Assembly: GCF_000518865.1 (NCBI RefSeq)
Contig: NZ_JAEK01000015.1
Location: forward strand, 1 to 64,000
DNA from: Bacillus sp. J37
Lineage (GTDB): Bacteria; Bacillota; Bacilli; Bacillales; Bacillaceae
Length of the DNA stretch: 64,000 nt
Reading direction: 5' to 3'
Below the pieces are notes generated by a model. That model saw only the letters and a list, made by a program, of their open reading frames with translations, was not told the origin of the DNA and did no database searches. Position numbers and translations under genes: made by a program. Below, one piece after another: positions 1-64,000 of this stretch (the first letter of the stretch is position 1; each line of letters starts with the position of its first letter).

Positions 1-95
1 GCACGAAGCCTTGTGAGGAGCGGAGTTACCGGTGTTGGTAATGAGCACCGCAGCAAGGTGAGTAACGAAGAAAGCGAGCGTTTGTCAACAGTCTG
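1..95 (+). other. G+C-rich stretch before a terminator, possible repeat or gene tail
   Basis: This stretch is clearly richer in G+C than what follows and runs directly into a terminator hairpin. One frame is open from the window edge to a TGA at 94-96, so it may be the end of a gene that starts outside the window. The residues it would encode are low in hydrophobics and recall no family. It may instead be a copy of a dispersed intergenic element. I cannot decide from the window alone. Confidence 0.2.
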
Positions 96-127
96 AGAGA
101 AACGATTTAGTCGTTTCTCTATTTTTA
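96..127 (+). terminator. Rho-independent terminator
   Basis: A perfect 10-bp stem (AGAGAAACGA at 96-105 paired with TCGTTTCTCT at 111-120), a 5-nt loop and a T-rich tail. It ends whatever transcript enters from the left edge. Confidence 0.8.
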
Positions 128-370
128 TATAGAGTGGCTTGAGGGCTAAGCTATTTCTATTATCGTTTTAATAAAGGACTTACTATAGAAATAGGTACTG
201 CAAAAATTTGGGTTTCGTAAGCAATCGGGTCAAATTAAGGAATAACAATCTAAATATTGTGAAGAAATGTACTTAAACGTGGCAGTACAGCTTAACTAGA
301 AGGAATAATCAATTTCATATCGAATCCATTACGAGTATGTATGACCAGATTGGATAGTAAATAGAAGGTA

Positions 371-499
371 ATGATGAAAGGTGATCGGGAGAGATTAAAG
401 GATCAGGTTAATCTAAAAACACCTGCCGAATGGAAATCATTGTTAATGAATTGTCACGGCGTGATGTTATCAGATGTAGAGAAAATATATAGTACTTGA
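371..499 (+). CDS. Small ORF of 42 aa, possible gene remnant
   Basis: A 42-codon frame starts ATG-ATG after AGAAGGTAA and ends at TGA 497-499, shortly before the DinB-like gene. The product is charged and hydrophilic and ends in a segment (LSDVEKIYST) that looks like a protein C-terminus. I recognise no family. It could be a true small protein or the decayed 3' end of a longer gene, because the 250 bases upstream hold no matching coding frame. Confidence 0.3.
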   Translation: MMKGDRERLKDQVNLKTPAEWKSLLMNCHGVMLSDVEKIYST

Positions 500-525
500 A
501 TTCAGAATTACAAAGGGGTATTTAA

Positions 526-1023
526 ATGAGTGACATTATACTGCTTATTACTTTCAAAAACGATCTTATCAATTATTCAAAAGAACAGCTAAGAAATATT
601 TCCGAAGAAGGGGTTTGGTCAATTGGACAGATGTATGACCATTTAATTGTTGTTGCCCATGAGTATCTAGATAATATGGAATCATGTGCTACATTAAATG
701 AGGATTACTCTCTTGGGAAAACTCAATTTGGTGAGCAATTATTTAGTAACGGAGGGTTTCCACCTATTAAAATAAGATTACCAGAAGAGTTAAATTCTCC
801 ACCTAATAATTCAGACAGTAAGGAAGACCTAATTAGCAGGATGGATCAGTTAATTCAAAGACTGAGTCATTGGGAATCAAAAGTGGATGATATTAACCCG
901 AAAAATAAAGTTGAACATGGAGGGTTCGGCTGGCTGAATGCAAAGGAATGGTATGTTTTGGTTGGAATGCATTTTCGTCATCATTTGCGTCAAAAAGAAG
1001 AGTTGGAAAGTTATATAGTATAG
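526..1023 (+). CDS. DinB-like four-helix-bundle protein
   Basis: The 165-residue product fits the DinB/YfiT superfamily, stand-alone helical-bundle proteins that usually bind a metal with three histidines. Visible candidates are His39 (YDHL) and the HFRHH cluster at 149-153, followed by the LRQ segment common at the end of these proteins. The ATG lies behind AAAGGGG with good spacing. The gene stands alone between a small ORF and a NUDIX gene. The enzymatic role of this subgroup is usually unknown; thiol-dependent transfer reactions are known for some relatives. Confidence 0.65.
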   Translation: MSDIILLITFKNDLINYSKEQLRNISEEGVWSIGQMYDHLIVVAHEYLDNMESCATLNEDYSLGKTQFGEQLFSNGGFPPIKIRLPEELNSPPNNSDSKEDLISRMDQLIQRLSHWESKVDDINPKNKVEHGGFGWLNAKEWYVLVGMHFRHHLRQKEELESYIV

Positions 1024-1142
1024 GTGGAAATTAATTATAAACTGGATGCCCTTTTTCAACTAACTAACAGGGATTTTTGTTGAGAGGAAGTTTAGTTAAC
1101 GTAAGGTAAAATAGGTAAAAATCAATTGGTGGTGAATAAAAA

Positions 1143-1760
1143 TTGGAACCTAAATGGCTAGAATGGGCAAAACAGCTTCAATCCATTGCACAGGCAGGGC
1201 TAACTTATTCTAAAGATGTTTATGATTTGGAGAGATTTGAAATAATAAGAAATATGAGTGTTGAAATATTAACACATTATACAGATATGGACAGTAAAAA
1301 TATCAAAGAACTTTTTGCAAATGAAACTGGGTATGCAACACCGAAAGTTGATATTAGAGCAGTTATATTTAGAGGTAATAAAATATTAATGGTGAGAGAA
1401 AACAATGATGGAGATTGGTCTTTACCTGGGGGATGGGCTGATATTGGATTAACGCCAAGTGAAGTTGCGGTGAAGGAAGTAAAAGAAGAATCAGGGTTTG
1501 ATGTTAAAGCTATAAAATTGATAGCTGTACTTGACAAGAAATGCCACCCGCATCCACCTTCTCCATTTCACGTTTATAAAATGTTTATCCAATGTGAAAT
1601 CATTGGCGGGAAACCACAAGTGGGAATTGAAACAAATGGAATTGAATTTTTTGCAGAAAATGAACTACCATCATTATCGATTGCTAGAAATACAGAATCC
1701 CAAATTCAATTAGCATTTAAACACTTACATAATCCTCAAGAACCTGTCTATTTTGACTGA
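1143..1760 (+). CDS. NUDIX hydrolase with N-terminal helical domain
   Basis: A 205-residue protein with an N-terminal helical region of about 60 residues (the NUDIX_N_2 type found in ADP-ribose pyrophosphatase-like proteins such as YjhB) followed by a NUDIX fold. The NUDIX box around residues 97-120 reads GGWADIG..., then KEVKEESGF, so the REUXEEXGU core is kept with Lys for Arg, while the first glutamate of the classical box is Leu; I recall this variation in YjhB-type proteins. The likely reaction is hydrolysis of a nucleoside diphosphate-linked compound. The start is TTG behind GGTGGTGA. A weak terminator follows. Confidence 0.85.
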   Translation: MEPKWLEWAKQLQSIAQAGLTYSKDVYDLERFEIIRNMSVEILTHYTDMDSKNIKELFANETGYATPKVDIRAVIFRGNKILMVRENNDGDWSLPGGWADIGLTPSEVAVKEVKEESGFDVKAIKLIAVLDKKCHPHPPSPFHVYKMFIQCEIIGGKPQVGIETNGIEFFAENELPSLSIARNTESQIQLAFKHLHNPQEPVYFD

Positions 1761-1808
1761 TAATTTAAGTTGAATGCACCAGTTGTTCAACAAACGGGTA
1801 TATTGGTG

Positions 1809-1840
1809 AAAGGCGGCAGAAGGATCTGTTGCCTTTTAAA
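1809..1840 (+). terminator. Probable terminator after the NUDIX gene
   Basis: An 11-bp stem (AAAGGCGGCAG at 1809-1819 with CTGTTGCCTTT at 1826-1836, two G-U pairs) with a 6-nt loop and a short T run. The T tail is short, so termination may be partial. Confidence 0.5.
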
Positions 1841-1869
1841 CGTTTCTAACATAATTTTCTATAAAACTC

Positions 1870-1914
1870 TTTTAATATAAGTTTCACTGACAAGCAATGA
1901 AACTTATATTAAAA
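1870..1914. repeat. Perfect 17-bp inverted repeat
   Basis: TTTTAATATAAGTTTCA (1870-1886) is repeated in perfect inversion at 1898-1914 around an 11-nt centre. It lies in the 308-bp gap between the NUDIX gene and the 3' end of the convergent LysR gene, the rest of which shows no convincing gene. It could be a two-way terminator, although the stem is nearly pure A+T, or a relic of a small mobile element. Confidence 0.6.
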
Positions 1915-2068
1915 GATGGTAAGCAAAAAGGATTCAGACATCCACAATCTGATTCTTTGATTTTTAAAATGCTAGTATCTGTCTTAGGGTTTAAAATACA
2001 TTGTAATCTAAATATTCCTATTTTGAACATTTCATCTGATCAAACGGATGTAGAACCTCTGATAGAAA

Positions 2069-2980
2069 TTACTCGTTAGATAGATGGTCCTCCTCTATAG
2101 TCAAAACCTCTCTTGCTGCTTCAATGAAAGATAATATGATCGGTGAAAGCCACTTGTCTTTATGCCATGACATCTGTGTATATACATCCAAGTTTGAAAC
2201 TCGCCAAGGAAGAGCTACAAGTTCACCACGTTCAACTTCGACTTTAGTTACTATTTCTGGAAGAAAGGCAATACCGATTCCTGAAATTGCACATTGTTTA
2301 ATGGCTTCGGCACTTTGAAACTCCAAAGACGAAATACGATCAATGTCTCCTTTCTTAAATGTTCGATCAAACATGGTTCGATAGGGACAACCCTTTTCAT
2401 TAATAAGGAACACTTCTCCGTGAAAATCTTCAAGCCGTAATACATGTTGATTCGCGAGTGGGTGATCTGGAGCGGCGAAAAAGCGAAATGTTTCTTCCGT
2501 CAATGGTTCTGTTGCAAGTCCCGTTGATCGAATCGGTTCGTCCAATATAAAGGCAACATCCGAGGTTCCCTCAAAGAGCGTTTGTTTAAGTTGTTGATTT
2601 GGAACGGAACGGAAGATAAGACGAACTCCAGGATGCCGCGAACGAAAAAGTTTAAAGACATCTGGAAGTCGATAAGCGCAAACAACCTCATTGGCACTGA
2701 TCGTTAGGGTCCCGCTAAGAATTTCATTGTCATGAAGGACGCTGCGAGCTTCCTCCAATTTGTTTAGAATGTCCTGAACATGAGTTAAAAAACGTTTACC
2801 CGCAGTGGTGAGAACGAGCTGCTTTCCTAAGCGATCAAAGAGACGAACATCAAGCTCTTCCTCTAATGCTTTTATTTGCATAGTGACATTGGAAGGGACA
2901 TAGTTTAGTGCTTCAGCAGCTCTGCTGAAATTTAAAGTTGTTGCAACTGTGTTAAACGTATACAGTTGGCGCAATTCCAT
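2069..2980 (-). CDS. LysR-family transcriptional regulator
   Basis: About 303 residues with a typical LysR layout: an N-terminal winged helix-turn-helix (starting MELRQLYTF, with AAEALNY...SNVTMQIKALE) and a two-lobed effector domain of roughly 210 residues. The start is an ATG-ATG pair behind AAAAGGGG; the second ATG has the better spacing and gives the usual MELRQL start. It is transcribed divergently from the MetX-like acyltransferase across about 140 bp, the standard arrangement for a LysR protein that controls its neighbour. The effector cannot be read from the sequence. Confidence 0.9.
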   Translation of the reverse strand: MELRQLYTFNTVATTLNFSRAAEALNYVPSNVTMQIKALEEELDVRLFDRLGKQLVLTTAGKRFLTHVQDILNKLEEARSVLHDNEILSGTLTISANEVVCAYRLPDVFKLFRSRHPGVRLIFRSVPNQQLKQTLFEGTSDVAFILDEPIRSTGLATEPLTEETFRFFAAPDHPLANQHVLRLEDFHGEVFLINEKGCPYRTMFDRTFKKGDIDRISSLEFQSAEAIKQCAISGIGIAFLPEIVTKVEVERGELVALPWRVSNLDVYTQMSWHKDKWLSPIILSFIEAAREVLTIEEDHLSNE

Positions 2981-3123
2981 CATGATTCCCCTTTTAGTTT
3001 CAATATTTTTGAAAACTATATTTCATTTTGTTCACTTTTATTGAAAATAGCACAGCTTTATACTTAATAACAAGAAATACATTCTAAATGTATGTGTTTC
3101 ACTTAGAAAGGAGTGACAACTCA

Positions 3124-4152
3124 ATGGAGGAGTTTGAGATTTTTAATTTAGGTGATGTAACCTTGCAATCTGGAGTTACGTTACCAAGTGCTTTTCTTGC
3201 ATATAAGACTTATGGAAAATTGAATGAAAGGAAAGATAATGTTATCGTTTATCCAACGGCTTTTGGCGACAAACATGTTAATAATGAATGGTTAATTGGA
3301 AACGGCATGGCACTGGATCCACAGAAATATTTTATTATCGTTCCAAATTTGCTAGGGAACGGATTATCCTCTTCTCCAAGTAATACGCCTGCACCATTCG
3401 ACAAGGCTAATTTTCCACAGGTAACCATCTATGACAACATTCAATTACAGTATCGACTGGTGACTGAAAAATTTGGCATTCAGAAGATTGCTCTTGTAGT
3501 TGGATGGTCAATGGGAGGTCTTCAATCAATTCAATGGGGAGCAAGTTATCCTGACATGGTGGAGCGGATTGCCTCTTTCTGCGGAAATGCAAAGACTTGG
3601 CCGCAAACGTATGTAGTCCTCGATGGACTCAAGGCTGCGCTCACAGCCTCAGTAGGCTCAGATTCTACTAAGCTAAACCAGTTGACTTCTGATGACATGC
3701 GTGCTGTTGGCCGTGTCTATGCAGGATGGGGATTATCGCAGACCTTCTATAAAGAGGAACTTTTTCAAGAAATGGGATTTGACTCATTGGAAGATTTTGC
3801 GGTAGAAGTTTGGGGAAAAAGTTTTATGAGCATGGATCCGCACAATGTACTAGCCATGTTATGGACAGGACAACATGCAGATATTAGTGCAAACCCTATG
3901 TTTAATGGAGAGTTTGATGAGGCACTCAAAAGCATTGAAGCGATTACGTATATCATGCCGGGAAGTACAGATCTCTTCTGCACGGCAGACAATAACGAAT
4001 ATGAGGCTAAGCTTGTACCTAATTCAGAATATCATCCTATCAAGTCAGTATGGGGTCATTTTGCCGGTCGTGGAATTAATAATACCGATAATACATTTAT
4101 TGATGACAAATTAAAGAGATTATTGGCTCTTCGTACTAATAGAAATAGATAA
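3124..4152 (+). CDS. Alpha/beta hydrolase of the MetX (homoserine O-acetyltransferase-like) family
   Basis: The 342-residue product has the alpha/beta hydrolase fold with a nucleophile elbow GWSMGG (Ser129) and a C-terminal WGHFAG segment supplying the catalytic His. Layout and length match homoserine O-acetyltransferase-like acyltransferases. Whether it acts in methionine synthesis or on another acyl substrate cannot be told; many Bacillus paralogues are not MetX proper. I start it at ATG 3124 because AAAGGAGTGA sits just upstream, rather than at an in-frame ATG 36 bases earlier. The divergent LysR gene is its probable regulator. A strong terminator follows at 4302. Confidence 0.8.
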   Translation: MEEFEIFNLGDVTLQSGVTLPSAFLAYKTYGKLNERKDNVIVYPTAFGDKHVNNEWLIGNGMALDPQKYFIIVPNLLGNGLSSSPSNTPAPFDKANFPQVTIYDNIQLQYRLVTEKFGIQKIALVVGWSMGGLQSIQWGASYPDMVERIASFCGNAKTWPQTYVVLDGLKAALTASVGSDSTKLNQLTSDDMRAVGRVYAGWGLSQTFYKEELFQEMGFDSLEDFAVEVWGKSFMSMDPHNVLAMLWTGQHADISANPMFNGEFDEALKSIEAITYIMPGSTDLFCTADNNEYEAKLVPNSEYHPIKSVWGHFAGRGINNTDNTFIDDKLKRLLALRTNRNR

Positions 4153-4301
4153 AGTATTTCCATGTCAAATGTGAGTAAAATCAATAAGATACTAATATCT
4201 ACTTTACTCAATATAACTATTATGACGAGTTAAATCCCTTAATTTTAACATGAATATTGTTATTCTTCTCGAATGGTTGAAATTTTTAGTGTCGTATAAC
4301 C

Positions 4302-4337
4302 GACGATTACCTCGGAAGTAATCGTCTTTTTCTTTTA
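4302..4337 (+). terminator. Rho-independent terminator
   Basis: A perfect 9-bp stem (GACGATTAC and GTAATCGTC) with a 7-nt loop followed by TTTTTCTTTT. It ends the MetX-like transcript. Between it and the promoter at 4521 I see no gene. Confidence 0.9.
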
Positions 4338-4520
4338 CTTAGAGGGAAAAAAACATAGAAAATAAAGAAACTGTGATTAAAATTTTTCGAGACGTTCTGT
4401 ATTGGAAATAGTTTCTCTATTTAACTTCCATCATTTTTTAGGTTAAAGGCCATATTATGGAACAAGATAGAAAGTAAATACGCTCATTTTTAGAGAAAAT
4501 ATAAAAGCTGACTATATATA

Positions 4521-4582
4521 TTGACAAAAAGAGGGGAATTAAATAAAATTATCTCATATTCAAGATTATTTAATTCGAGATA
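4521..4582 (+). promoter_or_regulatory. SigA-type promoter with MhqR-like operators
   Basis: TTGACA (4521-4526), a 17-bp spacer and TAAAAT (4544-4549) form a near-consensus promoter. Directly downstream, 4550-4567 matches 14 of 18 positions of the MhqR operator TATCTCGAATTCGAGATA as I recall it from Bacillus subtilis, and 4572-4582 matches its right half exactly. The placement over the start site fits repression. The genes behind it (nitroreductase and MhqO-like dioxygenase) are the classic MhqR targets. Confidence 0.7.
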
Positions 4583-4622
4583 AATGATGATATACGTTTT
4601 TTACCTTTAATAGGAGGTTCAT

Positions 4623-4688
4623 ATGGAAAGAAGATGTTCGAATCATCCGTTTGGAGAAAATAACATTGATATAGTGGTACAGCTTTAA
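4623..4688 (+). CDS. Leader-like 21-aa ORF at the head of the mhq-type operon
   Basis: ATG at 4623 follows TAGGAGGT with close spacing and opens 21 codons ending in TAA, 83 bp before the nitroreductase. It is the first frame on the transcript from the promoter at 4521. The peptide contains Cys5 and ends in a hydrophobic run. It may be a leader peptide, a true micropeptide or the stump of a lost first cistron. Only the strong ribosome binding site and the position support it. Confidence 0.35.
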   Translation: MERRCSNHPFGENNIDIVVQL

Positions 4689-4771
4689 TCAGTACTGAAC
4701 ACTATCATAAGATTATTTTTATTCTAATATACCTCGAAATAGAGATTCTTTAAGTAAGGAGTTTAGAAAAT

Positions 4772-5389
4772 ATGGATTTTATACAATTAGTAAAAGAGAG
4801 ACGGTCAGCAACTAACTTTCTTCCTGGTCATTCGATAAAAAAAGAAGAACTAAATGAAATATTTGAATTAGTTAAACTTGCTCCATCAGCTTTTAATCTG
4901 CAACATACAAAATATGTAACTGTCATAGATCCAGTTGTGAAAGAGAAATTAAAGGCGGCTGCTAATGGACAATATAAAGTATCAAGTTCTTCTGCGGTTA
5001 TTATCGTACTCGGTGATAAAAAAGCATTTCAACAAGCATCGGAAATTTATGCTGGGTTAAAAATGCTAGGAGTGATAAATAAACAAGAATATGACCAAAT
5101 GGTTCATGATACAGTTACATTTTATGAATCCAGAGGGCAAGATTTTCAGAGAGATGAAGCCATTAGAAATGCTTCCTTATCATCGATGCTATTTATGATG
5201 GCCGCAAAGGAAAAAGGATGGGATACCTGTCCTATGATTGGCTTTGACTCTGAAGCAGTCAAGAATATCTTAAATATTGATGATCATCATGAAGTGGTTT
5301 TAATGTTGACAATAGGGAAAGAGAAAGTAGAGAGTAGAAGAGCACGAGGTTATCGTAAACCACTAAGTGAATTTGTTACCTATCTATAA
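4772..5389 (+). CDS. mhqN: NAD(P)H nitroreductase, MhqN/YodC-like
   Basis: A 205-residue nitroreductase-family flavoprotein. The N-terminus (VKERRSATNF) carries the FMN-phosphate-contacting basic residues typical of the family, and the C-terminal half holds the conserved region ending in RARGYRKPLSEFV. It resembles B. subtilis MhqN/YodC, FMN enzymes that reduce quinones or nitroaromatics in two-electron steps. It is followed 52 bp later by an MhqO-like dioxygenase and then a flavin reductase, so the three probably form one detoxification operon under the MhqR-type operator at 4550. The symbol rests on family and context, not on a database match. Confidence 0.75.
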   Translation: MDFIQLVKERRSATNFLPGHSIKKEELNEIFELVKLAPSAFNLQHTKYVTVIDPVVKEKLKAAANGQYKVSSSSAVIIVLGDKKAFQQASEIYAGLKMLGVINKQEYDQMVHDTVTFYESRGQDFQRDEAIRNASLSSMLFMMAAKEKGWDTCPMIGFDSEAVKNILNIDDHHEVVLMLTIGKEKVESRRARGYRKPLSEFVTYL

Positions 5390-5441
5390 CACATGAGATA
5401 GAAACTTAGGTGAATCCTTTCTAAATGGGAGTGTGAATAAA

Positions 5442-6380
5442 ATGAGTAGAAAAACAATGGGGATACACCATATAACGGCAATTGTGGGTCACCCTCAAGA
5501 GAATGTTGATTTTTATGCAGGGGTGTTAGGTCTGCGTTTAGTGAAACAAACGGTCAATTTTGATGATCCAGGGACTTACCATCTTTATTTTGGTGATGAA
5601 GGTGGTAAACCAGGAACAATTATGACATTCTTTCCATGGGCAGGAGCTCGCCAAGGTGTCATAGGAGACGGTCAAGTAGGGGTTACATCTTTTGTTGTTC
5701 CAAAAGGTTCCTTTGGTTTTTGGAAAACAAGATTAGAATCATTCAAAATATCATTTACTGAAATGGATAGATTTGGTGAGAAGTATATGGAATTTGATGA
5801 TCCACATGGGCTTCACTTGGAAATAGTTGAGAGAGAAGATGGTGAGGCTAATACATGGAACTTTGGAGGATTAACCTCTGAAGTTGCGATTAAAGGGTTT
5901 GGCGGAGCGACCTTATTATCAACCCAGCCAGATAAAACGGCGGAATTATTAGAAAAGGGTATGGGACTTGAACTTGTTGCACAAGAAGGCGATTTTAGTC
6001 GTTTCCGTTCTAAAGCAGAGATTGGAAATATCATTGATTTAAAACAAACGCCTATTGGGCGAGGACAATTGGGCGTTGGAACAGTACATCACATCGCATG
6101 GCGAGCAATTGATGACCAAGATCAATTAGATTGGCAAAAATATGTTACAGAGTATGGCTATCAAGTTACACCTGTACAAGACAGGAACTACTTTCATGCT
6201 ATTTACTTTAGAGAACATGGAGAGATTCTTTTTGAAATTGCAACAGATCCTCCAGGATTTGCACATGATGAATCATTGGAGACAATGGGAGAAAAACTGA
6301 TGTTACCTCATCAGTATGAACAATTTAGAGAACGAATCGAACAGGGTTTAATACCAATTAAAGTAAGAGAGCTAGACTAA
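5442..6380 (+). CDS. mhqO: Ring-cleaving dioxygenase, MhqO family
   Basis: A 312-residue protein with two vicinal-oxygen-chelate (glyoxalase) modules. HHIT at residues 9-12, VHHIAW near residue 220 and FEIATDPPGF near 270 supply the expected 2-His-1-Glu metal site of extradiol-type dioxygenases. MhqO proteins are thought to open the ring of hydroquinones or catechols made during quinone stress. I begin it at ATG 5442, behind GGGAGTG, rather than at an in-frame GTG nine bases upstream. It sits between the nitroreductase and the flavin reductase in one apparent operon. Confidence 0.88.
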   Translation: MSRKTMGIHHITAIVGHPQENVDFYAGVLGLRLVKQTVNFDDPGTYHLYFGDEGGKPGTIMTFFPWAGARQGVIGDGQVGVTSFVVPKGSFGFWKTRLESFKISFTEMDRFGEKYMEFDDPHGLHLEIVEREDGEANTWNFGGLTSEVAIKGFGGATLLSTQPDKTAELLEKGMGLELVAQEGDFSRFRSKAEIGNIIDLKQTPIGRGQLGVGTVHHIAWRAIDDQDQLDWQKYVTEYGYQVTPVQDRNYFHAIYFREHGEILFEIATDPPGFAHDESLETMGEKLMLPHQYEQFRERIEQGLIPIKVRELD

Positions 6381-6404
6381 TTCTTTAAAAAAGGAATGAT
6401 TTCT

Positions 6405-7013
6405 TTGCTATCAATTGACCCTAAAAACAATAGCGAAAGAGAGAATTACAAATTTTTAATAGGCAGCATTATACCGAGGCCTATTGCCTTTGTCACGACA
6501 AGCTCAAAAGAGGGCGTTCTAAACGGCGCCCCATTTAGTTACTTTAATATCGTATCTTCAAATCCGCCAATGATTTCATTATCCATTCAACGATCAGAGG
6601 AGAAACAAAAGGATACAGCGAGAAACATCATTAAATCTAAAGAGTTTGTTGTTCATATCGTTGATGAAGACAACGTTGAAAAGGTGAATGAAACAGCCGC
6701 TACCCTTCCATCTAATCAGAGTGAAGTAATGGTAGCTAAATTAACTCCAGTTGAAAGTGAAAAAGTTTCAGTTCCTGGAGTAAAAGAATCTAAAATTCGA
6801 ATGGAATGTGTGCTAGAGCATTCTTTAGAACTGGGCGGTGTGAATACACCAGGATGTGACTTTATCATAGGAAAAGTTGTTCAATTTCATATTGAAGAGG
6901 GTATTTATGAAAAAGGAAAAATTGATCCAAAGGCTTTAGGAGCTGTTAGTCGATTAGCAGGTGTAAACTACGCAAAAATAGGTGAGATATTTTCGATAGA
7001 ACGACCAAATTAA
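6405..7013 (+). CDS. Flavin reductase-like, FMN-binding split-barrel protein
   Basis: About 202 residues of the flavin reductase-like (DIM6/NTAB, YwrF-type) family, recognised from IGSIIPRPIAFVTT near the start and NGAPFSYFNIVSSNPP, which bind FMN. It probably supplies reduced flavin or reduces a small aromatic compound, fitting its place as third gene of the mhq-type operon, 24 bp after mhqO. Two starts compete: ATG 6396 abuts its AAGGA with no spacer, whereas TTG 6405 has a 9-base spacer, so I prefer TTG. No DoxX-like gene follows, unlike the mhqNOP arrangement I know from B. subtilis. Confidence 0.85.
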   Translation: MLSIDPKNNSERENYKFLIGSIIPRPIAFVTTSSKEGVLNGAPFSYFNIVSSNPPMISLSIQRSEEKQKDTARNIIKSKEFVVHIVDEDNVEKVNETAATLPSNQSEVMVAKLTPVESEKVSVPGVKESKIRMECVLEHSLELGGVNTPGCDFIIGKVVQFHIEEGIYEKGKIDPKALGAVSRLAGVNYAKIGEIFSIERPN

Positions 7014-7391
7014 ACCAAAATTATGAATCGAGGGGTTTAGAATGCAAAACCGTAATGCAATATAAGTGCTTTTCTGTAAAAAGCTTAAAATTACCTTGAT
7101 TTTACAATTATTTCTTTGCTAAAATTTAGCAAGAGATGTAATGAGAGGGGAATCAAGACGACATATGTGGAAAGCCTTGTAATGATTCATTTATTGGATA
7201 GAGACTGGAAAATTAAACAGTGCTTATTAAGTATGTGGAACTGTCTATCTGAATTCATTTAAGGGACACATGGTGTGGACAATTAAACCCCTGTATTCTA
7301 GCAAATACCTTATTATATCTAATTTTACTAATGGGTAAAAATACATCTTTATTGACACAATCAGACCGTCCCTACTATGGGAGGGATTTTA
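7014..7391. other. Intergenic region without a recognisable gene
   Basis: This stretch separates the mhq-type operon from the SDR gene. It contains a half-copy of the hairpin found elsewhere in the window (TAAGTGCTTTTCTG near 7056-7069) but no complete stem with a T tail. TTGACA at 7352-7357 could be a -35 box, but no -10 is well placed before the ribosome binding site at about 7380. No open frame here looks coding. Confidence 0.4.
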
Positions 7392-8147
7392 ATGAATAGT
7401 AAAAAAGAAAAAATTGCGATTATTACCGGTGTAAGTAACGAAAAAGAAATTGGTGCTGCAATATGCCGCAGACTGGCATCTGAAGGTATAGACATCTTCT
7501 TTACATATTTGAAGGCCGATTCTAACTGGGAAGAGAATTTTCGGAATGAAATGATTGAATCGGGTGTCCGCTGTGCGGGGATCGAACTAAATTTGTCAGA
7601 GAGTGATTCTCCTGAGCTTTTGATTAGAGAAGTCACTAGTACGTTAGGCATTCCTTCAATATTAGTAAATAATGCTGCACATTCAATTGATTCAAATTTT
7701 ATGGATTTAGATGCAAAGGTTTTGGATGACCATTATTATGTGAATGTGAGAGGGACAATTCTTCTCTGTGTAGAGTTTGCTAGACTAATACAGAAAACGA
7801 ATAGACAGCATGGGCGAATTATTAATTTAACATCCGGTCAACAATTAGGACCTATGCCCGGAAATTTAGCCTATGTTGCAACAAAAGGTGCAATCTCATC
7901 CTTTACACTCTCTTTATCAGCTGAATTGGCACATTTGGGCATTACAGTAAATGCGGTGAATCCTGGTCCCACAGATTCGACTTGGATGACAGATGAGATA
8001 AGAGAATACCTCCAACCTAAATTCCCAATGGGTCGTATTGGTCAACCAGATGATGCAGCCCGTATCATCTCATTTCTTACTAGTGATGATGCCGGTTGGA
8101 TAACAGGTCAGGTTATTCATTCAGAAGGTGGGTTTTATCGGGGGTAG
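7392..8147 (+). CDS. Short-chain dehydrogenase/reductase (SDR)
   Basis: A 251-residue classical-type SDR. The N-terminal nucleotide motif reads TGVSNEKEIG (a variant of TGxxxGIG), followed by the NNAA motif, the catalytic Ser region (LTSGQQ) and YVATK near residue 160, and the C-terminal PGPTDS region. It resembles 3-oxoacyl-ACP reductase-like SDRs, but the substrate cannot be named. The start is ATG 7392 behind GGGAGGGA rather than the in-frame ATG at 7377, which lies within the binding site. It is monocistronic, with a terminator at 8181. Confidence 0.88.
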   Translation: MNSKKEKIAIITGVSNEKEIGAAICRRLASEGIDIFFTYLKADSNWEENFRNEMIESGVRCAGIELNLSESDSPELLIREVTSTLGIPSILVNNAAHSIDSNFMDLDAKVLDDHYYVNVRGTILLCVEFARLIQKTNRQHGRIINLTSGQQLGPMPGNLAYVATKGAISSFTLSLSAELAHLGITVNAVNPGPTDSTWMTDEIREYLQPKFPMGRIGQPDDAARIISFLTSDDAGWITGQVIHSEGGFYRG

Positions 8148-8180
8148 CATTAGCATACACATTAATATAGAATCTTTGGG

Positions 8181-8222
8181 AATGGTGCGTTAATCATGAG
8201 AGATGACGCACCATTTTTTTAT
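8181..8222 (+). terminator. Rho-independent terminator
   Basis: A perfect 10-bp stem (AATGGTGCGT at 8181-8190 with ACGCACCATT at 8206-8215) followed by five more T residues. It ends the SDR transcript. Confidence 0.9.
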
Positions 8223-8370
8223 TATTTTACTACACGTACATAATCAGTTTATCTTACAAGAATGGCTAATAGAAAATGACGTGTAAGGAATTACTATTTA
8301 CAAATAGGTGAGTTTTTATTATAGTTATTAAAGAGTCGTTATATCTATAATTAAAGGAGACTAATAATCA

Positions 8371-8997
8371 ATGGAATTCTGGGAATCGAGTTTTATCGAA
8401 AAACAAACGATGTGGGGATTTGAGCCTACAGACTCTGCGATCCTAACAAAGGATTTTTTTCTTGAAAAGAATGTAAAAGATATTCTGATACCTGGTATTG
8501 GATATGGCAGAAATGCAAAGGTGTTTATTGATAATGGAATAAATGTAACAGGTATTGAAATCTCAAAAACAGCAATTGATTTGGGAGAACAAAACGGGCT
8601 GGATTGTCATATTTATCATGGTTCTGTAACAGACATGCCTTTTGATAACAAACAATATGACGGTATATTTAGCCATGCACTTATTCACTTATTGAATAAA
8701 GATGAAAGGGCTAAATTTATTCAAGATTGCTATGATCAGTTAAAGCCAAATGGGTATATGGTTTTCACAGCTGTTTCAAAGAAAGCCCCCATGTTTGGAA
8801 AGGGCAATCAATTGGATGAGGATTATTTCGAGATAATGGATGGAGTAAAAATGTATTTTTATGATGCTAACTCCATAAAACAAGACTTTGAAAAATACGG
8901 ACTAGTAGAGTTTTCAGACATTGACGAGCCTAATAAGCATTTGGAGGGGAAACCTTCTATAAATTTTAATATGTTGATTTGTAAAAAAACGCTATAG
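8371..8997 (+). CDS. Class I SAM-dependent methyltransferase
   Basis: A 208-residue Rossmann-fold methyltransferase. Motif I is a variant (LIPGIGYGRNA near residue 41), followed by the acidic residue of TGIEIS, a motif similar to TDMPFDNKQYDGIFS and a LKPNGYMVF post-motif. The N-terminus (FWESSFIEKQTMWGFEP) resembles small TPMT/TehB-like methyltransferases that act on thiols, selenium or tellurium compounds or unknown small molecules. It has its own ribosome binding site (AAAGGAG) and no partner gene. The substrate is unknown. Confidence 0.82.
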   Translation: MEFWESSFIEKQTMWGFEPTDSAILTKDFFLEKNVKDILIPGIGYGRNAKVFIDNGINVTGIEISKTAIDLGEQNGLDCHIYHGSVTDMPFDNKQYDGIFSHALIHLLNKDERAKFIQDCYDQLKPNGYMVFTAVSKKAPMFGKGNQLDEDYFEIMDGVKMYFYDANSIKQDFEKYGLVEFSDIDEPNKHLEGKPSINFNMLICKKTL

Positions 8998-9127
8998 TTC
9001 TAAGTGATAACTGCGCCCATTTATCACAATAATGCCCCTTTTAACAAACGTTCATAGGATAAATGAATCTATCAGTCGAATATCTAATCTTATAACGTAC
9101 AATTTCTTTAAAAGGAGATGAGAGGTT

Positions 9128-10087
9128 ATGAAAACACGAGTAACAGAAATATTCGGCATTAAATACCCAATTGTCCAAGGAGGACTGGCTTATCTTGCTT
9201 ATGCCGAACTAGCTGCAGCTGTATCAAATGCAGGAGGACTTGGGCAAATAACTGCAGCAACACTCCGTACACCTGAAAGACTTCGCGAGGAAATCAGTAA
9301 AGTGCGGACACTTACAGATAAACCCTTTGGTGTGAATCTAGCAATTGCAAAACACGATGGTCAATATAAAGAATTACTTGAAGTGGCTATTGAGGAAAAG
9401 GTTCCAGCCATTTCGATAACTGGAGGTAACCCGCAACCTGTTTTAGATAGAATAAAAGGATGTAACATTAAAACACTAGTTTTAATATCAGGTGTAAGAC
9501 AAGCACAAAAAGCTGAAGAATTAGGTGCAGATGCTGTAATGGCGGTAGGACAGGAAGGTGGAGGTCATTTAGGTCGTGACGATATTGGCACAATGGTGCT
9601 TGTTCCACGTGTCGTAGATTCTGTTTCCATCCCAGTATTAGCAAGTGGAGGAATTGGTGATGGGCGCGGGTTATTGGCAGCATTTGCTCTAGGTGCGGAA
9701 GGTATTGAAATGGGTACTCGTTTTATAGCTACTCAAGAATGTGTTCATGCGAATGAAACATATAAGCAGGAAATTCTTAGTGCAAAAGAGACAGATACTG
9801 TTGTGATAAAAAGAACATTAGGATCACCAGGACGGGTGTTGAAAAGTGAATATGCACTGGGTATTGTCGAGCGTGAACAGGAAGGTGCAACCTATGAAGA
9901 TCTGAAAGAAGTGATTAGCGGCAAAGCTAATACTAGGTATATATATGATGGGAAAGAAACAGAAGGATTTGGTTGGGCTGGTCAGGTAATCGGTCTTATC
10001 GATCATATTCCAACGGTTCAGGAATTATTTGATGAAATGATTTTAACTGCGGAAAAAGGATTGAGTCGATTGCATAAGATTTTTTAA
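9128..10087 (+). CDS. Nitronate monooxygenase / FabK-like flavin TIM-barrel enzyme
   Basis: A 319-residue member of the 2-nitropropane dioxygenase/FabK family. The start (FGIKYPIVQGGLAYLAYAEL), the ISGVRQAQKAEELGADAV segment, the GQEGGGHLGRDD motif with its central His, and ASGGIGDGRGLLAAF (phosphate grip on FMN) are all present. Such enzymes either oxidise nitronates or reduce enoyl-ACP; the GGHxG motif is shared by both, so the role is open. A second, more divergent paralogue lies at 14205-15293. The start is ATG behind AAAAGGAGATGAGAGG. Confidence 0.85.
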   Translation: MKTRVTEIFGIKYPIVQGGLAYLAYAELAAAVSNAGGLGQITAATLRTPERLREEISKVRTLTDKPFGVNLAIAKHDGQYKELLEVAIEEKVPAISITGGNPQPVLDRIKGCNIKTLVLISGVRQAQKAEELGADAVMAVGQEGGGHLGRDDIGTMVLVPRVVDSVSIPVLASGGIGDGRGLLAAFALGAEGIEMGTRFIATQECVHANETYKQEILSAKETDTVVIKRTLGSPGRVLKSEYALGIVEREQEGATYEDLKEVISGKANTRYIYDGKETEGFGWAGQVIGLIDHIPTVQELFDEMILTAEKGLSRLHKIF

Positions 10088-10243
10088 GTGTGGTGTGATG
10101 CTCATACAATAAAGGGTTTGTGAAACATCATTTGTCGAAAGTTTATTCTAAAATGTAAAGGAATTTACTGGATTTTATAGAAATAATAATCAATTTGTTT
10201 TATTAAATTTCAAAAAATCCATTGGTAAAGGGGATTGTGTTTT

Positions 10244-10606
10244 ATGAGTGAACAAGTATTAGATAAATTTATTGAAAGAATTGATGCAGTATTTCTCCCT
10301 GTAAAAAATCTTCAGGAATCATTAGCGTGGTATCAGGACATATTTGGATTTGATTTACGTTGGAAAAATGAACGAATGTGTGGACTTTCTATTGCACCTA
10401 ATTGTGGATTTCACCTTGTCGAAATAATGGATTTTGAGCCAATTGATAAATACACTCCATTTAATTATGTTGTCAAAGATGCAGAGGTTAGTAGAAAAAA
10501 GCTAGTAGAAAAAGGTGTGACTGTTTCGGAATTAAGAAATGGAGAACCTAAACGCTTTGATTTAACTGATATAAATGGAAATATGATAAGTATAATCGAA
10601 TTATAG
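10244..10606 (+). CDS. VOC-family (glyoxalase/bleomycin-resistance fold) protein
   Basis: A 120-residue single-domain VOC protein: IDAVFLPVKNLQESLAWYQDIFGFDL is a typical first beta-alpha-beta unit, and the C-terminus DLTDINGNMISIIEL carries the glutamate usually involved in metal binding. The substrate is unknown. ATG 10244 is preferred, behind AAAGGGGATT, over an upstream in-frame TTG. Three VOC genes follow one another here (this one, a broken one at 10650 and another at 11067), suggesting a small family cluster. Confidence 0.82.
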   Translation: MSEQVLDKFIERIDAVFLPVKNLQESLAWYQDIFGFDLRWKNERMCGLSIAPNCGFHLVEIMDFEPIDKYTPFNYVVKDAEVSRKKLVEKGVTVSELRNGEPKRFDLTDINGNMISIIEL

Positions 10607-10649
10607 AAATAAAGGTTTTTTTACCTATCTTTAGAAAGCAGGAATTATA

Positions 10650-11009
10650 ATGGCGAGAGTAATAGGATTTGAACTAAGTAGCCAAGAACCTGAGAAAGCA
10701 GCAGCATTTTATTCTAATGTCTTTGGTTGGAAAATTGCTGAGCCTAAATGGGAATATTGGGCTGTTACAATAGGAAATAATGATAAGTCGGGAATTGATG
10801 GTGGCATTGGGAAAGGTCCAAATGACTTTCCTCATGGAACCCGTATTGAAGTTTGACTCACTTGATCTGGCTATATCAAAAGCTAAAATAATGGAGCAAT
10901 GATTGTACGAGATAAAATGTAATTTGATGATTTTTATCTCGCATATTTAGTAGACCCTGTTGGAATTGGTTTCGGTCTTATTCAACACAAAAATAAAGTG
11001 AAACTGTGA
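10650..11009 (+). pseudogene. Broken VOC-family gene
   Basis: The frame begins as a normal VOC protein (VIGFELSSQEPEKAAAFYSNVFGW) but stops at TGA after 68 codons. Homologous sequence continues downstream in other frames (DSLDLAISKAK, then GAMIVRDKM, then FDDFYLAYLVDPVGIGFGLIQ, ending at TGA 11007-11009). To restore it, one frameshift near 10854, a second near 10895 and a TAA at about 10919 must be repaired. Three separate lesions argue for true decay rather than one read error. Confidence 0.8.
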
Positions 11010-11066
11010 TAGTTATTCGAGTAACGTCATTTACATAGCGTAAAAACGATATGGAGGTAATTGTAC

Positions 11067-11450
11067 TTGTTTAAACCAATAGAAAATAGGATTGATACAA
11101 TTTTTGTTCATGTAACAGATTTGGAACGCTCAATAAAATTCTATAGTGATTTGCTCAGGATGAAAGTGAAAGAGGGTGTTCATACTGGGCCTATCTATAC
11201 TTTAAGTATGGGAGAGGGACGACCGAGGATTACCCTTGATAACCATTGTTTTGATGAAAATTATACATTTGTTCCATCAAATCAGCCCATTTTTAACCTC
11301 AGTTCATCGGATATTAATGAAGCTTTTCAACATGTCAAAGAAATGGGTGCTGAAATAGTAACAGACATTGTAACATATCCCGATTTGGCAGAGTTTTCCT
11401 TTAAGGATCCTGATGGAAACATATTAATGGTGTGTACTTGTTTCAGTTGA
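11067..11450 (+). CDS. VOC-family protein
   Basis: A 127-residue VOC protein. IDTIFVHVTDLERSIKFYSDLL near the start and the C-terminal FSFKDPDGNILMVC unit define the fold; the acidic metal ligand expected near the end is not obvious, since the usual final Glu position reads Met-Val-Cys. TTG 11067 is favoured because GGAGGT ends eight bases upstream; an in-frame TTG six bases earlier is too close. A weak inverted repeat (ACTCACG/CGTGAGT, 11553-11592) lies beyond the gene. Confidence 0.78.
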   Translation: MFKPIENRIDTIFVHVTDLERSIKFYSDLLRMKVKEGVHTGPIYTLSMGEGRPRITLDNHCFDENYTFVPSNQPIFNLSSSDINEAFQHVKEMGAEIVTDIVTYPDLAEFSFKDPDGNILMVCTCFS

Positions 11451-11636
11451 AAATCGGAGCTACACTTTATATCATTTTCATCTTTAACGAAAGGGCATTT
11501 AAGTTGAGAGTTTAATTGAAAAGATACTAAAAAACAATTCTTTAATAGGTGCACTCACGAATTTTTAAAATAGTTGCCCCAAATCCGTGAGTAATATTTC
11601 ATCGTATCAAAGATTAATAGAGTAGCTTAATAATAT

Positions 11637-12188
11637 CTAAGTGCAAACATTGTGTTGGTTCCGTAAATCTAAATCTGAACGTAACATTCCATATACCATG
11701 CTATCTGTCCATTCATTCTTATTCCAAAAATCCTGAATAAAATGTGCTTCTTTTCTCATTCCTATACGCTCACACAATTTTTGTGATGATTTATTTCTTG
11801 CATCAAGATTTGCTTGTATTCGATGTACATTATATATATCAAATAACGTCTTGACTAAACCACTCAAGGCTTCTGTAGCAAAACCCTTTCCTGAAGCTTT
11901 GTTAGAAAAGCAATAACCAATCTCAACGGTTTCTTTCATAGATGTATACCATACAGATAAATCACCAATTACGTTCGTATTGTTGACTACTGCCAAACTT
12001 AAAGATGTTTCTTTTGTAAGTTCTCTATTTTTTAACTTTTTATTAAATTCTTCATGCATACTTTCAATTGTCCACTTACCATGTAAAAGATATCTACATG
12101 TATCATCGTTGTTATAAATAGTAAATACATCAAGTAAGTCATTACTTGTAAAAGGTCTGATTGTTAATCTTTCAGTTTTAAATTCCAA
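11637..12188 (-). CDS. GNAT N-acetyltransferase, RimJ/RimL type
   Basis: A 183-residue acetyltransferase of the ribosomal-protein-alanine acetyltransferase-like branch: FKTERLTIRPFTSNDL at the start, the acetyl-CoA loop region GYCFSNKASGKGFATEAL and NKSSQKLCERIGMRKEAHF near the end. It may acetylate a protein N-terminus or a small molecule. The longest frame adds 15 residues, but GGGAGGATCATTT positions a TTG at 12188 at ideal distance, giving the usual LEFKTERL start. It is transcribed against its neighbours and stands alone. Confidence 0.82.
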   Translation of the reverse strand: MEFKTERLTIRPFTSNDLLDVFTIYNNDDTCRYLLHGKWTIESMHEEFNKKLKNRELTKETSLSLAVVNNTNVIGDLSVWYTSMKETVEIGYCFSNKASGKGFATEALSGLVKTLFDIYNVHRIQANLDARNKSSQKLCERIGMRKEAHFIQDFWNKNEWTDSMVYGMLRSDLDLRNQHNVCT

Positions 12189-12352
12189 AAATGATCCTCC
12201 CTCTCTGATGCCTGAACAATGACTAGTTGACATCCTATTCCAATTTTAATCTATTATGATTATAAGATGAACAGGCTAGTTTGATAAGAAGGTAATTTCT
12301 GATCAAGAAACAAAATATGCATAAAGAAATGAAAGGGATGGAGAGTGAAACT

Positions 12353-12823
12353 ATGAGTGTGGATTGGAAAAAAGACCGTTTTAGAGCTATAGAACGTGGA
12401 GAAAATCCTTTGGTTATTGCAAAAATGAAAAGTGGTTATGCAGTAATTGGAGATACTCAGTTTTTGCCTGGATACTGTGTATTACTTGCATATCCGAAGG
12501 TTGACACTCTTAATGATTTAACAATTGAACAGAGAGGAGATTATTTAGTAGATATGAGTCTAATAGGTGATGCCATTCAATCTGTATGTAATCCAAGACG
12601 CTTAAATTATTCGATGTATGGAAATTCAGATGCGTTTTTGCATGCTCATATTTTTCCTCGCTATGAGTGGGAACCTGAGGATAAGAAACCTTATCCAGTT
12701 TGGCAGTATGGTGATTTATGGAATTGGGCAGAGCTGCAATACAGTGAGGAAAAACACGGTGAGTTAAGAAAGAAAATAAAAGAAAAATTAATTGAAATAA
12801 TGAAGGAGAAATATGATGAATAG
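12353..12823 (+). CDS. HIT-like (histidine triad) hydrolase
   Basis: A 156-residue protein with a HIT-like fold: the central sheet segment SGYAVIGDTQFLPGYCVLLAYPKV and an HAHIFPRY motif near residue 103 that corresponds to the histidine triad (HxHxxP form). HIT enzymes cleave nucleoside phosphate or phosphoramidate bonds such as diadenosine polyphosphates. The C-terminal third is specific and unrecognised. ATG 12353 is chosen because GGAGAGTGA lies just before it; the frame is open 36 bases further upstream. Confidence 0.72.
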   Translation: MSVDWKKDRFRAIERGENPLVIAKMKSGYAVIGDTQFLPGYCVLLAYPKVDTLNDLTIEQRGDYLVDMSLIGDAIQSVCNPRRLNYSMYGNSDAFLHAHIFPRYEWEPEDKKPYPVWQYGDLWNWAELQYSEEKHGELRKKIKEKLIEIMKEKYDE

Positions 12824-12970
12824 CCTACCTTCTTTCCAACTGTTGCAAGAGTATTAAGACAAACATAAGATTATGGCAGCTTTTCTTCATGCAATAACAC
12901 ATCAAGTTAGTGCATGATAAAGTTTTTAATATTAATAGAATATGTCTTTTTAAAAAAATGGAGGAGTTAA

Positions 12971-13847
12971 ATGGGCGAAATGCAGGTTATTAATTTAGAT
13001 AAAGTATCCTTTCAATTAAAAGAAAGACATAACTTCGAATGGCTAACAAACATGGGAAAAGTATTCAGTGTTTTTGATGAGCAAGACTCAGGGAATATAT
13101 GTTTTGGTATTGAAAAAGATGGAGTGAAAAAGATTTGTGAAGTATGCTGGTGCAAAAACAAAAGAATATACCGGACAACCAGAAACGGCGATCGAAATAT
13201 TAAAAAATTCAATTCCTCTATATGAAAATTTGCAACATAAACACTTGGTAAATTTACTTGAGTATTTTGAGATGGATAAAGGATATGTGTTGGTTTATGA
13301 GTGGTTTGAAGGTGAATGTCTTCACTCCCATTGGTCATATCCTCCACCACATAAATACAATCACCCTGAGTCACCTTTTTATCGCTTTAAACAATTACCA
13401 ATTGAACAACGTTTAAAGTCATTTAAAAGTATAGTAGAATTCCATCTACATGTAGAAAGGAATGATTATGTAGCAGTTGATTTTTACGACGGTAGTATTT
13501 TATATGACTTTAATAATCATATCACGAAGATTTGTGACATTGATTTATATAAGAAAAAACCATTTATCAATCCAATGGGGCGACTGTGGGGATCATCAAG
13601 ATTTATGTCCCCGGAAGAATTTGAGTTAGGTGCCAAAATTGACGAAAGAACAAACGTATTTAATATGGGAGCAATCGCATTTGGTTTGTTAGGCGGAGAA
13701 CTTGACCGCTCATTTTCAAAGTGGGATGCTGGAGAGGAACTATATCAAGTAGCCATTAAGGCAGTTAAAGTAGATAGAGAAGAAAGATATTTAACAATAG
13801 AAGAATTCCTATCTGCTTGGGAAACAGCTTCAAAACAGGTGGGGTGA
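12971..13847 (+). pseudogene. Protein kinase-like gene interrupted by a +1 frameshift
   Basis: Two overlapping frames make one kinase-like protein of about 290 residues. The first encodes the N-terminal lobe up to GIEKDGVKK; the second continues with FVKYAGAKT, the HLVNLLEY segment, a catalytic-loop relative YVAVDFYDGSIL and CDID in place of DFG, then RFMSPEEF like the APE region. One extra base at about 13125-13134 (GTGAAAAAGATTTG) separates them. The start is ATG behind TGGAGGAG. It resembles YbdM-type Bacillus kinases. It is either a damaged gene or a sequence error in a short A run. Confidence 0.75.
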
Positions 13848-13937
13848 AACCTAGGACTGTATAGCATATTAATCAGTAATCTTTATATGTATCGAGTAGT
13901 TTTTTCTTCAAGGGGTGCGTTATTGAATAACTACATT

Positions 13938-13970
13938 AAAGCGCTTTTCTTGAACAAAGAAAGGTGCTTT
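13938..13970. repeat. Dispersed hairpin with AAGCGC arm, copy 1
   Basis: AAAGCGCTTTTCTT (13938-13951) pairs with AAGAAAGGTGCTTT (13957-13970), 14 bp with two G-U pairs. Similar hairpins occur near 42975, 52275 and 60622, with half-copies near 7056 and 37437. The tail here (CTCATG) is not T-rich, so it is a poor terminator. Confidence 0.6.
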
Positions 13971-14052
13971 CTCATGTTAGGGACAGATTGGAGAAGATCA
14001 CTTAGAATGGGAAAAGGGATTGTGATGCGTTTTACATAAACTAACGGAGCAG

Positions 14053-14100
14053 GGTAGTACAGTAACGGATATTGTGTTACTGTATTACCTTGCCTACTTT
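14053..14100. terminator. Hairpin between convergent genes, possible terminator
   Basis: GGTAGTACAGTAAC (14053-14066) pairs with GTTACTGTATTACC (14076-14089), 14 bp with one G-U pair, followed at a distance by CTTTTATA. It lies in the 357-bp gap between the kinase-like gene and the convergent monooxygenase gene. Otherwise I see no gene in this gap. Confidence 0.5.
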
Positions 14101-14204
14101 TATAGTAAAAATTAATAAAAAAGGTCAACAAGAAATATTTGGTTGGCATTTCAAAACCTATAGGAAGTAGTTTAAAAAGAGTTCTACATGGGACCAATGA
14201 GTTA

Positions 14205-15293
14205 TTAGAACCTTTGTATATCTAAATTTATTTTATTAGCTTCTGCAATAATATTTTTAATTAATGATTCAACTGTTTGACTTTTAGCTAATCTTGGGCT
14301 TTGACCAGACCAAAGTGACACGAAATCTAGATTACTTTGATCACTAGAAGTCTTCCTAATATCCTGGGTTAGTATATTAAGAACAGGGAAATCTGGCAAA
14401 AATCTTTCGTGCCTCTGCATTTCTAAAATAAATTTATTTTTTATTCCTCTTGCCCATTTACCAGAAAATGAACGAGTTAATACAGTATTATCCTCGGTAG
14501 CATTAAGTATTGCCTCTTTATGTATCTTATGTGCTCCACTTTCAATACAAGTCAGGAAAGCAGTACCCATTTGTACACCCTTTGCCCCTAAACAAATTGA
14601 AGCCATTAACCCTCTTCCATCCATAATACCTCCTGCGGAAATAACCGGAATGTTTACATTGTCAACAACTTGTGGGATAAGTGACATTAAACCAACTAAA
14701 CTCTCCTGACACCCATCGATAAAGTTCCCACGATGTCCACCGGCTTCACTTCCTTGAACAACAACAATATCCATTCCTGCTTTTTCATTTTCAACTGCTT
14801 CTCTAACAGTAGTAGCAGTACCCACCAAAGTTATGTTATTTTTTTTCAATTTATTAATTACTTTCTTAGAAGGAATGCCAAATGTAAAGGAGCAAATAGG
14901 AACCTTCTCTTCAATTACAACCCCTATTTGATCAATAAATGTTTCGAAAGCAGTGTTAAAATTAGTGATTTCAAAGCTATCCTTTCCAGGTAAATCCAGT
15001 TGTTCCCGAATAGGGTTTAATATTTCGTTAACTGATTTTACTTCTTCCTCTAAAACATCATATTCATCAGGAACAAATAGATTTATACCGAAAGAGTTTG
15101 ATGTTAACTGTTTTATTTCTTTAATTTGTTCCCGCATTTGGTTAGGTGTCATATAACCTGCACCAATCATTCCTAGACCTCCAGAATTTGAAACCTCGGC
15201 TACTAATTTCGAAGTTGTTACTCCGCCAGCCATAGGAGCTTGTATAATCGGATACTGAATTTGTAAAAGTTCTGTCATTTCATTCTTTAGCAA
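14205..15293 (-). CDS. Nitronate monooxygenase-like flavin enzyme
   Basis: A 362-residue nitronate monooxygenase/2-nitropropane dioxygenase family protein: IQYPIIQAPMAGGVTTSKLV at the start, GSEAGGHRGNF with the conserved His, and SAGGIMDGRGLMASICLGAKGVQMGTAFL (FMN phosphate site). It is longer and more NMO-like than the paralogue at 9128. The open frame extends 61 codons further upstream, but those codons belong to a truncated transporter; GAGGTGAG placed six bases before a TTG at 15293 marks the real start. A promoter for it must lie inside or before the transporter remnant. Confidence 0.82.
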   Translation of the reverse strand: MLKNEMTELLQIQYPIIQAPMAGGVTTSKLVAEVSNSGGLGMIGAGYMTPNQMREQIKEIKQLTSNSFGINLFVPDEYDVLEEEVKSVNEILNPIREQLDLPGKDSFEITNFNTAFETFIDQIGVVIEEKVPICSFTFGIPSKKVINKLKKNNITLVGTATTVREAVENEKAGMDIVVVQGSEAGGHRGNFIDGCQESLVGLMSLIPQVVDNVNIPVISAGGIMDGRGLMASICLGAKGVQMGTAFLTCIESGAHKIHKEAILNATEDNTVLTRSFSGKWARGIKNKFILEMQRHERFLPDFPVLNILTQDIRKTSSDQSNLDFVSLWSGQSPRLAKSQTVESLIKNIIAEANKINLDIQRF

Positions 15294-15367
15294 AAATCTC
15301 ACCTCATATTTTAAATACATTCTTTTATTGTGATGATCCGTGGTATTCTCCCTTAAATTGAATTCCA

Positions 15368-15613
15368 AATAAAATATTCCTGCTCCAATTAAAATGACAC
15401 TAGCTGCTCCTATCGATGCTGTATTAAAATTATACTTCTTAAAAGGAAAGGAACCTGCTAAAATTGCCCCAAGCAAATATCCTAAGTAATATAACCAGCA
15501 ATTGTATTTGAAAAAGAAAGTTCTTTTTGCATAAGTGGAAGAATAGGGATATATGCAAATCTTCCAATCCCCATAGCAATGACTAAAGACAACATTCCTC
15601 CTAAAAAGTTACT
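15368..15613 (-). pseudogene. Remnant of a YbfB/YjiJ-type MFS transporter
   Basis: Reading this strand gives FLGGML, then MGIGRFAYIPILPLMQKE, then FSNTIAGY, a frame break, then YLGYLLGAILAGSFPFKK and a hydrophobic helix, which together are the first two or three membrane segments of a YbfB/YjiJ (B. subtilis YybF-like) transporter. The rest is missing and the sequence runs straight into the leader of the monooxygenase gene. A LysR gene lies divergently upstream, the usual partner of such transporters, so the transporter was probably lost by deletion. Confidence 0.7.
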
Positions 15614-15716
15614 CTATTTAAAGGATATCTGTTTTTTGGTATATTGAATAATACATAATAATGATAGTTGCTATCAGTTAATTAGATGGCTAAATGGAAG
15701 GCGGGGGAGGAATACA

Positions 15717-16577
15717 ATGGATTTGCATACATTAAAAATTTTTCAGACTGTTGCTAAAATGGGAAGTATTTCTCAAGCAGCAAGAGAACTTCAATATGCA
15801 CAGTCAAATATCACAATGAAAATACAGCAGTTGGAATCGGATCTTCAAACAACGCTTTTCTATAGACATAATCGCGGAACTGCATTAACAGCCAAAGGAA
15901 GCTTGTTGCTAACATATGCAGAAAAAATATTCGATCTTATTGAAGAAACTCAAAATATGATGACTGATGATCAAACACCAAGAGGTCCGTTAATCATTGG
16001 TTCAATGGAAACAACCGCTGCAGTTCGATTACCAAGCGTACTTTCAAAGTATCATAAAGACTTTCCAGAAGTAGATCTAACGATAAAAACAGCTTCTACG
16101 GAAGAAAATATTCAAGGGGTACTTCAGTATGAACTTGATGGAGCATTTGTAGCTGGACCTATTAAGCGCCCCGAACTGTTTCAGAAGGAAGTATTTGAAG
16201 AGGAATTGGTACTAGTTACTGATACAAAACATCCACCTATTTCTTCTATTAAAGATATTCAAACAAGGACGATGCTTGTATTCCGTACTGGATGTTCTTA
16301 TCGGGAAAAGCTTGAACAATGGTTACAGCAAGAGAGGATAATCCCAAATAAAATAATGGAATTTGGCACCCTGGATGCAATCATTGGTTGTGTATGTGCT
16401 GGACTTGGTCTAAGTATGCTACCACTTAGTGTGGTTGCAAAGTATATACAAGAAGGAACCCTTAGACAGCATTCAATTCCGAATGAATATGGAATAGTAA
16501 AAACAATATTCATTTATAGAAAAGAAAGGTATGTAACTACCCCTTTATTTAAATTTATAAATACATTAGGTAATTAA
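15717..16577 (+). CDS. LysR-family transcriptional regulator
   Basis: A 286-residue LysR protein: MDLHTLKIFQTVAKMGSISQ then AARELQYAQSNITMKIQQLE is the winged helix-turn-helix, and the remainder the periplasmic-binding-like effector domain. It resembles regulators such as YybE, which sit divergent from an MFS gene. Here the divergent transporter survives only as a fragment, so its original target is gone; the monooxygenase beyond the fragment may now be its target. ATG 15717 has a strong GGGGGAGG site. Confidence 0.88.
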   Translation: MDLHTLKIFQTVAKMGSISQAARELQYAQSNITMKIQQLESDLQTTLFYRHNRGTALTAKGSLLLTYAEKIFDLIEETQNMMTDDQTPRGPLIIGSMETTAAVRLPSVLSKYHKDFPEVDLTIKTASTEENIQGVLQYELDGAFVAGPIKRPELFQKEVFEEELVLVTDTKHPPISSIKDIQTRTMLVFRTGCSYREKLEQWLQQERIIPNKIMEFGTLDAIIGCVCAGLGLSMLPLSVVAKYIQEGTLRQHSIPNEYGIVKTIFIYRKERYVTTPLFKFINTLGN

Positions 16578-16757
16578 AGTGAGCTTTTACGTTTAATGGG
16601 TTGAAAATTGTCTTAAATCAAAAGCTTTTGAAGGATTTACTTAACCTAACGGGCGATCTCGGATAATAACAGTCTTCAGCAATCAAGCTCTTTCCTGGAA
16701 AAAGGCAAGGTACTTGTTTCAATTTAAATTCATTTTATTAAAGAAAATAGTAAAGGC

Positions 16758-16779
16758 AATTGGATATTTATGTTAAAAT
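16758..16779 (+). promoter_or_regulatory. Extended -10 promoter-like leader, copy 1
   Basis: AATTGGATATTTATGTTAA (16758-16776) runs into TGTTAAAAT, an extended -10 box (TGnTAAAAT). The same 19 bases recur exactly at 63481-63499 and a close variant at 58685-58705, each upstream of a gene. No good -35 is visible, as expected for extended -10 promoters. Upstream, 16578-16757 holds only a degenerate hairpin. Confidence 0.5.
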
Positions 16780-16811
16780 ATTTTGAGGTTGTGAGAAATG
16801 AGGTGTTACTG

Positions 16812-17120
16812 TTGATAAGTGCTTCTACTTGGTTTGATCCATATGTTTTGGAAGTTCTTGAAATACCAATAGCTATTATTCTAGGAACGCTATCAGCATG
16901 GATTACCAGGATCGTATTACTTGGGCCGTTAATACATGCTTTACTGTCTTTGCTATTTTATATGTGGGTTTGGGGATATTTTTATTCATACAATTCATTA
17001 CAATTTTTTGCTATACATATGAATCACTTTGAGTCATATCTAATAGAAGGATTTTTTATTTGTGTTACCTGGGTGTTATCAAAGGGCTTAGTAAGTACAA
17101 GAAAGAAGAATGTTTACTAA
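16812..17120 (+). CDS. Small membrane protein, family unknown
   Basis: About 102 residues with three hydrophobic segments: PIAIILGTLSAW, an aromatic-rich stretch LIHALLSLLFYMWVWGYF, and LIEGFFICVTWVLS, ending in a basic tail. The frame is open from an ATG at 16770, but that ATG lies inside the promoter-like motif; GAGGTG six bases before TTG 16812 makes that the better start. I recognise no family and see no functional partner; the neighbours are a LysR gene and a short lipoprotein. Confidence 0.6.
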   Translation: MISASTWFDPYVLEVLEIPIAIILGTLSAWITRIVLLGPLIHALLSLLFYMWVWGYFYSYNSLQFFAIHMNHFESYLIEGFFICVTWVLSKGLVSTRKKNVY

Positions 17121-17258
17121 TATAATAGTTTGAATACATACTTAATAACCTTAAGTCATCAAGCGCTTAGATTGAAGACCATGCCTTTAAGAAGAGGGAT
17201 AATATATTCAATTGAAATATAATTTAAGCAATATTCTAATCTAAATAGGAGATAAATT

Positions 17259-17468
17259 ATGAGAAAGTATTACTTATTGCTGTTATCATTTGCAATTATT
17301 ATCATAAGTGGGTGCAGATATAATGGTGAATATGTACGTTGGGGAGATACTGTACCAGTTGTGGACACAGACAGACTAGAAAAGAATAATATTCCTTATA
17401 AGATTAAAGACAATAAAGTTTATATTCCAGAAGATGCCTTTGATAAAGCAATTTTTTGTTGTTCATAG
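17259..17468 (+). CDS. Short lipoprotein, family unknown
   Basis: A 69-residue product with a clear lipoprotein signal: basic MRKYY, a hydrophobic core and the lipobox ISGC with Cys19 as the lipid-anchored residue. The mature part is only about 50 residues and ends in Cys-Cys-Ser. It has its own ribosome binding site (ATAGGAGAT). The short mature part may be natural or the result of truncation; the following 60 bases show no clear continuation. Function unknown. Confidence 0.6.
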   Translation: MRKYYLLLLSFAIIIISGCRYNGEYVRWGDTVPVVDTDRLEKNNIPYKIKDNKVYIPEDAFDKAIFCCS

Positions 17469-17529
17469 TCCTTTTCATAAAAGTAGGTTAATGATTATGA
17501 ACAAATTCATATGAAAGGTGCTGCAAGTG

Positions 17530-17844
17530 ATGAAAATCAAAATGATTATTTTACTAACATCTTTAAAAAAAGAAAATACTACATCGGAATTAGTCTTGAA
17601 AACATTTGAATCGAATATCCGTCCTGTTAAAGGAGATATAATTGATGACCCTGGATTTGACTCGAGATTTCATAACGGATATGAAGTTGTAAAAGTTACT
17701 ATAAATTATGAAAGAAATGAATGCTATGTATCTCTACAACCACTTGCAATAGAATTAGAGGAAATTGATATCAAAGACTATTTAGACAAACTTGTAGCAA
17801 ATGAATGGCGTATTGTTTCAAAAGAAGAATTATTAATTTCTTAA
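17530..17844 (+). CDS. Hypothetical protein, about 104 aa
   Basis: A soluble, charged protein with a predicted alpha/beta character: a hydrophobic first strand (MIILLTSLKK), a charged middle with NYERNECYVSLQPL, and a C-terminal helix rich in Asp, Glu and Lys. ATG 17530 is chosen behind GAAAGGTG; two in-frame GTG codons lie just upstream. I recognise no domain. It lies 61 bp after the short lipoprotein and may be cotranscribed with it; a two-way terminator follows. Confidence 0.55.
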   Translation: MKIKMIILLTSLKKENTTSELVLKTFESNIRPVKGDIIDDPGFDSRFHNGYEVVKVTINYERNECYVSLQPLAIELEEIDIKDYLDKLVANEWRIVSKEELLIS

Positions 17845-17887
17845 GTTATTGTTCAACTAAAGAGACAGGTTGAGAAAGTCAAAAAAA

Positions 17888-17925
17888 GAGAACCCGCCTA
17901 ATTTTTTGGGCGAGTTTCTTTTATA
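17888..17925. terminator. Two-way terminator between convergent genes
   Basis: The arms AGAGAACCCGCC and GGGCGAGTTTCTTTT pair with one mismatch, with an A run on the left and a T run on the right. It serves the plus-strand hypothetical gene and probably the minus-strand membrane protein that ends at 17961. Confidence 0.7.
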
Positions 17926-17960
17926 TGCTATTGTTTTTTAGGCGTTTTTTATTAAAGCAC

Positions 17961-19652
17961 TTATTCCAACCCGTCAATCATCATTTCCTTCACCGGCAAG
18001 AAGCTTTCTCCCGTTTCCAGATAGGTTATCGTGACTTTGTCGTTTTCCTGCAGATATATGGCCATCGGTTGATTTTCAGATGAGATGACGAAATTTTTAC
18101 GATTGTCTAAAAGGAATGAAACAATCGTGAAATCTCCGGTTTTTTCTTTATAAACACGTACAACGGTACCTGTTAAAGTTTTTTCTTCCGCATCAGATGT
18201 TCCATCTACACTGCTTCCACCTTTTTGCAAGGCGATTTTATAATTCTTTAATGCTTCGTTAGGTGTAGCGGCATATACAGATATTTCCGGATTGGCTGCA
18301 GAAACAATAAAGTAATTTTGTAAAAAGCCATTTGAATCTAAAACCGGTGTTAGCCAGCTGGCTTCTCCATAGAAATTATATAAAACAGGCATTTCACCAT
18401 GCCATTTTTTTTCGATGAATTTCTTTTCAATTATTTGCAGAGCGCCTTGGGAATCCATATATGATTCTTCAAGATTTCCAGTATAGTAAGTGGCTTTACC
18501 TGTTCTTGAGTTAGTGAGTGAGTATCCCAACATAGAATCGACACCCTCTTTAGGGCTGGTAAAATCGGTAAAGTAATACATGTCACCATTTTCATCAAAA
18601 ATCGGGCTGACATTTGCCTCCGTTCCTTCATCAGAAGGTAGTTTTACATCAGATTTGCCAAACATACTATTCCAAAATCCGTGTATATAATTTCCATAGT
18701 AGCTGTTCTGTAAGCTAACAGTTTCAGGAGAAACAGCTCCATCAATGAATGACGGTACGTCAGCTAGTTTATAGTCTTTCGTATCCCCGTTTTTAGGATC
18801 AACCATCACAATTCCTTCCACCTTGAAACCATTACGAGCTGAAACAAATTGGCCATAGGTACGGATATAATATGGTATTCCTTCTTCGTCAATTTCTAAT
18901 TGAACATCTCCATAAAAAATATGTTTAGGGTAGTTCATTCGGATATGACGTTCCACCTTTTTATTAAAATAAGAGGAGGGAGTATAGGTCATTTTAGATT
19001 TAATAAATTTAGGGTTTTTTGATGAATCAGTAGCACTTAACGTGAAATATCCAGGTATTTCGTCACCATTAAGCCATTTGAAAAATCCCGAAAATTCAAC
19101 AGGTGCAATGTAAACAAACTCTCCATTTACTTTTTGAATTTGTAGATGTCCAAGTTCATAATAACTCGTATTCGGTACTTGACCAAATGCCTTTTTCATC
19201 TTATTTCTAGCAAACTCCGGCGGTACACTTGCCGGTGTTTTGTCCTCATCAAATGCTTTAATTTCGACTGATTCCTTCATATCCGCATATTCGAATTTCT
19301 CGTTTGCATTAAAAAAAGGTGCTGAAATGAGATATATGCCAAATACTAAACTTCCTAAGAAAACAACGCCCTTAACTATTCTTTCCTTACCTGAAGCAAT
19401 CACTGCTCCCAATGCAGAAACAACAATCATAAAAATCCATAATGATGATATATTGCGGTCTAAATTGCTAATGTAATAAAACGCAAACGTCCCGATCATA
19501 ATGAGGGCGAGTAGAGTGCTAATTGCCCCTATACTGAGCGTTTTTTGAGCTGTTTTGGTTTCTTTCTTTGATGGCTTTTTCTTTGTAAAAGGAATAATTA
19601 GAATGGCTGAAACTAGCCCAATAATAAGAGAAAAGATAAGAATATTGATCAT
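17961..19652 (-). CDS. Large membrane protein with extracytoplasmic domain, unknown function
   Basis: A 563-residue protein. The first about 125 residues hold four hydrophobic segments (LIFSLIIGLVSAILIIPF; IGAISTLLALIMIGTFAF; LWIFMIVVSALGAVIA; VVFLGSLVFGIYLISAPF) and the remaining about 430 residues are polar and probably outside. That part is rich in Tyr, Gly and Asn with short beta-strand patterns, and the last about 70 residues (TLTGTVVRVYKEKTGDFTIVSF) look like a small beta-barrel. I do not recognise the family. It stands alone and is transcribed toward the terminator at 17888. Confidence 0.7.
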   Translation of the reverse strand: MINILIFSLIIGLVSAILIIPFTKKKPSKKETKTAQKTLSIGAISTLLALIMIGTFAFYYISNLDRNISSLWIFMIVVSALGAVIASGKERIVKGVVFLGSLVFGIYLISAPFFNANEKFEYADMKESVEIKAFDEDKTPASVPPEFARNKMKKAFGQVPNTSYYELGHLQIQKVNGEFVYIAPVEFSGFFKWLNGDEIPGYFTLSATDSSKNPKFIKSKMTYTPSSYFNKKVERHIRMNYPKHIFYGDVQLEIDEEGIPYYIRTYGQFVSARNGFKVEGIVMVDPKNGDTKDYKLADVPSFIDGAVSPETVSLQNSYYGNYIHGFWNSMFGKSDVKLPSDEGTEANVSPIFDENGDMYYFTDFTSPKEGVDSMLGYSLTNSRTGKATYYTGNLEESYMDSQGALQIIEKKFIEKKWHGEMPVLYNFYGEASWLTPVLDSNGFLQNYFIVSAANPEISVYAATPNEALKNYKIALQKGGSSVDGTSDAEEKTLTGTVVRVYKEKTGDFTIVSFLLDNRKNFVISSENQPMAIYLQENDKVTITYLETGESFLPVKEMMIDGLE

Positions 19653-19865
19653 GATGCTCTCCCTTCGGTATGTGTATATTCTTAATACGGTTTATGTTCA
19701 GGAATGGTTTCAATTATTTTGTTGGAATCGTTTACCTGCATATTAAAACAGTTAAAAGGAGGGATTCCTCTCTTTCTTTCATTGGCATACAAATAAGGAG
19801 TGCATACAGTAACTCGACGATAAAAAGGATAAGTAATAAGCTTTATTATTCTTTTTTTTGATATA

Positions 19866-19933
19866 TTTTCGATTATCTGTTTTATTTACTATTCTTCTAG
19901 TTTATTTTCGATTATCAAAATTTATTTACTATT
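19866..19933. repeat. Two tandem direct repeats upstream of replication genes
   Basis: TTTTCGATTATC occurs at 19866-19877 and again at 19905-19916, and TTTATTTACTATT at 19881-19893 and 19921-19933, so a unit of about 40 bp is present twice. They lie in a 448-bp AT-rich gap before a DnaD-like and a DnaB-like gene. Repeats in this place could be iterons or initiator sites of an origin. I see no coding frame in the gap. Confidence 0.6.
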
Positions 19934-20100
19934 TGTCAAAGTTCGACACACACTTACTTCAAATAACCTGCCGAGGCTAGTATGAGTTTTTATTTTAAAA
20001 AAAATTATATATTTTTTTAAAAAGTACGCTACTCCTCTTCCTAATTTTTATATATAGAGGGTGAAAGAAAACTTATCAGAAGAAAGGGTAGTGATAAAAC

Positions 20101-21048
20101 ATGGCTAGATACCGGATGTTGAACACTGATTTTTGGATGACACCGATTGTGGGGGAAGAGTTGACACCAGATGAAAGGTATTTATATATCTATCTTCTGA
20201 CAAATTATCATACAACTCAAATTGGAATCTATCGAATCTTAAAGAAACAAATAGCAGTGGAAATGGGGCTATCGTTAGACCGTATTGAATCGTTAATGGA
20301 AAGTTTAGAACAGCAGCACAATTTGATTCGTTACAATCCAGAAACAAGAGAGGTTGTAATGATACATTGGGGAAATATGATTCATAGTAAAGGTGGTAAA
20401 CCTGTCATGGATTGCATTGATTCAGAGTTAAGGAAGGTTGTAGATCCCTCGCTTATTTCATATGTTTTGGATTCTATTAAAAGACCTGAAATTCGTAGTC
20501 TTTACGAAAAGTTTTGTGATCGAAATGGTAAGAATTATCAGGCAGGGGACGATACGCTTGCACCAGATGAACCGAAACGTAGGCAAAAAAAAGAAGAAGA
20601 AAAAGAAAAAGAAAAAAAACAACAACAAAAAGCTCTTAAAACAAATATAGAGAATAATCCTAATACGCGAGAACAAAAGCAAAATCAAACACCAAACGAT
20701 GTGAAAGAGATTATTGAGTTTTGGGACGATAATGGATTTGGCTTTTCAAACGTGAATGCTAAACAGCAGCTGTTAGCTTGGTTGGACGATTCTAACTTTT
20801 CAAAACCAAAAGACGTTATTTTAAAAGCCTTAACGATCGCATGCTCCAATAACAAGCGCAAGCTAAACTATGTTGTTGGTATTCTTAAAAACTGGGAGAA
20901 TGAATCGCTTTTGACCGTTGAAGAAATTGAGGATTATCAACAAAGCAAAAAGCAGGACCAGAACACAAGAAATTCAACTCACTCTTTTCCAACCGGGAGA
21001 GATATCCCGCGTGGATTTGATCTTGATCTAACGGCTGGTGAAGAGTGA
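20101..21048 (+). CDS. DnaD-domain replisome organiser protein
   Basis: A 315-residue protein with an N-terminal winged-helix part (residues about 1-100, RMLNTDFWMTPIV...), a highly charged Lys/Glu-rich linker at about 158-185 with many AAA and GAA codons, and a C-terminal DnaD/DnaB_2 domain marked by YVVGILKNW near residue 261, the YxxxILxxW signature. Such proteins load the replicative helicase in phages, plasmids and the chromosome. The next gene, overlapping by one base, encodes a DnaB-type helicase, which supports a helicase-loading role. The start ATG is preceded by AGGGTAGTGA. Confidence 0.85.
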   Translation: MARYRMLNTDFWMTPIVGEELTPDERYLYIYLLTNYHTTQIGIYRILKKQIAVEMGLSLDRIESLMESLEQQHNLIRYNPETREVVMIHWGNMIHSKGGKPVMDCIDSELRKVVDPSLISYVLDSIKRPEIRSLYEKFCDRNGKNYQAGDDTLAPDEPKRRQKKEEEKEKEKKQQQKALKTNIENNPNTREQKQNQTPNDVKEIIEFWDDNGFGFSNVNAKQQLLAWLDDSNFSKPKDVILKALTIACSNNKRKLNYVVGILKNWENESLLTVEEIEDYQQSKKQDQNTRNSTHSFPTGRDIPRGFDLDLTAGEE

Positions 21049-22283
21049 TGAATCTTGCAGAAAAAGGTTTCTTAGGAACGTTGATGAAGGCTGAGTATCT
21101 GCTTAAAGATACGGTGATTCAACCTGAGCAGCTGGAGAGTACACGTCATAAAGAATTAATGCACAGAATGGTGAAGTTAAACCGAGCGGGAAAGAGCACG
21201 GATTTAGTCTCCTTGACAACCTTACCAGATCTTGAATCATTTGGCGGTATGACCTATCTTTCAGATCTTGAATCGTACGCAGATGTCGATAAATTTGAAG
21301 TACTAGAAAAGCTCATACTAGACCTTTGGAAGGAACGGGAAAAGCGTCATATTTTAAACATTGCGGCTGTGAATGATTGGGAGATTGCTAAGGTCATTTC
21401 TGAACTGGACAAAATTAATCAAGCCAAGATGGATGACCATACATCACTGGAACAAGCGTTGCTAAATATCTATGAAGCACCTTGGGAGGATCAACCATTT
21501 TCGAAAGGTGTACCAACAGGCATCAAAAAGCTCGACGAAATGACGGGTGGCTTTCAGAGTGGGGAAGTAACAATCATCGCAGCAAGACCATCAATGGGTA
21601 AAACTGATGTCATGCTTCACTTCGCCAAATGGGCGGGATGGGCAGGGTATTTACCTCTTATCTTCTCATTGGAAATGCCGGAAATCTTAATAACAAAACG
21701 ATTAATTGCATCAACAGGTAACATTAACCGCAGTAAAATGAGGGAACCTAAACGAATGCTAAGTGAAAACCAAAAGATGAAATGGTCGGATGTCATTGGT
21801 GAACTGAATGAAACATCTATGCAGATTTTTGATGGAGCAGGACAAACAATCGCTGAAATGAGAGCGAAAACCAGAAAAATAATCAACCAATTTCCAACGA
21901 AAAAACCAGTCCTTTTGATTGATTATTTAACCCTCATTCAACCCAGTGAATCATATGGCGGGAATGCTCATTTACAAGTAACAGAAATTTCAAAATCACT
22001 TAAAACGATGGCAAAGGATTTTGATTGTGCCGTTATTTGTTTGGCACAGTTAAATCGCTCAGTAGAATCAAGAGCAATTAAACGGCCGATGATGTCAGAT
22101 ATTCGGGAATCTGGGAGTGTAGAACAGGACGCTGATGTCATTATGTTTTTGTATCGTGAGGCTTATTACGACAAGGAAACGGAAGATCGGTCACTTGAGC
22201 TTATTGTTTCAAAGAACCGTAATGGTCCAGTTGGTTCAGTCAATGTGAATTATAACGAGTTTACAGGAATGATTGAGGAGTAA
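21048..22283 (+). CDS. DnaB-type replicative helicase
   Basis: A 411-residue DnaB-family helicase. The N-terminal domain is short (about 100 residues, LAEKGFLGTLM start). The RecA-like motor carries Walker A ARPSMGKTD near residue 187, Walker B PVLLIDYL, the AQLNRSVESR segment with the arginine region and SDIRESGSVEQDADVIMFLYR, all typical of DnaB. ATG 21048 shares its A with the TGA of the DnaD-like gene. A chromosomal dnaC helicase should exist elsewhere, so this copy probably belongs to a prophage, plasmid or other element. Confidence 0.9.
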   Translation: MNLAEKGFLGTLMKAEYLLKDTVIQPEQLESTRHKELMHRMVKLNRAGKSTDLVSLTTLPDLESFGGMTYLSDLESYADVDKFEVLEKLILDLWKEREKRHILNIAAVNDWEIAKVISELDKINQAKMDDHTSLEQALLNIYEAPWEDQPFSKGVPTGIKKLDEMTGGFQSGEVTIIAARPSMGKTDVMLHFAKWAGWAGYLPLIFSLEMPEILITKRLIASTGNINRSKMREPKRMLSENQKMKWSDVIGELNETSMQIFDGAGQTIAEMRAKTRKIINQFPTKKPVLLIDYLTLIQPSESYGGNAHLQVTEISKSLKTMAKDFDCAVICLAQLNRSVESRAIKRPMMSDIRESGSVEQDADVIMFLYREAYYDKETEDRSLELIVSKNRNGPVGSVNVNYNEFTGMIEE

Positions 22284-22339
22284 TCGAACTGAGTTTCGCT
22301 TTGAATGAGGACATAAAATTTTAAATAGAGGTGTTATAT

Positions 22340-22810
22340 GTGATTGTAAAAGACCTTTACCGAGAATCTATACGTGATGAGGAATCTTCATTGGCCCACT
22401 ATATCTGCCATTTACTTGAGGAACAGAAAATATTATTAGAAGACGATGTATCCAAAATAGACTTCGACCAAGCTGATCAGCGGAAAGTAGCGGAAATGAT
22501 TGAAAAGAATAGATTAGGTTTTCATAAGGTGGGCATTTATTCATTGAAGATGAATGAGAATGAGTTTGTTTTTATTTTTGCCCGAAGCAAGGAACAAGCC
22601 ACCCAATTCTATAGAAAAACATTTCAAGATTTTCCAATAAACTGTATTCAATATTCCTTGGATTTTAAGCTTACAAGAGGGAATGGTGTGATTTCGTTTC
22701 GGGAGATGAGGAAGGAGTTTGAGTGTTTTCCGGTTGTGGCCGGGTATTTTGAGAGGGAGTGGGTTAAGGAAAATATGACAGAAACTTTGACTGAATTTGC
22801 TTCTATTTAA
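22340..22810 (+). CDS. Hypothetical protein of the replication module
   Basis: A 156-residue soluble protein beginning IVKDLYRESIRDEESS, with a helical acidic N-terminal half and a beta-rich middle (VGIYSLKMNENEFVFIFARSK). I recognise no domain. It starts at GTG 22340 behind TAGAGGTG, 56 bp after the helicase gene and in the same direction, so it is probably the third gene of that operon. Its small size and acidic start would fit an accessory replication or recombination factor, but that is only position-based. Confidence 0.6.
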   Translation: MIVKDLYRESIRDEESSLAHYICHLLEEQKILLEDDVSKIDFDQADQRKVAEMIEKNRLGFHKVGIYSLKMNENEFVFIFARSKEQATQFYRKTFQDFPINCIQYSLDFKLTRGNGVISFREMRKEFECFPVVAGYFEREWVKENMTETLTEFASI

Positions 22811-22916
22811 AATCAAAGCTTGACCATTAAGGATTGGTTAGTAGGAAAAAGAAGGAAATGATCGAGTTTTGTAGAATGATCAATTAGATAAATACAGGAT
22901 GGAGTGAAGAAACTGA

Positions 22917-23315
22917 ATGAGATTAAAAATGATAAATAGTATAAAAACGAATAATTTTAGCGATAACCTCTTGATGGAAAAGATCACAGGTTTGTGGAAG
23001 GAAGCTTCTCATCATTTACCTGATCAAGATATGAATATCTATGGTGTTTATCATGATTACGAAAGTGACTATAAAGGTGATTACAGATTAAGTATTGCAA
23101 TAGAAGATAGCAAAAGTGACCCTTCACTAGAAATACCGGATCATGAAAAGTATGAGATCTTCAAAGTGGACGCAGAAGATGAACAAGGTATTATAAACAC
23201 TTGGAAAATGATTTGGGAACGTGAGAATTCAGGTGGATTGAAAAGAGCGTACACGTACGATTTTGAGAAATATGCTCCTGATGGAGAAGTTAAGATATAC
23301 ATAGCGATAAAATAA
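22917..23315 (+). CDS. GyrI-like/effector-binding domain protein, possibly N-terminally short
   Basis: About 132 residues resembling stand-alone GyrI-like (AraC effector-binding) domains: TNNFSDNLLMEKITGLWKEA, then IYGVYHDYESDYKGDYRLSIAIE and a C-terminal YDFEKYAPDGEVKIYIAI. These domains bind hydrophobic small molecules. Family members usually have about 20 further residues forming the first strand before the T-N-N motif; here the frame closes too soon upstream, so the gene may be truncated or start differently. A terminator follows at 23340. Confidence 0.65.
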   Translation: MRLKMINSIKTNNFSDNLLMEKITGLWKEASHHLPDQDMNIYGVYHDYESDYKGDYRLSIAIEDSKSDPSLEIPDHEKYEIFKVDAEDEQGIINTWKMIWERENSGGLKRAYTYDFEKYAPDGEVKIYIAIK

Positions 23316-23339
23316 TTAAAAGAGGAATTTATTTGAGAA

Positions 23340-23378
23340 AATAGGGAACCAGTAGATAAAGTTTCTCTATTTTTATTT
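23340..23378 (+). terminator. Rho-independent terminator
   Basis: AATAGGGAAC pairs with GTTTCTCTATT (one bulge, one G-U pair) and is followed by TTTATTT. It ends the GyrI-like transcript. Confidence 0.7.
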
Positions 23379-23476
23379 GAATTTGAGTTGAATAAAAGGG
23401 TGAAGAGAAGGATCCGAAAAGTGGTATGAATAAAAAGGTTCATGTCAAAGCTAAAAATAATAAAAGGAGTGATTTA

Positions 23477-23953
23477 ATGAAAAAGTTAATCAATCTAGTC
23501 TTATTATTAGCAACTGTTTGCATTGTACAAGCTTGCAACAATGATGAAGTGTCAGATCCTCCACCGGCAGCTCCTGTGGAGAAAGATGATTCAGAAAATC
23601 AAGATACCGTTGACCAAAATGAAAATACTGATGCAACATTTAATTTTACTAATTTTGACTTAGACGTAGATTATCCGGATAACAAAAATTATGATGTTGA
23701 TTATGATCATGAGCAGGAAGGTATGGAAGCAGAGATTGAAGATACGTTAAATCAAAACAATCTCTCAGGTGACGAGGCTTTTGAAGAACTGAGACCTAAA
23801 TTTGAAAAGTTAACATTTGATCAAAACACAAAGAATGAAGATGTTTTAAGCGAAGTAATAGATGTCTTTGAGATTAATGATGATTATACGAGAATCAAAG
23901 TGGAAGTTGAGTTTGCAGATGGTACGGAAAAAGAATATGGTGAACAGAAATAA
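23477..23953 (+). CDS. yusW: YusW-like lipoprotein
   Basis: A 158-residue lipoprotein: MKKLIN, a hydrophobic core and VQAC as lipobox, then an acidic linker rich in Pro, Asp and Asn, then the YusW-like domain (FTNFDLDVDYPDNKNYDVDYD and LRPKFEKLTF). The mature protein sits on the outer face of the membrane; the family function is unknown. The open frame begins 17 codons earlier, but AAAGGAGTGAT directly precedes ATG 23477. The symbol is by family resemblance. Transcription ends in a perfect hairpin overlapping the stop codon. Confidence 0.75.
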   Translation: MKKLINLVLLLATVCIVQACNNDEVSDPPPAAPVEKDDSENQDTVDQNENTDATFNFTNFDLDVDYPDNKNYDVDYDHEQEGMEAEIEDTLNQNNLSGDEAFEELRPKFEKLTFDQNTKNEDVLSEVIDVFEINDDYTRIKVEVEFADGTEKEYGEQK

Positions 23954-23983
23954 AGATGCAGATTTTTACCTGCATCTTTTTTG
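23952..23983. terminator. Two-way terminator
   Basis: A perfect 10-bp stem (AAAGATGCAG with CTGCATCTTT), 8-nt loop and T tail, placed between the yusW-like gene and the convergent glycosyltransferase gene. Confidence 0.9.
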
Positions 23984-23993
23984 ATATGTAGTT

Positions 23994-25223
23994 TTATTTG
24001 TAATTTCCAATAAATGGTGGGACGGTGAACCTGTCCCCCTGTCCAAATTTCATTATTTCAGATGCAGCGCTTTTGTAGCCGCCTTTTTCTTGTAGGAGGG
24101 TTCCGAATTCAGTGCAGTTTTGTTTGTATTTTTTATTGTTTAACAGGCTCATTAATGATTGTTTCAGAGTTTCCGAGGTACATTCTTTTAAATGGATGCC
24201 GCATCCTAAACGTTCAACTTGTTGTGCGATCATTTCCTGTTCTTGTTGTTGAGGATAGAGGATTAAGGGAACTTTAAAATATAATCCTTCTTGTGCACTG
24301 TTCATTCCTCCATGTGTTACGAATATATCTACTTTTTGCAGTAAGTCTATTTGGTTCACATAGCTATATAGAATAAAGTTTTCAGGTATAAAAGAAAAAT
24401 CAGTTTCGTTCATTTTTTTTCCTAAAGATAGGATGAAGATTGCTTCGATATCTTTAAAAGCTTGAAAGCAGTCTTCGTAAAATTTTTTGTTATCTCCAAA
24501 TATACTTCCCAAAGAAATATAAACGATTGGTTTTTTACTTTTAGGCAGTGTAACGGTTTCTCCTTCTTTTCGGTCCGATATAGAAGGGCCAACAAAACAA
24601 TATGTTTGATCAAACACATTTTTGTTTGGAGTAAATTCCGCAGCAGTAAAAACGATATTCAATTTTTCTTTACTGCTCAAAGCATCTAGAAGAGGAGGTT
24701 TCTTCATATTGTATTTTTTGCATAAATGGTGTTGAATGCTTAATGCTTTAACAAGATGTTTTAAATCTCCTCGTGCAAATTGAAACACCAAATTGAGTAG
24801 CTCTTTTGGAATATTTAAGAATGATTCATGAAAAGGAAAGGTAGTTGTGGAACAAATGGTAGGAATCTTTTTAATTTGACCTACATATTTACCCCAAGTC
24901 GCTAAAGAATCATGAATAATATAGTCAGGTTTTTCTCTGTCGACTTCGTTTAATAAAAAGTCTAACATTTTCTCAGTGCTTTCGATACAAACCCTAAACA
25001 CAATGGGAAAGTATTTCAGCTGTTCTTCTGTATAATTTGTATCCTCTAAACGGCTGATGCTATAAGGCATATATGTAGCACCAGTTTCTTCAATTTTATC
25101 CTTTAAATCAGGAAAAGAATAGTATAGTACTTCTTCTCCTTGTTGAATTAACTCTTCCACTAAAGCGAGAGTTGGGTTTGTATGACCATGTGCGGGAATA
25201 TTAAAAAATATAGCTTTACCCAA
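23994..25223 (-). CDS. UGT-type (macrolide glycosyltransferase family) glycosyltransferase
   Basis: A 409-residue GT-B enzyme of family GT1: the start GKAIFFNIPAHGHTNPTLALV with the HGHxNP motif, an N-terminal acceptor domain, and the nucleotide-sugar half with VYISLGSIF, FVTHGGMNSAQEGL and PQQQEQ. It resembles Bacillus YjiC/YojK-type enzymes that glycosylate small aromatic or macrolide compounds, possibly for detoxification. The last 15 or so codons are supplied by a copy of the GGGAC-type repeat (24007-24044), so the natural C-terminus was extended or replaced. Confidence 0.88.
   Translation of the reverse strand: MGKAIFFNIPAHGHTNPTLALVEELIQQGEEVLYYSFPDLKDKIEETGATYMPYSISRLEDTNYTEEQLKYFPIVFRVCIESTEKMLDFLLNEVDREKPDYIIHDSLATWGKYVGQIKKIPTICSTTTFPFHESFLNIPKELLNLVFQFARGDLKHLVKALSIQHHLCKKYNMKKPPLLDALSSKEKLNIVFTAAEFTPNKNVFDQTYCFVGPSISDRKEGETVTLPKSKKPIVYISLGSIFGDNKKFYEDCFQAFKDIEAIFILSLGKKMNETDFSFIPENFILYSYVNQIDLLQKVDIFVTHGGMNSAQEGLYFKVPLILYPQQQEQEMIAQQVERLGCGIHLKECTSETLKQSLMSLLNNKKYKQNCTEFGTLLQEKGGYKSAASEIMKFGQGDRFTVPPFIGNYK
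24007..24044 (-). repeat. GGGAC-type dispersed repeat, copy A
   Basis: On the minus strand this reads GGACAGGGGGACAGGTTCAC followed by CGTCCCACCATTTATTGG, an imperfect palindrome around GGTTCACC. Close copies are at 25398-25436 and 33013-33053, all in the same orientation relative to the gene they follow. This copy is inside the 3' end of the glycosyltransferase gene. It resembles REP-like elements of Bacillus; I see no transposase nearby. Confidence 0.75.
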
Positions 25224-25397
25224 GAGAATGTCTCCTTTAATTAAATAGTAATGTTTTCCTTATTATATAGGTCAATTATACACGTGATAACTGAAATTGT
25301 TTTATGTTTACTATCAATAGAGCAAAAGATAAATGCATCGAAGAAATAAGTTCAACTCAGGAGTTTTAGGATGAGTGGGATTAAGTATAAGTATGTT

Positions 25398-25436
25398 CCA
25401 ATAAATGGAGGGACAACAAACCTGTCCCTCAGGTCC
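25398..25436 (-). repeat. GGGAC-type dispersed repeat, copy B
   Basis: A second copy with the same layout (GGTCCACCT-like arm, GGGACAGGTTTG core and CCATTTATTGG end). Its outer edge covers the TGA stop of the antiporter gene, so the repeat begins exactly where that coding sequence ends. The 173 bp between it and the glycosyltransferase start hold no gene. Confidence 0.7.
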
Positions 25437-26847
25437 ACAAGGCAGTTACAACAAATAATATAGCTGCAATGATTGCTCCGATTGTGGAAATTTTCAGTTT
25501 ATAGCGTGCGTAATCGATAAGGTCCATGTCTAGGATGGATGCGGTTGTGATGGTTGTGTCGCCTAGCGGGGAGGTTAGAGCACCGAATGCTCCGCTTGCG
25601 AATACTGCTCCGACTGTTAATGGAATGGATGCTCCGGTGGATACAGCGAGAGTGATGCCGAGTGGCATGAACAATCCCCAGGTGCCCCAGGAGCTTCCGA
25701 TAAAATAACCCACAACAGATCCAAGAACAAATATAGCGGCAGGAGTCAGATAGGCGGGCAGAAAGCTTCCAAGTGAACGGCTAATAAATTCGGAAAAACC
25801 AAGATCTTCAGCTGCTAAGGTTAAGGCCCATATGAGAATAAGGAGGCTGATCGCTTCCATCATCTGATTTCCGCCATCGTAAAAATGGTATAAAGTCTCG
25901 TTCATTTTCACGCGTCTAAACACATAAAAAACAAAGGTTAAAATGAGAGTGATAAAAACAGCCAGAAGCATCACAAATGTAGCATCGGCCATAGAGAATG
26001 CCTGGAAAACAGACTTAGCTCCCTGTGCTAAGCCGTTTTGCCATAAAAGAGTTAAAGATAATGACAGCAATAAAAAGACAGGTACAATCAAATGCCATGG
26101 CTGTGCTTTCACAAGAGACAATTCTTTTTTAATTCCCATGCGGTGAAATTCGTGTTCTTCTTCTTCCAAATCTTTTTTTCCTCGCTTGTCGGTTTTAGAT
26201 TTTTTAGGTTTCCAAAACGTCTGCACAATTCCGATGAGAAGCATAACGATCGCATAAAAGTTAAACAAAATACTTAATAAGAAAACTTCATAAGGAGACA
26301 TCCCCAGATTTAATTCACTAATGCCGCCTTCCACTAAAGACACCATAAAGCCGACAAAAGCTGTTGCAACCGGCAGCAGCACGATAATAGATTCTGTTGA
26401 AATATCTAATGTTAATCCCACTTTTTGCTTGGAAAGGTTCATTTTCTTGATAAGTGATTTAATAATCGGTCCGATCATCATAATCCGAAACATTGGCATC
26501 ATAAATGTAAAGGGTAGGGTAAGCCAAATAAAGACGAGAAGCCCTCGTTCAGTACGGATTTTAGACCCGGCCCATTCCGAGAACCCTTTAATGCCGCCAG
26601 ATATATTCATCATCCCGACAAGACCGCCGAATAAATATAAAAAAACGATGATCTTAATATTCGTTTGATCGGAGAGGGTGGTAACAATATAGGAAACAGC
26701 TTGCTCTGTTCCAGAAAGCAGATCGGCTGACACTAGAATGGATCCAACTAAAATCCCAACAACTAAACCAGGCAGGATGTTTTTTAACCAAACAGACATG
26801 CCAATGACGATAATAAATGGTAATAATGAGAGCCAGGTTTGATTCAA
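25429..26847 (-). CDS. NhaC-family Na+/H+ antiporter-like transporter
   Basis: A 472-residue polytopic membrane protein of the NhaC type, with about 12 hydrophobic segments, the LPFTFMMPMFRIMMIGPI region, and the C-terminal core IGSSWGTWGLFMPLGI and ASGAFGALTSPLGDTTI, which are hallmark regions of this family (Na+/H+ exchange or amino-acid exchange). A charged cytoplasmic loop (KKSKTDKRGKKDLEEEEHEF) divides two halves. The start is TTG 26847 behind GGGAGGAG. It follows no clear operon; beta-lactamase lies upstream in the same direction, separated by 80 bp. Confidence 0.85.
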   Translation of the reverse strand: MNQTWLSLLPFIIVIGMSVWLKNILPGLVVGILVGSILVSADLLSGTEQAVSYIVTTLSDQTNIKIIVFLYLFGGLVGMMNISGGIKGFSEWAGSKIRTERGLLVFIWLTLPFTFMMPMFRIMMIGPIIKSLIKKMNLSKQKVGLTLDISTESIIVLLPVATAFVGFMVSLVEGGISELNLGMSPYEVFLLSILFNFYAIVMLLIGIVQTFWKPKKSKTDKRGKKDLEEEEHEFHRMGIKKELSLVKAQPWHLIVPVFLLLSLSLTLLWQNGLAQGAKSVFQAFSMADATFVMLLAVFITLILTFVFYVFRRVKMNETLYHFYDGGNQMMEAISLLILIWALTLAAEDLGFSEFISRSLGSFLPAYLTPAAIFVLGSVVGYFIGSSWGTWGLFMPLGITLAVSTGASIPLTVGAVFASGAFGALTSPLGDTTITTASILDMDLIDYARYKLKISTIGAIIAAILFVVTALWT

Positions 26848-26927
26848 AAGTTACTCCTCCCGAGACAAAAAAATACAATACTTCGATTAGTTTGTCTAGA
26901 GAAGAGTGGGATTATGAACGTTCGTAA

Positions 26928-27827
26928 TTATTTTTTCTCAAAAGCTGCAAGTACGACCTTTGTTGCTTCTGCAATGAGTTCATCATCATAAGGAGCATCT
27001 TTTTCATTTCGGCTTGATAGAATGGTTAAAACAATTGGATCTTCGTTTGGTGGCCAAATGATCGCAATATCATTTCGAGTACCGTAAGATGCTGCTCCGG
27101 TTTTATCAGCTACTTCCCAACCTTTTGGTACTCCGGCACGAATCAATGCATCACCGGTAGTATTTCGCTTCATCCAGTCAATTAATAGCTCACGTTTCTC
27201 AGGTGGGAGAGCGTCTTCAAGTGCAAAAGTCTGAAGGCTTGCAGCAAGAGCTTTTGCTGTACTTGTGTCATGGGTTTCACCCGGGGCTACTTCGTTTAAT
27301 TCTGGTTCCATTCGTTCAGGGTTTGTAACATCATCACCAATTTGTCTTAGGGCATGTTTAAATTCTTCAGGACCACCAATTGTTTCAAAAATGAGATTTG
27401 CAGCGGTATTGTCACTGTAGCGTAAAGAAGCATCAGAAAGATCCCGAAGTGTCATACCGGTATCGACATGCTCTTCTGTAATGGGACTATATGTAACAAG
27501 GTCATCACGCGAATAGGTGATCTTTTCGTTCAGATCTTCAATTGATTTCTGCTGCAATAGGACACCTACTGCTAAAGCTTTACTAGTTGATGCATAAGCA
27601 AAACGTTCATCAGGTCGATAGGAAATTGTCTCATCTGTTCCTGTGTCCAGAGCGTAAACTCCCAGCTTAGCATCATATTTTTCTTCAAGTTTAGAAAATT
27701 CATCCTGACTAGCAGGTTCATTTTTTTGTTGTTCAGATGGAGTTGTCTGGGCAGAATCATTTGAACATCCCATCAGAACTAGAAAGGAAAGGAATAACAC
27801 AGATGCCAGTTTGTTTTTTGTTTTCAT
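26928..27827 (-). CDS. bla: Class A beta-lactamase, lipoprotein form
   Basis: A 299-residue class A serine beta-lactamase. The signal ends in LMGC (Cys21), so the enzyme is probably lipid-anchored. All catalytic motifs are present: S80-T-S-K83, YSDN, the omega-loop EPELNE with the general-base Glu, and DKTGAASYG. It resembles BlaP/PenP penicillinases of Bacillus and hydrolyses penicillins and perhaps other beta-lactams. It has its own promoter with two BlaI-type dyads and follows blaR1-blaI in the same direction, separated from them by a terminator. Confidence 0.95.
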   Translation of the reverse strand: MKTKNKLASVLFLSFLVLMGCSNDSAQTTPSEQQKNEPASQDEFSKLEEKYDAKLGVYALDTGTDETISYRPDERFAYASTSKALAVGVLLQQKSIEDLNEKITYSRDDLVTYSPITEEHVDTGMTLRDLSDASLRYSDNTAANLIFETIGGPEEFKHALRQIGDDVTNPERMEPELNEVAPGETHDTSTAKALAASLQTFALEDALPPEKRELLIDWMKRNTTGDALIRAGVPKGWEVADKTGAASYGTRNDIAIIWPPNEDPIVLTILSSRNEKDAPYDDELIAEATKVVLAAFEKK

Positions 27828-27874
27828 TTCATCTTACCTCTTTCTTTGTTAATTTTGCTTTATTCGAATAAAAC

Positions 27875-27923
27875 TTACATATGTAATAATTAAAATATTA
27901 CACATGTAAGTTTTAGGAGTCAA
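27875..27923 (-). promoter_or_regulatory. bla promoter with two BlaI operator dyads
   Basis: On the minus strand TTGACT (27923-27918), a 17-bp spacer and TAATAT (27900-27895) form a SigA promoter. Two dyads, TTACACATGTAA (27898-27909) and TTACATATGTAA (27875-27886), have centres 23 bp apart and together make a larger mirror element. They match the TACAnnTGTA core of BlaI/MecI operators. The first overlaps the -10 box and the second covers the transcription start region, as expected for repression. Confidence 0.88.
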
Positions 27924-27956
27924 CACTTTTTTTGTGAGTGTCTTACATCAAAATTA

Positions 27957-27987
27957 ATAAAAAACCCACAGAGGTTAATCTGTGGGG
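27957..27987 (-). terminator. Terminator of the blaI-blaR1 transcript
   Basis: On the minus strand CCCACAGA, a 6-nt loop and TCTGTGGG are followed by a T run. It lies between the blaR1 stop and the bla promoter, so bla is transcribed separately. Confidence 0.9.
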
Positions 27988-28001
27988 AGATTCTTTCAAA
28001 T

Positions 28002-29798
28002 TCACGGTGATTTAATAATACCTTCTTTCTTCAAAATAGAAAGGGCAATTTCCGATGCAGTACTTCCTCCAGCATCTTTTTCACCTTTTATGTGTACAGC
28101 AAAAAAGAAGGTATTATCTTCTGTTTCTACATATCCAATAAACCAACCATCAATATTTTGACCGTTTACTTCTGCAGTTCCCGTTTTTCCCGATAAGCGA
28201 TGTTCATTTGTTTCTTCTAGTAGTATGGAGTCTTTGACAGTTTGGATAGTAGATGGATCAAAAGAAAAATCATTATGATAAAACGTTCTCAACATACCAA
28301 TTTGTTCAACAGGGGAGATTTTTAGTGAGCCATCCATCCAATAATCAGTGATGTTATTTGACATATCTTTGTTTCCGTAATTCATTTGTTCAAAGTAAGT
28401 TTGCAACTTCTTTTTACCAAGCTGCTTGTCAAGATGTTGAAAATACCATGTGGTCGAGTTTTCCATAGCCGTAAATAAATCCTGGTTTTGATTCCATTTA
28501 TCGTATTTGTGTAAAGTTCGGTCCCAGGCTATTTCGGAATTTTCTTTTGTAATTATCCCATTTTCTAACGCAAACAATGCACTGAAAATTTTATAAGTAG
28601 AATTGGGGGCAAACCTGGTCGTACTTTCATCCTCATTATATATTGTGTATTGATCCATTTTGGTGTCGTATAAGACGGCACTTCCTGTAAGATTCTCAAA
28701 AAAGGGAGAATAATCTTTGGTAACAATATGTTGGTGCGAAAATGGATGCGTGTCTTTGTTGATAGCAAGCACAGATATTGATGGAATACTAGCAACTATG
28801 AACACAAGAACAGATGTAAAGATTAGTCCACTTTTTACTTTTTGCCGTTTTGTTTCTACTTGGAAATTTACGATCGACACTATGCGTCGTTTTACTTGGT
28901 TATACGAACTGCTAATTTCTGATGCAGTAAATGGTGTGGCTTGTTTTGATTGAGAAGCAAATTTTAATATAACCTCACCATATTTAAGCTGAGAATCTTC
29001 ATCGAGCGTTTTTAAAACAGCATAATCACAAGTAATCTCCATCTCTGTTTGCATTTCTTTTAAGAAGTACCAAACGATGGGATTAAACCAATAAACAAGT
29101 CTGGATAGACCCATTATATAATTGATGAGAATGTCGTTACGTTTACAATGGACCAATTCGTGAAGTAACACACTTTTCATCTCGTCATCAGTAAGCATTG
29201 AACGATCGAATGGTAAGACAATATATCGTTTGAGAAACCCAAAGGTAATGGGGGACTTTACCAAAGGTGAATAGGCTAAAATGACCTTATTATGATAGTC
29301 TAGGTCCTTTTTACATGCTGTAAGTAGGCTTGTTAAATCTCGGTTTACATTAACTTTTAAACTCTTTTTTATCTTATGGATTCTAAGAATACTAGAAAAA
29401 GTAGCCAGAAGAATCACCAGCATTCCTATTACCCATACGCAAAAAAAGACAGAATCCAGCATGTTTAAAGGTGATTGTTCGATAGAATTGGAAAAGTTTT
29501 GTTGCCAATTTCCATTCTGAAGAAATGTTTCAGTCATGGTTGCAGCAGAATGGATGTCGGTTTGACTTGAATGATGAACACCAACGTTTAGAAAATCACG
29601 AAAAAATGTGTTGATCTCAATAAATTGCAAGGGGACAAAAGGAGCAAACAAAACCAAAAGAGAAAGTAGACTGATGTAATATTGGGTATTGATAGTGATT
29701 TGCTTTTTTAATCCCTTTTTTATAACGAAAATGATACCAAAGATGACAGATACAAGTATGTTACTAATGAGGAAGAGAGTGAAGAAAGAATTGTCCAT
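28002..29798 (-). CDS. blaR1: BlaR1 beta-lactam sensor/signal transducer
   Basis: A 598-residue protein with the BlaR1/MecR1 layout: membrane helices in the N-terminal third, a cytoplasmic zinc metallopeptidase loop with HELVHCKRND (M56 HExxH), a last membrane helix (SGLIFTSVLVFIVASIPSIS) and an external penicillin-binding sensor. The sensor carries FAPNSTYKIFSAL (acylated Ser of SxxK) and LSGKTGTAEVNG. Acylation by beta-lactam triggers the protease and relief of BlaI repression. It begins one base after the blaI stop, so the two genes are translationally linked. Confidence 0.95.
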   Translation of the reverse strand: MDNSFFTLFLISNILVSVIFGIIFVIKKGLKKQITINTQYYISLLSLLVLFAPFVPLQFIEINTFFRDFLNVGVHHSSQTDIHSAATMTETFLQNGNWQQNFSNSIEQSPLNMLDSVFFCVWVIGMLVILLATFSSILRIHKIKKSLKVNVNRDLTSLLTACKKDLDYHNKVILAYSPLVKSPITFGFLKRYIVLPFDRSMLTDDEMKSVLLHELVHCKRNDILINYIMGLSRLVYWFNPIVWYFLKEMQTEMEITCDYAVLKTLDEDSQLKYGEVILKFASQSKQATPFTASEISSSYNQVKRRIVSIVNFQVETKRQKVKSGLIFTSVLVFIVASIPSISVLAINKDTHPFSHQHIVTKDYSPFFENLTGSAVLYDTKMDQYTIYNEDESTTRFAPNSTYKIFSALFALENGIITKENSEIAWDRTLHKYDKWNQNQDLFTAMENSTTWYFQHLDKQLGKKKLQTYFEQMNYGNKDMSNNITDYWMDGSLKISPVEQIGMLRTFYHNDFSFDPSTIQTVKDSILLEETNEHRLSGKTGTAEVNGQNIDGWFIGYVETEDNTFFFAVHIKGEKDAGGSTASEIALSILKKEGIIKSP

Positions 29799-29799
29799 A

Positions 29800-30186
29800 T
29801 TATTCTTTCCTTTTGTTCTTACGATCTTCTAAAATTTGATACAACTCATTAATTTCATGCTCTGACAGCTTATCTTTTTCCAAGAAGTTTAAGACCATGG
29901 AATTGAGAGTACCATTATAAAACCGATTTAAAAAACTATGACTCTCTACTTCTATATAATCACTTTCCTCAACATTAGCTGTATAAACAAAGATACGGCC
30001 TTCTTTATGGTTTTTGAGGGCGCCTTTTTTAATCAATCGCAATAGCATCGTTTGAATTGTTTTAGGGCTCCAATCACTCGTTTTTGATAACTTTTCGATC
30101 ACCTCGTTTGTATTGATCGAAGGGTGTTTCCATACGATTTTCATTACTTCTAATTCAGCATCTGAAATTTGCGGGATATTTTTCAT
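29800..30186 (-). CDS. blaI: BlaI/MecI-type repressor
   Basis: A 128-residue winged-helix repressor: PQISDAELEVMKIVWKHPSI, then EVIEKL and SPKTIQTMLLRLIKKGAL give the DNA-binding domain, and the C-terminal helices (SMVLNFLEKDKLSEHEINEL) the dimerisation part. ATG 30186 follows AAAGGTGG; the longer frame adds only three residues. It should bind the TACA/TGTA dyads at its own promoter and at bla. Its length matches the BlaI length I know from B. licheniformis. Confidence 0.95.
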   Translation of the reverse strand: MKNIPQISDAELEVMKIVWKHPSINTNEVIEKLSKTSDWSPKTIQTMLLRLIKKGALKNHKEGRIFVYTANVEESDYIEVESHSFLNRFYNGTLNSMVLNFLEKDKLSEHEINELYQILEDRKNKRKE

Positions 30187-30204
30187 CGTAACCACCTTTA
30201 AACT

Positions 30205-30251
30205 TACAATTGTAGTATTTTTATTATATTCCGCCTATAGGATGAAGTCAA
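30205..30251 (-). promoter_or_regulatory. blaI-blaR1 promoter with BlaI operator
   Basis: On the minus strand TTGACT (30251-30246), 17 bp and TATAAT (30228-30223) form a near-consensus promoter. TACAATTGTA (30214-30205), a perfect dyad, lies just downstream over the likely transcript start. It makes the repressor operon self-regulated. Confidence 0.88.
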
Positions 30252-30314
30252 TTTTGCTTGTGAAAGAAGTGACATTTTTCCTACGTGTAGAACAAGAAGA
30301 ATGTAAAACGATCA

Positions 30315-30830
30315 TTATGCCTGAAACTTATCATTATCAATCGTTATGACTTGTGGTTCTGTTGTTTTCGTAGCTATCTCCTTTGTATGTTCAACGAGCT
30401 GACTAATATGAAGACAGCATTGTTTGGCACCAATAACGAGCAGTGGTACACCAATAGCATCAAGCTTTAGCCCTCTCGAAAAAAAACCGCCGAGTGTCAT
30501 GGCAAAAGGTACAACAGGTGATGTGTTTGAAAAAATGATTCTTTCGCTAAGTTGATTCAGCTCTGTAATGATTTCACTGAAGTGAGAAAGGGAAGGGATC
30601 ACAAGTTTTGAAGATCTTCGGCCAAGTGTATAAACAGAATGACCTTCACGATCAATACCATGAAAGATAAATCTGCCAGCATCACGTTTTGATAATTTAT
30701 TAAAATAAGGGATGTTTAGAATTTCATCTCTTTCTAATACCTTTTCTGGATGATTTACCAAGTTAAGATGATACGCTGCTGCTAATGATGTAGTATGAGT
30801 TCCACCAAAATCGTGATATACATAGATCAT
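30315..30830 (-). CDS. DUF3189-family protein
   Basis: A 171-residue protein recognised from MIYVYHDFGGTHTTSLAAAY, the characteristic start of DUF3189 proteins of spore-formers, which look like small P-loop-like or alpha/beta proteins of unknown role. ATG 30830 is preferred (AGGGGG upstream); the longer frame adds eight residues. A Cys-Cys pair occurs near residue 138 (AKQCCLH). It lies alone, upstream of blaI on the same strand but separated by 128 bp with the blaI promoter between. Confidence 0.75.
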   Translation of the reverse strand: MIYVYHDFGGTHTTSLAAAYHLNLVNHPEKVLERDEILNIPYFNKLSKRDAGRFIFHGIDREGHSVYTLGRRSSKLVIPSLSHFSEIITELNQLSERIIFSNTSPVVPFAMTLGGFFSRGLKLDAIGVPLLVIGAKQCCLHISQLVEHTKEIATKTTEPQVITIDNDKFQA

Positions 30831-30881
30831 GATATTATTCCCCCTGTTTATCATTATTACGGAAGGCGGTTATCTGTGTTT

Positions 30882-31086
30882 TTAATGATGCATAAATTTC
30901 AACCAACCGCAGCATTTACGATGAGCAAAGAATATGGAGATGATCAATCCAAATACATTTGCTGTGAATGGTACATCCTTTTTTGGAAGGTGTAAACATC
31001 ATTTTGAAATTTGAGTAAGGATCATAACGATAGGGACTGAAATAAATGCATCCCAAAAAATGTATGAATAATTTGAAATACTCCAT
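30882..31086 (-). pseudogene. Decayed small membrane protein gene
   Basis: Behind GAGGTAAAAAAT, an ATG at 31086 opens MEYFKLFIHF; shifting frame there gives WDAFISVPIVMILTQISK, then a TGA, then CLHLPKKDVPFTANVFGLII and an amphipathic tail ending FMHH before TAA. The hydrophobic, protein-like pattern across a shift and one stop suggests a once-intact small membrane protein of about 68 residues. I cannot name the family. The remaining 287 bp up to the GGDEF gene hold no gene I can see. Confidence 0.4.
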
Positions 31087-31373
31087 ATTTTTTACCTCAC
31101 TTTTACTAAAATGAATAAGCAGATAAATGTACGAAAAAGGGATGAAACGTTTTATTATATAATTTGCAAATTCATGATTTTTTATTAGGTTCCAATTTAT
31201 TAAAAAATAGACCTTTGTGTTGCACATCACACCCTCATAATAACAATTTTGTATGCTTTGTCTCGATTTTTTTATAAACTCTTTACCGCTACTTTCTTAC
31301 TAGGCAATTTTTCCTCTGTTACTATATAATGTGAATAGTAAAAACTTTTTTTCTAATCAATGGAGTTGAATGT

Positions 31374-32921
31374 ATGCCTAATGAAGCTTTCGTATACATA
31401 GTGGTCGTTATTTTAGCCGGGATTTTAAGTTCTTTGTTATGTTTGTACGCTTATTTTCGCCTGAAGGAGGTTCCAGGGGGAAGTTCGTATATGGTAGTCA
31501 CTCTTTTTTCTGCCGTTTTTACATTTTCCTATGCTTTTGAATTATCAAGTACATCTATGGAAAAAATGTTAATTTGGTTAAGTGTCGAGTATCTTGTTTT
31601 GCCATTCATTCCGGCGTTTATCTTGTTGATGTGCTTAGGGTATGTGGGGCGAAAATTAAATCAATGGATGTATTATCTTTTATTTCTACTTCCAATTTTG
31701 ACAATCTTTATGCATGCCACAAATGAGCATCATCATCTTTATTACACATCAATTGAATTAAATCGTGACAGTCCCTTTCCAATTTTGAAATTAGAATACG
31801 GTCCTTGGTTTTACGTTCATTCGATTTATTTGTTTTTATGTTTCATGGTGAGTATTATTTCGTTAGGTATGGAGCTGAGAAAAACAACGATATTTCGATT
31901 TCGGATGCAAATTATGTTGATGGTAACAGGAATTATGGTGCCAATCATAGCAAACTATTTTTATTTAAATGATTTGAGTCCGTATGGTATTGATCTGGGA
32001 CCTGTTTCTATGAGTATTTCCTTTATCCTTCATGGTGCAGCACTGTTTTCCTATCAAATGTTTCGTGTTACACCTGTTGCCAGAGAGACAGTGTTTGAAA
32101 ATATGAAAGAGGGGGTTATTGTGTTAAACCAAGATGGATTGCTTATTGATTATAACCACGCCATGCTTACTATTATTTCAACCTTAAGCTCTCAATGTAT
32201 TGGCAAGCCTATCGTGGATGTTATTGGAAGAGGGACACACCTTGCTGAAATTGTTTTACATGAAATAGAAGGTGATTATCGTTCAGGTGAAAACACCTAT
32301 TATCATATTCGGTTTTCACATGTGAAAAATAAACATAAGCTCATGAAAATTATCACATTTGTTGATGTGACAGTGAGAGTTAATTTACAAGAAAAGTTAC
32401 AATATTTAGCTCGCATCGACGGGTTAACACAACTCTATAATCGTCACTTTTTTATGGAAGAATCTGAGAGAATTCTAGACTCTCTGAATAAAAAAGGTGA
32501 AGCCGTATCCATTATCATGTTTGATATTGATCATTTTAAAAGCATTAATGATACCTTCGGACATGAAGCAGGTGATTTGGTTTTAGCACGTGTAGCTAGT
32601 GTGGTGAAGAAATGTCTGGGATCTCGTGATATTGTTGGGAGGTATGGCGGGGAGGAATTTATTCTATGTATGCCTGAGACGTCATTACTTGCAGCAAGGA
32701 AGATGGCAGACTCTATTCGAAGGAATATATCTCAGGCTGTTGTACGGTATTCGGAGAAGGATATTACGATTACGTCAAGCTTTGGTATATCTTCGGTCTT
32801 GATGAGAGGTGAAGAAGATCAAGCAACCTTGCAAACGCTAATAAGAGAAGCTGATCAAGCCCTTTATGCTGCAAAGCGGAAGGGGAGAAATTGTGTTGAA
32901 ATTTTTGAAAAGGTAGGTTGA
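31374..32921 (+). CDS. Membrane diguanylate cyclase: 7TM sensor, PAS-like and GGDEF domains
   Basis: A 515-residue signalling protein. Residues 1 to about 230 contain seven hydrophobic helices of the histidine-kinase N-terminal 7TM type, then a PAS-like domain (VFENMKEGVIVLNQDGLLIDYN), then a GGDEF domain from about 350 with DGLTQLYNRHFF, FDIDHFKSINDTFGHEAGD and the active-site loop RYGGEEF. The intact GGEEF motif predicts synthesis of cyclic di-GMP from GTP. No inhibitory RxxD site is obvious before the loop. It is monocistronic, with a terminator at 32952. Confidence 0.92.
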   Translation: MPNEAFVYIVVVILAGILSSLLCLYAYFRLKEVPGGSSYMVVTLFSAVFTFSYAFELSSTSMEKMLIWLSVEYLVLPFIPAFILLMCLGYVGRKLNQWMYYLLFLLPILTIFMHATNEHHHLYYTSIELNRDSPFPILKLEYGPWFYVHSIYLFLCFMVSIISLGMELRKTTIFRFRMQIMLMVTGIMVPIIANYFYLNDLSPYGIDLGPVSMSISFILHGAALFSYQMFRVTPVARETVFENMKEGVIVLNQDGLLIDYNHAMLTIISTLSSQCIGKPIVDVIGRGTHLAEIVLHEIEGDYRSGENTYYHIRFSHVKNKHKLMKIITFVDVTVRVNLQEKLQYLARIDGLTQLYNRHFFMEESERILDSLNKKGEAVSIIMFDIDHFKSINDTFGHEAGDLVLARVASVVKKCLGSRDIVGRYGGEEFILCMPETSLLAARKMADSIRRNISQAVVRYSEKDITITSSFGISSVLMRGEEDQATLQTLIREADQALYAAKRKGRNCVEIFEKVG

Positions 32922-32951
32922 GCGTTCAGTCGGAGTTTTATAGATCAATCT

Positions 32952-32989
32952 AAAAAATTCCCTGCTTTTTAATAAGGGGGAATTTTTTT
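32952..32989. terminator. Rho-independent terminator
   Basis: AAAAATTCCC and GGGGAATTTTTTT form a stem with a 13-15-nt loop and long A and T flanks, so it can work in both directions between the GGDEF gene and the convergent AraC gene. Confidence 0.8.
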
Positions 32990-33012
32990 AATTCATAATA
33001 TGTAATTTTAAA

Positions 33013-33053
33013 TGCCAATTAATGGTGGGACGACGAACCTGTCCCCATGTCCC
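33013..33053 (-). repeat. GGGAC-type dispersed repeat, copy C
   Basis: Third copy of the element: on the minus strand GGGACATGGGGACAGGTTCG then TCGTCCCACCATTAATTGG. It starts at the stop codon of the AraC gene (TAG followed by GGACATGGGG), the same placement as copy B behind the antiporter gene. Confidence 0.75.
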
Positions 33054-34039
33054 TATTGTAGTCGGCTGTGCTGTTTTCGGTAGTCACTTGGGGTCATGTT
33101 AAAGAGTTGTTTGAATTTTTTGTAGAAGAAGGTGACGCTTGAGTAGCCTACTTCGTCGGCGATTTCAGGGATTGGGATGTTTGAGTTTATGAGCATCATG
33201 CCTGCTTTGCTTATTTTTTGAAGCTGCAGGAGGTCTTTGAACGATTTGCCGGTTCCCTTTTTTAATAAGTTCGATAAATAGTTTGGGTGAAAATTAAAGT
33301 GCTTTGCCATTGAAGTTAATGAACAGTCTTGATAATGGTCTTCGATATATTGTAAATAATCAATTAATGTATAGTTATTGGAATTTGGAACATGAGTGTG
33401 CCGTTGACTAATTTCATCTTCGCGGATGAGCTCTGAAAACAAAATAACGAGATAGGAGTTAATAATTTCATCAGAGTATATTCTTTTATGAAAGTATTCC
33501 CACACAATATTGTTCACAACTTCAATAATTTTTTTGTTTTTCCCATGGTTAAATAATAGATAACGATTCGACTCTCTGCTCTCCATAAGTAAATCAACAA
33601 GGAAAATGGAGATGATACTTTGAGAGGAAAGTCTACTTAAGAAGCTGGGAGATAAATAGTCTTTTTTTAGTGTAATGCTTAATATAATATCATCTTTACC
33701 CGTTTCTTCCACCGTATGAGGTGTATATTTGTCGATCATAACCAGGGTTCCTTCTGTAAGAGGAAACACATTCTTATTAATTACAACATTGCATGTGCCT
33801 TTGAAAACATAGGTGAGTTCAATGAATTCATGAACATGAACGGGTATTTCTGAATGATAGGGCTGTTGTGTGATCACGATGCTATCTTCTATAAATGTAT
33901 TTTCTATTGCATTAATTGTGTAATTATATAAAAATACTTCCTCACCATCTATTAAAACAGTCTCAGCTGGTATGAGCGCTTCAATTTCTTCTCTCTTCTT
34001 TATAAATTGTCTTGAAAATAAAAATTCGGTTAATTCCAT
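33053..34039 (-). CDS. AraC-family transcriptional regulator with cupin sensor
   Basis: A 328-residue regulator: a cupin-type sensor (IPVHVHEFIELTYVFKG, then PLTEGTLVMIDKYTPH) and a C-terminal double helix-turn-helix (SLTSMAKHFNFHPNYLSNLL and IPEIADEVGYSSVTFFYKKF, ending MTPSDYRKQH). Such regulators sense sugars. It is divergent from a GH1 glycosidase gene over about 230 bp that carry a cre-like site, so it probably activates that gene. The stop codon abuts a dispersed repeat. Confidence 0.9.
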   Translation of the reverse strand: MELTEFLFSRQFIKKREEIEALIPAETVLIDGEEVFLYNYTINAIENTFIEDSIVITQQPYHSEIPVHVHEFIELTYVFKGTCNVVINKNVFPLTEGTLVMIDKYTPHTVEETGKDDIILSITLKKDYLSPSFLSRLSSQSIISIFLVDLLMESRESNRYLLFNHGKNKKIIEVVNNIVWEYFHKRIYSDEIINSYLVILFSELIREDEISQRHTHVPNSNNYTLIDYLQYIEDHYQDCSLTSMAKHFNFHPNYLSNLLKKGTGKSFKDLLQLQKISKAGMMLINSNIPIPEIADEVGYSSVTFFYKKFKQLFNMTPSDYRKQHSRLQ

Positions 34040-34155
34040 AGCACCCCAAGTCTCCCCTCGACAACTAATCCAAAGCTTAGCTTAAGACATTTTTAACACT
34101 AGTTTTACTCGAAGTCAAGGCTGATAATTGAAGGAAAGCTATGTGTTTTCTACAA

Positions 34156-34170
34156 ATGATAACGCTAACT
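34156..34170 (+). promoter_or_regulatory. cre-like catabolite-repression site
   Basis: TGATAACGCTAACT at 34157-34170 agrees with the CcpA consensus TGAAARCGYTWNCW at all but one position. It lies between the AraC gene and the GH1 gene, 100 bp upstream of the latter, a suitable place for glucose repression of a glycosidase. Confidence 0.5.
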
Positions 34171-34270
34171 GAAAATCTTTGAAATGAGTAAGGATAATCT
34201 TTCATTCTAACATTATAAGCGATTCAATTAATTGATAGTATGTAATCAAATAGTAAATGAGGTGAATGAA

Positions 34271-35550
34271 ATGAACTATAGGTTTCCGAAGCAGTTTATT
34301 TGGGGATCAGCAACTGCAGCATATCAAGTAGAAGGAAATAATGTGAATAGTGACTTTTGGGCTGAAGAGCATGCGGAAGGTTCTCCTTATAAAGATAAAT
34401 CCGGCGATACGATTGATCATTATAGTCTATACAAAAAAGATATTGAATTAATGGCGAAGTTAGGATTTAAAGCTTATCGTTTTTCAATTGAGTGGGCACG
34501 AATTGAACCGGCAAAAGGGCACTTCTCAGTTTCTGCGGTCCAACATTATAAAGATGTATTAGAAACATGCCATGCATATGGATTGACTCCTGTTGTAGCA
34601 CTCCATCATTTCTCATCACCACAATGGTTAATGAGAATAGGAGGGTGGAGCAATCCTGACATACCTGAGCTTTATGCTCATTATTGTGAAGTCGTGATGA
34701 AAGAATTAGGACACTTAATTCCCTATGTGTTGACGATGAACGAAGTGAACTTACCAGTTATGCTTAAGGAAATTTTCTCAAAAATAGGCTTTGTTCCACC
34801 TGTTGGGATTGACAGAGAGTCATGGGTAGCCCCTAAGTGGAGACAATCGGCAGCAACTCTTTGTGGTGCAGATCCAAGTCAATATTTCACCTTCCACATG
34901 ATATCAGATGAAAAAGCAATCAAACTTATGAAGGAAGCACATAAACAATCACGTGCAGCTATTAAAAAAATTCACCCTGAAACAAAGTGGGCTTTTCGAT
35001 GGCACTTCCGCATATCGATTCTATTCCTGGTGGTGAACGGTTAGCGAAAGAAAAATGGAATCGTTATTTTCTCCAATTTCTCGATATGATGGATGAAGAC
35101 GACTTTTTCGGGTTGCAAAACTATACGCGTGAAATTTATGGACCAAATGGACAAATTCAACCAGATCAACATACAGAAGTAACACAAATGGGATATGAAT
35201 ATCATCCTGAGGCACTAGGGAAAGTTGTTGAGGATGTAGCAAAATCTGTAACGATTCCAATCATGGTCACAGAGAACGGTGTAGCAACAGCTAATGATAA
35301 AAAGCGTGAAGAATTTATACAAAGAGCGTTAACAAGTTTGCATGCTTGCATAGAGAAAGGTATTGAAGTGATCGGGTATTTACATTGGTCAACATTCGAT
35401 AATTTTGAATGGCAATCAGGGTATAGCATGCAGTTTGGGTTAATCGAAGTTGATCGTACCACACAAGAAAGAATTCCTAAGAATAGCGCGTATCTTTTAG
35501 GGAAAGTGGCAAAAGAGAATAATTTGGTGACAAAATTTGAGGTACGCTGA
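34271..35550 (+). pseudogene. Glycoside hydrolase family 1 beta-glucosidase, frameshifted
   Basis: A GH1 gene of about 426 codons split by a one-base loss near 35003 (TGGGCTTTTCGATGG; one more T would join the frames as KWAFSMALPH). The first part has FPKQFIWGSATAAYQVEG and the acid/base region YVLTMNEVN; the second has the nucleophile motif MVTENGVA and the C-terminal GYLHWSTFDNFEW. Such enzymes cleave beta-glucosides or 6-phospho-beta-glucosides. ATG 34271 follows GAGGTGA. The lesion in a T run could be real or a read error; everything else is intact. Confidence 0.85.
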
Positions 35551-35571
35551 TTCGAAAAAAGTTGAACATTA

Positions 35572-35616
35572 AAAGGTATAATGGTACTTTTACAGTGCTA
35601 TTATACCTTTATTTTC
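35572..35616 (+). terminator. Rho-independent terminator
   Basis: AAAGGTATAATGGTAC pairs with GTGCTATTATACCTTT (16 bp with G-U pairs) followed by ATTTTC. It ends the GH1 transcript. Confidence 0.85.
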
Positions 35617-35697
35617 TATATTGCGATTTAAAAGTGATTTCCTTAATCCGATTTCTTTCATGAGTAGTATATTGATTTAATACATTAGGTAGTGTTA

Positions 35698-36246
35698 TCA
35701 ATAATCTAACTGCCGTAAATACAAAAGAAGTTCACCTTTACTATTTTTGATCATTTTATACAAACGCATTTTGCTAGCAATCTTTTCAATTTTCTTTTGT
35801 TCATCATGTTCGTACTTTTTATTATGAAATAATTTGGCTAGTTGATTAAATCCTTCCGCCAAAATATTCGCAGTACCCTCTGAACCTAATTCGATTCCTA
35901 AGGTTTCTGTTTCTGAAAGCTGGGTTTCGGCCAATTGCTCTATTTCTGTTTTAAATTCCCCTCTAATAAAAATAGAAGGCTCTTTATGATCAAACGCTAA
36001 TAATAAATCATCAGCATTGAACGCCTCAAATGTTGCATCTTCTTTCTCTAATGTTAATAACTCGTTAAGAACATCTCCTTCACTTTTTTGGACGGTTTTA
36101 GCGATGGCTTGAATCGTTTTAACTGAATAACTATTTACATTTTTTTTGTTTGCACTTGAAAGCAATTGTTGACTTACTCCTGTTTCTTTAAAAACATCGT
36201 ATCGTTTCTTTCCATTTCTTTGCAGATAAATATCCAGAATACCCAT
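35698..36246 (-). CDS. Helix-turn-helix protein, XRE-like N-terminus
   Basis: A 182-residue protein. Residues 5-60 look like a helix-turn-helix of the Cro/XRE type (YLQRNGKKRYDVFKETGVSQ, then LLSSANKKN and VKTIQAIAKTV). The C-terminal 110 residues are acidic and helical with no domain I recognise. ATG 36246 is taken because AAAGGGTGGG precedes it; the frame is open nine codons further. It is a probable DNA-binding regulator without an obvious target; the divergent neighbour at 36538 is a small membrane protein. Confidence 0.65.
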   Translation of the reverse strand: MGILDIYLQRNGKKRYDVFKETGVSQQLLSSANKKNVNSYSVKTIQAIAKTVQKSEGDVLNELLTLEKEDATFEAFNADDLLLAFDHKEPSIFIRGEFKTEIEQLAETQLSETETLGIELGSEGTANILAEGFNQLAKLFHNKKYEHDEQKKIEKIASKMRLYKMIKNSKGELLLYLRQLDY

Positions 36247-36537
36247 TTGCACAACCCACCCTTTATTGATCATTTATTTTTTACTAAATTATATTTTAGT
36301 ATATGTAAAAGTGATGTAAATGTTTATTGCAGTGAATAGGATCAAGTGATGGAGGACAGAAGGACGTGAGACAATTCATGTTTTTTCTTTAAAGTGAATG
36401 TCAAAGTAAGCAGTTTTCCACGAAATGAATTATATTAAAAAAAGTTAATAATACCAACTAAAATATGGTAAATTTTATACATAGGTTTTTATTATCATTT
36501 CTTAATGACATAAACTAACTTCTAAAGGAGTCTCTCT

Positions 36538-37023
36538 ATGAAAATAGATTCAAAAATGAGAAGAATACAACAAAAATATAAAACTGAAATAGAAGCAAGG
36601 AATAAAAAAGGGAGAGACGCTCTAGTAGTAGCTTCTATTATCTTATTTTTGATCCTGCTACTATTCTTAGGGGTTCCAAACTTTGAAAAAGATGCTAATA
36701 AGCCTGTTGCAACTGATGATTATCAGAAAAAATGGATGGACGTTACTCAAGAAATTGACAATACGTTAAAAGATAATAATGAATATACGGGGATAGCGAT
36801 AGACTTTAATCCTGAACCTATTAAACTAATCTTAAAAACATCATTGAAAAAAACGAATGGAATGGGTGATGACCATCTAAATGAGCTTATGAGTATCGCT
36901 AATGAGAGTATTACCTCAAATAACTTACCTGCATTATTAGAAGAAAATGAAACATACGAAATCGTTATCATTGGAAAAAATAGAGAAGAAATAACACGTG
37001 GTACGTTCCGCAATGATGAATAA
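36538..37023 (+). CDS. Single-span membrane protein, family unknown
   Basis: A 161-residue protein: a basic, helical cytoplasmic N-terminus (MRRIQQKYKTEIEARNKK), one membrane helix at about residues 29-46 (LVVASIILFLILLLFLGV) and an external domain of about 110 residues with alternating helices and strands (TGIAIDFNPEPIKLILKT). I do not recognise the family. It has a strong site AAAGGAG and is transcribed alone. Confidence 0.65.
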   Translation: MKIDSKMRRIQQKYKTEIEARNKKGRDALVVASIILFLILLLFLGVPNFEKDANKPVATDDYQKKWMDVTQEIDNTLKDNNEYTGIAIDFNPEPIKLILKTSLKKTNGMGDDHLNELMSIANESITSNNLPALLEENETYEIVIIGKNREEITRGTFRNDE

Positions 37024-37103
37024 TTGTGAATGGCTACTTTTGATCGTCATAAAAAAGAGACTCTATTGATTAACAAGAGCCTTAGGAGGGTCATTTTTAA
37101 TCT

Positions 37104-37280
37104 TTATATCTCCATAAAATCAATTTTTTGAAACTCTGTAAGCTTTTCGTCTAAATTTTGACTCAATGACACTGTAATAGGGTGATTTAGCCCTAAGTAT
37201 AGTCCGAATTCGATTAATTGACTTTTTAATACATTAATACATCTAGTTGGACTAGTAGAACATATGGATTTGATTATTTG
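37104..37280 (-). pseudogene. Spo0E-like aspartyl-phosphatase gene lacking a start codon
   Basis: This frame encodes CINVLKSQLIEFGLYLGLNH, then PITVSLSQNLDEKLTEFQK and a short tail to TAA. The two short helices and the SQxLD motif are those of Spo0E-family phosphatases, which dephosphorylate Spo0A~P and delay sporulation. From the upstream TAG (37281-37283) to the body there is no ATG, GTG or TTG and no ribosome binding site, so it is probably a remnant, unless a rare start is used. It lies in the gap between 37023 and 37487. Confidence 0.6.
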
Positions 37281-37394
37281 CTATGCTAAATCGTCCATCT
37301 TAAGTCTTGCTCCTATAGTTTACTCGAAGATGTTTATCGGCATTGAATGGGGAACTTTAGGTTTTTGATAAAAAAGGGATTGATTATTATTTTA

Positions 37395-37462
37395 GCGCTA
37401 TTCACTTAAAGAATGCAGTAGTACACTTAAACGATTAAAGTGCTTTTCTGGAATAAGGTTTA
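37395..37462. repeat. Two partial copies of the AAGCGC hairpin family
   Basis: TAGCGCTATTC..GAATGC (about 37393-37416) and AAAGTGCTTTTCTGGAATAAGG (37437-37458, followed by TTTAACGGG) resemble the arms of the hairpins at 13938 and 42975. They precede the kinase-like gene and have no T-tailed perfect stem. Confidence 0.35.
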
Positions 37463-37486
37463 ACGGGAGAAATGGAGGGTCTAACT

Positions 37487-38002
37487 ATGGGCATAAGGAA
37501 TTATTTAATTGAAGGCATTTCAGGCACCGGCAAAACTTCAGTCTGTAAAGAATTACAGCGGCGCGGTTACGATGCTATTCATGGTGACCGTGAATTGGCT
37601 TATCAAGGCGATCCGGAAACCGGTACACGGACGTATGGTGTCACGCATGAGCACCACATTTGGGATGTAGATAAAGTTAAAGATTTGGTCGCCAACCAGA
37701 ATGAGTCGGTAACATTTTTTTGCGGTGGTTCTAGGAACTTTTCGAAATTCATAGATTTATTTGACGGCGTCTTTGTCCTCGAGGTCGACCTTGACACATT
37801 GAACCGGCGCCTTGACGAGCGACCAGAAGATGAGTGGGGCGGAAAGGGAAGAAAAACGGAACGGGAACTCATTGTACGACTACACCAAACGAAAGAAGAC
37901 ATCCCCAAAAACGGAATGATAATCGACGCCACCGTACCGATCGAAGAAGTCGTTGATGCGATCGTCCGTCTTAGTGAAGAAAATAAACCCGAACGACAGT
38001 AA
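37487..38002 (+). CDS. P-loop nucleotide kinase-like protein
   Basis: A 171-residue P-loop protein: Walker A GISGTGKTS at residues 9-17, then a kinase-like core with VFVLEVDLDTLNRRLDERP (lid/base-binding region) and VPIEEVVDAIVRL at the end. It resembles small AAA/shikimate or adenylate kinase-like proteins annotated as nucleoside kinases; the substrate is unknown. Base use is unlike its neighbours, with G+C of about half against mid-thirties around it, suggesting later arrival. ATG 37487 follows GGAGGGTC. Confidence 0.72.
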   Translation: MGIRNYLIEGISGTGKTSVCKELQRRGYDAIHGDRELAYQGDPETGTRTYGVTHEHHIWDVDKVKDLVANQNESVTFFCGGSRNFSKFIDLFDGVFVLEVDLDTLNRRLDERPEDEWGGKGRKTERELIVRLHQTKEDIPKNGMIIDATVPIEEVVDAIVRLSEENKPERQ

Positions 38003-38031
38003 AATTGAATGGGATGATCATGAAGAAGATC

Positions 38032-38056
38032 GGTTGCTTATGAAGCAGCCTTTTTT
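38032..38056 (+). terminator. Rho-independent terminator
   Basis: GGTTGCTT (38032-38039), a 3-nt loop, AAGCAGCC (38043-38050) and six T residues. It ends the kinase-like transcript. Confidence 0.9.
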
Positions 38057-38149
38057 ATTTATCGTACGTTATCTAGCGTCCAGTTTATTTTAACAATTAT
38101 GATTCTAAAAAATATATATAGATTAATAATTGTGAACGGGGGGATTGTA

Positions 38150-39310
38150 ATGGGCTCGCAAGGGAGAGTCAGTTTAAGTGTTGGTTGGATCACTTTGTTT
38201 CTAATAGGCACAGATTTATTTGTCATATCTCCGTTACTACCGTTCATTTCGGAAGCGTATAATATAAATCCAGCGATAACAGGATGGATGGTAACGGTTT
38301 TTGCTGTAACATATGCGATTGCAGCACCTTTCTTTGGTTGGGCTTCAGATAAAAATAGAAAAGGGATTTTTATTACGTTAGGGTTATTGTTATTTTCCTT
38401 CTCCAATATCTTAACTGCTTTTTCGCCTTCTTTTTCATGGTTAATCATTAGCCGTATTTTAGCTGGTTTGTCGGTAGCTGCGATTACCCCTTTGATTTAT
38501 GCGATAATCGGTGATATTGCTCCATCTAATCGGAGAGGAACTTGGCTTTCTATTGTTGTTTCAGGACATTTAACAGCTCTTTGGGCAGGAGCACCAATCG
38601 GTACGTTACTGGAGCATTTTCTTGGCTGGCGTTCCGTATTTATTGTAATGGCTATGATAGGGACTATAATGGCAGTAGTAAATTTCAAAACGTGGAAATA
38701 TGTTGCAAAAAATGATCTTACTAGAAATCTCATAGAAGGAAATTTGCTAAGAATACTTGGTTCAGTAAGTGTTACCATGATTTGGGCGATTTCAATGTAT
38801 GCTCTTTATGTTTACTTAGGTGCGGCTCTATATTCCGAAAATAGATTCACATCATCAAAAGTCGCATTAGCTGTTACTTTTTACGGTATTGGTGCCGTTT
38901 TAGGAAGTCTTACAAGTGGACAATTCACAGATAGGTTTGGAGTAAGGAAGATTTCCAAAGCTACACTTATCTTATTGACTGTAATATTCATTTGTTTAGG
39001 AATATTCTTTTCGTCTGGAGATTGGATTTATATCTTTCTGTTTATATGGGCTTTGGTTGGCTATGCAGGATTTACATCATACCAAGCGCGATTAGCAGTC
39101 GAATATCCAGAGGAACGAGGAATTGTCATGGCGTGGAATAATACGGCTCTTTATATCGGTATTACGATTGGTTCAATGATAGGTGGCTATGTCATAACTA
39201 ACTGGGGATACCCTTTCCTTCCGTATGTTTGCAGCATCGCAGCTTTAATTAGTTTTGTGCTTAGTACCCAAAAGCCAAAGAAAAAAATCAGCTTTCCAGC
39301 AGATAGATAA
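38150..39310 (+). CDS. MFS transporter (drug/sugar efflux type)
   Basis: A 386-residue major facilitator with 12 hydrophobic segments. The motif between helices 2 and 3 reads GWASDKNRKG (the classical GxxSDxxxRK pattern) and a related copy in the second half reads GQFTDRFGVRK. It resembles the DHA1-type or AraJ-like exporters. The substrate cannot be inferred. ATG 38150 is chosen behind GGGGGGATT; the frame is open 17 codons upstream. It is followed after 144 bp by a methyltransferase gene with its own signals. Confidence 0.85.
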   Translation: MGSQGRVSLSVGWITLFLIGTDLFVISPLLPFISEAYNINPAITGWMVTVFAVTYAIAAPFFGWASDKNRKGIFITLGLLLFSFSNILTAFSPSFSWLIISRILAGLSVAAITPLIYAIIGDIAPSNRRGTWLSIVVSGHLTALWAGAPIGTLLEHFLGWRSVFIVMAMIGTIMAVVNFKTWKYVAKNDLTRNLIEGNLLRILGSVSVTMIWAISMYALYVYLGAALYSENRFTSSKVALAVTFYGIGAVLGSLTSGQFTDRFGVRKISKATLILLTVIFICLGIFFSSGDWIYIFLFIWALVGYAGFTSYQARLAVEYPEERGIVMAWNNTALYIGITIGSMIGGYVITNWGYPFLPYVCSIAALISFVLSTQKPKKKISFPADR

Positions 39311-39454
39311 TGTAGCCGAACCTATCGAATGGAGATGCTTTTTATGCAAAGTTCTAGAAGTAAAGTAGTTCTTATTAAACTATTTAACTAAATAGAGCAA
39401 TTTTACATCACGCTACGCTAGTAATTTCTACCTTAAGAAATTGGAGATGTATGA

Positions 39455-40192
39455 ATGATGAAACAAAACAAATATGATGATGAACATTTCTTTTCTGCTT
39501 ATGAAAAAATGCCACGTTCGGTCAAAGGATTAGAAGGAGCGGGAGAATGGCATGTTTTAAAAGCACTGATGCCAGAGTTGAGGAATAAGAATGTGCTTGA
39601 TTTGGGCTGCGGTTTTGGTTGGCATTGCCGATATGTTCGTGAGCAAAAAGCAAGTTTAGTGATAGGTGTAGACATTTCGGAAAAAATGCTTCAAAAAGCT
39701 CGTGAAAACACAGATGATCCATTAATTTCGTATATAAAAATGCCAATTGAAGAAATCGATTTTACAGATTCTCAATTTGATGTGGTCATTAGTTCGTTGG
39801 CTTTTCACTATATTAAGTCGTTTGAAGAAATCTGCAAAAAAGTTTACCATTGTTTAAAACCTGGAGGGACTTTTCTTTTCTCAGTTGAACATCCAATCTT
39901 TACTTCTCGAAACGAACAAGATTGGTATTACGATGAAAAAGGGAATCGTCTACATTGGCCAGTAGATCATTATCAAGCAGAAGGAGTACGTGACACGATA
40001 TTTTTAACAGAAAATGTAATGAAATATCACCGTACAATCTCCACATATTTAAATGACTTAATTGGTGCCGGCTTTAGTATTAAAGCAGTCAAAGAACCAA
40101 TTCCATCTGAAGAAATGTTAAAGAGTGTACCTGAAATGAAAGATGAAGTCCGAAGACCTATGTTTTTAATAATTTTAGCAGTAAAAGGATAA
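39455..40192 (+). CDS. Class I SAM-dependent methyltransferase (UbiE-like)
   Basis: A 245-residue methyltransferase: motif I VLDLGCGFGWHCRY near residue 47, VIGVDIS with the acidic ribose ligand, FDVVISSLAFHYI and LKPGGTFLFSVEHP. These belong to the Methyltransf_11 group; substrates range from quinones to small molecules. Two adjacent ATG codons follow GGAGATGTATGA; either may start. No clear operon partner. Confidence 0.87.
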   Translation: MMKQNKYDDEHFFSAYEKMPRSVKGLEGAGEWHVLKALMPELRNKNVLDLGCGFGWHCRYVREQKASLVIGVDISEKMLQKARENTDDPLISYIKMPIEEIDFTDSQFDVVISSLAFHYIKSFEEICKKVYHCLKPGGTFLFSVEHPIFTSRNEQDWYYDEKGNRLHWPVDHYQAEGVRDTIFLTENVMKYHRTISTYLNDLIGAGFSIKAVKEPIPSEEMLKSVPEMKDEVRRPMFLIILAVKG

Positions 40193-40354
40193 TACAACTT
40201 CAAATAAATTTTAGTCGTTACGAAATTAAGCGTTCCCAAAAGCGGCGTTTTTTCTTGTTTAGCATCCTTTTTTGTTTTAAAGCCACTCCTTTTCTGTTTT
40301 TGGCTCTAGAAAAGCTGCAATTTCTCAAAAAACTCCCTACCTTGCTACATAAAG

Positions 40355-40399
40355 TTTACATAAATTTAACAATCCCCCTATATTCAAATAACATATAAT
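40355..40399 (+). promoter_or_regulatory. Pho-box-like repeats and -10 box before the PAP2 phosphatase gene
   Basis: TTTACA (40355), TTAACA (40366) and ATAACA (40388) lie on one 11-bp grid (steps of 11 and 22), matching the TTAACA-type repeats bound by PhoP in Bacillus, and TATAAT follows at 40394-40399. No -35 consensus is needed in such activated promoters. It supports phosphate-starvation control of the downstream phosphatase. The rest of the 309-bp gap (40193-40501) holds no gene. Confidence 0.6.
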
Positions 40400-40501
40400 C
40401 CTTAAAGTGAAATTTGTGTCTTAGATTTCGTCGAAGAGATTGAATAAATATTTAGTGAATCATTTAAAAATTTGCAGCAGAAAAGGAGAAACCCAAAAGG
40501 T

Positions 40502-42802
40502 ATGAAATTTATGAAAAGAAAAACAATAATAATCCTTACAACACTAACGATGGCATCTTCTACGCTGCCAGTTCAAGCAGCCAATCAATATTCTGATATC
40601 GAGCAGAGCTTTGTCAAAAATGAAATTCAATCTGTGATTGATAATAGCTCAATAAAAGGATATCCTCACGGTTCTCCTAAAGAAGCAGTAGTTACATCAA
40701 ATAAATCTTTTAAAAAAGGTAAGCTTTCAAAACCTGTAAAGCCACAAGGGACTACTGAAGAAGTAGATGTAGATGCTCCTGAAGTTGATCAACCTTTACC
40801 AGCAGTGGATAATGGTGAAAATGCTAATGATGCTATCTTGAAGAACATAGCTGCGACTAATCCTTTTATTAATATTTTAGATGGTTTTGATCAAATATGG
40901 TCTATGAATCAACCAGATTGGAGAGACGGAACAGCTTTAACTAAAACAGGTGCAAATGGTAATGTTGCAAACTATGGGGACGGACCTACCGTTTATTTTG
41001 ATGGATATAAAAATGATAAGACTAAAATAGTAGCAGATAAAAAGACATATGCTAACCAAGAAATCAGAGATGCAGAGACTTGGGAAGCTAATATAAAATA
41101 TGTAGAAGATGTTACCCAAAACAGAACGGATGAAGAGGCGTTAGCAGCCTATTATGATGATCAAAGAGATAAGATATATAGTATGATGGAAGCTTATGGG
41201 CCTTTAGCTAATACCTACGTAGATATCGTTAACCCGATCACAAGTATTGTAAGATCAACAGAGGACATGAATAAAGTATTGGAAGAAACGACTGTTGAAG
41301 ACCAAAGTCAGGGAATGGGACAATGGAAGGGATCTGAACTATCAGATGCAATGGATTTAGTTCATTTAATTCGATTTAGGAATCCTTCTTCTTCAAATCC
41401 TTCTAAGTACTTTTTCTCTTCTCCAAGACCGTACAGAATGAATTCAAATGGAGAAGTAAAAGAAGTTGTTGATAAGAACGGTATTCCTGTTTGGGAAACA
41501 ATCGGCAGTGGCGAAGGTACAGTAGAAGAATTACCTTCAGGTGGTAAAAGAGAAGTAGGAGAAAGACATTACCAACAATATGAAACGAATGTGGAAGTAA
41601 TTCCTGCATTAGAATATGTAAAAAGAGAAGCGGAAGACGGAAGGGGCAAAGACGGGGCTTTTCCAAGTGGGCATACAAGTGCATCTTATTTGTCAACATT
41701 CGGATTTGCATACGCAACACCGGAAAGATATGCTGAATTTTTAACAAGAGCAGCTCAAATGGGAGAAAACAGAATTGTAAGTGGAATGCACTCTCCACTT
41801 GATGTGATAGGAGCAAGAATACAATCTACAGCAATGACTGCCTATGCATTCAATCTACCAGAAAACAAGGTGGTATTGGATAAGGCGTATAAAAATGCTG
41901 GAGAAGTATTCGGTGAAATAGCTGAATCAAAAGATATGAGCTTGTACGAATATGCACATACGGTAACTGAGGAGTATACGTTTGAAAGTGCGTACGATGA
42001 AGAAAAGTGGGAAGATCATGAAGCAAATAAAGCTTTCTATCGAGAAAAACTTACATACGGATTACCTCAAACAGGAACAACAGGATTAGACCCTGTAGTA
42101 CCCAAAGGGGCAGAAGTTTTATTGGAAACTCGTCAGCCTTATTTGACAGATAAACAACGTAGAGAAGTATTGTATACCACTGAAATTGAATCAGGCTACC
42201 CTGTCATAGACGAGTCAAATGGTTGGGGAAGACTTGATTTGGTAACAGCATCTGATGGATATGGTGCGTTTTTAAGCAATGTAACAGTGGATATGGATGC
42301 TTCAAAAGGAAGATTTAATGCCCATGATTGGTGGAGAAATGATATTACTGGTGATGGTATGCTTACCAAGCAAGGAACAGGAACGCTTACATTGACAGGA
42401 AATAATAGTTATTCAGGAGGCACATTGCTAAAAGGAGGCACGTTAGAAGCTACTTCTACGACTGCTTTTGGTGAAGGCGATCTTTATGTAGAAAATGGTA
42501 CAGTTTTAGTTAATGTTGATGAACCTTTAAATGTAAATGGCAATTTAACAATTGAAGCTGGAAACCTAGATATTGCAATGGATGATGACAATAGTCAACT
42601 AAATGTAGATGGATTGTTATACCTTAATGGCGGGGACCTGAATTTGGACCTTTCTCATTATGAATTAGAAAAGGGTACAAACATTACTTTAATGACTGCC
42701 GACAAGGTGAAAGGGAAATTCGATCATGTAACTGCTGATGGATACAAGGTAACTGTTACTTACAGAAATAATAGTGTCCTGGCACATATCAAAGCAAAAT
42801 AA
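40502..42802 (+). CDS. Secreted PAP2-family acid phosphatase with autotransporter-type C-terminal repeats
   Basis: A 766-residue exported protein. The signal peptide ends near VQAAN. The catalytic part has all three motifs of class A acid phosphatases/PAP2: KYFFSSPRP (KX6RP), FPSGHTS (PSGH) and NRIVSGMHSPLD (SRX5HXXXD form). The last about 170 residues contain GTGTLTLTGNNSYSGGTLLK, the autotransporter-associated beta-strand repeat, and then beta-rich filler, with no LPXTG or S-layer anchor that I see. It probably releases phosphate outside the cell. Upstream Pho-like repeats agree. ATG 40502 and ATG 40511 compete. Confidence 0.87.
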   Translation: MKFMKRKTIIILTTLTMASSTLPVQAANQYSDIEQSFVKNEIQSVIDNSSIKGYPHGSPKEAVVTSNKSFKKGKLSKPVKPQGTTEEVDVDAPEVDQPLPAVDNGENANDAILKNIAATNPFINILDGFDQIWSMNQPDWRDGTALTKTGANGNVANYGDGPTVYFDGYKNDKTKIVADKKTYANQEIRDAETWEANIKYVEDVTQNRTDEEALAAYYDDQRDKIYSMMEAYGPLANTYVDIVNPITSIVRSTEDMNKVLEETTVEDQSQGMGQWKGSELSDAMDLVHLIRFRNPSSSNPSKYFFSSPRPYRMNSNGEVKEVVDKNGIPVWETIGSGEGTVEELPSGGKREVGERHYQQYETNVEVIPALEYVKREAEDGRGKDGAFPSGHTSASYLSTFGFAYATPERYAEFLTRAAQMGENRIVSGMHSPLDVIGARIQSTAMTAYAFNLPENKVVLDKAYKNAGEVFGEIAESKDMSLYEYAHTVTEEYTFESAYDEEKWEDHEANKAFYREKLTYGLPQTGTTGLDPVVPKGAEVLLETRQPYLTDKQRREVLYTTEIESGYPVIDESNGWGRLDLVTASDGYGAFLSNVTVDMDASKGRFNAHDWWRNDITGDGMLTKQGTGTLTLTGNNSYSGGTLLKGGTLEATSTTAFGEGDLYVENGTVLVNVDEPLNVNGNLTIEAGNLDIAMDDDNSQLNVDGLLYLNGGDLNLDLSHYELEKGTNITLMTADKVKGKFDHVTADGYKVTVTYRNNSVLAHIKAK

Positions 42803-42827
42803 TAGCATTTGGTAATTGAAATCAAGC

Positions 42828-42905
42828 CGGAGGGATGATGAAACCCCCGACTCAGGGCAGAGAGGCTGTGAGACCTCTAGTAAGAAATAGGTCTTTTCTC
42901 TTTAG
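42828..42905 (+). other. Structured non-coding element with alternative hairpins
   Basis: Three stems can form: CGG(A)GGG with CCCCCG (42828-42849, one bulged A), AGAGG with CCTCT (42861-42878), and AGACCT with AGGTCT (42871-42894) followed by TTTCTCTTT. The second and third share bases, so they exclude each other, as in attenuators. It lies 26 bp after the phosphatase stop and 200 bp before the next gene. I match it to no riboswitch class; it may simply be a 3' element of the phosphatase mRNA. Confidence 0.35.
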
Positions 42906-42974
42906 TGGAAAAATCAAGTATTCTATGATGGATTAACCCCTTAACAAACGGTCTCATCGTCAAGAACAATATTC

Positions 42975-43012
42975 ATAAGCGCCTTTCTGAAACAAGAAAG
43001 GCGCTTATTTTT
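42975..43012 (+). terminator. Hairpin with AAGCGC arm (copy 2), probable terminator
   Basis: A perfect 14-bp stem (ATAAGCGCCTTTCT at 42975-42988 and AGAAAGGCGCTTAT at 42995-43008), 6-nt loop and TTTTATTT after it. It is the cleanest member of the dispersed hairpin family. Confidence 0.8.
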
Positions 43013-43104
43013 ATTTGGACCAGAAATTTATAAGGAGTTACAATATCTGTTAAAATTAGGAAAGGTTAAAACAATTTAAGTACATTAGTAAAGAGAGGTA
43101 GAAA

Positions 43105-43830
43105 ATGAGGAAAGAAATGTTTATACAACTAAATGATGTTAAATTATTCGCTAAATTGGTTGGTGAAAATATTGGAAAGCCCGCAATCGTAATGGATGCT
43201 GGGTATGGTGACTATTCGAAGGCGTGGGATTCAGTTATATCAGAACTCTCTTTGCTAACAGATGTATTAATTTACGATAGAGCAGGATTGGGGAAAAGTG
43301 AATCAAGTTCTAGACCGAGAACGAGCAAGGAAATGATTATAGAATTAAAAGAACTAGTTAAAGGAACTAAGATCAAACTCCCTTTTATCTTAGTTGGTCA
43401 TTCATTTGGTGGAGTTAACGCTAGACTGTATGCTACTGAATATCCAAATGAAGTTTGTGGTCTTATATTAATTGATTCAACTCCTGAAGATTATAGAGAG
43501 AAATTTCTTCCTACGATGGAAGAAGAGTTCCAGAGGGCATATAAAAAACAATTTGTTCATGAAGGTAATTATGATGAATTTATGGAAAGTTTAAAACAAT
43601 TAAAAGAATCTAGAAGTAAATTAAATGTGCCCTTAATCGTTCTATCAGCTGGTAAAAAAGCTTATTATTCAAAGGAATCACAACAATTATGGAATGAAAT
43701 GCAGAGAGAACTCCTAGAAATTTCTACAAAAGGGGAATTTGTTATTGCTGAGAATTCTGCACATTATATACAAAATGACGAACCAGAGGTTGTAGTGAAC
43801 GCAGTAAAAAGATTACTTAGCAACTTTTAA
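43105..43830 (+). CDS. Alpha/beta hydrolase
   Basis: A 241-residue alpha/beta hydrolase: an oxyanion strand region (AIVMDAGYGDYSKAWDSV), the nucleophile elbow GHSFGG near residue 99, the LILIDSTPEDY segment and a C-terminal ENSAHYIQ carrying the catalytic His. The substrate is unknown; the group includes lipases, esterases and haloalkane-type hydrolases. ATG 43105 follows GAGAGGTAGAA. It is monocistronic between two non-coding stretches. Confidence 0.88.
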   Translation: MRKEMFIQLNDVKLFAKLVGENIGKPAIVMDAGYGDYSKAWDSVISELSLLTDVLIYDRAGLGKSESSSRPRTSKEMIIELKELVKGTKIKLPFILVGHSFGGVNARLYATEYPNEVCGLILIDSTPEDYREKFLPTMEEEFQRAYKKQFVHEGNYDEFMESLKQLKESRSKLNVPLIVLSAGKKAYYSKESQQLWNEMQRELLEISTKGEFVIAENSAHYIQNDEPEVVVNAVKRLLSNF

Positions 43831-44071
43831 GATGGCATATATTGTAGTTATGGCACCCAAAGGATGTAGTAAAACTACGTTGTTTCCGTGAAAAACTGAG
43901 TGTTTATAATACTTTGAAGGAAAAAAGTTTTTTAGAAATAAGAAGAGTTTTGGAAAAATACTAAAAGAAGGCTTTCCTATCACATACATATAGAGCAGGT
44001 TAGCACAGAACACTTTAATAATACTTAACGCATTATAAAATAATCTTATAATGAGAGGAAGGGTAACCTTT

Positions 44072-44587
44072 TTGATTAATAAATTTGAATTTTGCATTCT
44101 ATTTTTATTGTTTGGAATAGTATTTTTATCTGGTTGTAATAGGAATGAAGTAAACCTAAAGGATGGAGATAACCATATAAATGATGAGATGGATGAAGTC
44201 ATTTCTAATTACATTATTCAAAGATACTTTACCTCATATCATGATACAGAAAAGCAATTTGAAGTTCATAAAGTATATGGAACGAGTGAAACAGATGGGA
44301 TCCTAAGTGTCTATATGTGGTCTTATTATGGCGGTTTTAATAAATCTACTGGAATAGAAAATCAAGCAGGACATTCATTACCTGCAGTAATTGGCTTAAG
44401 TAAAAAAGAAGAAAAATATTCTGTTATCGATTACATTGAACCTCAAGATGGTAATTTGTATCAGTCCTCATTAAAAAAAATGTTTCCCAATAAATACTTG
44501 AAATTTGCTCAACAAGATAGTGGAAATATAGGAGACTTAGAAAAGGAAATGGATAAAAAAGTAAACGAATGGTTAGAGAATCAGTAA
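44072..44587 (+). CDS. Lipoprotein, family unknown
   Basis: A 171-residue product. From TTG 44072 (AGGAAGG upstream) it reads MINKFEFCILFLLFGIVF and the lipobox LSGC, so the mature chain begins at Cys. The external part has a mixed pattern with IIQRYFTSYHDTEKQFEVHKVYG, a sheet region (GILSVYMWSYYGGF), and a C-terminal charged helix. It recalls small Bacillus lipoproteins of unknown role; I cannot name a family. The 241-bp gap before it shows no gene. Confidence 0.62.
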   Translation: MINKFEFCILFLLFGIVFLSGCNRNEVNLKDGDNHINDEMDEVISNYIIQRYFTSYHDTEKQFEVHKVYGTSETDGILSVYMWSYYGGFNKSTGIENQAGHSLPAVIGLSKKEEKYSVIDYIEPQDGNLYQSSLKKMFPNKYLKFAQQDSGNIGDLEKEMDKKVNEWLENQ

Positions 44588-44658
44588 TAGATGTGAATAA
44601 ATTAGATATTTAGAAAATTAAGAGTTTAGTAGATATACCATAGAAACGAGGTTATATA

Positions 44659-44829
44659 ATGAGTAATTGGTGGTATGGTTTTTACTTTTTGATACTAGGA
44701 GTTTTATCATTCTTTACAGGAGAGGTAGTAACATTTGTTATGCTTGGATTTATTTTATTGAGCCTAAATAACATAAATAATACGTTGAAAAAGATATATA
44801 AAAGTAATAAAAAAGATGATGATAAGTAA
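44659..44829 (+). CDS. Small membrane protein, 56 aa
   Basis: ATG 44659 behind ACGAGG opens 56 codons to TAA 44827-44829. The product has two hydrophobic stretches (FYFLILGVLSFFTGEV and VTFVMLGFILLSLNNI) and a Lys/Asp-rich tail (YKSNKKDDDK). It is a plausible two-span membrane protein of unknown function, next to the lipoprotein gene 71 bp upstream. The residue pattern, not homology, supports it. Confidence 0.55.
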   Translation: MSNWWYGFYFLILGVLSFFTGEVVTFVMLGFILLSLNNINNTLKKIYKSNKKDDDK

Positions 44830-44868
44830 AGAAATTCTCTTCAGTATTATTTATTTTTATTTGTCTTT

Positions 44869-45274
44869 TTGATAAAAGAAATCGAAGAAAGCTCGCAATA
44901 TATGCTTTGGGAAGCTGGGGAAAGGAAAGTTGATTTTGAGAATCAAGCTAAAAGGATAGAAGCAATTAAAAAGCGTGATAATTCTACTATATTGGTTGCT
45001 GAACAATCCAAAGAACTTGTTGGGTTCTTGTTTGCTATGGGTGGTGATGCAATTAGAATCAAGCATTCAGTTTATATTGTTTGGGAATTTCAACAAATTA
45101 CAGAGGACAGGTATAGGAACAAAGGTGTTTGAACATTTAGAGAGATGGGCTAAGGAGCGTCGAGTATATCTGTTAGAATTAACAGTTGTCACTTTAAATG
45201 CAGCAGGCCTTTCTTTGTATAAAATACAGGAATTTGAAATAGAAGGGGACGAAAAGGAATTCATTATTTATTGA
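44869..45274 (+). pseudogene. GNAT acetyltransferase gene with several small indels
   Basis: The first frame (ESSQYMLWEAGERKVDFENQ, then IEAIKKRDNSTILVAEQSKE) is the N-terminal half of a GNAT; the second (TGIGTKVFEHLERWAKERRV, then LLELTVVTLNAAGLSLY) holds the acetyl-CoA site and C-terminus. Around 45080-45120 the bases fit IVLGIQQNYRGQGIGTK only if three or four single-base indels in short T, A and G runs are reversed. The expected first about 20 residues are also missing. Several lesions point to a dead gene. Confidence 0.75.
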
Positions 45275-45339
45275 GGGAGGATATGTTGATGAATAGTACA
45301 TGTCTAAATTTATATGATAGGTCTAACAAAAGGGGGTTA

Positions 45340-45382
45340 AAAAGAGCTATTCTGCTATGACAGAATAGCTCTTTTACTTTTA
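45340..45382. terminator. Two-way terminator
   Basis: A perfect 15-bp stem (AAAAGAGCTATTCTG at 45340-45354, CAGAATAGCTCTTTT at 45361-45375) with a 6-nt loop and a T-rich tail. It separates the GNAT remnant from the convergent small gene at 45421. Confidence 0.9.
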
Positions 45383-45420
45383 TTAGTTAAGGAAAGCCGA
45401 ATATCCTTTACCAACTATCA

Positions 45421-45639
45421 TCATGGTAGTAAATAAATATCATGATAAGGGGGTTTTTCCAACTTTGATTTCTTTATGTATCCCTCTGCAACAAGTTCCT
45501 CTATGCCTGATTCGATTTCCTCTGGTTTAACGCCAAATATGTCTGCAACCTTCACGGTTGATATAGTCATATATTTTGGCCTTTTCGAAGATGATTGAAT
45601 CATGGATGTAATGCGATTTAATAGCTGGTTTTTATCCAT
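45421..45639 (-). CDS. Small winged-helix-like protein beside the formate module
   Basis: A 72-residue protein with a winged-helix pattern: TVKVADIFGVKPEEIESGIE then ELVAEGYIKKS and a short wing (PPYHDIYLLP). It could be a DNA-binding regulator. It is divergent from the formate/nitrite transporter gene with about 80 bp between, so it may control the formate dehydrogenase module. ATG 45639 is behind AAGGAGAGAAA. No cofactor motif is visible. Confidence 0.65.
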   Translation of the reverse strand: MDKNQLLNRITSMIQSSSKRPKYMTISTVKVADIFGVKPEEIESGIEELVAEGYIKKSKLEKPPYHDIYLLP

Positions 45640-45719
45640 ATTTCTCTCCTTATAAATTATTATTTATAATTTTTCCCAAAAATGTAAATAATATAAGTGA
45701 CCTGTAAGGAGTGATGACT

Positions 45720-46532
45720 GTGGGGTTTCATGCACCAAATGAGATTGCAAATTTAACAGCCGAACATGGTGAAAAAAAGGCAAAGTTGCCTATCTCAAGT
45801 ATCATGCTGCTGGGTTTTCTTGGAGGAGCATTTATTTCAATTGGTTATTTGCTTGATATTCGAGTGACGGCAAATCTTCCAGAAGAATGGGGAACTTTTA
45901 ATACGCTAATCGGTGCATCCGTGTTCCCGGTGGGTCTTGTTCTTATCATTATTGCTGGAGGAGAATTACTAACTGGAAATATGATGGCGGTTTCAATGGC
46001 GTTTCTGACAAAACGAGTGTCAGTTTGGAAGCTTTTAAATAATTGGCTTTGGATTACGATCTTTAATTTTATAGGTGCTTTATTTGTTGCGTATTTTTTT
46101 GGTCAGCTTGCTGAATTAACTTCACAGGGTGTTTATTTAGAAAAAGTCGTCGAAATTGCAAATGGAAAATTAGAGGACAGCTTCCTTGCAAGTACAGTTT
46201 CTGCGATTGGGTGCAATTGGTTAGTGGGTCTTGCCGTGTGGTTAGCTTACGGGGCAGAAGATATTGGAGGGAAGATTCTTGCCATTTGGTTCCCGATTAT
46301 GGCATTCGTCGCAATTGGATTTCAGCATGTTGTGGCCAATATGTTTGTGATCCCTGCTGCCATTTTTTCCGGCTATTTTAGTTGGAATGCATTTATTGGG
46401 AATTTTATTCCGGTATTTCTTGGCAATGCGATAGGAGGATTTGTCTTTGTCTCACTCTTTTATCGACTTGCTTATAAACGAACGATGGATTCGGACAGAA
46501 TGAAAGAAGGTTTAAGGAGGCGAAGGAAATGA
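45720..46532 (+). CDS. Formate/nitrite transporter (FNT) family channel
   Basis: A 270-residue membrane protein of the FocA/NirC family with six hydrophobic segments, the LLGFLGGAFISIGYL start, GGELLTGNMM (helix-2 break region) and GFQHVVANMFVIPAAIF (helix-5 break region). It probably moves formate. GTG 45720 is chosen behind AAGGAG (8-base spacer); an ATG six bases upstream is too close. Its stop overlaps the ATG of the formate dehydrogenase gene by four bases, so uptake and oxidation are coupled. Confidence 0.9.
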   Translation: MGFHAPNEIANLTAEHGEKKAKLPISSIMLLGFLGGAFISIGYLLDIRVTANLPEEWGTFNTLIGASVFPVGLVLIIIAGGELLTGNMMAVSMAFLTKRVSVWKLLNNWLWITIFNFIGALFVAYFFGQLAELTSQGVYLEKVVEIANGKLEDSFLASTVSAIGCNWLVGLAVWLAYGAEDIGGKILAIWFPIMAFVAIGFQHVVANMFVIPAAIFSGYFSWNAFIGNFIPVFLGNAIGGFVFVSLFYRLAYKRTMDSDRMKEGLRRRRK

Positions 46533-49510
46533 GCGAATCACGGTTTACAATTACAATCGATGGCAAAGAATATTCCGCTGTTCCAGGTCAAAAAGTTTTA
46601 GAGGTAGCAAGAGAGGAAGATATCTTTGTTCCTGGTGTTTGCTATCATCCCAACTTAGGTACAATCCAAACTTGTGATACTTGTTATGTTTTAGCAGATG
46701 GAGAATTAGTAAGGTCATGTACGTTAAAAGCAGAGCCTGGTATGAATATTGATACTCTGTCGGAAAAAGTAAAAGCTGCACAATATGAAGGGATGTCCCG
46801 AATTCTAAAAAATCATGAGTTATATTGTACAGTCTGTGATAACAATAATGGAAATTGTACGATACATAATACGGTTGAAAAAATGGAATTAGCTCATCAG
46901 AAGTATCCATTTGAAGCAAAACCATACGCACCGGACAATTCTCATCCTTTTTATCGTTATGAACCAGATCAATGTATTTTGTGTGGACGTTGTGTTGAAG
47001 CATGTCAGGATTTACAGGTAAATGAAACGTTGACAATTGATTGGAGCCGCAAAGTTCCAAGGGTTATTTGGGATAATGATGTTCCAATTGATCAGTCATC
47101 CTGCGTTTCTTGTGGTCACTGTGTAAGTGTTTGTCCATGCAATGCATTAATGGAAAAATCAATGCTTGGCAATGCCGGTTTTCTAACGGGTATACCTCCT
47201 AAAGTTCTTGGTCCTATGATCGATATGACAAAGGAAGTAGAGCCTGGCTATCGAGAAATTTTTGCGATTTCTGAAATGGAAGCAGCAATGAGAAAATCAA
47301 AAATAAAAAGAACAAAAACCGTTTGTACTTATTGTGGTGTAGGCTGTAGCTTTGAGGTCTGGACAAAGGATCGTGAAATATTAAAAATTCAAACAACAGA
47401 AGAGGCACCGGTCAATGGTATTTCAACCTGTGTAAAAGGGAAATGGGGATGGGATTTTGTTAATAGTGAAGAAAGATTGACAAAGCCGCTTATCCGAAAA
47501 GGTGAGGAGTTTGTAGAAGCAAACTGGGAGGAAGCTCTTACCTTAATTGCTGATAAACTGTCTTCCATAAAAAATGAGTATGGGGCAGATTCAATCGGAT
47601 ACATTGCATCATCTAAATGCTCTAACGAGGAAAATTATTTGTTTCAGAAATTCGCACGCGCTGTAATGGGGACAAATAATATTGATAATTGTTCAAGATA
47701 TTGTCAATCACCTGCTACATCTGGTCTTATGAGAACAGTTGGTCTTGGAGGAGATTCCGGAACAATAGAAGATATTATGGCTTCTGAACTTGTCATTGTT
47801 GTTGGTGCTAATCCGGCTGAATCCCATCCTGTTTTAGCAACACGAATAAAGAGAGCTCATAAGCTATTTGGTCAAAAGCTTGCAGTAGTAGATCTTAGAG
47901 AGCATGAATTAGCACAAAGAGCAGATCTCTTTTTACATCCTAAGCCAGGAACAGATATCATTTGGCTTAACGCAATAACAAAGTATTTTTTTGACCAGGG
48001 CTGGGAGGACAAGAACTTCTTAGCAGAAAGGGTCAACGGTGTAAAAGAATTTAAAGAATCCCTTGAAAAATACACTCTAGAGTATGCGGTTGAAAAAACA
48101 GGACTTAGCATGGAGCAACTACTGGAGCTTGCCAACATGATTAAAGAAGCAAATTCGGTTTGCATGCTTTGGGCAATGGGAGTTACTCAGCATATGGGTG
48201 CTACCGATACAAGCACAGCTATATCCAACCTTCTTTTAGTAACAGGAAACTACGGTCGAACTGGTACTGGCGCATATCCATTAAGAGGTCATAACAATGT
48301 CCAAGGCGCATGTGATTTTGGTACAATGCCTGCCTGGATGCCAGGGTATGAACCTGTTCAAGATGCGGCAGTAAGGGAGAAGTATGAAAAGGCTTGGGGT
48401 GTAAAACTTTCAGAGGTACCTGGTCATGATAACCATCATATGGTTGAAGGAATAAGTAAAGGAAATCTTAAAGCTCTTTACCTCTTTGGAGAAGACATGG
48501 CCATTGTAGATGCAAATTCTAACTATGTTCATTCGAATTTTGAAAAACTGGATTTCTTTGTTGTACAGGATATCTTTTTCAGTAAAACAGCTCAATTTGC
48601 CGATGTTATTTTACCTGCTGCACCTAGTCTTGAAAAAGATGGAACTTTTACAAATACAGAAAGGCGAATTCAGAGATTCAATAAAGTGTTGGAACCATTA
48701 GGTGATTCAAAACCGGATTGGGTCATTTTTCAGGAACTAGCGAATAAGCTTGGAGCAAATTGGAATTATAGTCATCCTTCAGAGATCATGGAAGAAGCTG
48801 CAAGTCTTGCACCAATGTTTGCAGGTGTTAGCTATGAAAGACTTGAGGGCTTTGAATCACAGGTTTGGCCGGTAAAAGAGGATGGAAAGGGGACTCCTTT
48901 ATTATATACAGATAAATTTGGTTTTCCGGATGGAAAAGCGAGATTAGTACCAGTAGACTGGACAGTACCATTTGAACCAGGTGAAGAGTATGATCTTCAT
49001 TTAAATAACGGACGTCTGTTGGAACACTTCCATGAAGGGAATATGACCTATAAGTCAGAAGGTTTGACACACAAAGTGCCACATCCATGGCTTGAAATTT
49101 CACTTGATTTAGCTAGTGAAAGAGGTTTAGAAGATGGTGCTTTAGTTGGATTAACCTCTCCTTATGGTCATGTCGAGGTCCGAGTAATTGTAACAGACAG
49201 AGTAAAAGGAAAAGAATTGTACCTTGCCATGAATTCCGCAGAAGATATAGAGGCAGTCAATCGGTTAACGAGTAGCTACCATGACATTACGACCCATACT
49301 CCTGCTTACAAGGAGATGTCAGTAAAAATGGAAGTGATTGAGACAAAAGGAGAACCTCCACTACCTAAACACAATCATCGATTTGGTAACAGAATTCCCC
49401 AAATCAGTGTAAAGGTAGAAGAGAAATGGCAGCGTTCAGATTACACGCCTATTTCTGAATTGGATGATTTTAAGGAGGGGCACTATGGCGAAACCGATCA
49501 GGCAAATTAG
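46529..49510 (+). CDS. Formate dehydrogenase alpha subunit (FdhA/YrhE-like), molybdopterin enzyme
   Basis: A 993-residue oxidoreductase. In order: an N-terminal [2Fe-2S] ferredoxin domain, a His-Cys [4Fe-4S] motif (ELYCTVCDNNNGNC), two ferredoxin-type clusters (CILCGRCVEACQ and CVSCGHCVSVCPC), then the molybdopterin domain starting KTVCTYCGVGCSF, with the catalytic Cys in NCSRYCQSPATSGL, and the C-terminal barrel ending near HLNNGRLLEHFHEGNM and HTPAYKEM. It oxidises formate to CO2. The residue after the catalytic Cys is Gln, where E. coli FdhF has His. The DUF1641 gene overlaps its end. Confidence 0.95.
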   Translation: MSESRFTITIDGKEYSAVPGQKVLEVAREEDIFVPGVCYHPNLGTIQTCDTCYVLADGELVRSCTLKAEPGMNIDTLSEKVKAAQYEGMSRILKNHELYCTVCDNNNGNCTIHNTVEKMELAHQKYPFEAKPYAPDNSHPFYRYEPDQCILCGRCVEACQDLQVNETLTIDWSRKVPRVIWDNDVPIDQSSCVSCGHCVSVCPCNALMEKSMLGNAGFLTGIPPKVLGPMIDMTKEVEPGYREIFAISEMEAAMRKSKIKRTKTVCTYCGVGCSFEVWTKDREILKIQTTEEAPVNGISTCVKGKWGWDFVNSEERLTKPLIRKGEEFVEANWEEALTLIADKLSSIKNEYGADSIGYIASSKCSNEENYLFQKFARAVMGTNNIDNCSRYCQSPATSGLMRTVGLGGDSGTIEDIMASELVIVVGANPAESHPVLATRIKRAHKLFGQKLAVVDLREHELAQRADLFLHPKPGTDIIWLNAITKYFFDQGWEDKNFLAERVNGVKEFKESLEKYTLEYAVEKTGLSMEQLLELANMIKEANSVCMLWAMGVTQHMGATDTSTAISNLLLVTGNYGRTGTGAYPLRGHNNVQGACDFGTMPAWMPGYEPVQDAAVREKYEKAWGVKLSEVPGHDNHHMVEGISKGNLKALYLFGEDMAIVDANSNYVHSNFEKLDFFVVQDIFFSKTAQFADVILPAAPSLEKDGTFTNTERRIQRFNKVLEPLGDSKPDWVIFQELANKLGANWNYSHPSEIMEEAASLAPMFAGVSYERLEGFESQVWPVKEDGKGTPLLYTDKFGFPDGKARLVPVDWTVPFEPGEEYDLHLNNGRLLEHFHEGNMTYKSEGLTHKVPHPWLEISLDLASERGLEDGALVGLTSPYGHVEVRVIVTDRVKGKELYLAMNSAEDIEAVNRLTSSYHDITTHTPAYKEMSVKMEVIETKGEPPLPKHNHRFGNRIPQISVKVEEKWQRSDYTPISELDDFKEGHYGETDQAN

Positions 49511-49982
49511 AAGAGAATTTCTTAATGAACAGGAAGAACAAGACCAGGCAATGAATGAGATTTTGAAGGAACTTGCAGAAAATAAGGAAGCGGTACTCGC
49601 CTTTATTCAAACGGCAAAAGAATTACACGAACTGAAGGTATTCGAGACTACCAACTCACTTTTAAAGCAAAGTGATGAGGTTGGCGCCATTGCGATTCAG
49701 CAAATAAACCAACCAGCGGTTCATAACATGATTAAATCTGGATTTGGACTGTTCAAGTTCCTTGGAGCCCTTCAACCCTCCCAGCTACAAACGATTTTAG
49801 ATGGTGTAACACTTGGGCTAAAGAGAATGTCTGATTCTGGAGAAAAGGGTGAGAAACAAAGTATCTGGAGACTGAGAAAGAGGCTAACTAGCCCAGCAAC
49901 TCGAGCAGCTTTGACAACAATGATTGACTTTGTTGAAGGGATGGGGGAAGTCTTTTTACGCAATCGGAGGAACAGCAAATAA
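49485..49982 (+). CDS. DUF1641 protein of the formate dehydrogenase operon (YrhD/YjgD-like)
   Basis: A 165-residue helical protein with the DUF1641 pattern: an N-terminal charged part, IQTAKELHELKVFETTNSLL, then the middle region LFKFLGALQPSQLQTILDGV and a C-terminal basic segment. It accompanies FdhA in Bacillus (yrhD, yjgD) and may be a small subunit or assembly factor. ATG 49485 follows AAGGAGGGG; its start overlaps the end of the FdhA frame by 26 bases, as expected for coupled translation. Confidence 0.85.
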   Translation: MAKPIRQIRREFLNEQEEQDQAMNEILKELAENKEAVLAFIQTAKELHELKVFETTNSLLKQSDEVGAIAIQQINQPAVHNMIKSGFGLFKFLGALQPSQLQTILDGVTLGLKRMSDSGEKGEKQSIWRLRKRLTSPATRAALTTMIDFVEGMGEVFLRNRRNSK

Positions 49983-49996
49983 GGAAGGTGCTTGGA

Positions 49997-50209
49997 ATGA
50001 AAAATGAAAAGTATCAAATTGAAAATCTTAACAATCAAGAAGACGCGGATAAACTAACTCAAGCAGTACTTGGTGTTTGGGGAATTAGTAAAGCTGAAAC
50101 AAATACATCACAAAAAACAGTATTATTCAGCTATGATGAACGGATGGCATCAGCTCAAGACTTTATACAAGCAATAAAGGAATCTGGATATGACATTGTA
50201 AATGAATAA
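49997..50209 (+). CDS. Small HMA-fold-like protein lacking CxxC
   Basis: A 70-residue protein with the beta-alpha-beta-beta-alpha-beta rhythm of heavy-metal-associated domains: LTQAVLGVWGISKAETNTSQ, VLFSYDERMA, FIQAIKESGYDIV. The metal-binding CxxC between strand 1 and helix 1 is absent; there is no Cys at all. It follows the DUF1641 gene by 14 bp with AAGGAAGGTG before ATG 49997, so it belongs to the formate operon. Its role could be structural or regulatory; unknown. Confidence 0.65.
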   Translation: MKNEKYQIENLNNQEDADKLTQAVLGVWGISKAETNTSQKTVLFSYDERMASAQDFIQAIKESGYDIVNE

Positions 50210-50232
50210 CTGTAATGATCGAGGTGAAACCA

Positions 50233-50361
50233 TTGAGATTATGTGAGGTATGTGGAACAAAAGAGGATCTTAAAGATGAATATGAACAAGAAGCCGTTCA
50301 ATCGGCTGTGACACTTCATATATGTGAGAGTTGTCGTGAGGACAGAAAGGTTATACATTAA
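50233..50361 (+). CDS. 42-aa CxxC/CxxC zinc-ribbon-like protein
   Basis: TTG 50233 behind GAGGTGAAAC opens 42 codons: MRLCEVCGTKEDLKDEYEQE, an alternating middle, and HICESCREDRKVIH. Two Cys pairs (CEVCG and CESC) 27 residues apart make a four-cysteine metal site likely, as in rubredoxin-like or zinc-ribbon miniproteins. It ends just before the operon terminator at 50371, so it is the last gene of the formate module. No function can be assigned. Confidence 0.65.
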   Translation: MRLCEVCGTKEDLKDEYEQEAVQSAVTLHICESCREDRKVIH

Positions 50362-50370
50362 TAGGACATG

Positions 50371-50399
50371 GAAAATCCAGGTATATACCTGGATTTTTC
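50371..50399 (+). terminator. Rho-independent terminator of the formate operon
   Basis: A perfect palindrome (GAAAATCCAGGTA and TACCTGGATTTTTC around TA) with a T run. From here to 50621 no gene is visible. Confidence 0.9.
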
Positions 50400-50621
50400 A
50401 TATGAAGAAAGGTAGAGGGATCGTTTATACTTTCCTTATCCTTTTATGTAGATATTGAAATGAACCTGTTCTTTTCAGAAGAAGCAGGGGGCTTATACAA
50501 ATAATTTAATCGGAAAAACAAGGATATGTTATAATGGAAAAGTTGGGAAATAAATCCATTTACTTTCTTCTAGAGGGGAAGAAGTAAAAGGATCTGTTGG
50601 TTGGAGGAAGAGTATATATAA

Positions 50622-51413
50622 ATGGATCATATCATTGAATTGCAAAATGTAACAAAAGTATACAAGAGTAAAAGTATTCTAGAGGAAGTTAACCTCAGCA
50701 TTTCTTCGAACCAGGTTACAGCCGTTGTTGGAAAGAACGGATCAGGAAAGAGTACATTATTGAAATTGATCGGTGGATTAATGAAGCCAGATAGTGGTCA
50801 AATCCTTTTTCCGAAAGGAAAGACACTTCGGATTGGATACGTACCAGAGCTAACTCCTGCAGTTATTCCGTTTACCCCTGTCGAGTATCTGACACATATG
50901 GGAATGATACGGAGTTTACCAAAGAAGCAGGTAGAGCAAAGAATTAACACCTTATTAAAAATGTTTCACATGGAAGATGACAGGAACATAAGAATTATAC
51001 ATTTTTCAAAAGGGATGAAACAAAAAATAACGATCATGCAGGCGATGTTGGAGGAAACAGATCTGTTAATCATGGACGAACCTCTATCTGGCCTTGATCC
51101 GAAAGCACAAAGAGACTTGGAAGAACTATTGATTTCTTTAAAGCGCCGAAAGATTAGTGTCATTTTAAGTTGTCATGAGACAAGATTATTAGAAAGGGTC
51201 GTAGACCAAATATTTGTCATTAATCAATGTAAAATTACACAAAAAAGTGGACAGCATGCATCAGGTAAGTTAAAGAACAGGTTGGTAATTGAACTGTTAA
51301 ATCCTGCATTATTAGCTTCATTTAGAGACAAAGTGACAATTGAGAGTGAAAGAAAAATAGACACTGATTTAAGCTTAATAGAATTGACTGTTAATCATGA
51401 ACAGACAGATTAA
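50622..51413 (+). CDS. ABC transporter ATP-binding protein, stopped by in-frame TAA
   Basis: A 263-residue ABC ATPase as read: Walker A VVGKNGSGKST near residue 37, Q-loop region, a signature variant HFSKGMKQKI, Walker B LLIMDEPLSGLDP and the switch His region SCHETR. After TAA 51411-51413 the same frame continues with ATG and 36 further codons (IREFLEIGASIKLLTPLNEL...) to TGA 51525-51527, overlapping the permease ATG by four bases, so the ancestral protein was about 301 residues. The product may be truncated by mutation or read through. Partner: permease at 51524. Confidence 0.85.
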   Translation: MDHIIELQNVTKVYKSKSILEEVNLSISSNQVTAVVGKNGSGKSTLLKLIGGLMKPDSGQILFPKGKTLRIGYVPELTPAVIPFTPVEYLTHMGMIRSLPKKQVEQRINTLLKMFHMEDDRNIRIIHFSKGMKQKITIMQAMLEETDLLIMDEPLSGLDPKAQRDLEELLISLKRRKISVILSCHETRLLERVVDQIFVINQCKITQKSGQHASGKLKNRLVIELLNPALLASFRDKVTIESERKIDTDLSLIELTVNHEQTD

Positions 51414-51523
51414 ATGATAAGAGAATTTTTAGAGATAGGAGCTTCAATCAAGCTTTTAACACCTTTAAATGAGTTAGAAAACGAGTTTTCCCTACAGTTT
51501 GAAAGGAAGAGGAGAAATTTACA

Positions 51524-52240
51524 ATGAAGGGTTTGGTTGTATATCAGTTCGTTACATATATTCGTTCCCATAAGTATATTCCACCAGTTTCAGTTTTTAT
51601 AATGTTACTGGTCATTAATTACACATACGTTCCTAATCCTATTATGGATAGCTATTCATTCACTTCTATCCTATTATTTTTTGTAATCGGTTGGGTGACA
51701 ATTTCTCTCTTTCACTCGGAGGATGAAGGGCAAAAACAAATTACCATCATACATGCCAAAAATATAAGAGAATATTACCTCGCCCTCGTGATTAATTGTA
51801 CCTTGGTTGCGTTCTTCCTTAGTGTTGTGGCAGTTGCGTACCCTATTATTTTTCAAGCTTTTACTCCAGGGTTACATCCAGTACATATCGTAAAGGGTTT
51901 TTTAGCTCATTTTAGTCTCACCTTCCTATCTATTGCATTATCCATTTTTTTCACAAGAGAGCTTGTTAAAAACCATATTAATTCATGGTGGGGTGTGATT
52001 AGTATTTTAATTGGTTCTTTGGTTAGTGCAATACTGACAGAAGCAAATATTATAAATTTAACGGTATTATACTGGATTTTACCACCTCTTCATTACTCCT
52101 TTAAAATAATGAGCGTGGACGATCACATTATATCGATCAGCACAGAAGTTTACGGATATTTCGTATGGATCTTTATCTACAGTATGATGCTGATTACCCT
52201 TTTTTTAGTGATTGTTCAGAAAAAGAGGTCTTTTAAATGA
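51524..52240 (+). CDS. ABC transporter permease
   Basis: A 238-residue membrane protein with six hydrophobic segments, resembling small exporter permeases of the ABC-2 type in Bacillus. It begins ATG 51524 behind GGAAGAGGAG; the ATG overlaps the TGA that ends the full-length ATPase frame. Together with the preceding gene it forms a two-component transporter, possibly for export of a lipid-like or antimicrobial compound. The substrate is unknown; the kinase operon begins 461 bp further on. Confidence 0.72.
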   Translation: MKGLVVYQFVTYIRSHKYIPPVSVFIMLLVINYTYVPNPIMDSYSFTSILLFFVIGWVTISLFHSEDEGQKQITIIHAKNIREYYLALVINCTLVAFFLSVVAVAYPIIFQAFTPGLHPVHIVKGFLAHFSLTFLSIALSIFFTRELVKNHINSWWGVISILIGSLVSAILTEANIINLTVLYWILPPLHYSFKIMSVDDHIISISTEVYGYFVWIFIYSMMLITLFLVIVQKKRSFK

Positions 52241-52274
52241 GGAAATTTATTGTTCAAACAGTTCATTACTTTTA

Positions 52275-52312
52275 AGCAAGCGCCATTCTTGAATAAGGAT
52301 GTGCGTTTTTTA
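52275..52312 (+). repeat. Hairpin with AAGCGC arm, copy 3, terminator-like
   Basis: AAGCGCCATTCTT with AAGGATGTGCGTTTTTT forms an imperfect stem (one bulge) with a T tail, 35 bp after the permease stop. It may end the ABC transcript. The rest of 52313-52603 is AT-rich with no gene. Confidence 0.6.
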
Positions 52313-52603
52313 ATATGCAGGGTAAATTGTTGAAAAGAGATTGTTTGAAAAGGTATATTTTTCAACATATATTTACATACAATTTTACACTTATACTTGT
52401 TCAAAAGATCCATTTAGTAAGAGTCAAATCTCTCACCTTTCCTCGTTAAACTGTCAATTTAAGAAAAATTATAAAGTATCTTATTCTACAGAATCCCGCT
52501 CATAGTTCATTCTTATTTAAATTCTCTTGTAACTGCTTCACAAGATTTGATGTGAATGTAATACTAGGTTTGAACAGCACACATATCGACAAAAAAATCC
52601 ATA

Positions 52604-52648
52604 TTGTAACTTTTTTGTAACTCTTTTATAGAGAAGGACTTATATAAT
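52604..52648 (+). promoter_or_regulatory. Promoter with 11-bp direct repeats before the kinase operon
   Basis: TTGTAAC occurs at 52604-52610 and 52615-52621, exactly 11 bp apart, over the expected -35 region, and TATAAT lies at 52643-52648. A further TTGTAAC is at 52527, 77 bp upstream (seven 11-bp steps). Direct repeats with helical spacing are the usual binding form of OmpR/PhoB response regulators; one is encoded in this operon, so self-activation is plausible. Confidence 0.5.
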
Positions 52649-52701
52649 AAATTTATTCGAAGGAAACAGTAATTTTTGGAAAAATGAATGGAGTGTCCAT
52701 C

Positions 52702-53961
52702 ATGAGAAAGAAAAGCAAATCAACATTAATAATAGGTCTAGTTATGAGCAGTATGATGTTATCGGGTTGCCAACTTGTTGAATCTCCTAATGCATTAATT
52801 GAAGCTCCCCAACAAGAAAAAGAACAGAATATAGAATTGAGTAAAAAAGCGGCAGAGCTGCTCCCAACTAATAGTGAATTACTAACCCCGGTAAATTCTA
52901 ATAAAAAACAGTCAATTTTTATTGCTGATAGTAATGACGATGGGAACCAGGAAGCCTTTCTTTTGTATAGAGGTTTAGGGGAAAATCGTAAAGTTCATCT
53001 TCTTTCTTTACAGGAAACTGACAATGATTGGAGAGAAGTATCAGACTTTGAATTGGATTATCTGCAACTTGATTATTTTGGTCTCCATGATTTAGACAAT
53101 GATGGACGAGTAGAAGTAGTCATCGGCCTTGGAGGATCAGACTTTGAATCAGAGAAAGAGCTTATGATATACCAATGGAAGGAAGAGGGGCTGACACAGG
53201 TAGTAAATAAAGGATATGAAATCCTTGATATTGCGGACTATGATCTTGACGGAAAAGCAGATGTTCTTATTGTCCATGGGAAGAGAAGAGAATTTATGGA
53301 GGCGGAGCTTCTTACATTCAGGTCTGGTCAAATAGAGACAACCTCAAGTGTGAATATGGATGCTTTTGCATTTCATGAAAATACAGTGAGTGGAAAATTA
53401 TCTGATGGTAATCAGGCATTGTTTATTGATGGTGGTGTTGGTGCTCATTCAATGGTGACTGAAATCATTGCTTTTGAGGACGGGAAGCTTATAAAGGTGG
53501 ATGAAAGAGCTGGTGGAATGCTCATTAAAGAATACCCACTTTATAGTAAAGATATTAATGACGATGGGGTCATTGAAGTAGGTGGGATGTATATCCCAAA
53601 AGGGTGGGAAGAAGAAGCATTTACTGATATTCCGTTTATTGAATACTATTCAACATATTCAATAAATGGGGAGGAAAAAAAGATTGAGGAAAGATATACA
53701 AACAGAGAGCATAAGTTTTACATCACAATTCCAGTTGATTGGCATGGTAAGGTAAAAATTAAAAAGGTTGAAAATAGTATCCAATTAATCTCTGTTTCAG
53801 ATGATGAACTACTTTTTGAGGTTAAATGGAGTAACCTCGAATCGGTTGCACCGAAAGGCCATGTCTTCAAAAAAACAAAAGATACCTTTTTTTATACGGA
53901 AATGAAAGAAAAAGATGCTTTTCCATTTAATCAGTTTCATTTATTAGAAGATGAGTTTTAA
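52702..53961 (+). CDS. FG-GAP/VCBS-like repeat lipoprotein
   Basis: A 419-residue lipoprotein with lipobox LSGC near residue 22. The external part has repeated calcium-loop-like acidic motifs: DSNDDGNQEAF, HDLDNDGRVEVV, ADYDLDGKADVLI and SKDINDDGVIEVG, typical of FG-GAP/VCBS propeller blades, and a C-terminal different region (YITIPVDWHGKVKI). It could be a ligand-binding sensor component. ATG 52702 follows GGAGTG. Only 13 bp separate its stop from the response regulator start. Confidence 0.75.
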   Translation: MRKKSKSTLIIGLVMSSMMLSGCQLVESPNALIEAPQQEKEQNIELSKKAAELLPTNSELLTPVNSNKKQSIFIADSNDDGNQEAFLLYRGLGENRKVHLLSLQETDNDWREVSDFELDYLQLDYFGLHDLDNDGRVEVVIGLGGSDFESEKELMIYQWKEEGLTQVVNKGYEILDIADYDLDGKADVLIVHGKRREFMEAELLTFRSGQIETTSSVNMDAFAFHENTVSGKLSDGNQALFIDGGVGAHSMVTEIIAFEDGKLIKVDERAGGMLIKEYPLYSKDINDDGVIEVGGMYIPKGWEEEAFTDIPFIEYYSTYSINGEEKKIEERYTNREHKFYITIPVDWHGKVKIKKVENSIQLISVSDDELLFEVKWSNLESVAPKGHVFKKTKDTFFYTEMKEKDAFPFNQFHLLEDEF

Positions 53962-53974
53962 GAGAGGGAAGTTT

Positions 53975-54673
53975 ATGAATAAAATTCTTGTTGTTGAAGA
54001 TGAGTTATCCATACGTAGCTTTGTCAGCTTAAATCTAAAAAAGAAGGGATACCTTGTAACGGAAGCAGAAACTGGAGAGGAAGCATTACGACAGTATCAT
54101 CGAGAGAACTTTGATATTATTTTGCTTGATTTAATGCTACCGGGTATCGATGGATTTGAAGTTTGCCAAGAAATTCGAAAGATTAATCAAACAGTAGGCA
54201 TTATTATGTTAACGGCTCGGACACAAGAGAAGGATAAGGTCGAGGGTTTAATCATTGGTGCAGATGATTACTTATATAAACCATTTAGCTTAGTCGAGCT
54301 CGAGGCTAGAATTTTTTCTCTGCTTCGAAGACTAGCTGTTGACCGCTCAATTTCAACGGAACATGATGAGAGGATTACTTCGGGTCCATTTCAATTGGAC
54401 ATGAAAACGAAGCGATTGATCAGTTCTGGAACAGAAGTAAAATTAACTCCAACTGAATTCTCTATTCTTCATTACCTTATGGGTCATCCAAATCGTGTCT
54501 TCACAAGAGATGAATTATTGGATGAGATATGGGGAAAGAACTATGTTGGTGATTTAAAAGTCGTGGATGTAAACATTAGACGAATTCGACAGAAAATCGA
54601 GACAGACCCTTCCTCACCAGTATATTTATGTACGGAGTGGGGGTTAGGGTACATATGGATGGGTAATGTATGA
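53975..54673 (+). CDS. OmpR/PhoB-family response regulator
   Basis: A 232-residue response regulator: N-terminal receiver with KILVVEDE and the phospho-acceptor Asp in DIILLDLMLPG, switch Thr in IIMLTAR and Lys in YLYKPFS, then a C-terminal winged-helix DNA-binding domain (KLTPTEFSILHYLM, then VVDVNIRRIRQKI). ATG 53975 sits behind GAGAGGGAAG. Its last codons overlap the kinase start (ATGA), so the pair is translationally coupled. The likely target includes its own promoter at 52604. Confidence 0.93.
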   Translation: MNKILVVEDELSIRSFVSLNLKKKGYLVTEAETGEEALRQYHRENFDIILLDLMLPGIDGFEVCQEIRKINQTVGIIMLTARTQEKDKVEGLIIGADDYLYKPFSLVELEARIFSLLRRLAVDRSISTEHDERITSGPFQLDMKTKRLISSGTEVKLTPTEFSILHYLMGHPNRVFTRDELLDEIWGKNYVGDLKVVDVNIRRIRQKIETDPSSPVYLCTEWGLGYIWMGNV

Positions 54674-56052
54674 AGCGCAAAGTCATTCTTTATTTCATGA
54701 TTATTATCCTTCTAACCTTAAGTTTAGTCATGACGGTGTTTGGATTTGCCTTGACCAATTATTATTATCAAGGAATTGCAGGTACTTTTCGCAGTCATGT
54801 GGAAGCGATTAATCCGATTTGGGAAAAAGGAAATGAGCTTAATTATGGCCGTTTAGAAGATTATAGTGATCTGATTATTAAAAGCTATCAATATCATTCT
54901 GCAGAATTGCAACTTTTATCAAATGATGGAGAGCTTATTCAATCAACATCTGGTTTTTATGAAGATAAAACCTATTCAATTGATCCCGATGTCTTTTCCT
55001 ATGAAACAGTTTATAAAAAGGAAGTAATGGAACAAACAGGAGAAAAAATCATTGCTGTCTACATACCACTAATGCTAGAGGGTCAGGTTGTGGGGGTGCT
55101 TCGGTATGTTTCTTCGTTAGCAAATGTCCATGCAGTCATTCTAAATCTGCTTAAATATGGAATGATGATTTGTACAGGGGTAGCAATCGTTGTCTTTCTT
55201 ATTAGCCTTCGTCTTGCAGACTCGATTGTAAGACCATTTAAAAAAATCATTCAGCATACACGTGAATTATCAAAAGGACGATTTGAAAAACGATTAAATA
55301 AAATATACCCTCATGAACTAGGTGAAATGGCGAACACACTAAATTATATGGCGGATGAAATTGTCAAGATGGATCGGTTAAAAACAGATTTCATATCCTC
55401 AATTTCTCATGAGCTCAGAACACCGCTTACAGGAATTAAAGGGTGGGTGGAAACGATAGAGTCACCGGAAGACTTAACAGAGCAGGAAGTGAAATTTGGC
55501 TTACGGATGATTCACACTGAATCTGAGCGGCTGATGAAATTAGTGGAAGATTTACTGGATTTTTCTAGGTATGAGTCAAATCGAATCATTCTTAACCAAG
55601 TTGAAGTAAACTTTGATGAACTCGTTTACGAAGTGACATTACAGCTTCAAAAGAAAGCAAAAGAGAAAAACATCTCGATTCATGTAGAAAGTGTACCAGT
55701 TCGGCTAATGGCTGATGGAGATAAAATGAGACAAGTCATGTTAAATTTACTGGATAATGCGATTAAGTTTTCTAAGGTGAATGGTGAAATTCAACTAAAT
55801 CTATACAAAAAGAATCATTTTGCTGTGCTTGAAATTAGTGACAAAGGAATAGGGATGAAGCAAGAAGAGATAACGTACATTATGGATTCCTTTTATAAAG
55901 TTGATTCAAAATCAATTGGTGCTGGACTTGGATTAGCGATCACTCGAAATATTGTCACAAAACACGGCGGGAAAATTGACGTTCTTAGTCAGTATGGAAA
56001 AGGAACAACAGTTGTCGTTCAATTGCCTTTGGTAAAGAATTCAACAAAATAA
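54670..56052 (+). CDS. Membrane sensor histidine kinase
   Basis: A 460-residue kinase: membrane helix 1 at about 5-30 and helix 2 at about 160-180 flank an external sensor of about 130 residues, followed by HAMP, the dimerisation box SSISHELRTPLTGIKGW with the phospho-His, and the ATPase domain (NLLDNAIKFS, ISDKGIGM, GAGLGLAITRNI). It should phosphorylate the response regulator encoded just before it. The external sensor is not a known named domain to me. Confidence 0.93.
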   Translation: MKRKVILYFMIIILLTLSLVMTVFGFALTNYYYQGIAGTFRSHVEAINPIWEKGNELNYGRLEDYSDLIIKSYQYHSAELQLLSNDGELIQSTSGFYEDKTYSIDPDVFSYETVYKKEVMEQTGEKIIAVYIPLMLEGQVVGVLRYVSSLANVHAVILNLLKYGMMICTGVAIVVFLISLRLADSIVRPFKKIIQHTRELSKGRFEKRLNKIYPHELGEMANTLNYMADEIVKMDRLKTDFISSISHELRTPLTGIKGWVETIESPEDLTEQEVKFGLRMIHTESERLMKLVEDLLDFSRYESNRIILNQVEVNFDELVYEVTLQLQKKAKEKNISIHVESVPVRLMADGDKMRQVMLNLLDNAIKFSKVNGEIQLNLYKKNHFAVLEISDKGIGMKQEEITYIMDSFYKVDSKSIGAGLGLAITRNIVTKHGGKIDVLSQYGKGTTVVVQLPLVKNSTK

Positions 56053-56081
56053 GTGAAAAATAATGGGAAGAGGTAAAGCAG

Positions 56082-57980
56082 ATGTGTGGGTTTATTGGAT
56101 ATATGAGTAGGAATCTAAAAGAACAAGCACTTGAAAAAAGACAAATTACTGTTGATATGACAACTATGATAACTCATCGGGGGCCAGATGATGTAGCCTA
56201 TTATACGGATGAGCATATTCACCTCGGCTTCAGAAGATTAAGTATTATTGATGTTGAAAGTGGTAGACAGCCTCTTTCGTATGATGATGATCGTTATTGG
56301 ATTACTTTTAATGGTGAAATTTACAACTATATAGAGCTAAAACAAGAATTAGAGAAGAAAGGTTATAAGTTTCATACGGATTCAGATACAGAGGTAATTA
56401 TAGCCTTATACAGTCATATTGGAACACGAGTTGTTAATGAATTACGCGGTATGTTTAGCTTTATTATTTGGGATCGGGAGAAAAAGGAATTATTTGGTGC
56501 CAGAGATCATTTTGGGATAAAGCCTTTTTATTATTATGAAACAGATGATGAATTTTATTGCAGCTCGGAAAAGAAAAGCATAATTAGTGCTATTAAAGGT
56601 ATCGGTAATATGGATTTAGAATCTTTACATCATTATTTGACATATCAATATGTTCCGGAGCCTCAAACGTTATCAAAAGAGATTAAGAGACTGGAGCCAG
56701 GTTGCTTTTTTACAAAAAAACTGGATGGAGCTATGATTATTCACTCCTTTTATAAGCCTACCTTTTGTCCAACGAATCAACCATTTGCCCAAGAGGTAAA
56801 GAAGATTCAACATGTATTAAGAGATTCAGTTGCTATGCATTTACGAAGTGACGTGCCGGTTGGCGCCTTTTTATCCGGAGGAATTGACTCATCGAGTATT
56901 GTCGCTTTGGCAAAGGAGACTCATCCACGTATAAAAACGTTTACCGTTGGATTTAAAAGAGAAGGATATAGTGAAATCGAATTGGCACAGGAAACAGCTG
57001 CAGCATTAAGTGTAGATAATCTTCATTATATTGTAACAGCTGAAGAGTTTATTAAAGAACTCCCTAAAATTGTGTGGCATTTAGATGAACCAGTAGCAGA
57101 TCCTGCTTTAGTTCCATTGTATTTTATTGCACGTGAAGCTAAAAAGCATGTAAAAGTCGTTCTATCTGGAGAAGGAGCCGATGAATTATTTGGAGGTTAC
57201 AATATATATAGAGAGCCACATTCGCTAAAATACTTGAAGCATTTTCCAAATAGTATGAAGAAAGGCTGGCTTGCATTGGCAAGTAAATTACCTGATGGTG
57301 CGAAAGGGAAAAGTTACATTGAAAGAGGTACAACGAATCTGGAAAAAAGGTATATTGGTAATGCGAAGATATTCTCTGAACATGAAAAAAGTCAGCTCCT
57401 ACGAAACTATCAAGGGGACTGGACATATACAAATGTTACGAAGGGATATTATCAAACGATTAACCACCTTCATGATATCCAAAAAATGCAATACATTGAC
57501 ATCCATACATGGCTTCGTGGTGATATCCTCGTCAAAGCAGACAGAATGACGATGGCACATTCTCTAGAGCTGCGAGTTCCATTTCTTGATAAAGAGGTGT
57601 ATAAAGTTGCATCACAACTTAGTCATGACAAAACGGTTACAAACCAACAAACAAAATATATACTTAGAAAAGCGATGGAAGGAATTATTCCGGATTCCGT
57701 GCTAAATCGCAAAAAACTAGGATTTCCGGTTCCAATTAGGCATTGGCTGCAAAACGAGCTATTTGATTGGGCCTATCAATTAATTATTGATAGTCAAACA
57801 GATCATTTATTTGAAAAAAATTATTTGTTATTTTTATTATCAGAACATCAAAGAGGGGTACATGATAACAGCCGTAAAATTTGGACAGTATTAATTTTTA
57901 TGATATGGCATCAAGTCTATGTCGAAAGAAAATACGACTTTCATCAGCTTTCTATGGAGAGAGAAACGGTTGTCGTATAA
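56082..57980 (+). CDS. asnB: Asparagine synthetase (glutamine-hydrolysing) family
   Basis: A 632-residue enzyme. MCGFIGYMS gives the N-terminal Cys nucleophile of the glutaminase domain, with HRGPDD and the FNGEIYNY region; the C-terminal synthetase domain has the PP-loop LSGGIDSSSIVAL near residue 265 and GEGADELFGGY. It is 29 bp after the kinase gene in one operon. B. subtilis AsnB is known to amidate meso-diaminopimelic acid in peptidoglycan, so a wall-modifying role is possible; plain asparagine synthesis is the alternative. The symbol denotes the family. Confidence 0.88.
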   Translation: MCGFIGYMSRNLKEQALEKRQITVDMTTMITHRGPDDVAYYTDEHIHLGFRRLSIIDVESGRQPLSYDDDRYWITFNGEIYNYIELKQELEKKGYKFHTDSDTEVIIALYSHIGTRVVNELRGMFSFIIWDREKKELFGARDHFGIKPFYYYETDDEFYCSSEKKSIISAIKGIGNMDLESLHHYLTYQYVPEPQTLSKEIKRLEPGCFFTKKLDGAMIIHSFYKPTFCPTNQPFAQEVKKIQHVLRDSVAMHLRSDVPVGAFLSGGIDSSSIVALAKETHPRIKTFTVGFKREGYSEIELAQETAAALSVDNLHYIVTAEEFIKELPKIVWHLDEPVADPALVPLYFIAREAKKHVKVVLSGEGADELFGGYNIYREPHSLKYLKHFPNSMKKGWLALASKLPDGAKGKSYIERGTTNLEKRYIGNAKIFSEHEKSQLLRNYQGDWTYTNVTKGYYQTINHLHDIQKMQYIDIHTWLRGDILVKADRMTMAHSLELRVPFLDKEVYKVASQLSHDKTVTNQQTKYILRKAMEGIIPDSVLNRKKLGFPVPIRHWLQNELFDWAYQLIIDSQTDHLFEKNYLLFLLSEHQRGVHDNSRKIWTVLIFMIWHQVYVERKYDFHQLSMERETVVV

Positions 57981-58020
57981 ATAAAATGAAGATAAAGCAT
58001 ATGAAAGAAGAGAAGAGTAA

Positions 58021-58527
58021 ATGAAAAAATCAATTGGGTTAACGGGGCTTGTTTGTTTCTTATTAGTTGGATGTAATCCTAAACCAACAACGGAAGTAAT
58101 AAATGAACCCGTCGATAAAACAATGAAAGAAGCGGATATAGCTGGAATAGAACAAGCAACAACTGTAAGTAAACGAGAAGATTATTTGAAAAAGCTTGCT
58201 GAGATTGAACAAAGTCTTGCTGAATTTGATCAGGCATTAGAAAACGGGTCAACTGTTGAATTAAAGCAGGCCCAAGGTGAAATTCTTACAAGATGGGATA
58301 ATATGTTAAATGAAATTTACCAAGCACTCGAAGAACAGCTTTCTCCAAGTAATATGGAAAAATTAAGAGAAGAACAAAGGGAATGGATCAAATACCGTGA
58401 TGATGCTGCAAAAGATGCTGCCGCTAAATACGAAGGCGGGACGATGGAATCACTGGAATATATAAGCGTACAAGCAGGGCTAACAAAAGAAAGATGTTAT
58501 GAATTAGTTGAAAAGTACATGGAGTAG
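58021..58527 (+). CDS. LprI-like (DUF1311) lipoprotein
   Basis: A 168-residue lipoprotein: MKKSIGLTGLVCFLLVGC gives the lipobox LVGC. The C-terminal domain (YQALEEQLSPSNMEKLREEQ, then REWIKYRDDAAKDAAAKYEGG and TMESLEYISVQAGLTKERCYE) is a DUF1311/LprI-type domain, found in proteins reported to inhibit lysozyme. It follows the synthetase by 40 bp, last in the operon before a terminator. A protective role at the cell wall would fit the neighbours but is inference. Confidence 0.8.
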   Translation: MKKSIGLTGLVCFLLVGCNPKPTTEVINEPVDKTMKEADIAGIEQATTVSKREDYLKKLAEIEQSLAEFDQALENGSTVELKQAQGEILTRWDNMLNEIYQALEEQLSPSNMEKLREEQREWIKYRDDAAKDAAAKYEGGTMESLEYISVQAGLTKERCYELVEKYME

Positions 58528-58538
58528 CCCCTGTAATT

Positions 58539-58572
58539 AATCCGCTTGCCAAAGAGGAAAGCGGATTTTTTA
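58539..58572 (+). terminator. Rho-independent terminator of the kinase operon
   Basis: A 9-bp perfect stem (AATCCGCTT and AAGCGGATT) with a T run. It closes the unit that starts at 52702. Confidence 0.88.
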
Positions 58573-58684
58573 TATAGGAATTCAAGCATTATGATGTAGC
58601 TTTATATTTTTATTATATAAGGAGTAGAACATTGAATAAATTTAAATAAAAACCTTAAACATGTTGAATAAATAGATAATGAAA

Positions 58685-58705
58685 TATGGATATATATGTT
58701 AAAAT
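58685..58705 (+). promoter_or_regulatory. Extended -10 promoter-like leader, copy 2
   Basis: TATGGATATATATGTTAAAAT resembles the 19-bp element at 16758 and 63481, with TGTTAAAAT as an extended -10. The region 58573-58798 otherwise shows no gene. Confidence 0.45.
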
Positions 58706-58813
58706 TTTATGTGATATTGTGAAATGAATGTAAAAGAGGTTCGAGTATGTAATTTATGAATATGTTTTTGTTCAAAAAATATAGAGGGGGAAATTGCTAT
58801 TTTAAAAAGAAAA

Positions 58814-59194
58814 ATGTTAACTGCTATTCTCAGTAGTTTGATATTTGCACTTATCTTTTCAGTACTTGGTGGCTTCGAAGTGGACAGATTTTTTAATTTG
58901 TATTTTAATTTATATTTTTTAAACCTTATGTTTGTCATGACGTACGGAGTTATTGTTTCCTTCTTTAGTGACTGGCTTAGTAGGAAGGTTTCTAAAAGAA
59001 CGGTTACTCGCGAAATTACTTCCTTCATATTTCATTGTTGCTTCGGAGCAGTATTACAGATTTTTGGTCTTGGTTCCGCTATCTTATTCTTTATTATTGA
59101 CCGTTTATTAGGTAGGGTGAAGATTGGATGGCTTTCAGTAATCATTGCATTATTAATCGTAGTAGTAGTATTTATCATTTTGATTAATTTGTAG
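58814..59194 (+). CDS. Small membrane protein, about 126 aa
   Basis: A hydrophobic protein with four membrane segments (LTAILSSLIFALIFSVLG, LYFLNLMFVMTYGVIVSFF, FGAVLQIFGLGSAILFFII, LSVIIALLIVVVVFIILI). No family is recognised. AGAGGGGG (58783-58790) is not spaced for ATG 58814, but it fits the ATT at 58799, which is in frame and would add ILKRK; a rare ATT start is possible. I report the ATG because it is the first standard codon. Confidence 0.55.
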   Translation: MLTAILSSLIFALIFSVLGGFEVDRFFNLYFNLYFLNLMFVMTYGVIVSFFSDWLSRKVSKRTVTREITSFIFHCCFGAVLQIFGLGSAILFFIIDRLLGRVKIGWLSVIIALLIVVVVFIILINL

Positions 59195-59278
59195 AAAGGT
59201 AATACCAATAACACTGTTCGTTCTGGTACATATATTGTCAGATAGAATTGTACTTTTCATTAAAGGGGAAATGTTTTT

Positions 59279-59758
59279 GTGAAATATTTGATTCAGTACC
59301 TCATAGCATCCATGGTCATGTTTTTTTCAACGTTTGCTGCTTGGTATGAAGGAAGTGCTATCAGAGATAACCCTTGGGAATGGGAATACTCTGCCTATTT
59401 TTCGAAATTACTAAATGGTGAAATGACAAGTAGTGCGGACTTATCACAACTAGATCATTTTATATATGCAGCAAAATTTAGCCCTATCTTTCCATCGTTT
59501 ATGATTTTAAGCCTATTTTATATGTTGATTTTAAGTGGTTACTTGCTCTTTAAAAGTGTAATGAAAAGAATGATTTATTTCATATGCCTGTGTATTTTTA
59601 CCTTTTTTATTGGAGTAGTTGTAACAGACTCCCCAACCATAGGAGGTAGATACTTTGCCATTATCTTTACAATCCTTGGCATTATTCATTTAGCTCTAGC
59701 ATTAGCAATTTATTTAAGGCTAAAAAAGAGAAAAGGACATTTAGAGAATTTAGTTTAA
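59279..59758 (+). CDS. DUF4306 (YjdJ-like) membrane protein
   Basis: A 159-residue membrane protein with four hydrophobic segments. The N-terminus KYLIQYLIASMVMFFSTFAA then WYEGSAIRDNPWEWEYSAYF is the signature of the YjdJ/DUF4306 family of Bacillus, of unknown function. GTG 59279 follows AAAGGGGAAA. It lies 84 bp after the previous small membrane protein in the same direction. Confidence 0.75.
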   Translation: MKYLIQYLIASMVMFFSTFAAWYEGSAIRDNPWEWEYSAYFSKLLNGEMTSSADLSQLDHFIYAAKFSPIFPSFMILSLFYMLILSGYLLFKSVMKRMIYFICLCIFTFFIGVVVTDSPTIGGRYFAIIFTILGIIHLALALAIYLRLKKRKGHLENLV

Positions 59759-59903
59759 TTACGAATAACTTGATTTTATATTCTTATCTTGAGTAATATG
59801 AATCTATTTTACTTACTATTTTAAGTGTATCTTCTATAAATAAGGACAGATGCAGTATAATGAATAAGAAAGTTAATAATTGTAAAAAAATGGAGGGGTT
59901 TGG

Positions 59904-60542
59904 TTGGGGGAACAATGGATACTTGAGGAGAAATTTCAAAGTGAACAATTTAATAGCTTACTAAAATGGCGTTGTGAACCTAAGAAATGGATTATTGACA
60001 AAACGAGTTCTCAATTGGTTTTAAATACCGATCAGGAAACAGATTACTGGCAAAAGACACATTACGGCTTTGAAGCAGATAATGGTCATTTTCTTTATAT
60101 GAATACAGATAAGAATTTTAGGATGACAACAAAGGTCAAAACTTATCCAAAGTCAAAGTATGATCACGCAGGGTTGATGATTCGCTTTTCAAAGAATGTG
60201 TGGGTTAAAACTTCTCTGGAATTTATAACAAATACTTTGAGTAAAATGGGGACAGTAGTTACAAATGGGGGGTACTCTGACTGGTCCACACAATATATGG
60301 AGTCTAAAGAGATTGACCAATATTTTCGAGTATCCAGGATTGCTCAAAATTGCTATGTTGATTTTTCCTTGGATGGGAAAGAATGGATGCAAATTCGCTT
60401 AGCTCACTTGGATATTCCGTCTGACTCAACCATTTCAGCTGGATTATTCGCTTGCAGCCCTCAAGGAAAAGATCTTACTGTGCGTTTTGATTTTCTTACT
60501 ATCGAAGAGCTTTCTTCTGATCCAAAAGAAGCCTACCTATAA
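59904..60542 (+). CDS. DUF1349 (concanavalin A-like fold) protein
   Basis: A 212-residue protein with the DUF1349 pattern: an early WILEEKFQSEQF segment, FRMTTKVKTYPKSKYDHAGL, SLEFITNTLSKMGTVVTN and a final sheet region (ISAGLFACSPQGKDLTVRFD). These jelly-roll/lectin-like proteins are linked to glycan binding in other organisms, though they lack catalytic motifs. There is no signal peptide, so it is cytoplasmic. TTG 59904 follows GGAGGGG. It is monocistronic; a hairpin lies at 60622. Confidence 0.8.
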   Translation: MGEQWILEEKFQSEQFNSLLKWRCEPKKWIIDKTSSQLVLNTDQETDYWQKTHYGFEADNGHFLYMNTDKNFRMTTKVKTYPKSKYDHAGLMIRFSKNVWVKTSLEFITNTLSKMGTVVTNGGYSDWSTQYMESKEIDQYFRVSRIAQNCYVDFSLDGKEWMQIRLAHLDIPSDSTISAGLFACSPQGKDLTVRFDFLTIEELSSDPKEAYL

Positions 60543-60621
60543 CAAGATATGATCAATGGAGTTATTTTTCTCAAAAAGTTGCATTCCTTCATTAAAATTC
60601 AGTAACGATCATCATCAATAG

Positions 60622-60657
60622 AAGCGCTTATCTTGTTCAAAGATAATGCGTTTTTTT
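60622..60657 (+). terminator. Hairpin with AAGCGC arm, copy 4, probable terminator
   Basis: GAAGCGCTTATCTT and AAGATAATGCGTTTTTTT form a stem with one bulged base and a T tail. It is placed to end the DUF1349 transcript. Confidence 0.7.
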
Positions 60658-61130
60658 GATTTTATAGCGCATGTTTAAGGTGTAAACTGACCTATGCTTT
60701 TAAGAATAATAGATTTGTTAGAAAATAAGAGGATACATAATGTTAAATGATGATGGAAAAGGTTTGTTTCAGTTGATAATACAGCAAGGTTTCTTCAGAA
60801 ACTTATAACGTTTATAACGACATCATTATTAACTTAAACGTTCTATTGGATTTAATTTTTCTTTATTGTCTTTATATACTTAAATAACATATCAAGTTAG
60901 TTTTTGATCTCAAAATCTAGTTCATTATCCATCTTTAAGTTCAATATTTTTTCAACTACTGATCTATCAAAGAGTAACCAGAAAGATTTTCTTTTCTGGT
61001 TACCCTTATAATTCGAGCGGTGATCTTTCAAATTCTACTGTTTTTTATGTGTGCTCTCATTATTTTTACGCCTTTTTTGAAGGAAAGTACTTAAAGTAAA
61101 ATGATTTTTAAAAAGAAAGGGGAGCAGATG
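60658..61130. other. Intergenic region with a possible remnant ORF on the minus strand
   Basis: About 470 bp without a clear gene. On the minus strand a TTG frame at 61031-60897 encodes 44 residues with a protein-like pattern (KRKSFWLLFDRSVVEKILNL) ending in TAA, but no ribosome binding site precedes it. A perfect 11-bp inverted repeat, GTAACCAGAAA (60974-60984) with TTTCTGGTTAC (60993-61003), lies inside it without a T tail on the plus strand. It may be a decayed gene. Confidence 0.25.
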
Positions 61131-61289
61131 ATGGATAACCAATACTTTGTTGGCTGGGGTACACTTGCATTAATAAATGCTGCGCTTGCACAAGGAAAGA
61201 ATAGGACAGGGTTAAACTGGTTTTTGCTTTCCCTACTACTAGGTCCATTAGCAACACTCATTTTGTTATTTGTTGAAAAAAGAAAATAA
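61131..61289 (+). CDS. Small hydrophobic protein, 52 aa
   Basis: ATG 61131 behind AAAGGGGAG gives 52 residues: an N-terminal segment with FVGWGTLALINAALAQGKNR and a hydrophobic helix TGLNWFLLSLLLGPLATLIL followed by a basic end (VEKRK). The G-W-F-L-L-x-L-L-L-G-P pattern occurs in many short membrane proteins, including superinfection-immunity-like ones. The function is unknown. An in-frame ATG 30 bases upstream is less likely, being before the ribosome binding site. Confidence 0.55.
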   Translation: MDNQYFVGWGTLALINAALAQGKNRTGLNWFLLSLLLGPLATLILLFVEKRK

Positions 61290-61516
61290 TAAAACTGGAG
61301 TACATTATTTTCTGATTATGATTGACTAAATCAAGATAGGGTGCTGTTTGTTAAGTGGGTAGATTAAATTTGAAAGTTGGCAAGTGGAAGTTCACCATAA
61401 GACAAGTGTCGATGATGTTTTTTAGTAGTGGCAAGTCCAGTGGATGATTTAGCAACATGGGTTTTTAGAAGATTCGTGTAAAATATCTAATCTACACAAA
61501 TGGAAATAGGTAATTT

Positions 61517-61560
61517 AACGTCTTAATTCCTTGATAATATTAGAGTTGAGGCGTTTTTTA
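61517..61560 (+). terminator. Probable terminator in the 61290-61721 gap
   Basis: AACGTCTTAATTC pairs with GAGTTGAGGCGTT through several G-U pairs, followed by TTTTATT. The remainder of the 432-bp gap holds no coding frame that I trust. Confidence 0.55.
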
Positions 61561-61721
61561 TTGTGAGTACCTATGGATAAGTTGAGGATGGACACCTACT
61601 ATGCATTATTCTTTCGTGTGGAAACAGGCTTGGTTTAATAAAACTTAAATAACTGTAACTTTAACACCCATTTCTTCAACTAATCTTTAGAAGGAGATTT
61701 TTACTAAAGGAGAGATTTGTC

Positions 61722-62048
61722 TTGATAAAAAGAAGGAGTTTGTTCATTACAATTTTATTTAGTTGTTTACTATATGGATGTAATTCAGAGGATACCAAAA
61801 ATGAAAAGAAAGAAGTAAAAGCAACTTTTATCGGAACAATTGAAGAAATTACAGATAATCAAATCGGACTTGTAGATATTGTAGAAGGGGAAATTCTTAG
61901 TTCTGGTAATAGAGTATCTGTCAATCTTTCGGTTAACCCTACAGAAACATTTCAACTAGGAGACAAAATAAAAGTAGGATATGACGGTACGATAATGGAA
62001 AGTTTCCCATTGCAAATTAATACACTTACTGTTGAACCTGTTAAGTAA
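61722..62048 (+). CDS. DUF3221-like lipoprotein
   Basis: A 108-residue lipoprotein with signal MIKRRSLFITILFSCLL and lipobox LYGC (Cys20). The mature part is a small beta-barrel-like domain (FIGTIEEITDNQIGLVDIVE, then LGDKIKVGYDGTIMESFP), matching DUF3221-type lipoproteins of Bacillus. The function is unknown. TTG 61722 follows AGGAGAG. It stands alone, convergent with the DUF3231 gene. Confidence 0.7.
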   Translation: MIKRRSLFITILFSCLLYGCNSEDTKNEKKEVKATFIGTIEEITDNQIGLVDIVEGEILSSGNRVSVNLSVNPTETFQLGDKIKVGYDGTIMESFPLQINTLTVEPVK

Positions 62049-62216
62049 TTTAACCGAGTAATAGAAAATTTTCTTTGTCTTATAGCTAGAACCGGAAATG
62101 TAAGGAAAGATTTCTGATGTAAATAGGCTCCTCCCCCACACCAAATGTTTGGTCTTTTAGAGATTCGACTTCTTTTTATAGTATGTAAGACAAATTTGCT
62201 AAAAACGATGGATTTT

Positions 62217-62262
62217 GCAAAAAAATGGAACAAGAGATCTTTGGGATCCCTTGTTCCATTTG
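62217..62262 (-). terminator. Terminator of the DUF3231 gene
   Basis: On the minus strand AAATGGAACAAG..GATC and GATC..CTTGTTCCATTT form a long near-perfect stem followed by a T run. It lies right after the DUF3231 stop. Confidence 0.85.
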
Positions 62263-62266
62263 AAAT

Positions 62267-63274
62267 CTAATTTTCTGCCAACTCCTTCCTATTCGGAGTA
62301 TGTGGTGGTTCTTCCAGCCATCCTCTTTCTATTAAAATGTCGGTGCCCTCCTTACCATACTGCAATATTTCAGGAATAAGTTTTGAATATTCATTAGCGA
62401 GGTCTATTCGTGCTGATGAAGCTAATGCATGACCAATATAAGTTACTCCTTGAGTATTAAGTATAGTCACAAGGTTCATGATAAGCTTTTCTGAAAAAGG
62501 AGATGTAGTAGAAGTTGACACTTCTGAGTTAACCATTGTAGTGCCAAGCAGATCTTCCTTGATTAAAGTTTGGTTTAGGAACTGAATTTGTTTTTGAGCT
62601 AATTCTTTTCCTTTTGTTAAAAATTTTTTTATTTGGTCATCTTTCACAACTTGTATAAATCCAGTGAGTAAAACTAAAGCAGTATAGTTCCTTTCAATGT
62701 TAAAAAATATTTCAGATAGTTCAAGAACATTTAGAGGACGCTTCTTCTCGAACCATTTGGATAAAAAAGTTTCCTTCTCCTTAATAAATTCAACTTTATC
62801 GGGATAAGGGATCATTGTTGGGCGATCGTATATTCCTTTTGAAAGCATTAAATTTACTAATGTATTATAAAGATCCAATGTTGAAGTTAAACACTTAGAG
62901 AAGAAAGATCGAATATCTTCGCGGGCAACATTAGAAATTATCATACTATAGTTTACCATAGACATACGACTCATCCCGTAAGCATAACTGATAGGAAATA
63001 AATTAAAAAACAAAGGTGGAGCTGAAAGGTCAATATCTTCATCGGAAAATCCCTTTGGAATAGGGAAATTCTCCTTTTCAAAAATATTCTTGATTTCCTC
63101 AATATGTTTTTGTGATATATCTAACGTTAATTGAATAATAGGTTTAACATCTTCGTTGTTCGACTGTTCCATGAAATGCTTCGAGAGACAGATAGACATG
63201 CTATCATTAATATAAGTGGCCCATAATCCTGCAATTTCTGTTGATGATAAACCTACAGTATGTTTAGTATTCAT
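62267..63274 (-). CDS. DUF3231-family protein (two-repeat form)
   Basis: A 335-residue helical protein made of two related halves of about 165 residues; each begins with a Leu/Ala-rich helix after an ExxxLW-like segment (LSSTEIAGLWATYINDSMSI and VLELSEIFFNIERNYTALVL) and contains a His-rich or Asn-rich four-helix bundle. DUF3231 proteins are common in spore-formers, some in the spore coat; the function is not established. ATG 63274 follows TGAGGAG; the longer frame adds five residues. Confidence 0.8.
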   Translation of the reverse strand: MNTKHTVGLSSTEIAGLWATYINDSMSICLSKHFMEQSNNEDVKPIIQLTLDISQKHIEEIKNIFEKENFPIPKGFSDEDIDLSAPPLFFNLFPISYAYGMSRMSMVNYSMIISNVAREDIRSFFSKCLTSTLDLYNTLVNLMLSKGIYDRPTMIPYPDKVEFIKEKETFLSKWFEKKRPLNVLELSEIFFNIERNYTALVLLTGFIQVVKDDQIKKFLTKGKELAQKQIQFLNQTLIKEDLLGTTMVNSEVSTSTTSPFSEKLIMNLVTILNTQGVTYIGHALASSARIDLANEYSKLIPEILQYGKEGTDILIERGWLEEPPHTPNRKELAEN

Positions 63275-63480
63275 TGAAGAACTCCTCATAATATTGGATT
63301 TTTCTAAGATAAGTATTTGTCATAGGGGAAGAACTTATTCTTCTTTTATATAAACGAATTTTATAAATCTTGGTGAAGTACAAGAGCTAATCATCTTCAA
63401 TATACGAAGGGCTGTTTTTGAATAAAACCAGTGACTTCTTTATATAAGCGGGCATTAAATAGAATAAAACTTGGAATTAT

Positions 63481-63500
63481 AATTGGATATTTATGTTAAT
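63481..63500 (+). promoter_or_regulatory. Extended -10 promoter-like leader, copy 3
   Basis: AATTGGATATTTATGTTAA (63481-63499) is identical to 16758-16776 and precedes TATAGGTGTGGAGTTGTGAAG, similar to the sequence after copy 1. It lies 71 bp before the GNAT gene. The gap 63275-63570 is otherwise without a gene. Confidence 0.5.
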
Positions 63501-63570
63501 ATAGGTGTGGAGTTGTGAAGAAGTTAGGTGATGATTGAAGGAAGGGAAGAGATCCCTATACGGGAAAGCT

Positions 63571-64000
63571 ATGATTAAAAAAATTGATATGACGAATCCA
63601 ATCCTTGCCCAAGAAGTATTACACATTCAACTACTTTCATATAAGGTAGAAGCAGAAATAATTGATTTTTATGAAATACCGCCATTAAAAGACACAGTTG
63701 ACACTCTACAACAATGTGGAGAGACTTTCTTTGGCTACTTTATCAATGAAGAGTTATGCGGCGTCATTTCTATAACAGCAGAAAATGGAGTAATTGATAT
63801 ACATAGGTTATTCGTACATCCTAAACATTTTAGAAAAGGAATTGCCAAGATGCTATTGAATTTCATTGAAAGCAATAATGAAGGAAATAAAACAATGATC
63901 GTGTCAACTGGAACCAAAAATATACCAGCTGTAACCTTCTATTTGAAAAATGGATTTTTTAAAGCAAGAGAAACAACAGTAACAGAACACCTTTCTCTTA
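63571..64000 (+). CDS. GNAT acetyltransferase, cut by the window end
   Basis: At least 143 residues of a GNAT enzyme: IDIHRLFVHPKHFRKGIAKM is the acetyl-CoA-binding motif A, followed by FIESNN and STGTKNIPAVTFYLKNGFFK (motif B). The frame is still open at base 64000, so the C-terminus lies outside. ATG 63571 follows GGGAAAG. The acceptor substrate is unknown. It is preceded by the third copy of the 19-bp leader. Confidence 0.8.
   Translation, partial: MIKKIDMTNPILAQEVLHIQLLSYKVEAEIIDFYEIPPLKDTVDTLQQCGETFFGYFINEELCGVISITAENGVIDIHRLFVHPKHFRKGIAKMLLNFIESNNEGNKTMIVSTGTKNIPAVTFYLKNGFFKARETTVTEHLSL

Follow-up and report, generated by a model that had tools for sequence, protein, structure and literature searches.

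A lipoprotein and two-component module predicted to control its own operon and wall-modifying enzymes in Bacillus sp. J37 and relatives

INTRODUCTION

In accessory-lipoprotein two-component systems of the SaePQRS type, the lipoprotein gene lies just upstream of the genes for the regulator and kinase. The SigV–RsiV operon of B. subtilis, which includes OatA, joins sensing to wall modification in another way. RsiV is the lysozyme receptor (PMC4183432). In B. subtilis and Listeria, AsnB amidates the diaminopimelic acid (mDAP) of peptidoglycan, and cells that lose it become sensitive to lysozyme (PMC8554201). Protection is not the sole possible effect of this amidation, because in one study autolysin activity seems to rise with it (PMC8782873). 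In C. difficile, asnB is induced about 8-fold and pgdA 16-fold when WalR is overproduced (PMC9210968), and a 2020 commentary calls the mechanism that induces asnB in this organism unknown (PMC7376269).

Here we describe a locus of Bacillus sp. J37 in which a lipoprotein gene and a two-component pair precede a gene of the AsnB type. The window analyzed is a stretch of 64,000 nucleotides (contig NZ_JAEK01000015.1, positions 1 to 64,000), and the genome it comes from is Metabacillus-like.

RESULTS

Organization of the locus

Five ORFs run in one direction on the + strand and end at a terminator, with gaps of at most 40 bp and one 4-bp overlap, just as an earlier sequence-only reading had described. 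By sequence inspection, we moved two starts. The lipoprotein gene, originally called at 52684-53961, now begins at 52702, with GGAGTG ahead of the start; the regulator gene, originally 53951-54673, begins at 53975, with GAGAGGG ahead. With these starts, 13 bp separate the lipoprotein gene (52702..53961) from that of the OmpR/PhoB-family regulator (53975..54673), which overlaps the sensor kinase gene (54670..56052) by 4 bp at an ATGA. A gap of 29 bp precedes asnB (56082..57980) and one of 40 bp the gene of a second lipoprotein, with an LprI domain (58021..58527); these last three spans stand as called. Four of the five products pass their Pfam cut-offs, and the first lipoprotein falls just short. 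The intrinsic terminator (58539..58572) has a 9-bp stem (about 58539-58567) and a T-rich tail, and the region 58525-58580 folds at -21.1 kcal/mol (z -5.05). A simple terminator and promoter scan listed neither the module promoter nor this terminator; promoter-like sites numbered 36 versus 29.3 expected. The gene order recurs in relatives, so the row is not a product of chance.

The surface lipoprotein

The first lipoprotein has the lipobox LSGC and four DxDxDG-type loops, at residues 76, 130, 179 and 284. The main acidic residues of these loops do not vary among the 11 homologues aligned. Its FG-GAP_3 match scores 26.2 bits, just under the Pfam cut-off of 26.9. There is no NCBIfam match, meaning that the family lacks a curated name there, and searching PDB sequences with a profile of the lipoprotein gave nothing significant (best E 0.11). 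In some of the lipoprotein genes, an in-frame TAG is present. The predicted model (pLDDT 65.7) may be propeller-like.

The lipoprotein could sense divalent cations through its loops, in which case the circuit would tune wall amidation to the supply of Mg2+ or Ca2+ rather than to damage or lysozyme. The four loops with their invariant acidic residues fit this idea, although in FG-GAP propellers the calcium bound by loops of this kind is usually structural, and the model shows no readable ligand site. In B. subtilis, Mg2+ reduces the amidation of mDAP and also inhibits hydrolases (PMC8782873). We regard cation sensing as possible but less likely than not.

A conserved core with variable neighbors

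In a sample of 397 genomes from the order, 29 have long matches to the lipoprotein; a further 20 have only partial matches and are not counted as module carriers. Within the family, the module is patchy (7/80 genomes). Contexts were fetched from the order-wide search, and 17 of 20 show the order lipoprotein–regulator–kinase; eight of the 28 other long-match genomes (G430, G146, G367, G257, G386, G443, G207 and G406) are not in the fetched set. A kinase tree was built without L099 (Lacrimispora), and its root is unsure because the named outgroup does not form one side of a branch.

The neighbors of this core vary. Among 11 loci of the LprI class, AsnB is encoded inside the operon in four, divergently adjoins it in five and is absent from two (G073 and G202), where the genome searches run found no AsnB-clade gene. 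Beside the module at 17 more distant loci, we found no AsnB or LprI gene. A polysaccharide deacetylase gene (PF01522) adjoins nine of these 17 (probability by chance about 2.5e-14), and 7 of the 16 evaluable loci have no such neighbor. Judged by gene order, the core is lipoprotein–regulator–kinase, to which one subclade has added LprI and AsnB. The five-gene order, which the earlier reading had proposed to look for in other genomes, does recur in relatives, but as neighbors of the module AsnB and LprI are the mark of that subclade. On this ground, we rejected the five genes as one ancient unit.

A direct repeat at fixed distance from the –10 element

Upstream of the operon lies the direct repeat TGTAAC-TTTTT-TGTAAC (52605..52621, + strand), a likely regulator-binding box. 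The pattern TGTAAYTWTTTTGTAAC has a single match in the 5.3-Mb genome, at this position. A –10 element, TATAAT (52643..52648), follows the box after 21 bp. Of 28 loci, 25 have a repeat of this type, TGTAAC-N5-TGTAAC, ahead of the module, the exceptions with no box in the promoter zone being L142, L150 and L151; at L143 the in-zone box faces the deacetylase only. Box density is 26.5 per 10 kb in promoter zones versus 0.23 elsewhere, with L147 left out of the counts (about 130 bp upstream on its contig). Both the zones and the clade chosen for testing were defined once the data had been looked at initially.

Spacing is conserved as well. A –10 element with at least 5/6 matches lies 21–22 bp after 29 of 31 in-zone boxes (17/17 in one set and 12/14 in the other), and the background rate of such elements is 0.9% in LprI-class loci, taken at exactly 21 bp, and 3.2% in distant loci, taken at 20–22 bp. 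The lipoprotein promoters of the LprI class plus Lacrimispora all show the 21-bp spacing (12/12). At all five divergent loci, a second box-type promoter faces AsnB. Among 16 AsnB genes not beside the module, one has a loose box upstream, and it is of another make. Across six module genomes, all nine exact boxes are at the module, and none of eight one-mismatch boxes elsewhere has a –10 of at least 5/6 at 21 bp. One out-of-zone box, within the kinase gene of L145, does have a –10 of 5/6 at that distance. From the box and promoter geometry at the module and at AsnB, the operon itself and the wall-modifying enzyme are most likely both activated by the regulator. Control of AsnB by the two-component system, as the sequence-only reading had it, gains from this geometry, seen in two gene arrangements.

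The repeat also fits the WalR consensus, which we take to be TGTWAH-N5-TGTWAH, and the recognition helices of the local regulator and the genome's own WalR are alike. The essential WalRK might then control these promoters in place of the local pair, and the module would belong to the WalR regulon in the way that asnB does in C. difficile. But WalR is expected to have further targets in a genome, whereas the six genomes have exact boxes nowhere but at the module, and the box accompanies the module in most loci. Moreover, the local regulator, placed in its family by Pfam and NCBIfam, scores 219 bits on the NCBIfam YycF/WalR model (cut-off 340), and the true WalR encoded elsewhere in the genome scores 464.8. 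Control by WalRK is therefore unlikely. The local kinase, by Pfam and NCBIfam, has an extracytoplasmic part followed by HAMP, HisKA and HATPase domains; its predicted structure is too poor to read (pLDDT 60.3).

AsnB

Pfam, NCBIfam and a tree identify the fourth product as a glutamine amidotransferase of the AsnB clade, in line with the earlier assignment as AsnB-type. It starts with MCGF and has an SGGIDSS loop; the N-terminal Cys2 is the mark of the glutaminase, and SGGIDS is the ATP loop. In the tree, which included no named B. subtilis AsnB, it was split at 100/100 from five proteins of what we take to be the AsnO type. The trees cover a subset of the AsnB matches: they omit 12 near-identical rows, the L017 copy, which a contig end truncates, and most matches without a locus, and the second tree also omits L160. 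The protein is about 55–57% identical to most AsnBs of family genomes, some of which adjoin metK (L081 and L088, and L023, where we take the neighbor to be metK). When the protein is aligned with 1ct9, its residues 385–483 separate two HMMER blocks that in 1ct9 have only 17 residues between them. The mDAP enzymes reportedly have an extra loop relative to E. coli AsnB (PMC8554201), to which this stretch may correspond.

The in-operon and divergent AsnBs belong to different subclades (AU p 0.0015; 3/4 in-operon and 5/5 divergent AsnBs). Because the two sets are not one clade, the link between AsnB and the module arose or was renewed twice.

Judging from its clade, this AsnB probably amidates diaminopimelic acid in peptidoglycan precursors. 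It could instead make asparagine only, its place in the operon being incidental; the best NCBIfam model over cut-off is indeed asparagine synthase, and some AsnB-type enzymes are capable of both reactions (PMC8554201). Yet a separate AsnO-type gene is present in this genome and in all eight relatives searched, the protein sits in the AsnB clade, AsnBs of two subclades adjoin the same module, and the core's neighbors elsewhere include deacetylases. We judge a purely asparagine-making enzyme improbable. That the neighborhood is a matter of chance or inheritance with no regulation is very hard to credit: close relatives do share the order by descent, but the two AsnB arrangements and subclades, and the conserved box and spacing, argue against it.

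The LprI lipoprotein

The last product matches PF07007 at 74.4 bits (cut-off 22), with no MliC match in Pfam at E up to 0.01. In the LprI lysozyme inhibitor of the M. tuberculosis type, inhibition is credited to the MliC domain, and the same paper reports a Salmonella LprI-only protein as having no lysozyme role (PMC7933661). The earlier suggestion that the protein is a lysozyme inhibitor finds no support here. A profile search of the PDB gave one convincing entry, 6ar7, labeled uncharacterized, and four weaker rows.

DISCUSSION

We favor, with reasonable confidence, an autoregulated envelope-stress regulon in which the sensing core drives its own operon and a wall-modifying enzyme. The surface lipoprotein and the outer part of the kinase would sense some change in the wall or surroundings, and the kinase would phosphorylate the regulator. 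The regulator would then bind the repeat, which is placed where a –35 element would be, and activate the operon and the enzyme. Here that enzyme would be AsnB, and its probable amidation of mDAP in precursors would alter cutting of the wall by lysozyme or by the cell's own hydrolases. The LprI protein would be produced alongside, and its action is probably on the wall itself or on extracytoplasmic hydrolases. In more distant relatives, the same core would work with a peptidoglycan-deacetylase-like enzyme. The cell-wall protection proposed by the sequence-only reading gains support in its broad lines, in that the core is linked to wall-modifying enzymes, but a blocking of lysozyme by LprI does not.

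A more speculative extension, to which we give limited credence, has the lipoprotein serve as a dedicated receptor on the outside of the cell, which would recognize lysozyme or damaged peptidoglycan and signal to the kinase. Bacillales would then have a second sensing route for lysozyme or wall damage besides RsiV, with interchangeable outputs (mDAP amidation or sugar deacetylation) on the same promoter code.

Control of mDAP amidation in bacteria is little known, and the locus would be a compact regulon that addresses it: its predicted binding site keeps a fixed spacing, and its outputs are exchanged from one relative to another. A lipoprotein family that has no curated name would gain a role as well. 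Our searches of open-licence PMC papers, like the earlier reading, found no described system with this set of genes, and the data suggest a wall-protection circuit, with its sensing core beside AsnB or a deacetylase, that is not yet described.

Its closest counterparts each share some features. As in SaePQRS, the lipoprotein is encoded directly ahead of the regulator and kinase, a likeness of gene layout, and the known targets differ. SigV–RsiV–OatA, of B. subtilis and relatives, likewise pairs an outside sensor with peptidoglycan modification. But it does so through a lysozyme-binding anti-sigma factor and an ECF sigma factor, whereas this locus has a two-component pair, a lipoprotein, and AsnB or a deacetylase; by Pfam, its five genes match other families, with no ECF sigma factor or RsiV among them. 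The WalRK regulon resembles the module in the form of its binding site and in the recognition helix. It differs in that the local regulator is not WalR, its predicted regulon is a single locus, and the module is patchy. The WalRK regulon of C. difficile does include asnB and pgdA (PMC9210968), and the induction of asnB by vancomycin in that organism similarly places AsnB amidation under wall-stress control (PMC7376269).

Gene content and distribution of the module

Open reading frames (ORFs), inspection of the sequence, Pfam searches and RNA folding bore out the five genes and terminator described in the sequence-only reading. Two start codons were moved, to 52702 for the lipoprotein and 53975 for the regulator, because a ribosome-binding sequence precedes each of these ATGs. 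The source genome is 5.3 Mb, and the nearest named relative at the module is Metabacillus halosaccharovorans (94% identity for the lipoprotein, 96% for AsnB). The lipoprotein has four DxDxDG-type loops, with main acidic positions invariant in 11/11 homologues. Its structure model, of moderate quality (pLDDT 65.7, pTM 0.58), resembles parts of β-propellers (DDB1, YesW, integrins), and no ligand is readable from it. Possible roles of the protein are sensing of wall fragments, of lysozyme or of divalent cations, or modulation of the kinase.

At the family level, the lipoprotein was detected in only 7 of 80 genomes (E up to 0.001; six strong, the window's own included), and therefore the distribution of the module is patchy. 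Two further families contained it in 3/43 and 1/17 genomes. Order-wide, 49 of 397 genomes matched at 1e-10; the match was long, spanning most of the protein, in 29 and only partial in 20. Leaving aside the window's genome, 28 genomes had long matches; gene context was fetched for 20 of these 28, and 17 showed the order lipoprotein, regulator, kinase. No regulator was found between lipoprotein and kinase in L135 and L138, and ORF calling gave the kinase alone in L148. A scan of named genomes yielded 12 loci, from Metabacillus, Robertmurraya, Peribacillus, Bacillus and one Lacrimispora, besides two weak Bacteroidetes matches; L091–L094, L096–L098 and L100 recurred among searches as the same contigs and were each counted once. 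The AsnB and LprI additions mark a single subclade.

Several loci deviate in structure. In both g85 genomes fetched (L135:8104-10806 and L138:8490-11039), the lipoprotein is followed after ∼45 bp by the kinase, with no regulator gene. The lipoprotein gene of L138 (4364-9620) is in two pieces, ORFs of 104 and 376 aa lying ∼3.8 kb apart with four opposite-strand ORFs between them, as if by insertion. Three genomes of genus g33 (L121, L122, L123) carry a single in-frame TAG in the lipoprotein homologue. L144:7346-10203 has a tandem lipoprotein pair ahead of regulator and kinase. In Lacrimispora celerecrescens 152B (L099:10907-12308), the kinase gene is broken into two ORFs that overlap, and the stretch fetched yielded no LprI or AsnB gene.

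AsnB and LprI in one subclade

The LprI class comprises 11 distinct loci (the window, L091–L098, L100 and L134), whose kinases form one group in the kinase tree (100/100). Ten of them have LprI 3′ of the kinase, either next to it or past AsnB; the remaining locus, L092, is cut short by its contig end. AsnB is found directly 3′ of the kinase in four loci (the window, L091, L093 and L092, where AsnB reaches the contig end) and divergently, upstream of the lipoprotein, in five (L094–L098). No AsnB adjoins the module in L100 or L134, and searches of their genomes with an AsnO-type query (G073 and G202) and an AsnB query (G073) returned no AsnB-clade protein. In-operon AsnBs, three of four copies being included in the tree, form one clade and divergent AsnBs another. 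Forcing the two into a joint clade lowers the log-likelihood by 43.6 units (AU p 0.0015, an optimistic value as the tested group was chosen after a first quick tree). The whole AsnB clade separates from the AsnO-type proteins with 100/100 support. AsnO-type genes occur in 8/8 relatives searched. In the window's genome, the AsnB of the module is the only one; there is also an AsnO-type gene at 31% identity, and the remaining matches are weaker and partial.

Three same-genus genomes (L079, L080, L083) have another AsnB, at 8030, 8275 and 8084. An ABC-transporter gene and a different regulator–kinase pair lie nearby, which may represent a second link of AsnB to wall stress. The window's genome also has a second LprI-domain gene (L089:7611-8255; 53% identical over 119 aa). 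LprI matches, one or more per genome, are present in 15 of 21 genomes of the genus (the window's genome is among the 15), and most of these lack the module.

A direct repeat at the module promoters

Upstream of the window's lipoprotein lies the direct repeat TGTAAC-TTTTT-TGTAAC (52605-52621), the genome's sole match of TGTAAYTWTTTTGTAAC. With the looser pattern TGTWAH-N5-TGTWAH, a site was found in the promoter zone (reaching from ∼400 bp upstream of the start of the module's first gene to a few tens of bases downstream of it) of 25/28 loci, the exceptions being L142, L150 and L151. The density of this pattern was 26.5 per 10 kb inside the zones versus 0.23 outside. In the tandem-lipoprotein locus, the site precedes the first copy. 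A second site faces AsnB in all five divergent loci.

Spacing to the –10 element is constant. When the best –10 element was sought within 8–44 bp of the site, it fell 21 bp past it in 12/12 lipoprotein promoters of the LprI class and Lacrimispora, and at 21 bp (four) or 22 bp (L097) in the five AsnB promoters; all 17 elements matched at ≥5/6 positions. Among distant loci (L135–L151, n = 17), 12 of 14 in-zone sites had a –10 (≥5/6) at 21 bp, and the remaining two scored 4/6. Random positions gave 0.9% at exactly 21 bp for LprI-class loci and 3.2% at 20–22 bp for distant loci. One of five out-of-zone sites in distant loci, within the L145 kinase gene, also fits the rule, so the rule can be satisfied by chance. 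All nine exact sites in six module genomes lie at the module. One-mismatch sites elsewhere numbered 8, versus 18 for a reversed control pattern at the same tolerance, and none of the 8 had a –10 of 5/6 or better at 21 bp. Among AsnB genes not beside the module, the loose site lies upstream of 1 of 16 distinct genes (L021; 18 rows, two genes appearing twice and one row having only 194 bases).

Activator sites of the PhoB/OmpR kind stand where the –35 element would be and keep a fixed spacing to the –10. By this analogy, we infer autoactivation of the operon by the regulator and, in divergent loci, activation of AsnB; the window's AsnB needs no site of its own because it lies inside the operon. 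The regulator's closest paralogue in the window's genome is WalR (46%), which has a similar recognition helix; both points agree with the WalR-like form of the site. Cross-talk between the two regulators may occur. Overproducing WalR in C. difficile is described as inducing asnB and pgdA together (excerpt of PMC9210968).

Deacetylases beside distant modules

A PF01522 polysaccharide deacetylase adjoins the module in nine distant loci out of 17: it is upstream and co-directional in L137, L139, L140, L142 and L149, and divergent in L141, L143, L145 and L148. With the truncated L147 set aside, nine of 16 loci have such a neighbour and seven do not. Given 121 PF01522 genes in these 16 genomes, chance alone would place one within 3 kb of ∼1% of loci; the binomial probability of at least nine is ∼2.5e-14, relatedness ignored. 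For 7/7 deacetylases scanned, the best NCBIfam model was Bacillus peptidoglycan GlcNAc deacetylase, but all scores were below cut-off (141–166 versus 400 bits), which leaves GlcNAc a candidate substrate.

Five loci start with the deacetylase, and in three of them (L137, L139, L149) the site precedes this gene. In L140, the site falls at the start of the deacetylase ORF, whose real start codon is probably further on, and L142 has no site. Of the divergent loci, L141 mirrors the AsnB layout, with two sites that each face one of the divergent genes; L143 has a site facing only the deacetylase, and L145 and L148 one facing only the module. L143:6641-8551 is a tandem pair of deacetylase-like genes. 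In the kinase tree, whose root is unsure, deacetylase-linked loci lie on several branches outside the AsnB/LprI class.

Likely output and relation to known systems

AsnB of B. subtilis and Listeria amidates the diaminopimelic acid (mDAP) of peptidoglycan, and its loss causes lysozyme sensitivity; the B. subtilis homologues AsnO and AsnH are described as giving no amidation, and GlcNAc deacetylation as also protective against lysozyme (excerpt of PMC8554201). As amidation and deacetylation both bear on lysozyme, the common output of the module is likely a peptidoglycan change that alters its hydrolysis. Since mDAP amidation seems to enhance autolysins as well (excerpt of PMC8782873), we prefer to speak more cautiously of "control of wall hydrolysis". 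A Pfam search of the window's LprI gave no MliC match, and the LprI-domain protein ScwA of Salmonella is described as controlling hydrolase levels, with no role in lysozyme resistance (excerpt of PMC7933661). We therefore take LprI as a putative wall or hydrolase modulator rather than an established lysozyme inhibitor.

Among open-licence PMC papers, with the subscription literature mostly outside the search, none that the searches listed describes the lipoprotein–kinase module by title or abstract start, and none of those searched contains AsnB and LprI together as whole words; this is weak evidence that no description exists. We rate the system as an envelope regulon under two-component control, in which a lipoprotein of as yet unassigned role partners the pair and the wall-modifying outputs are swappable.
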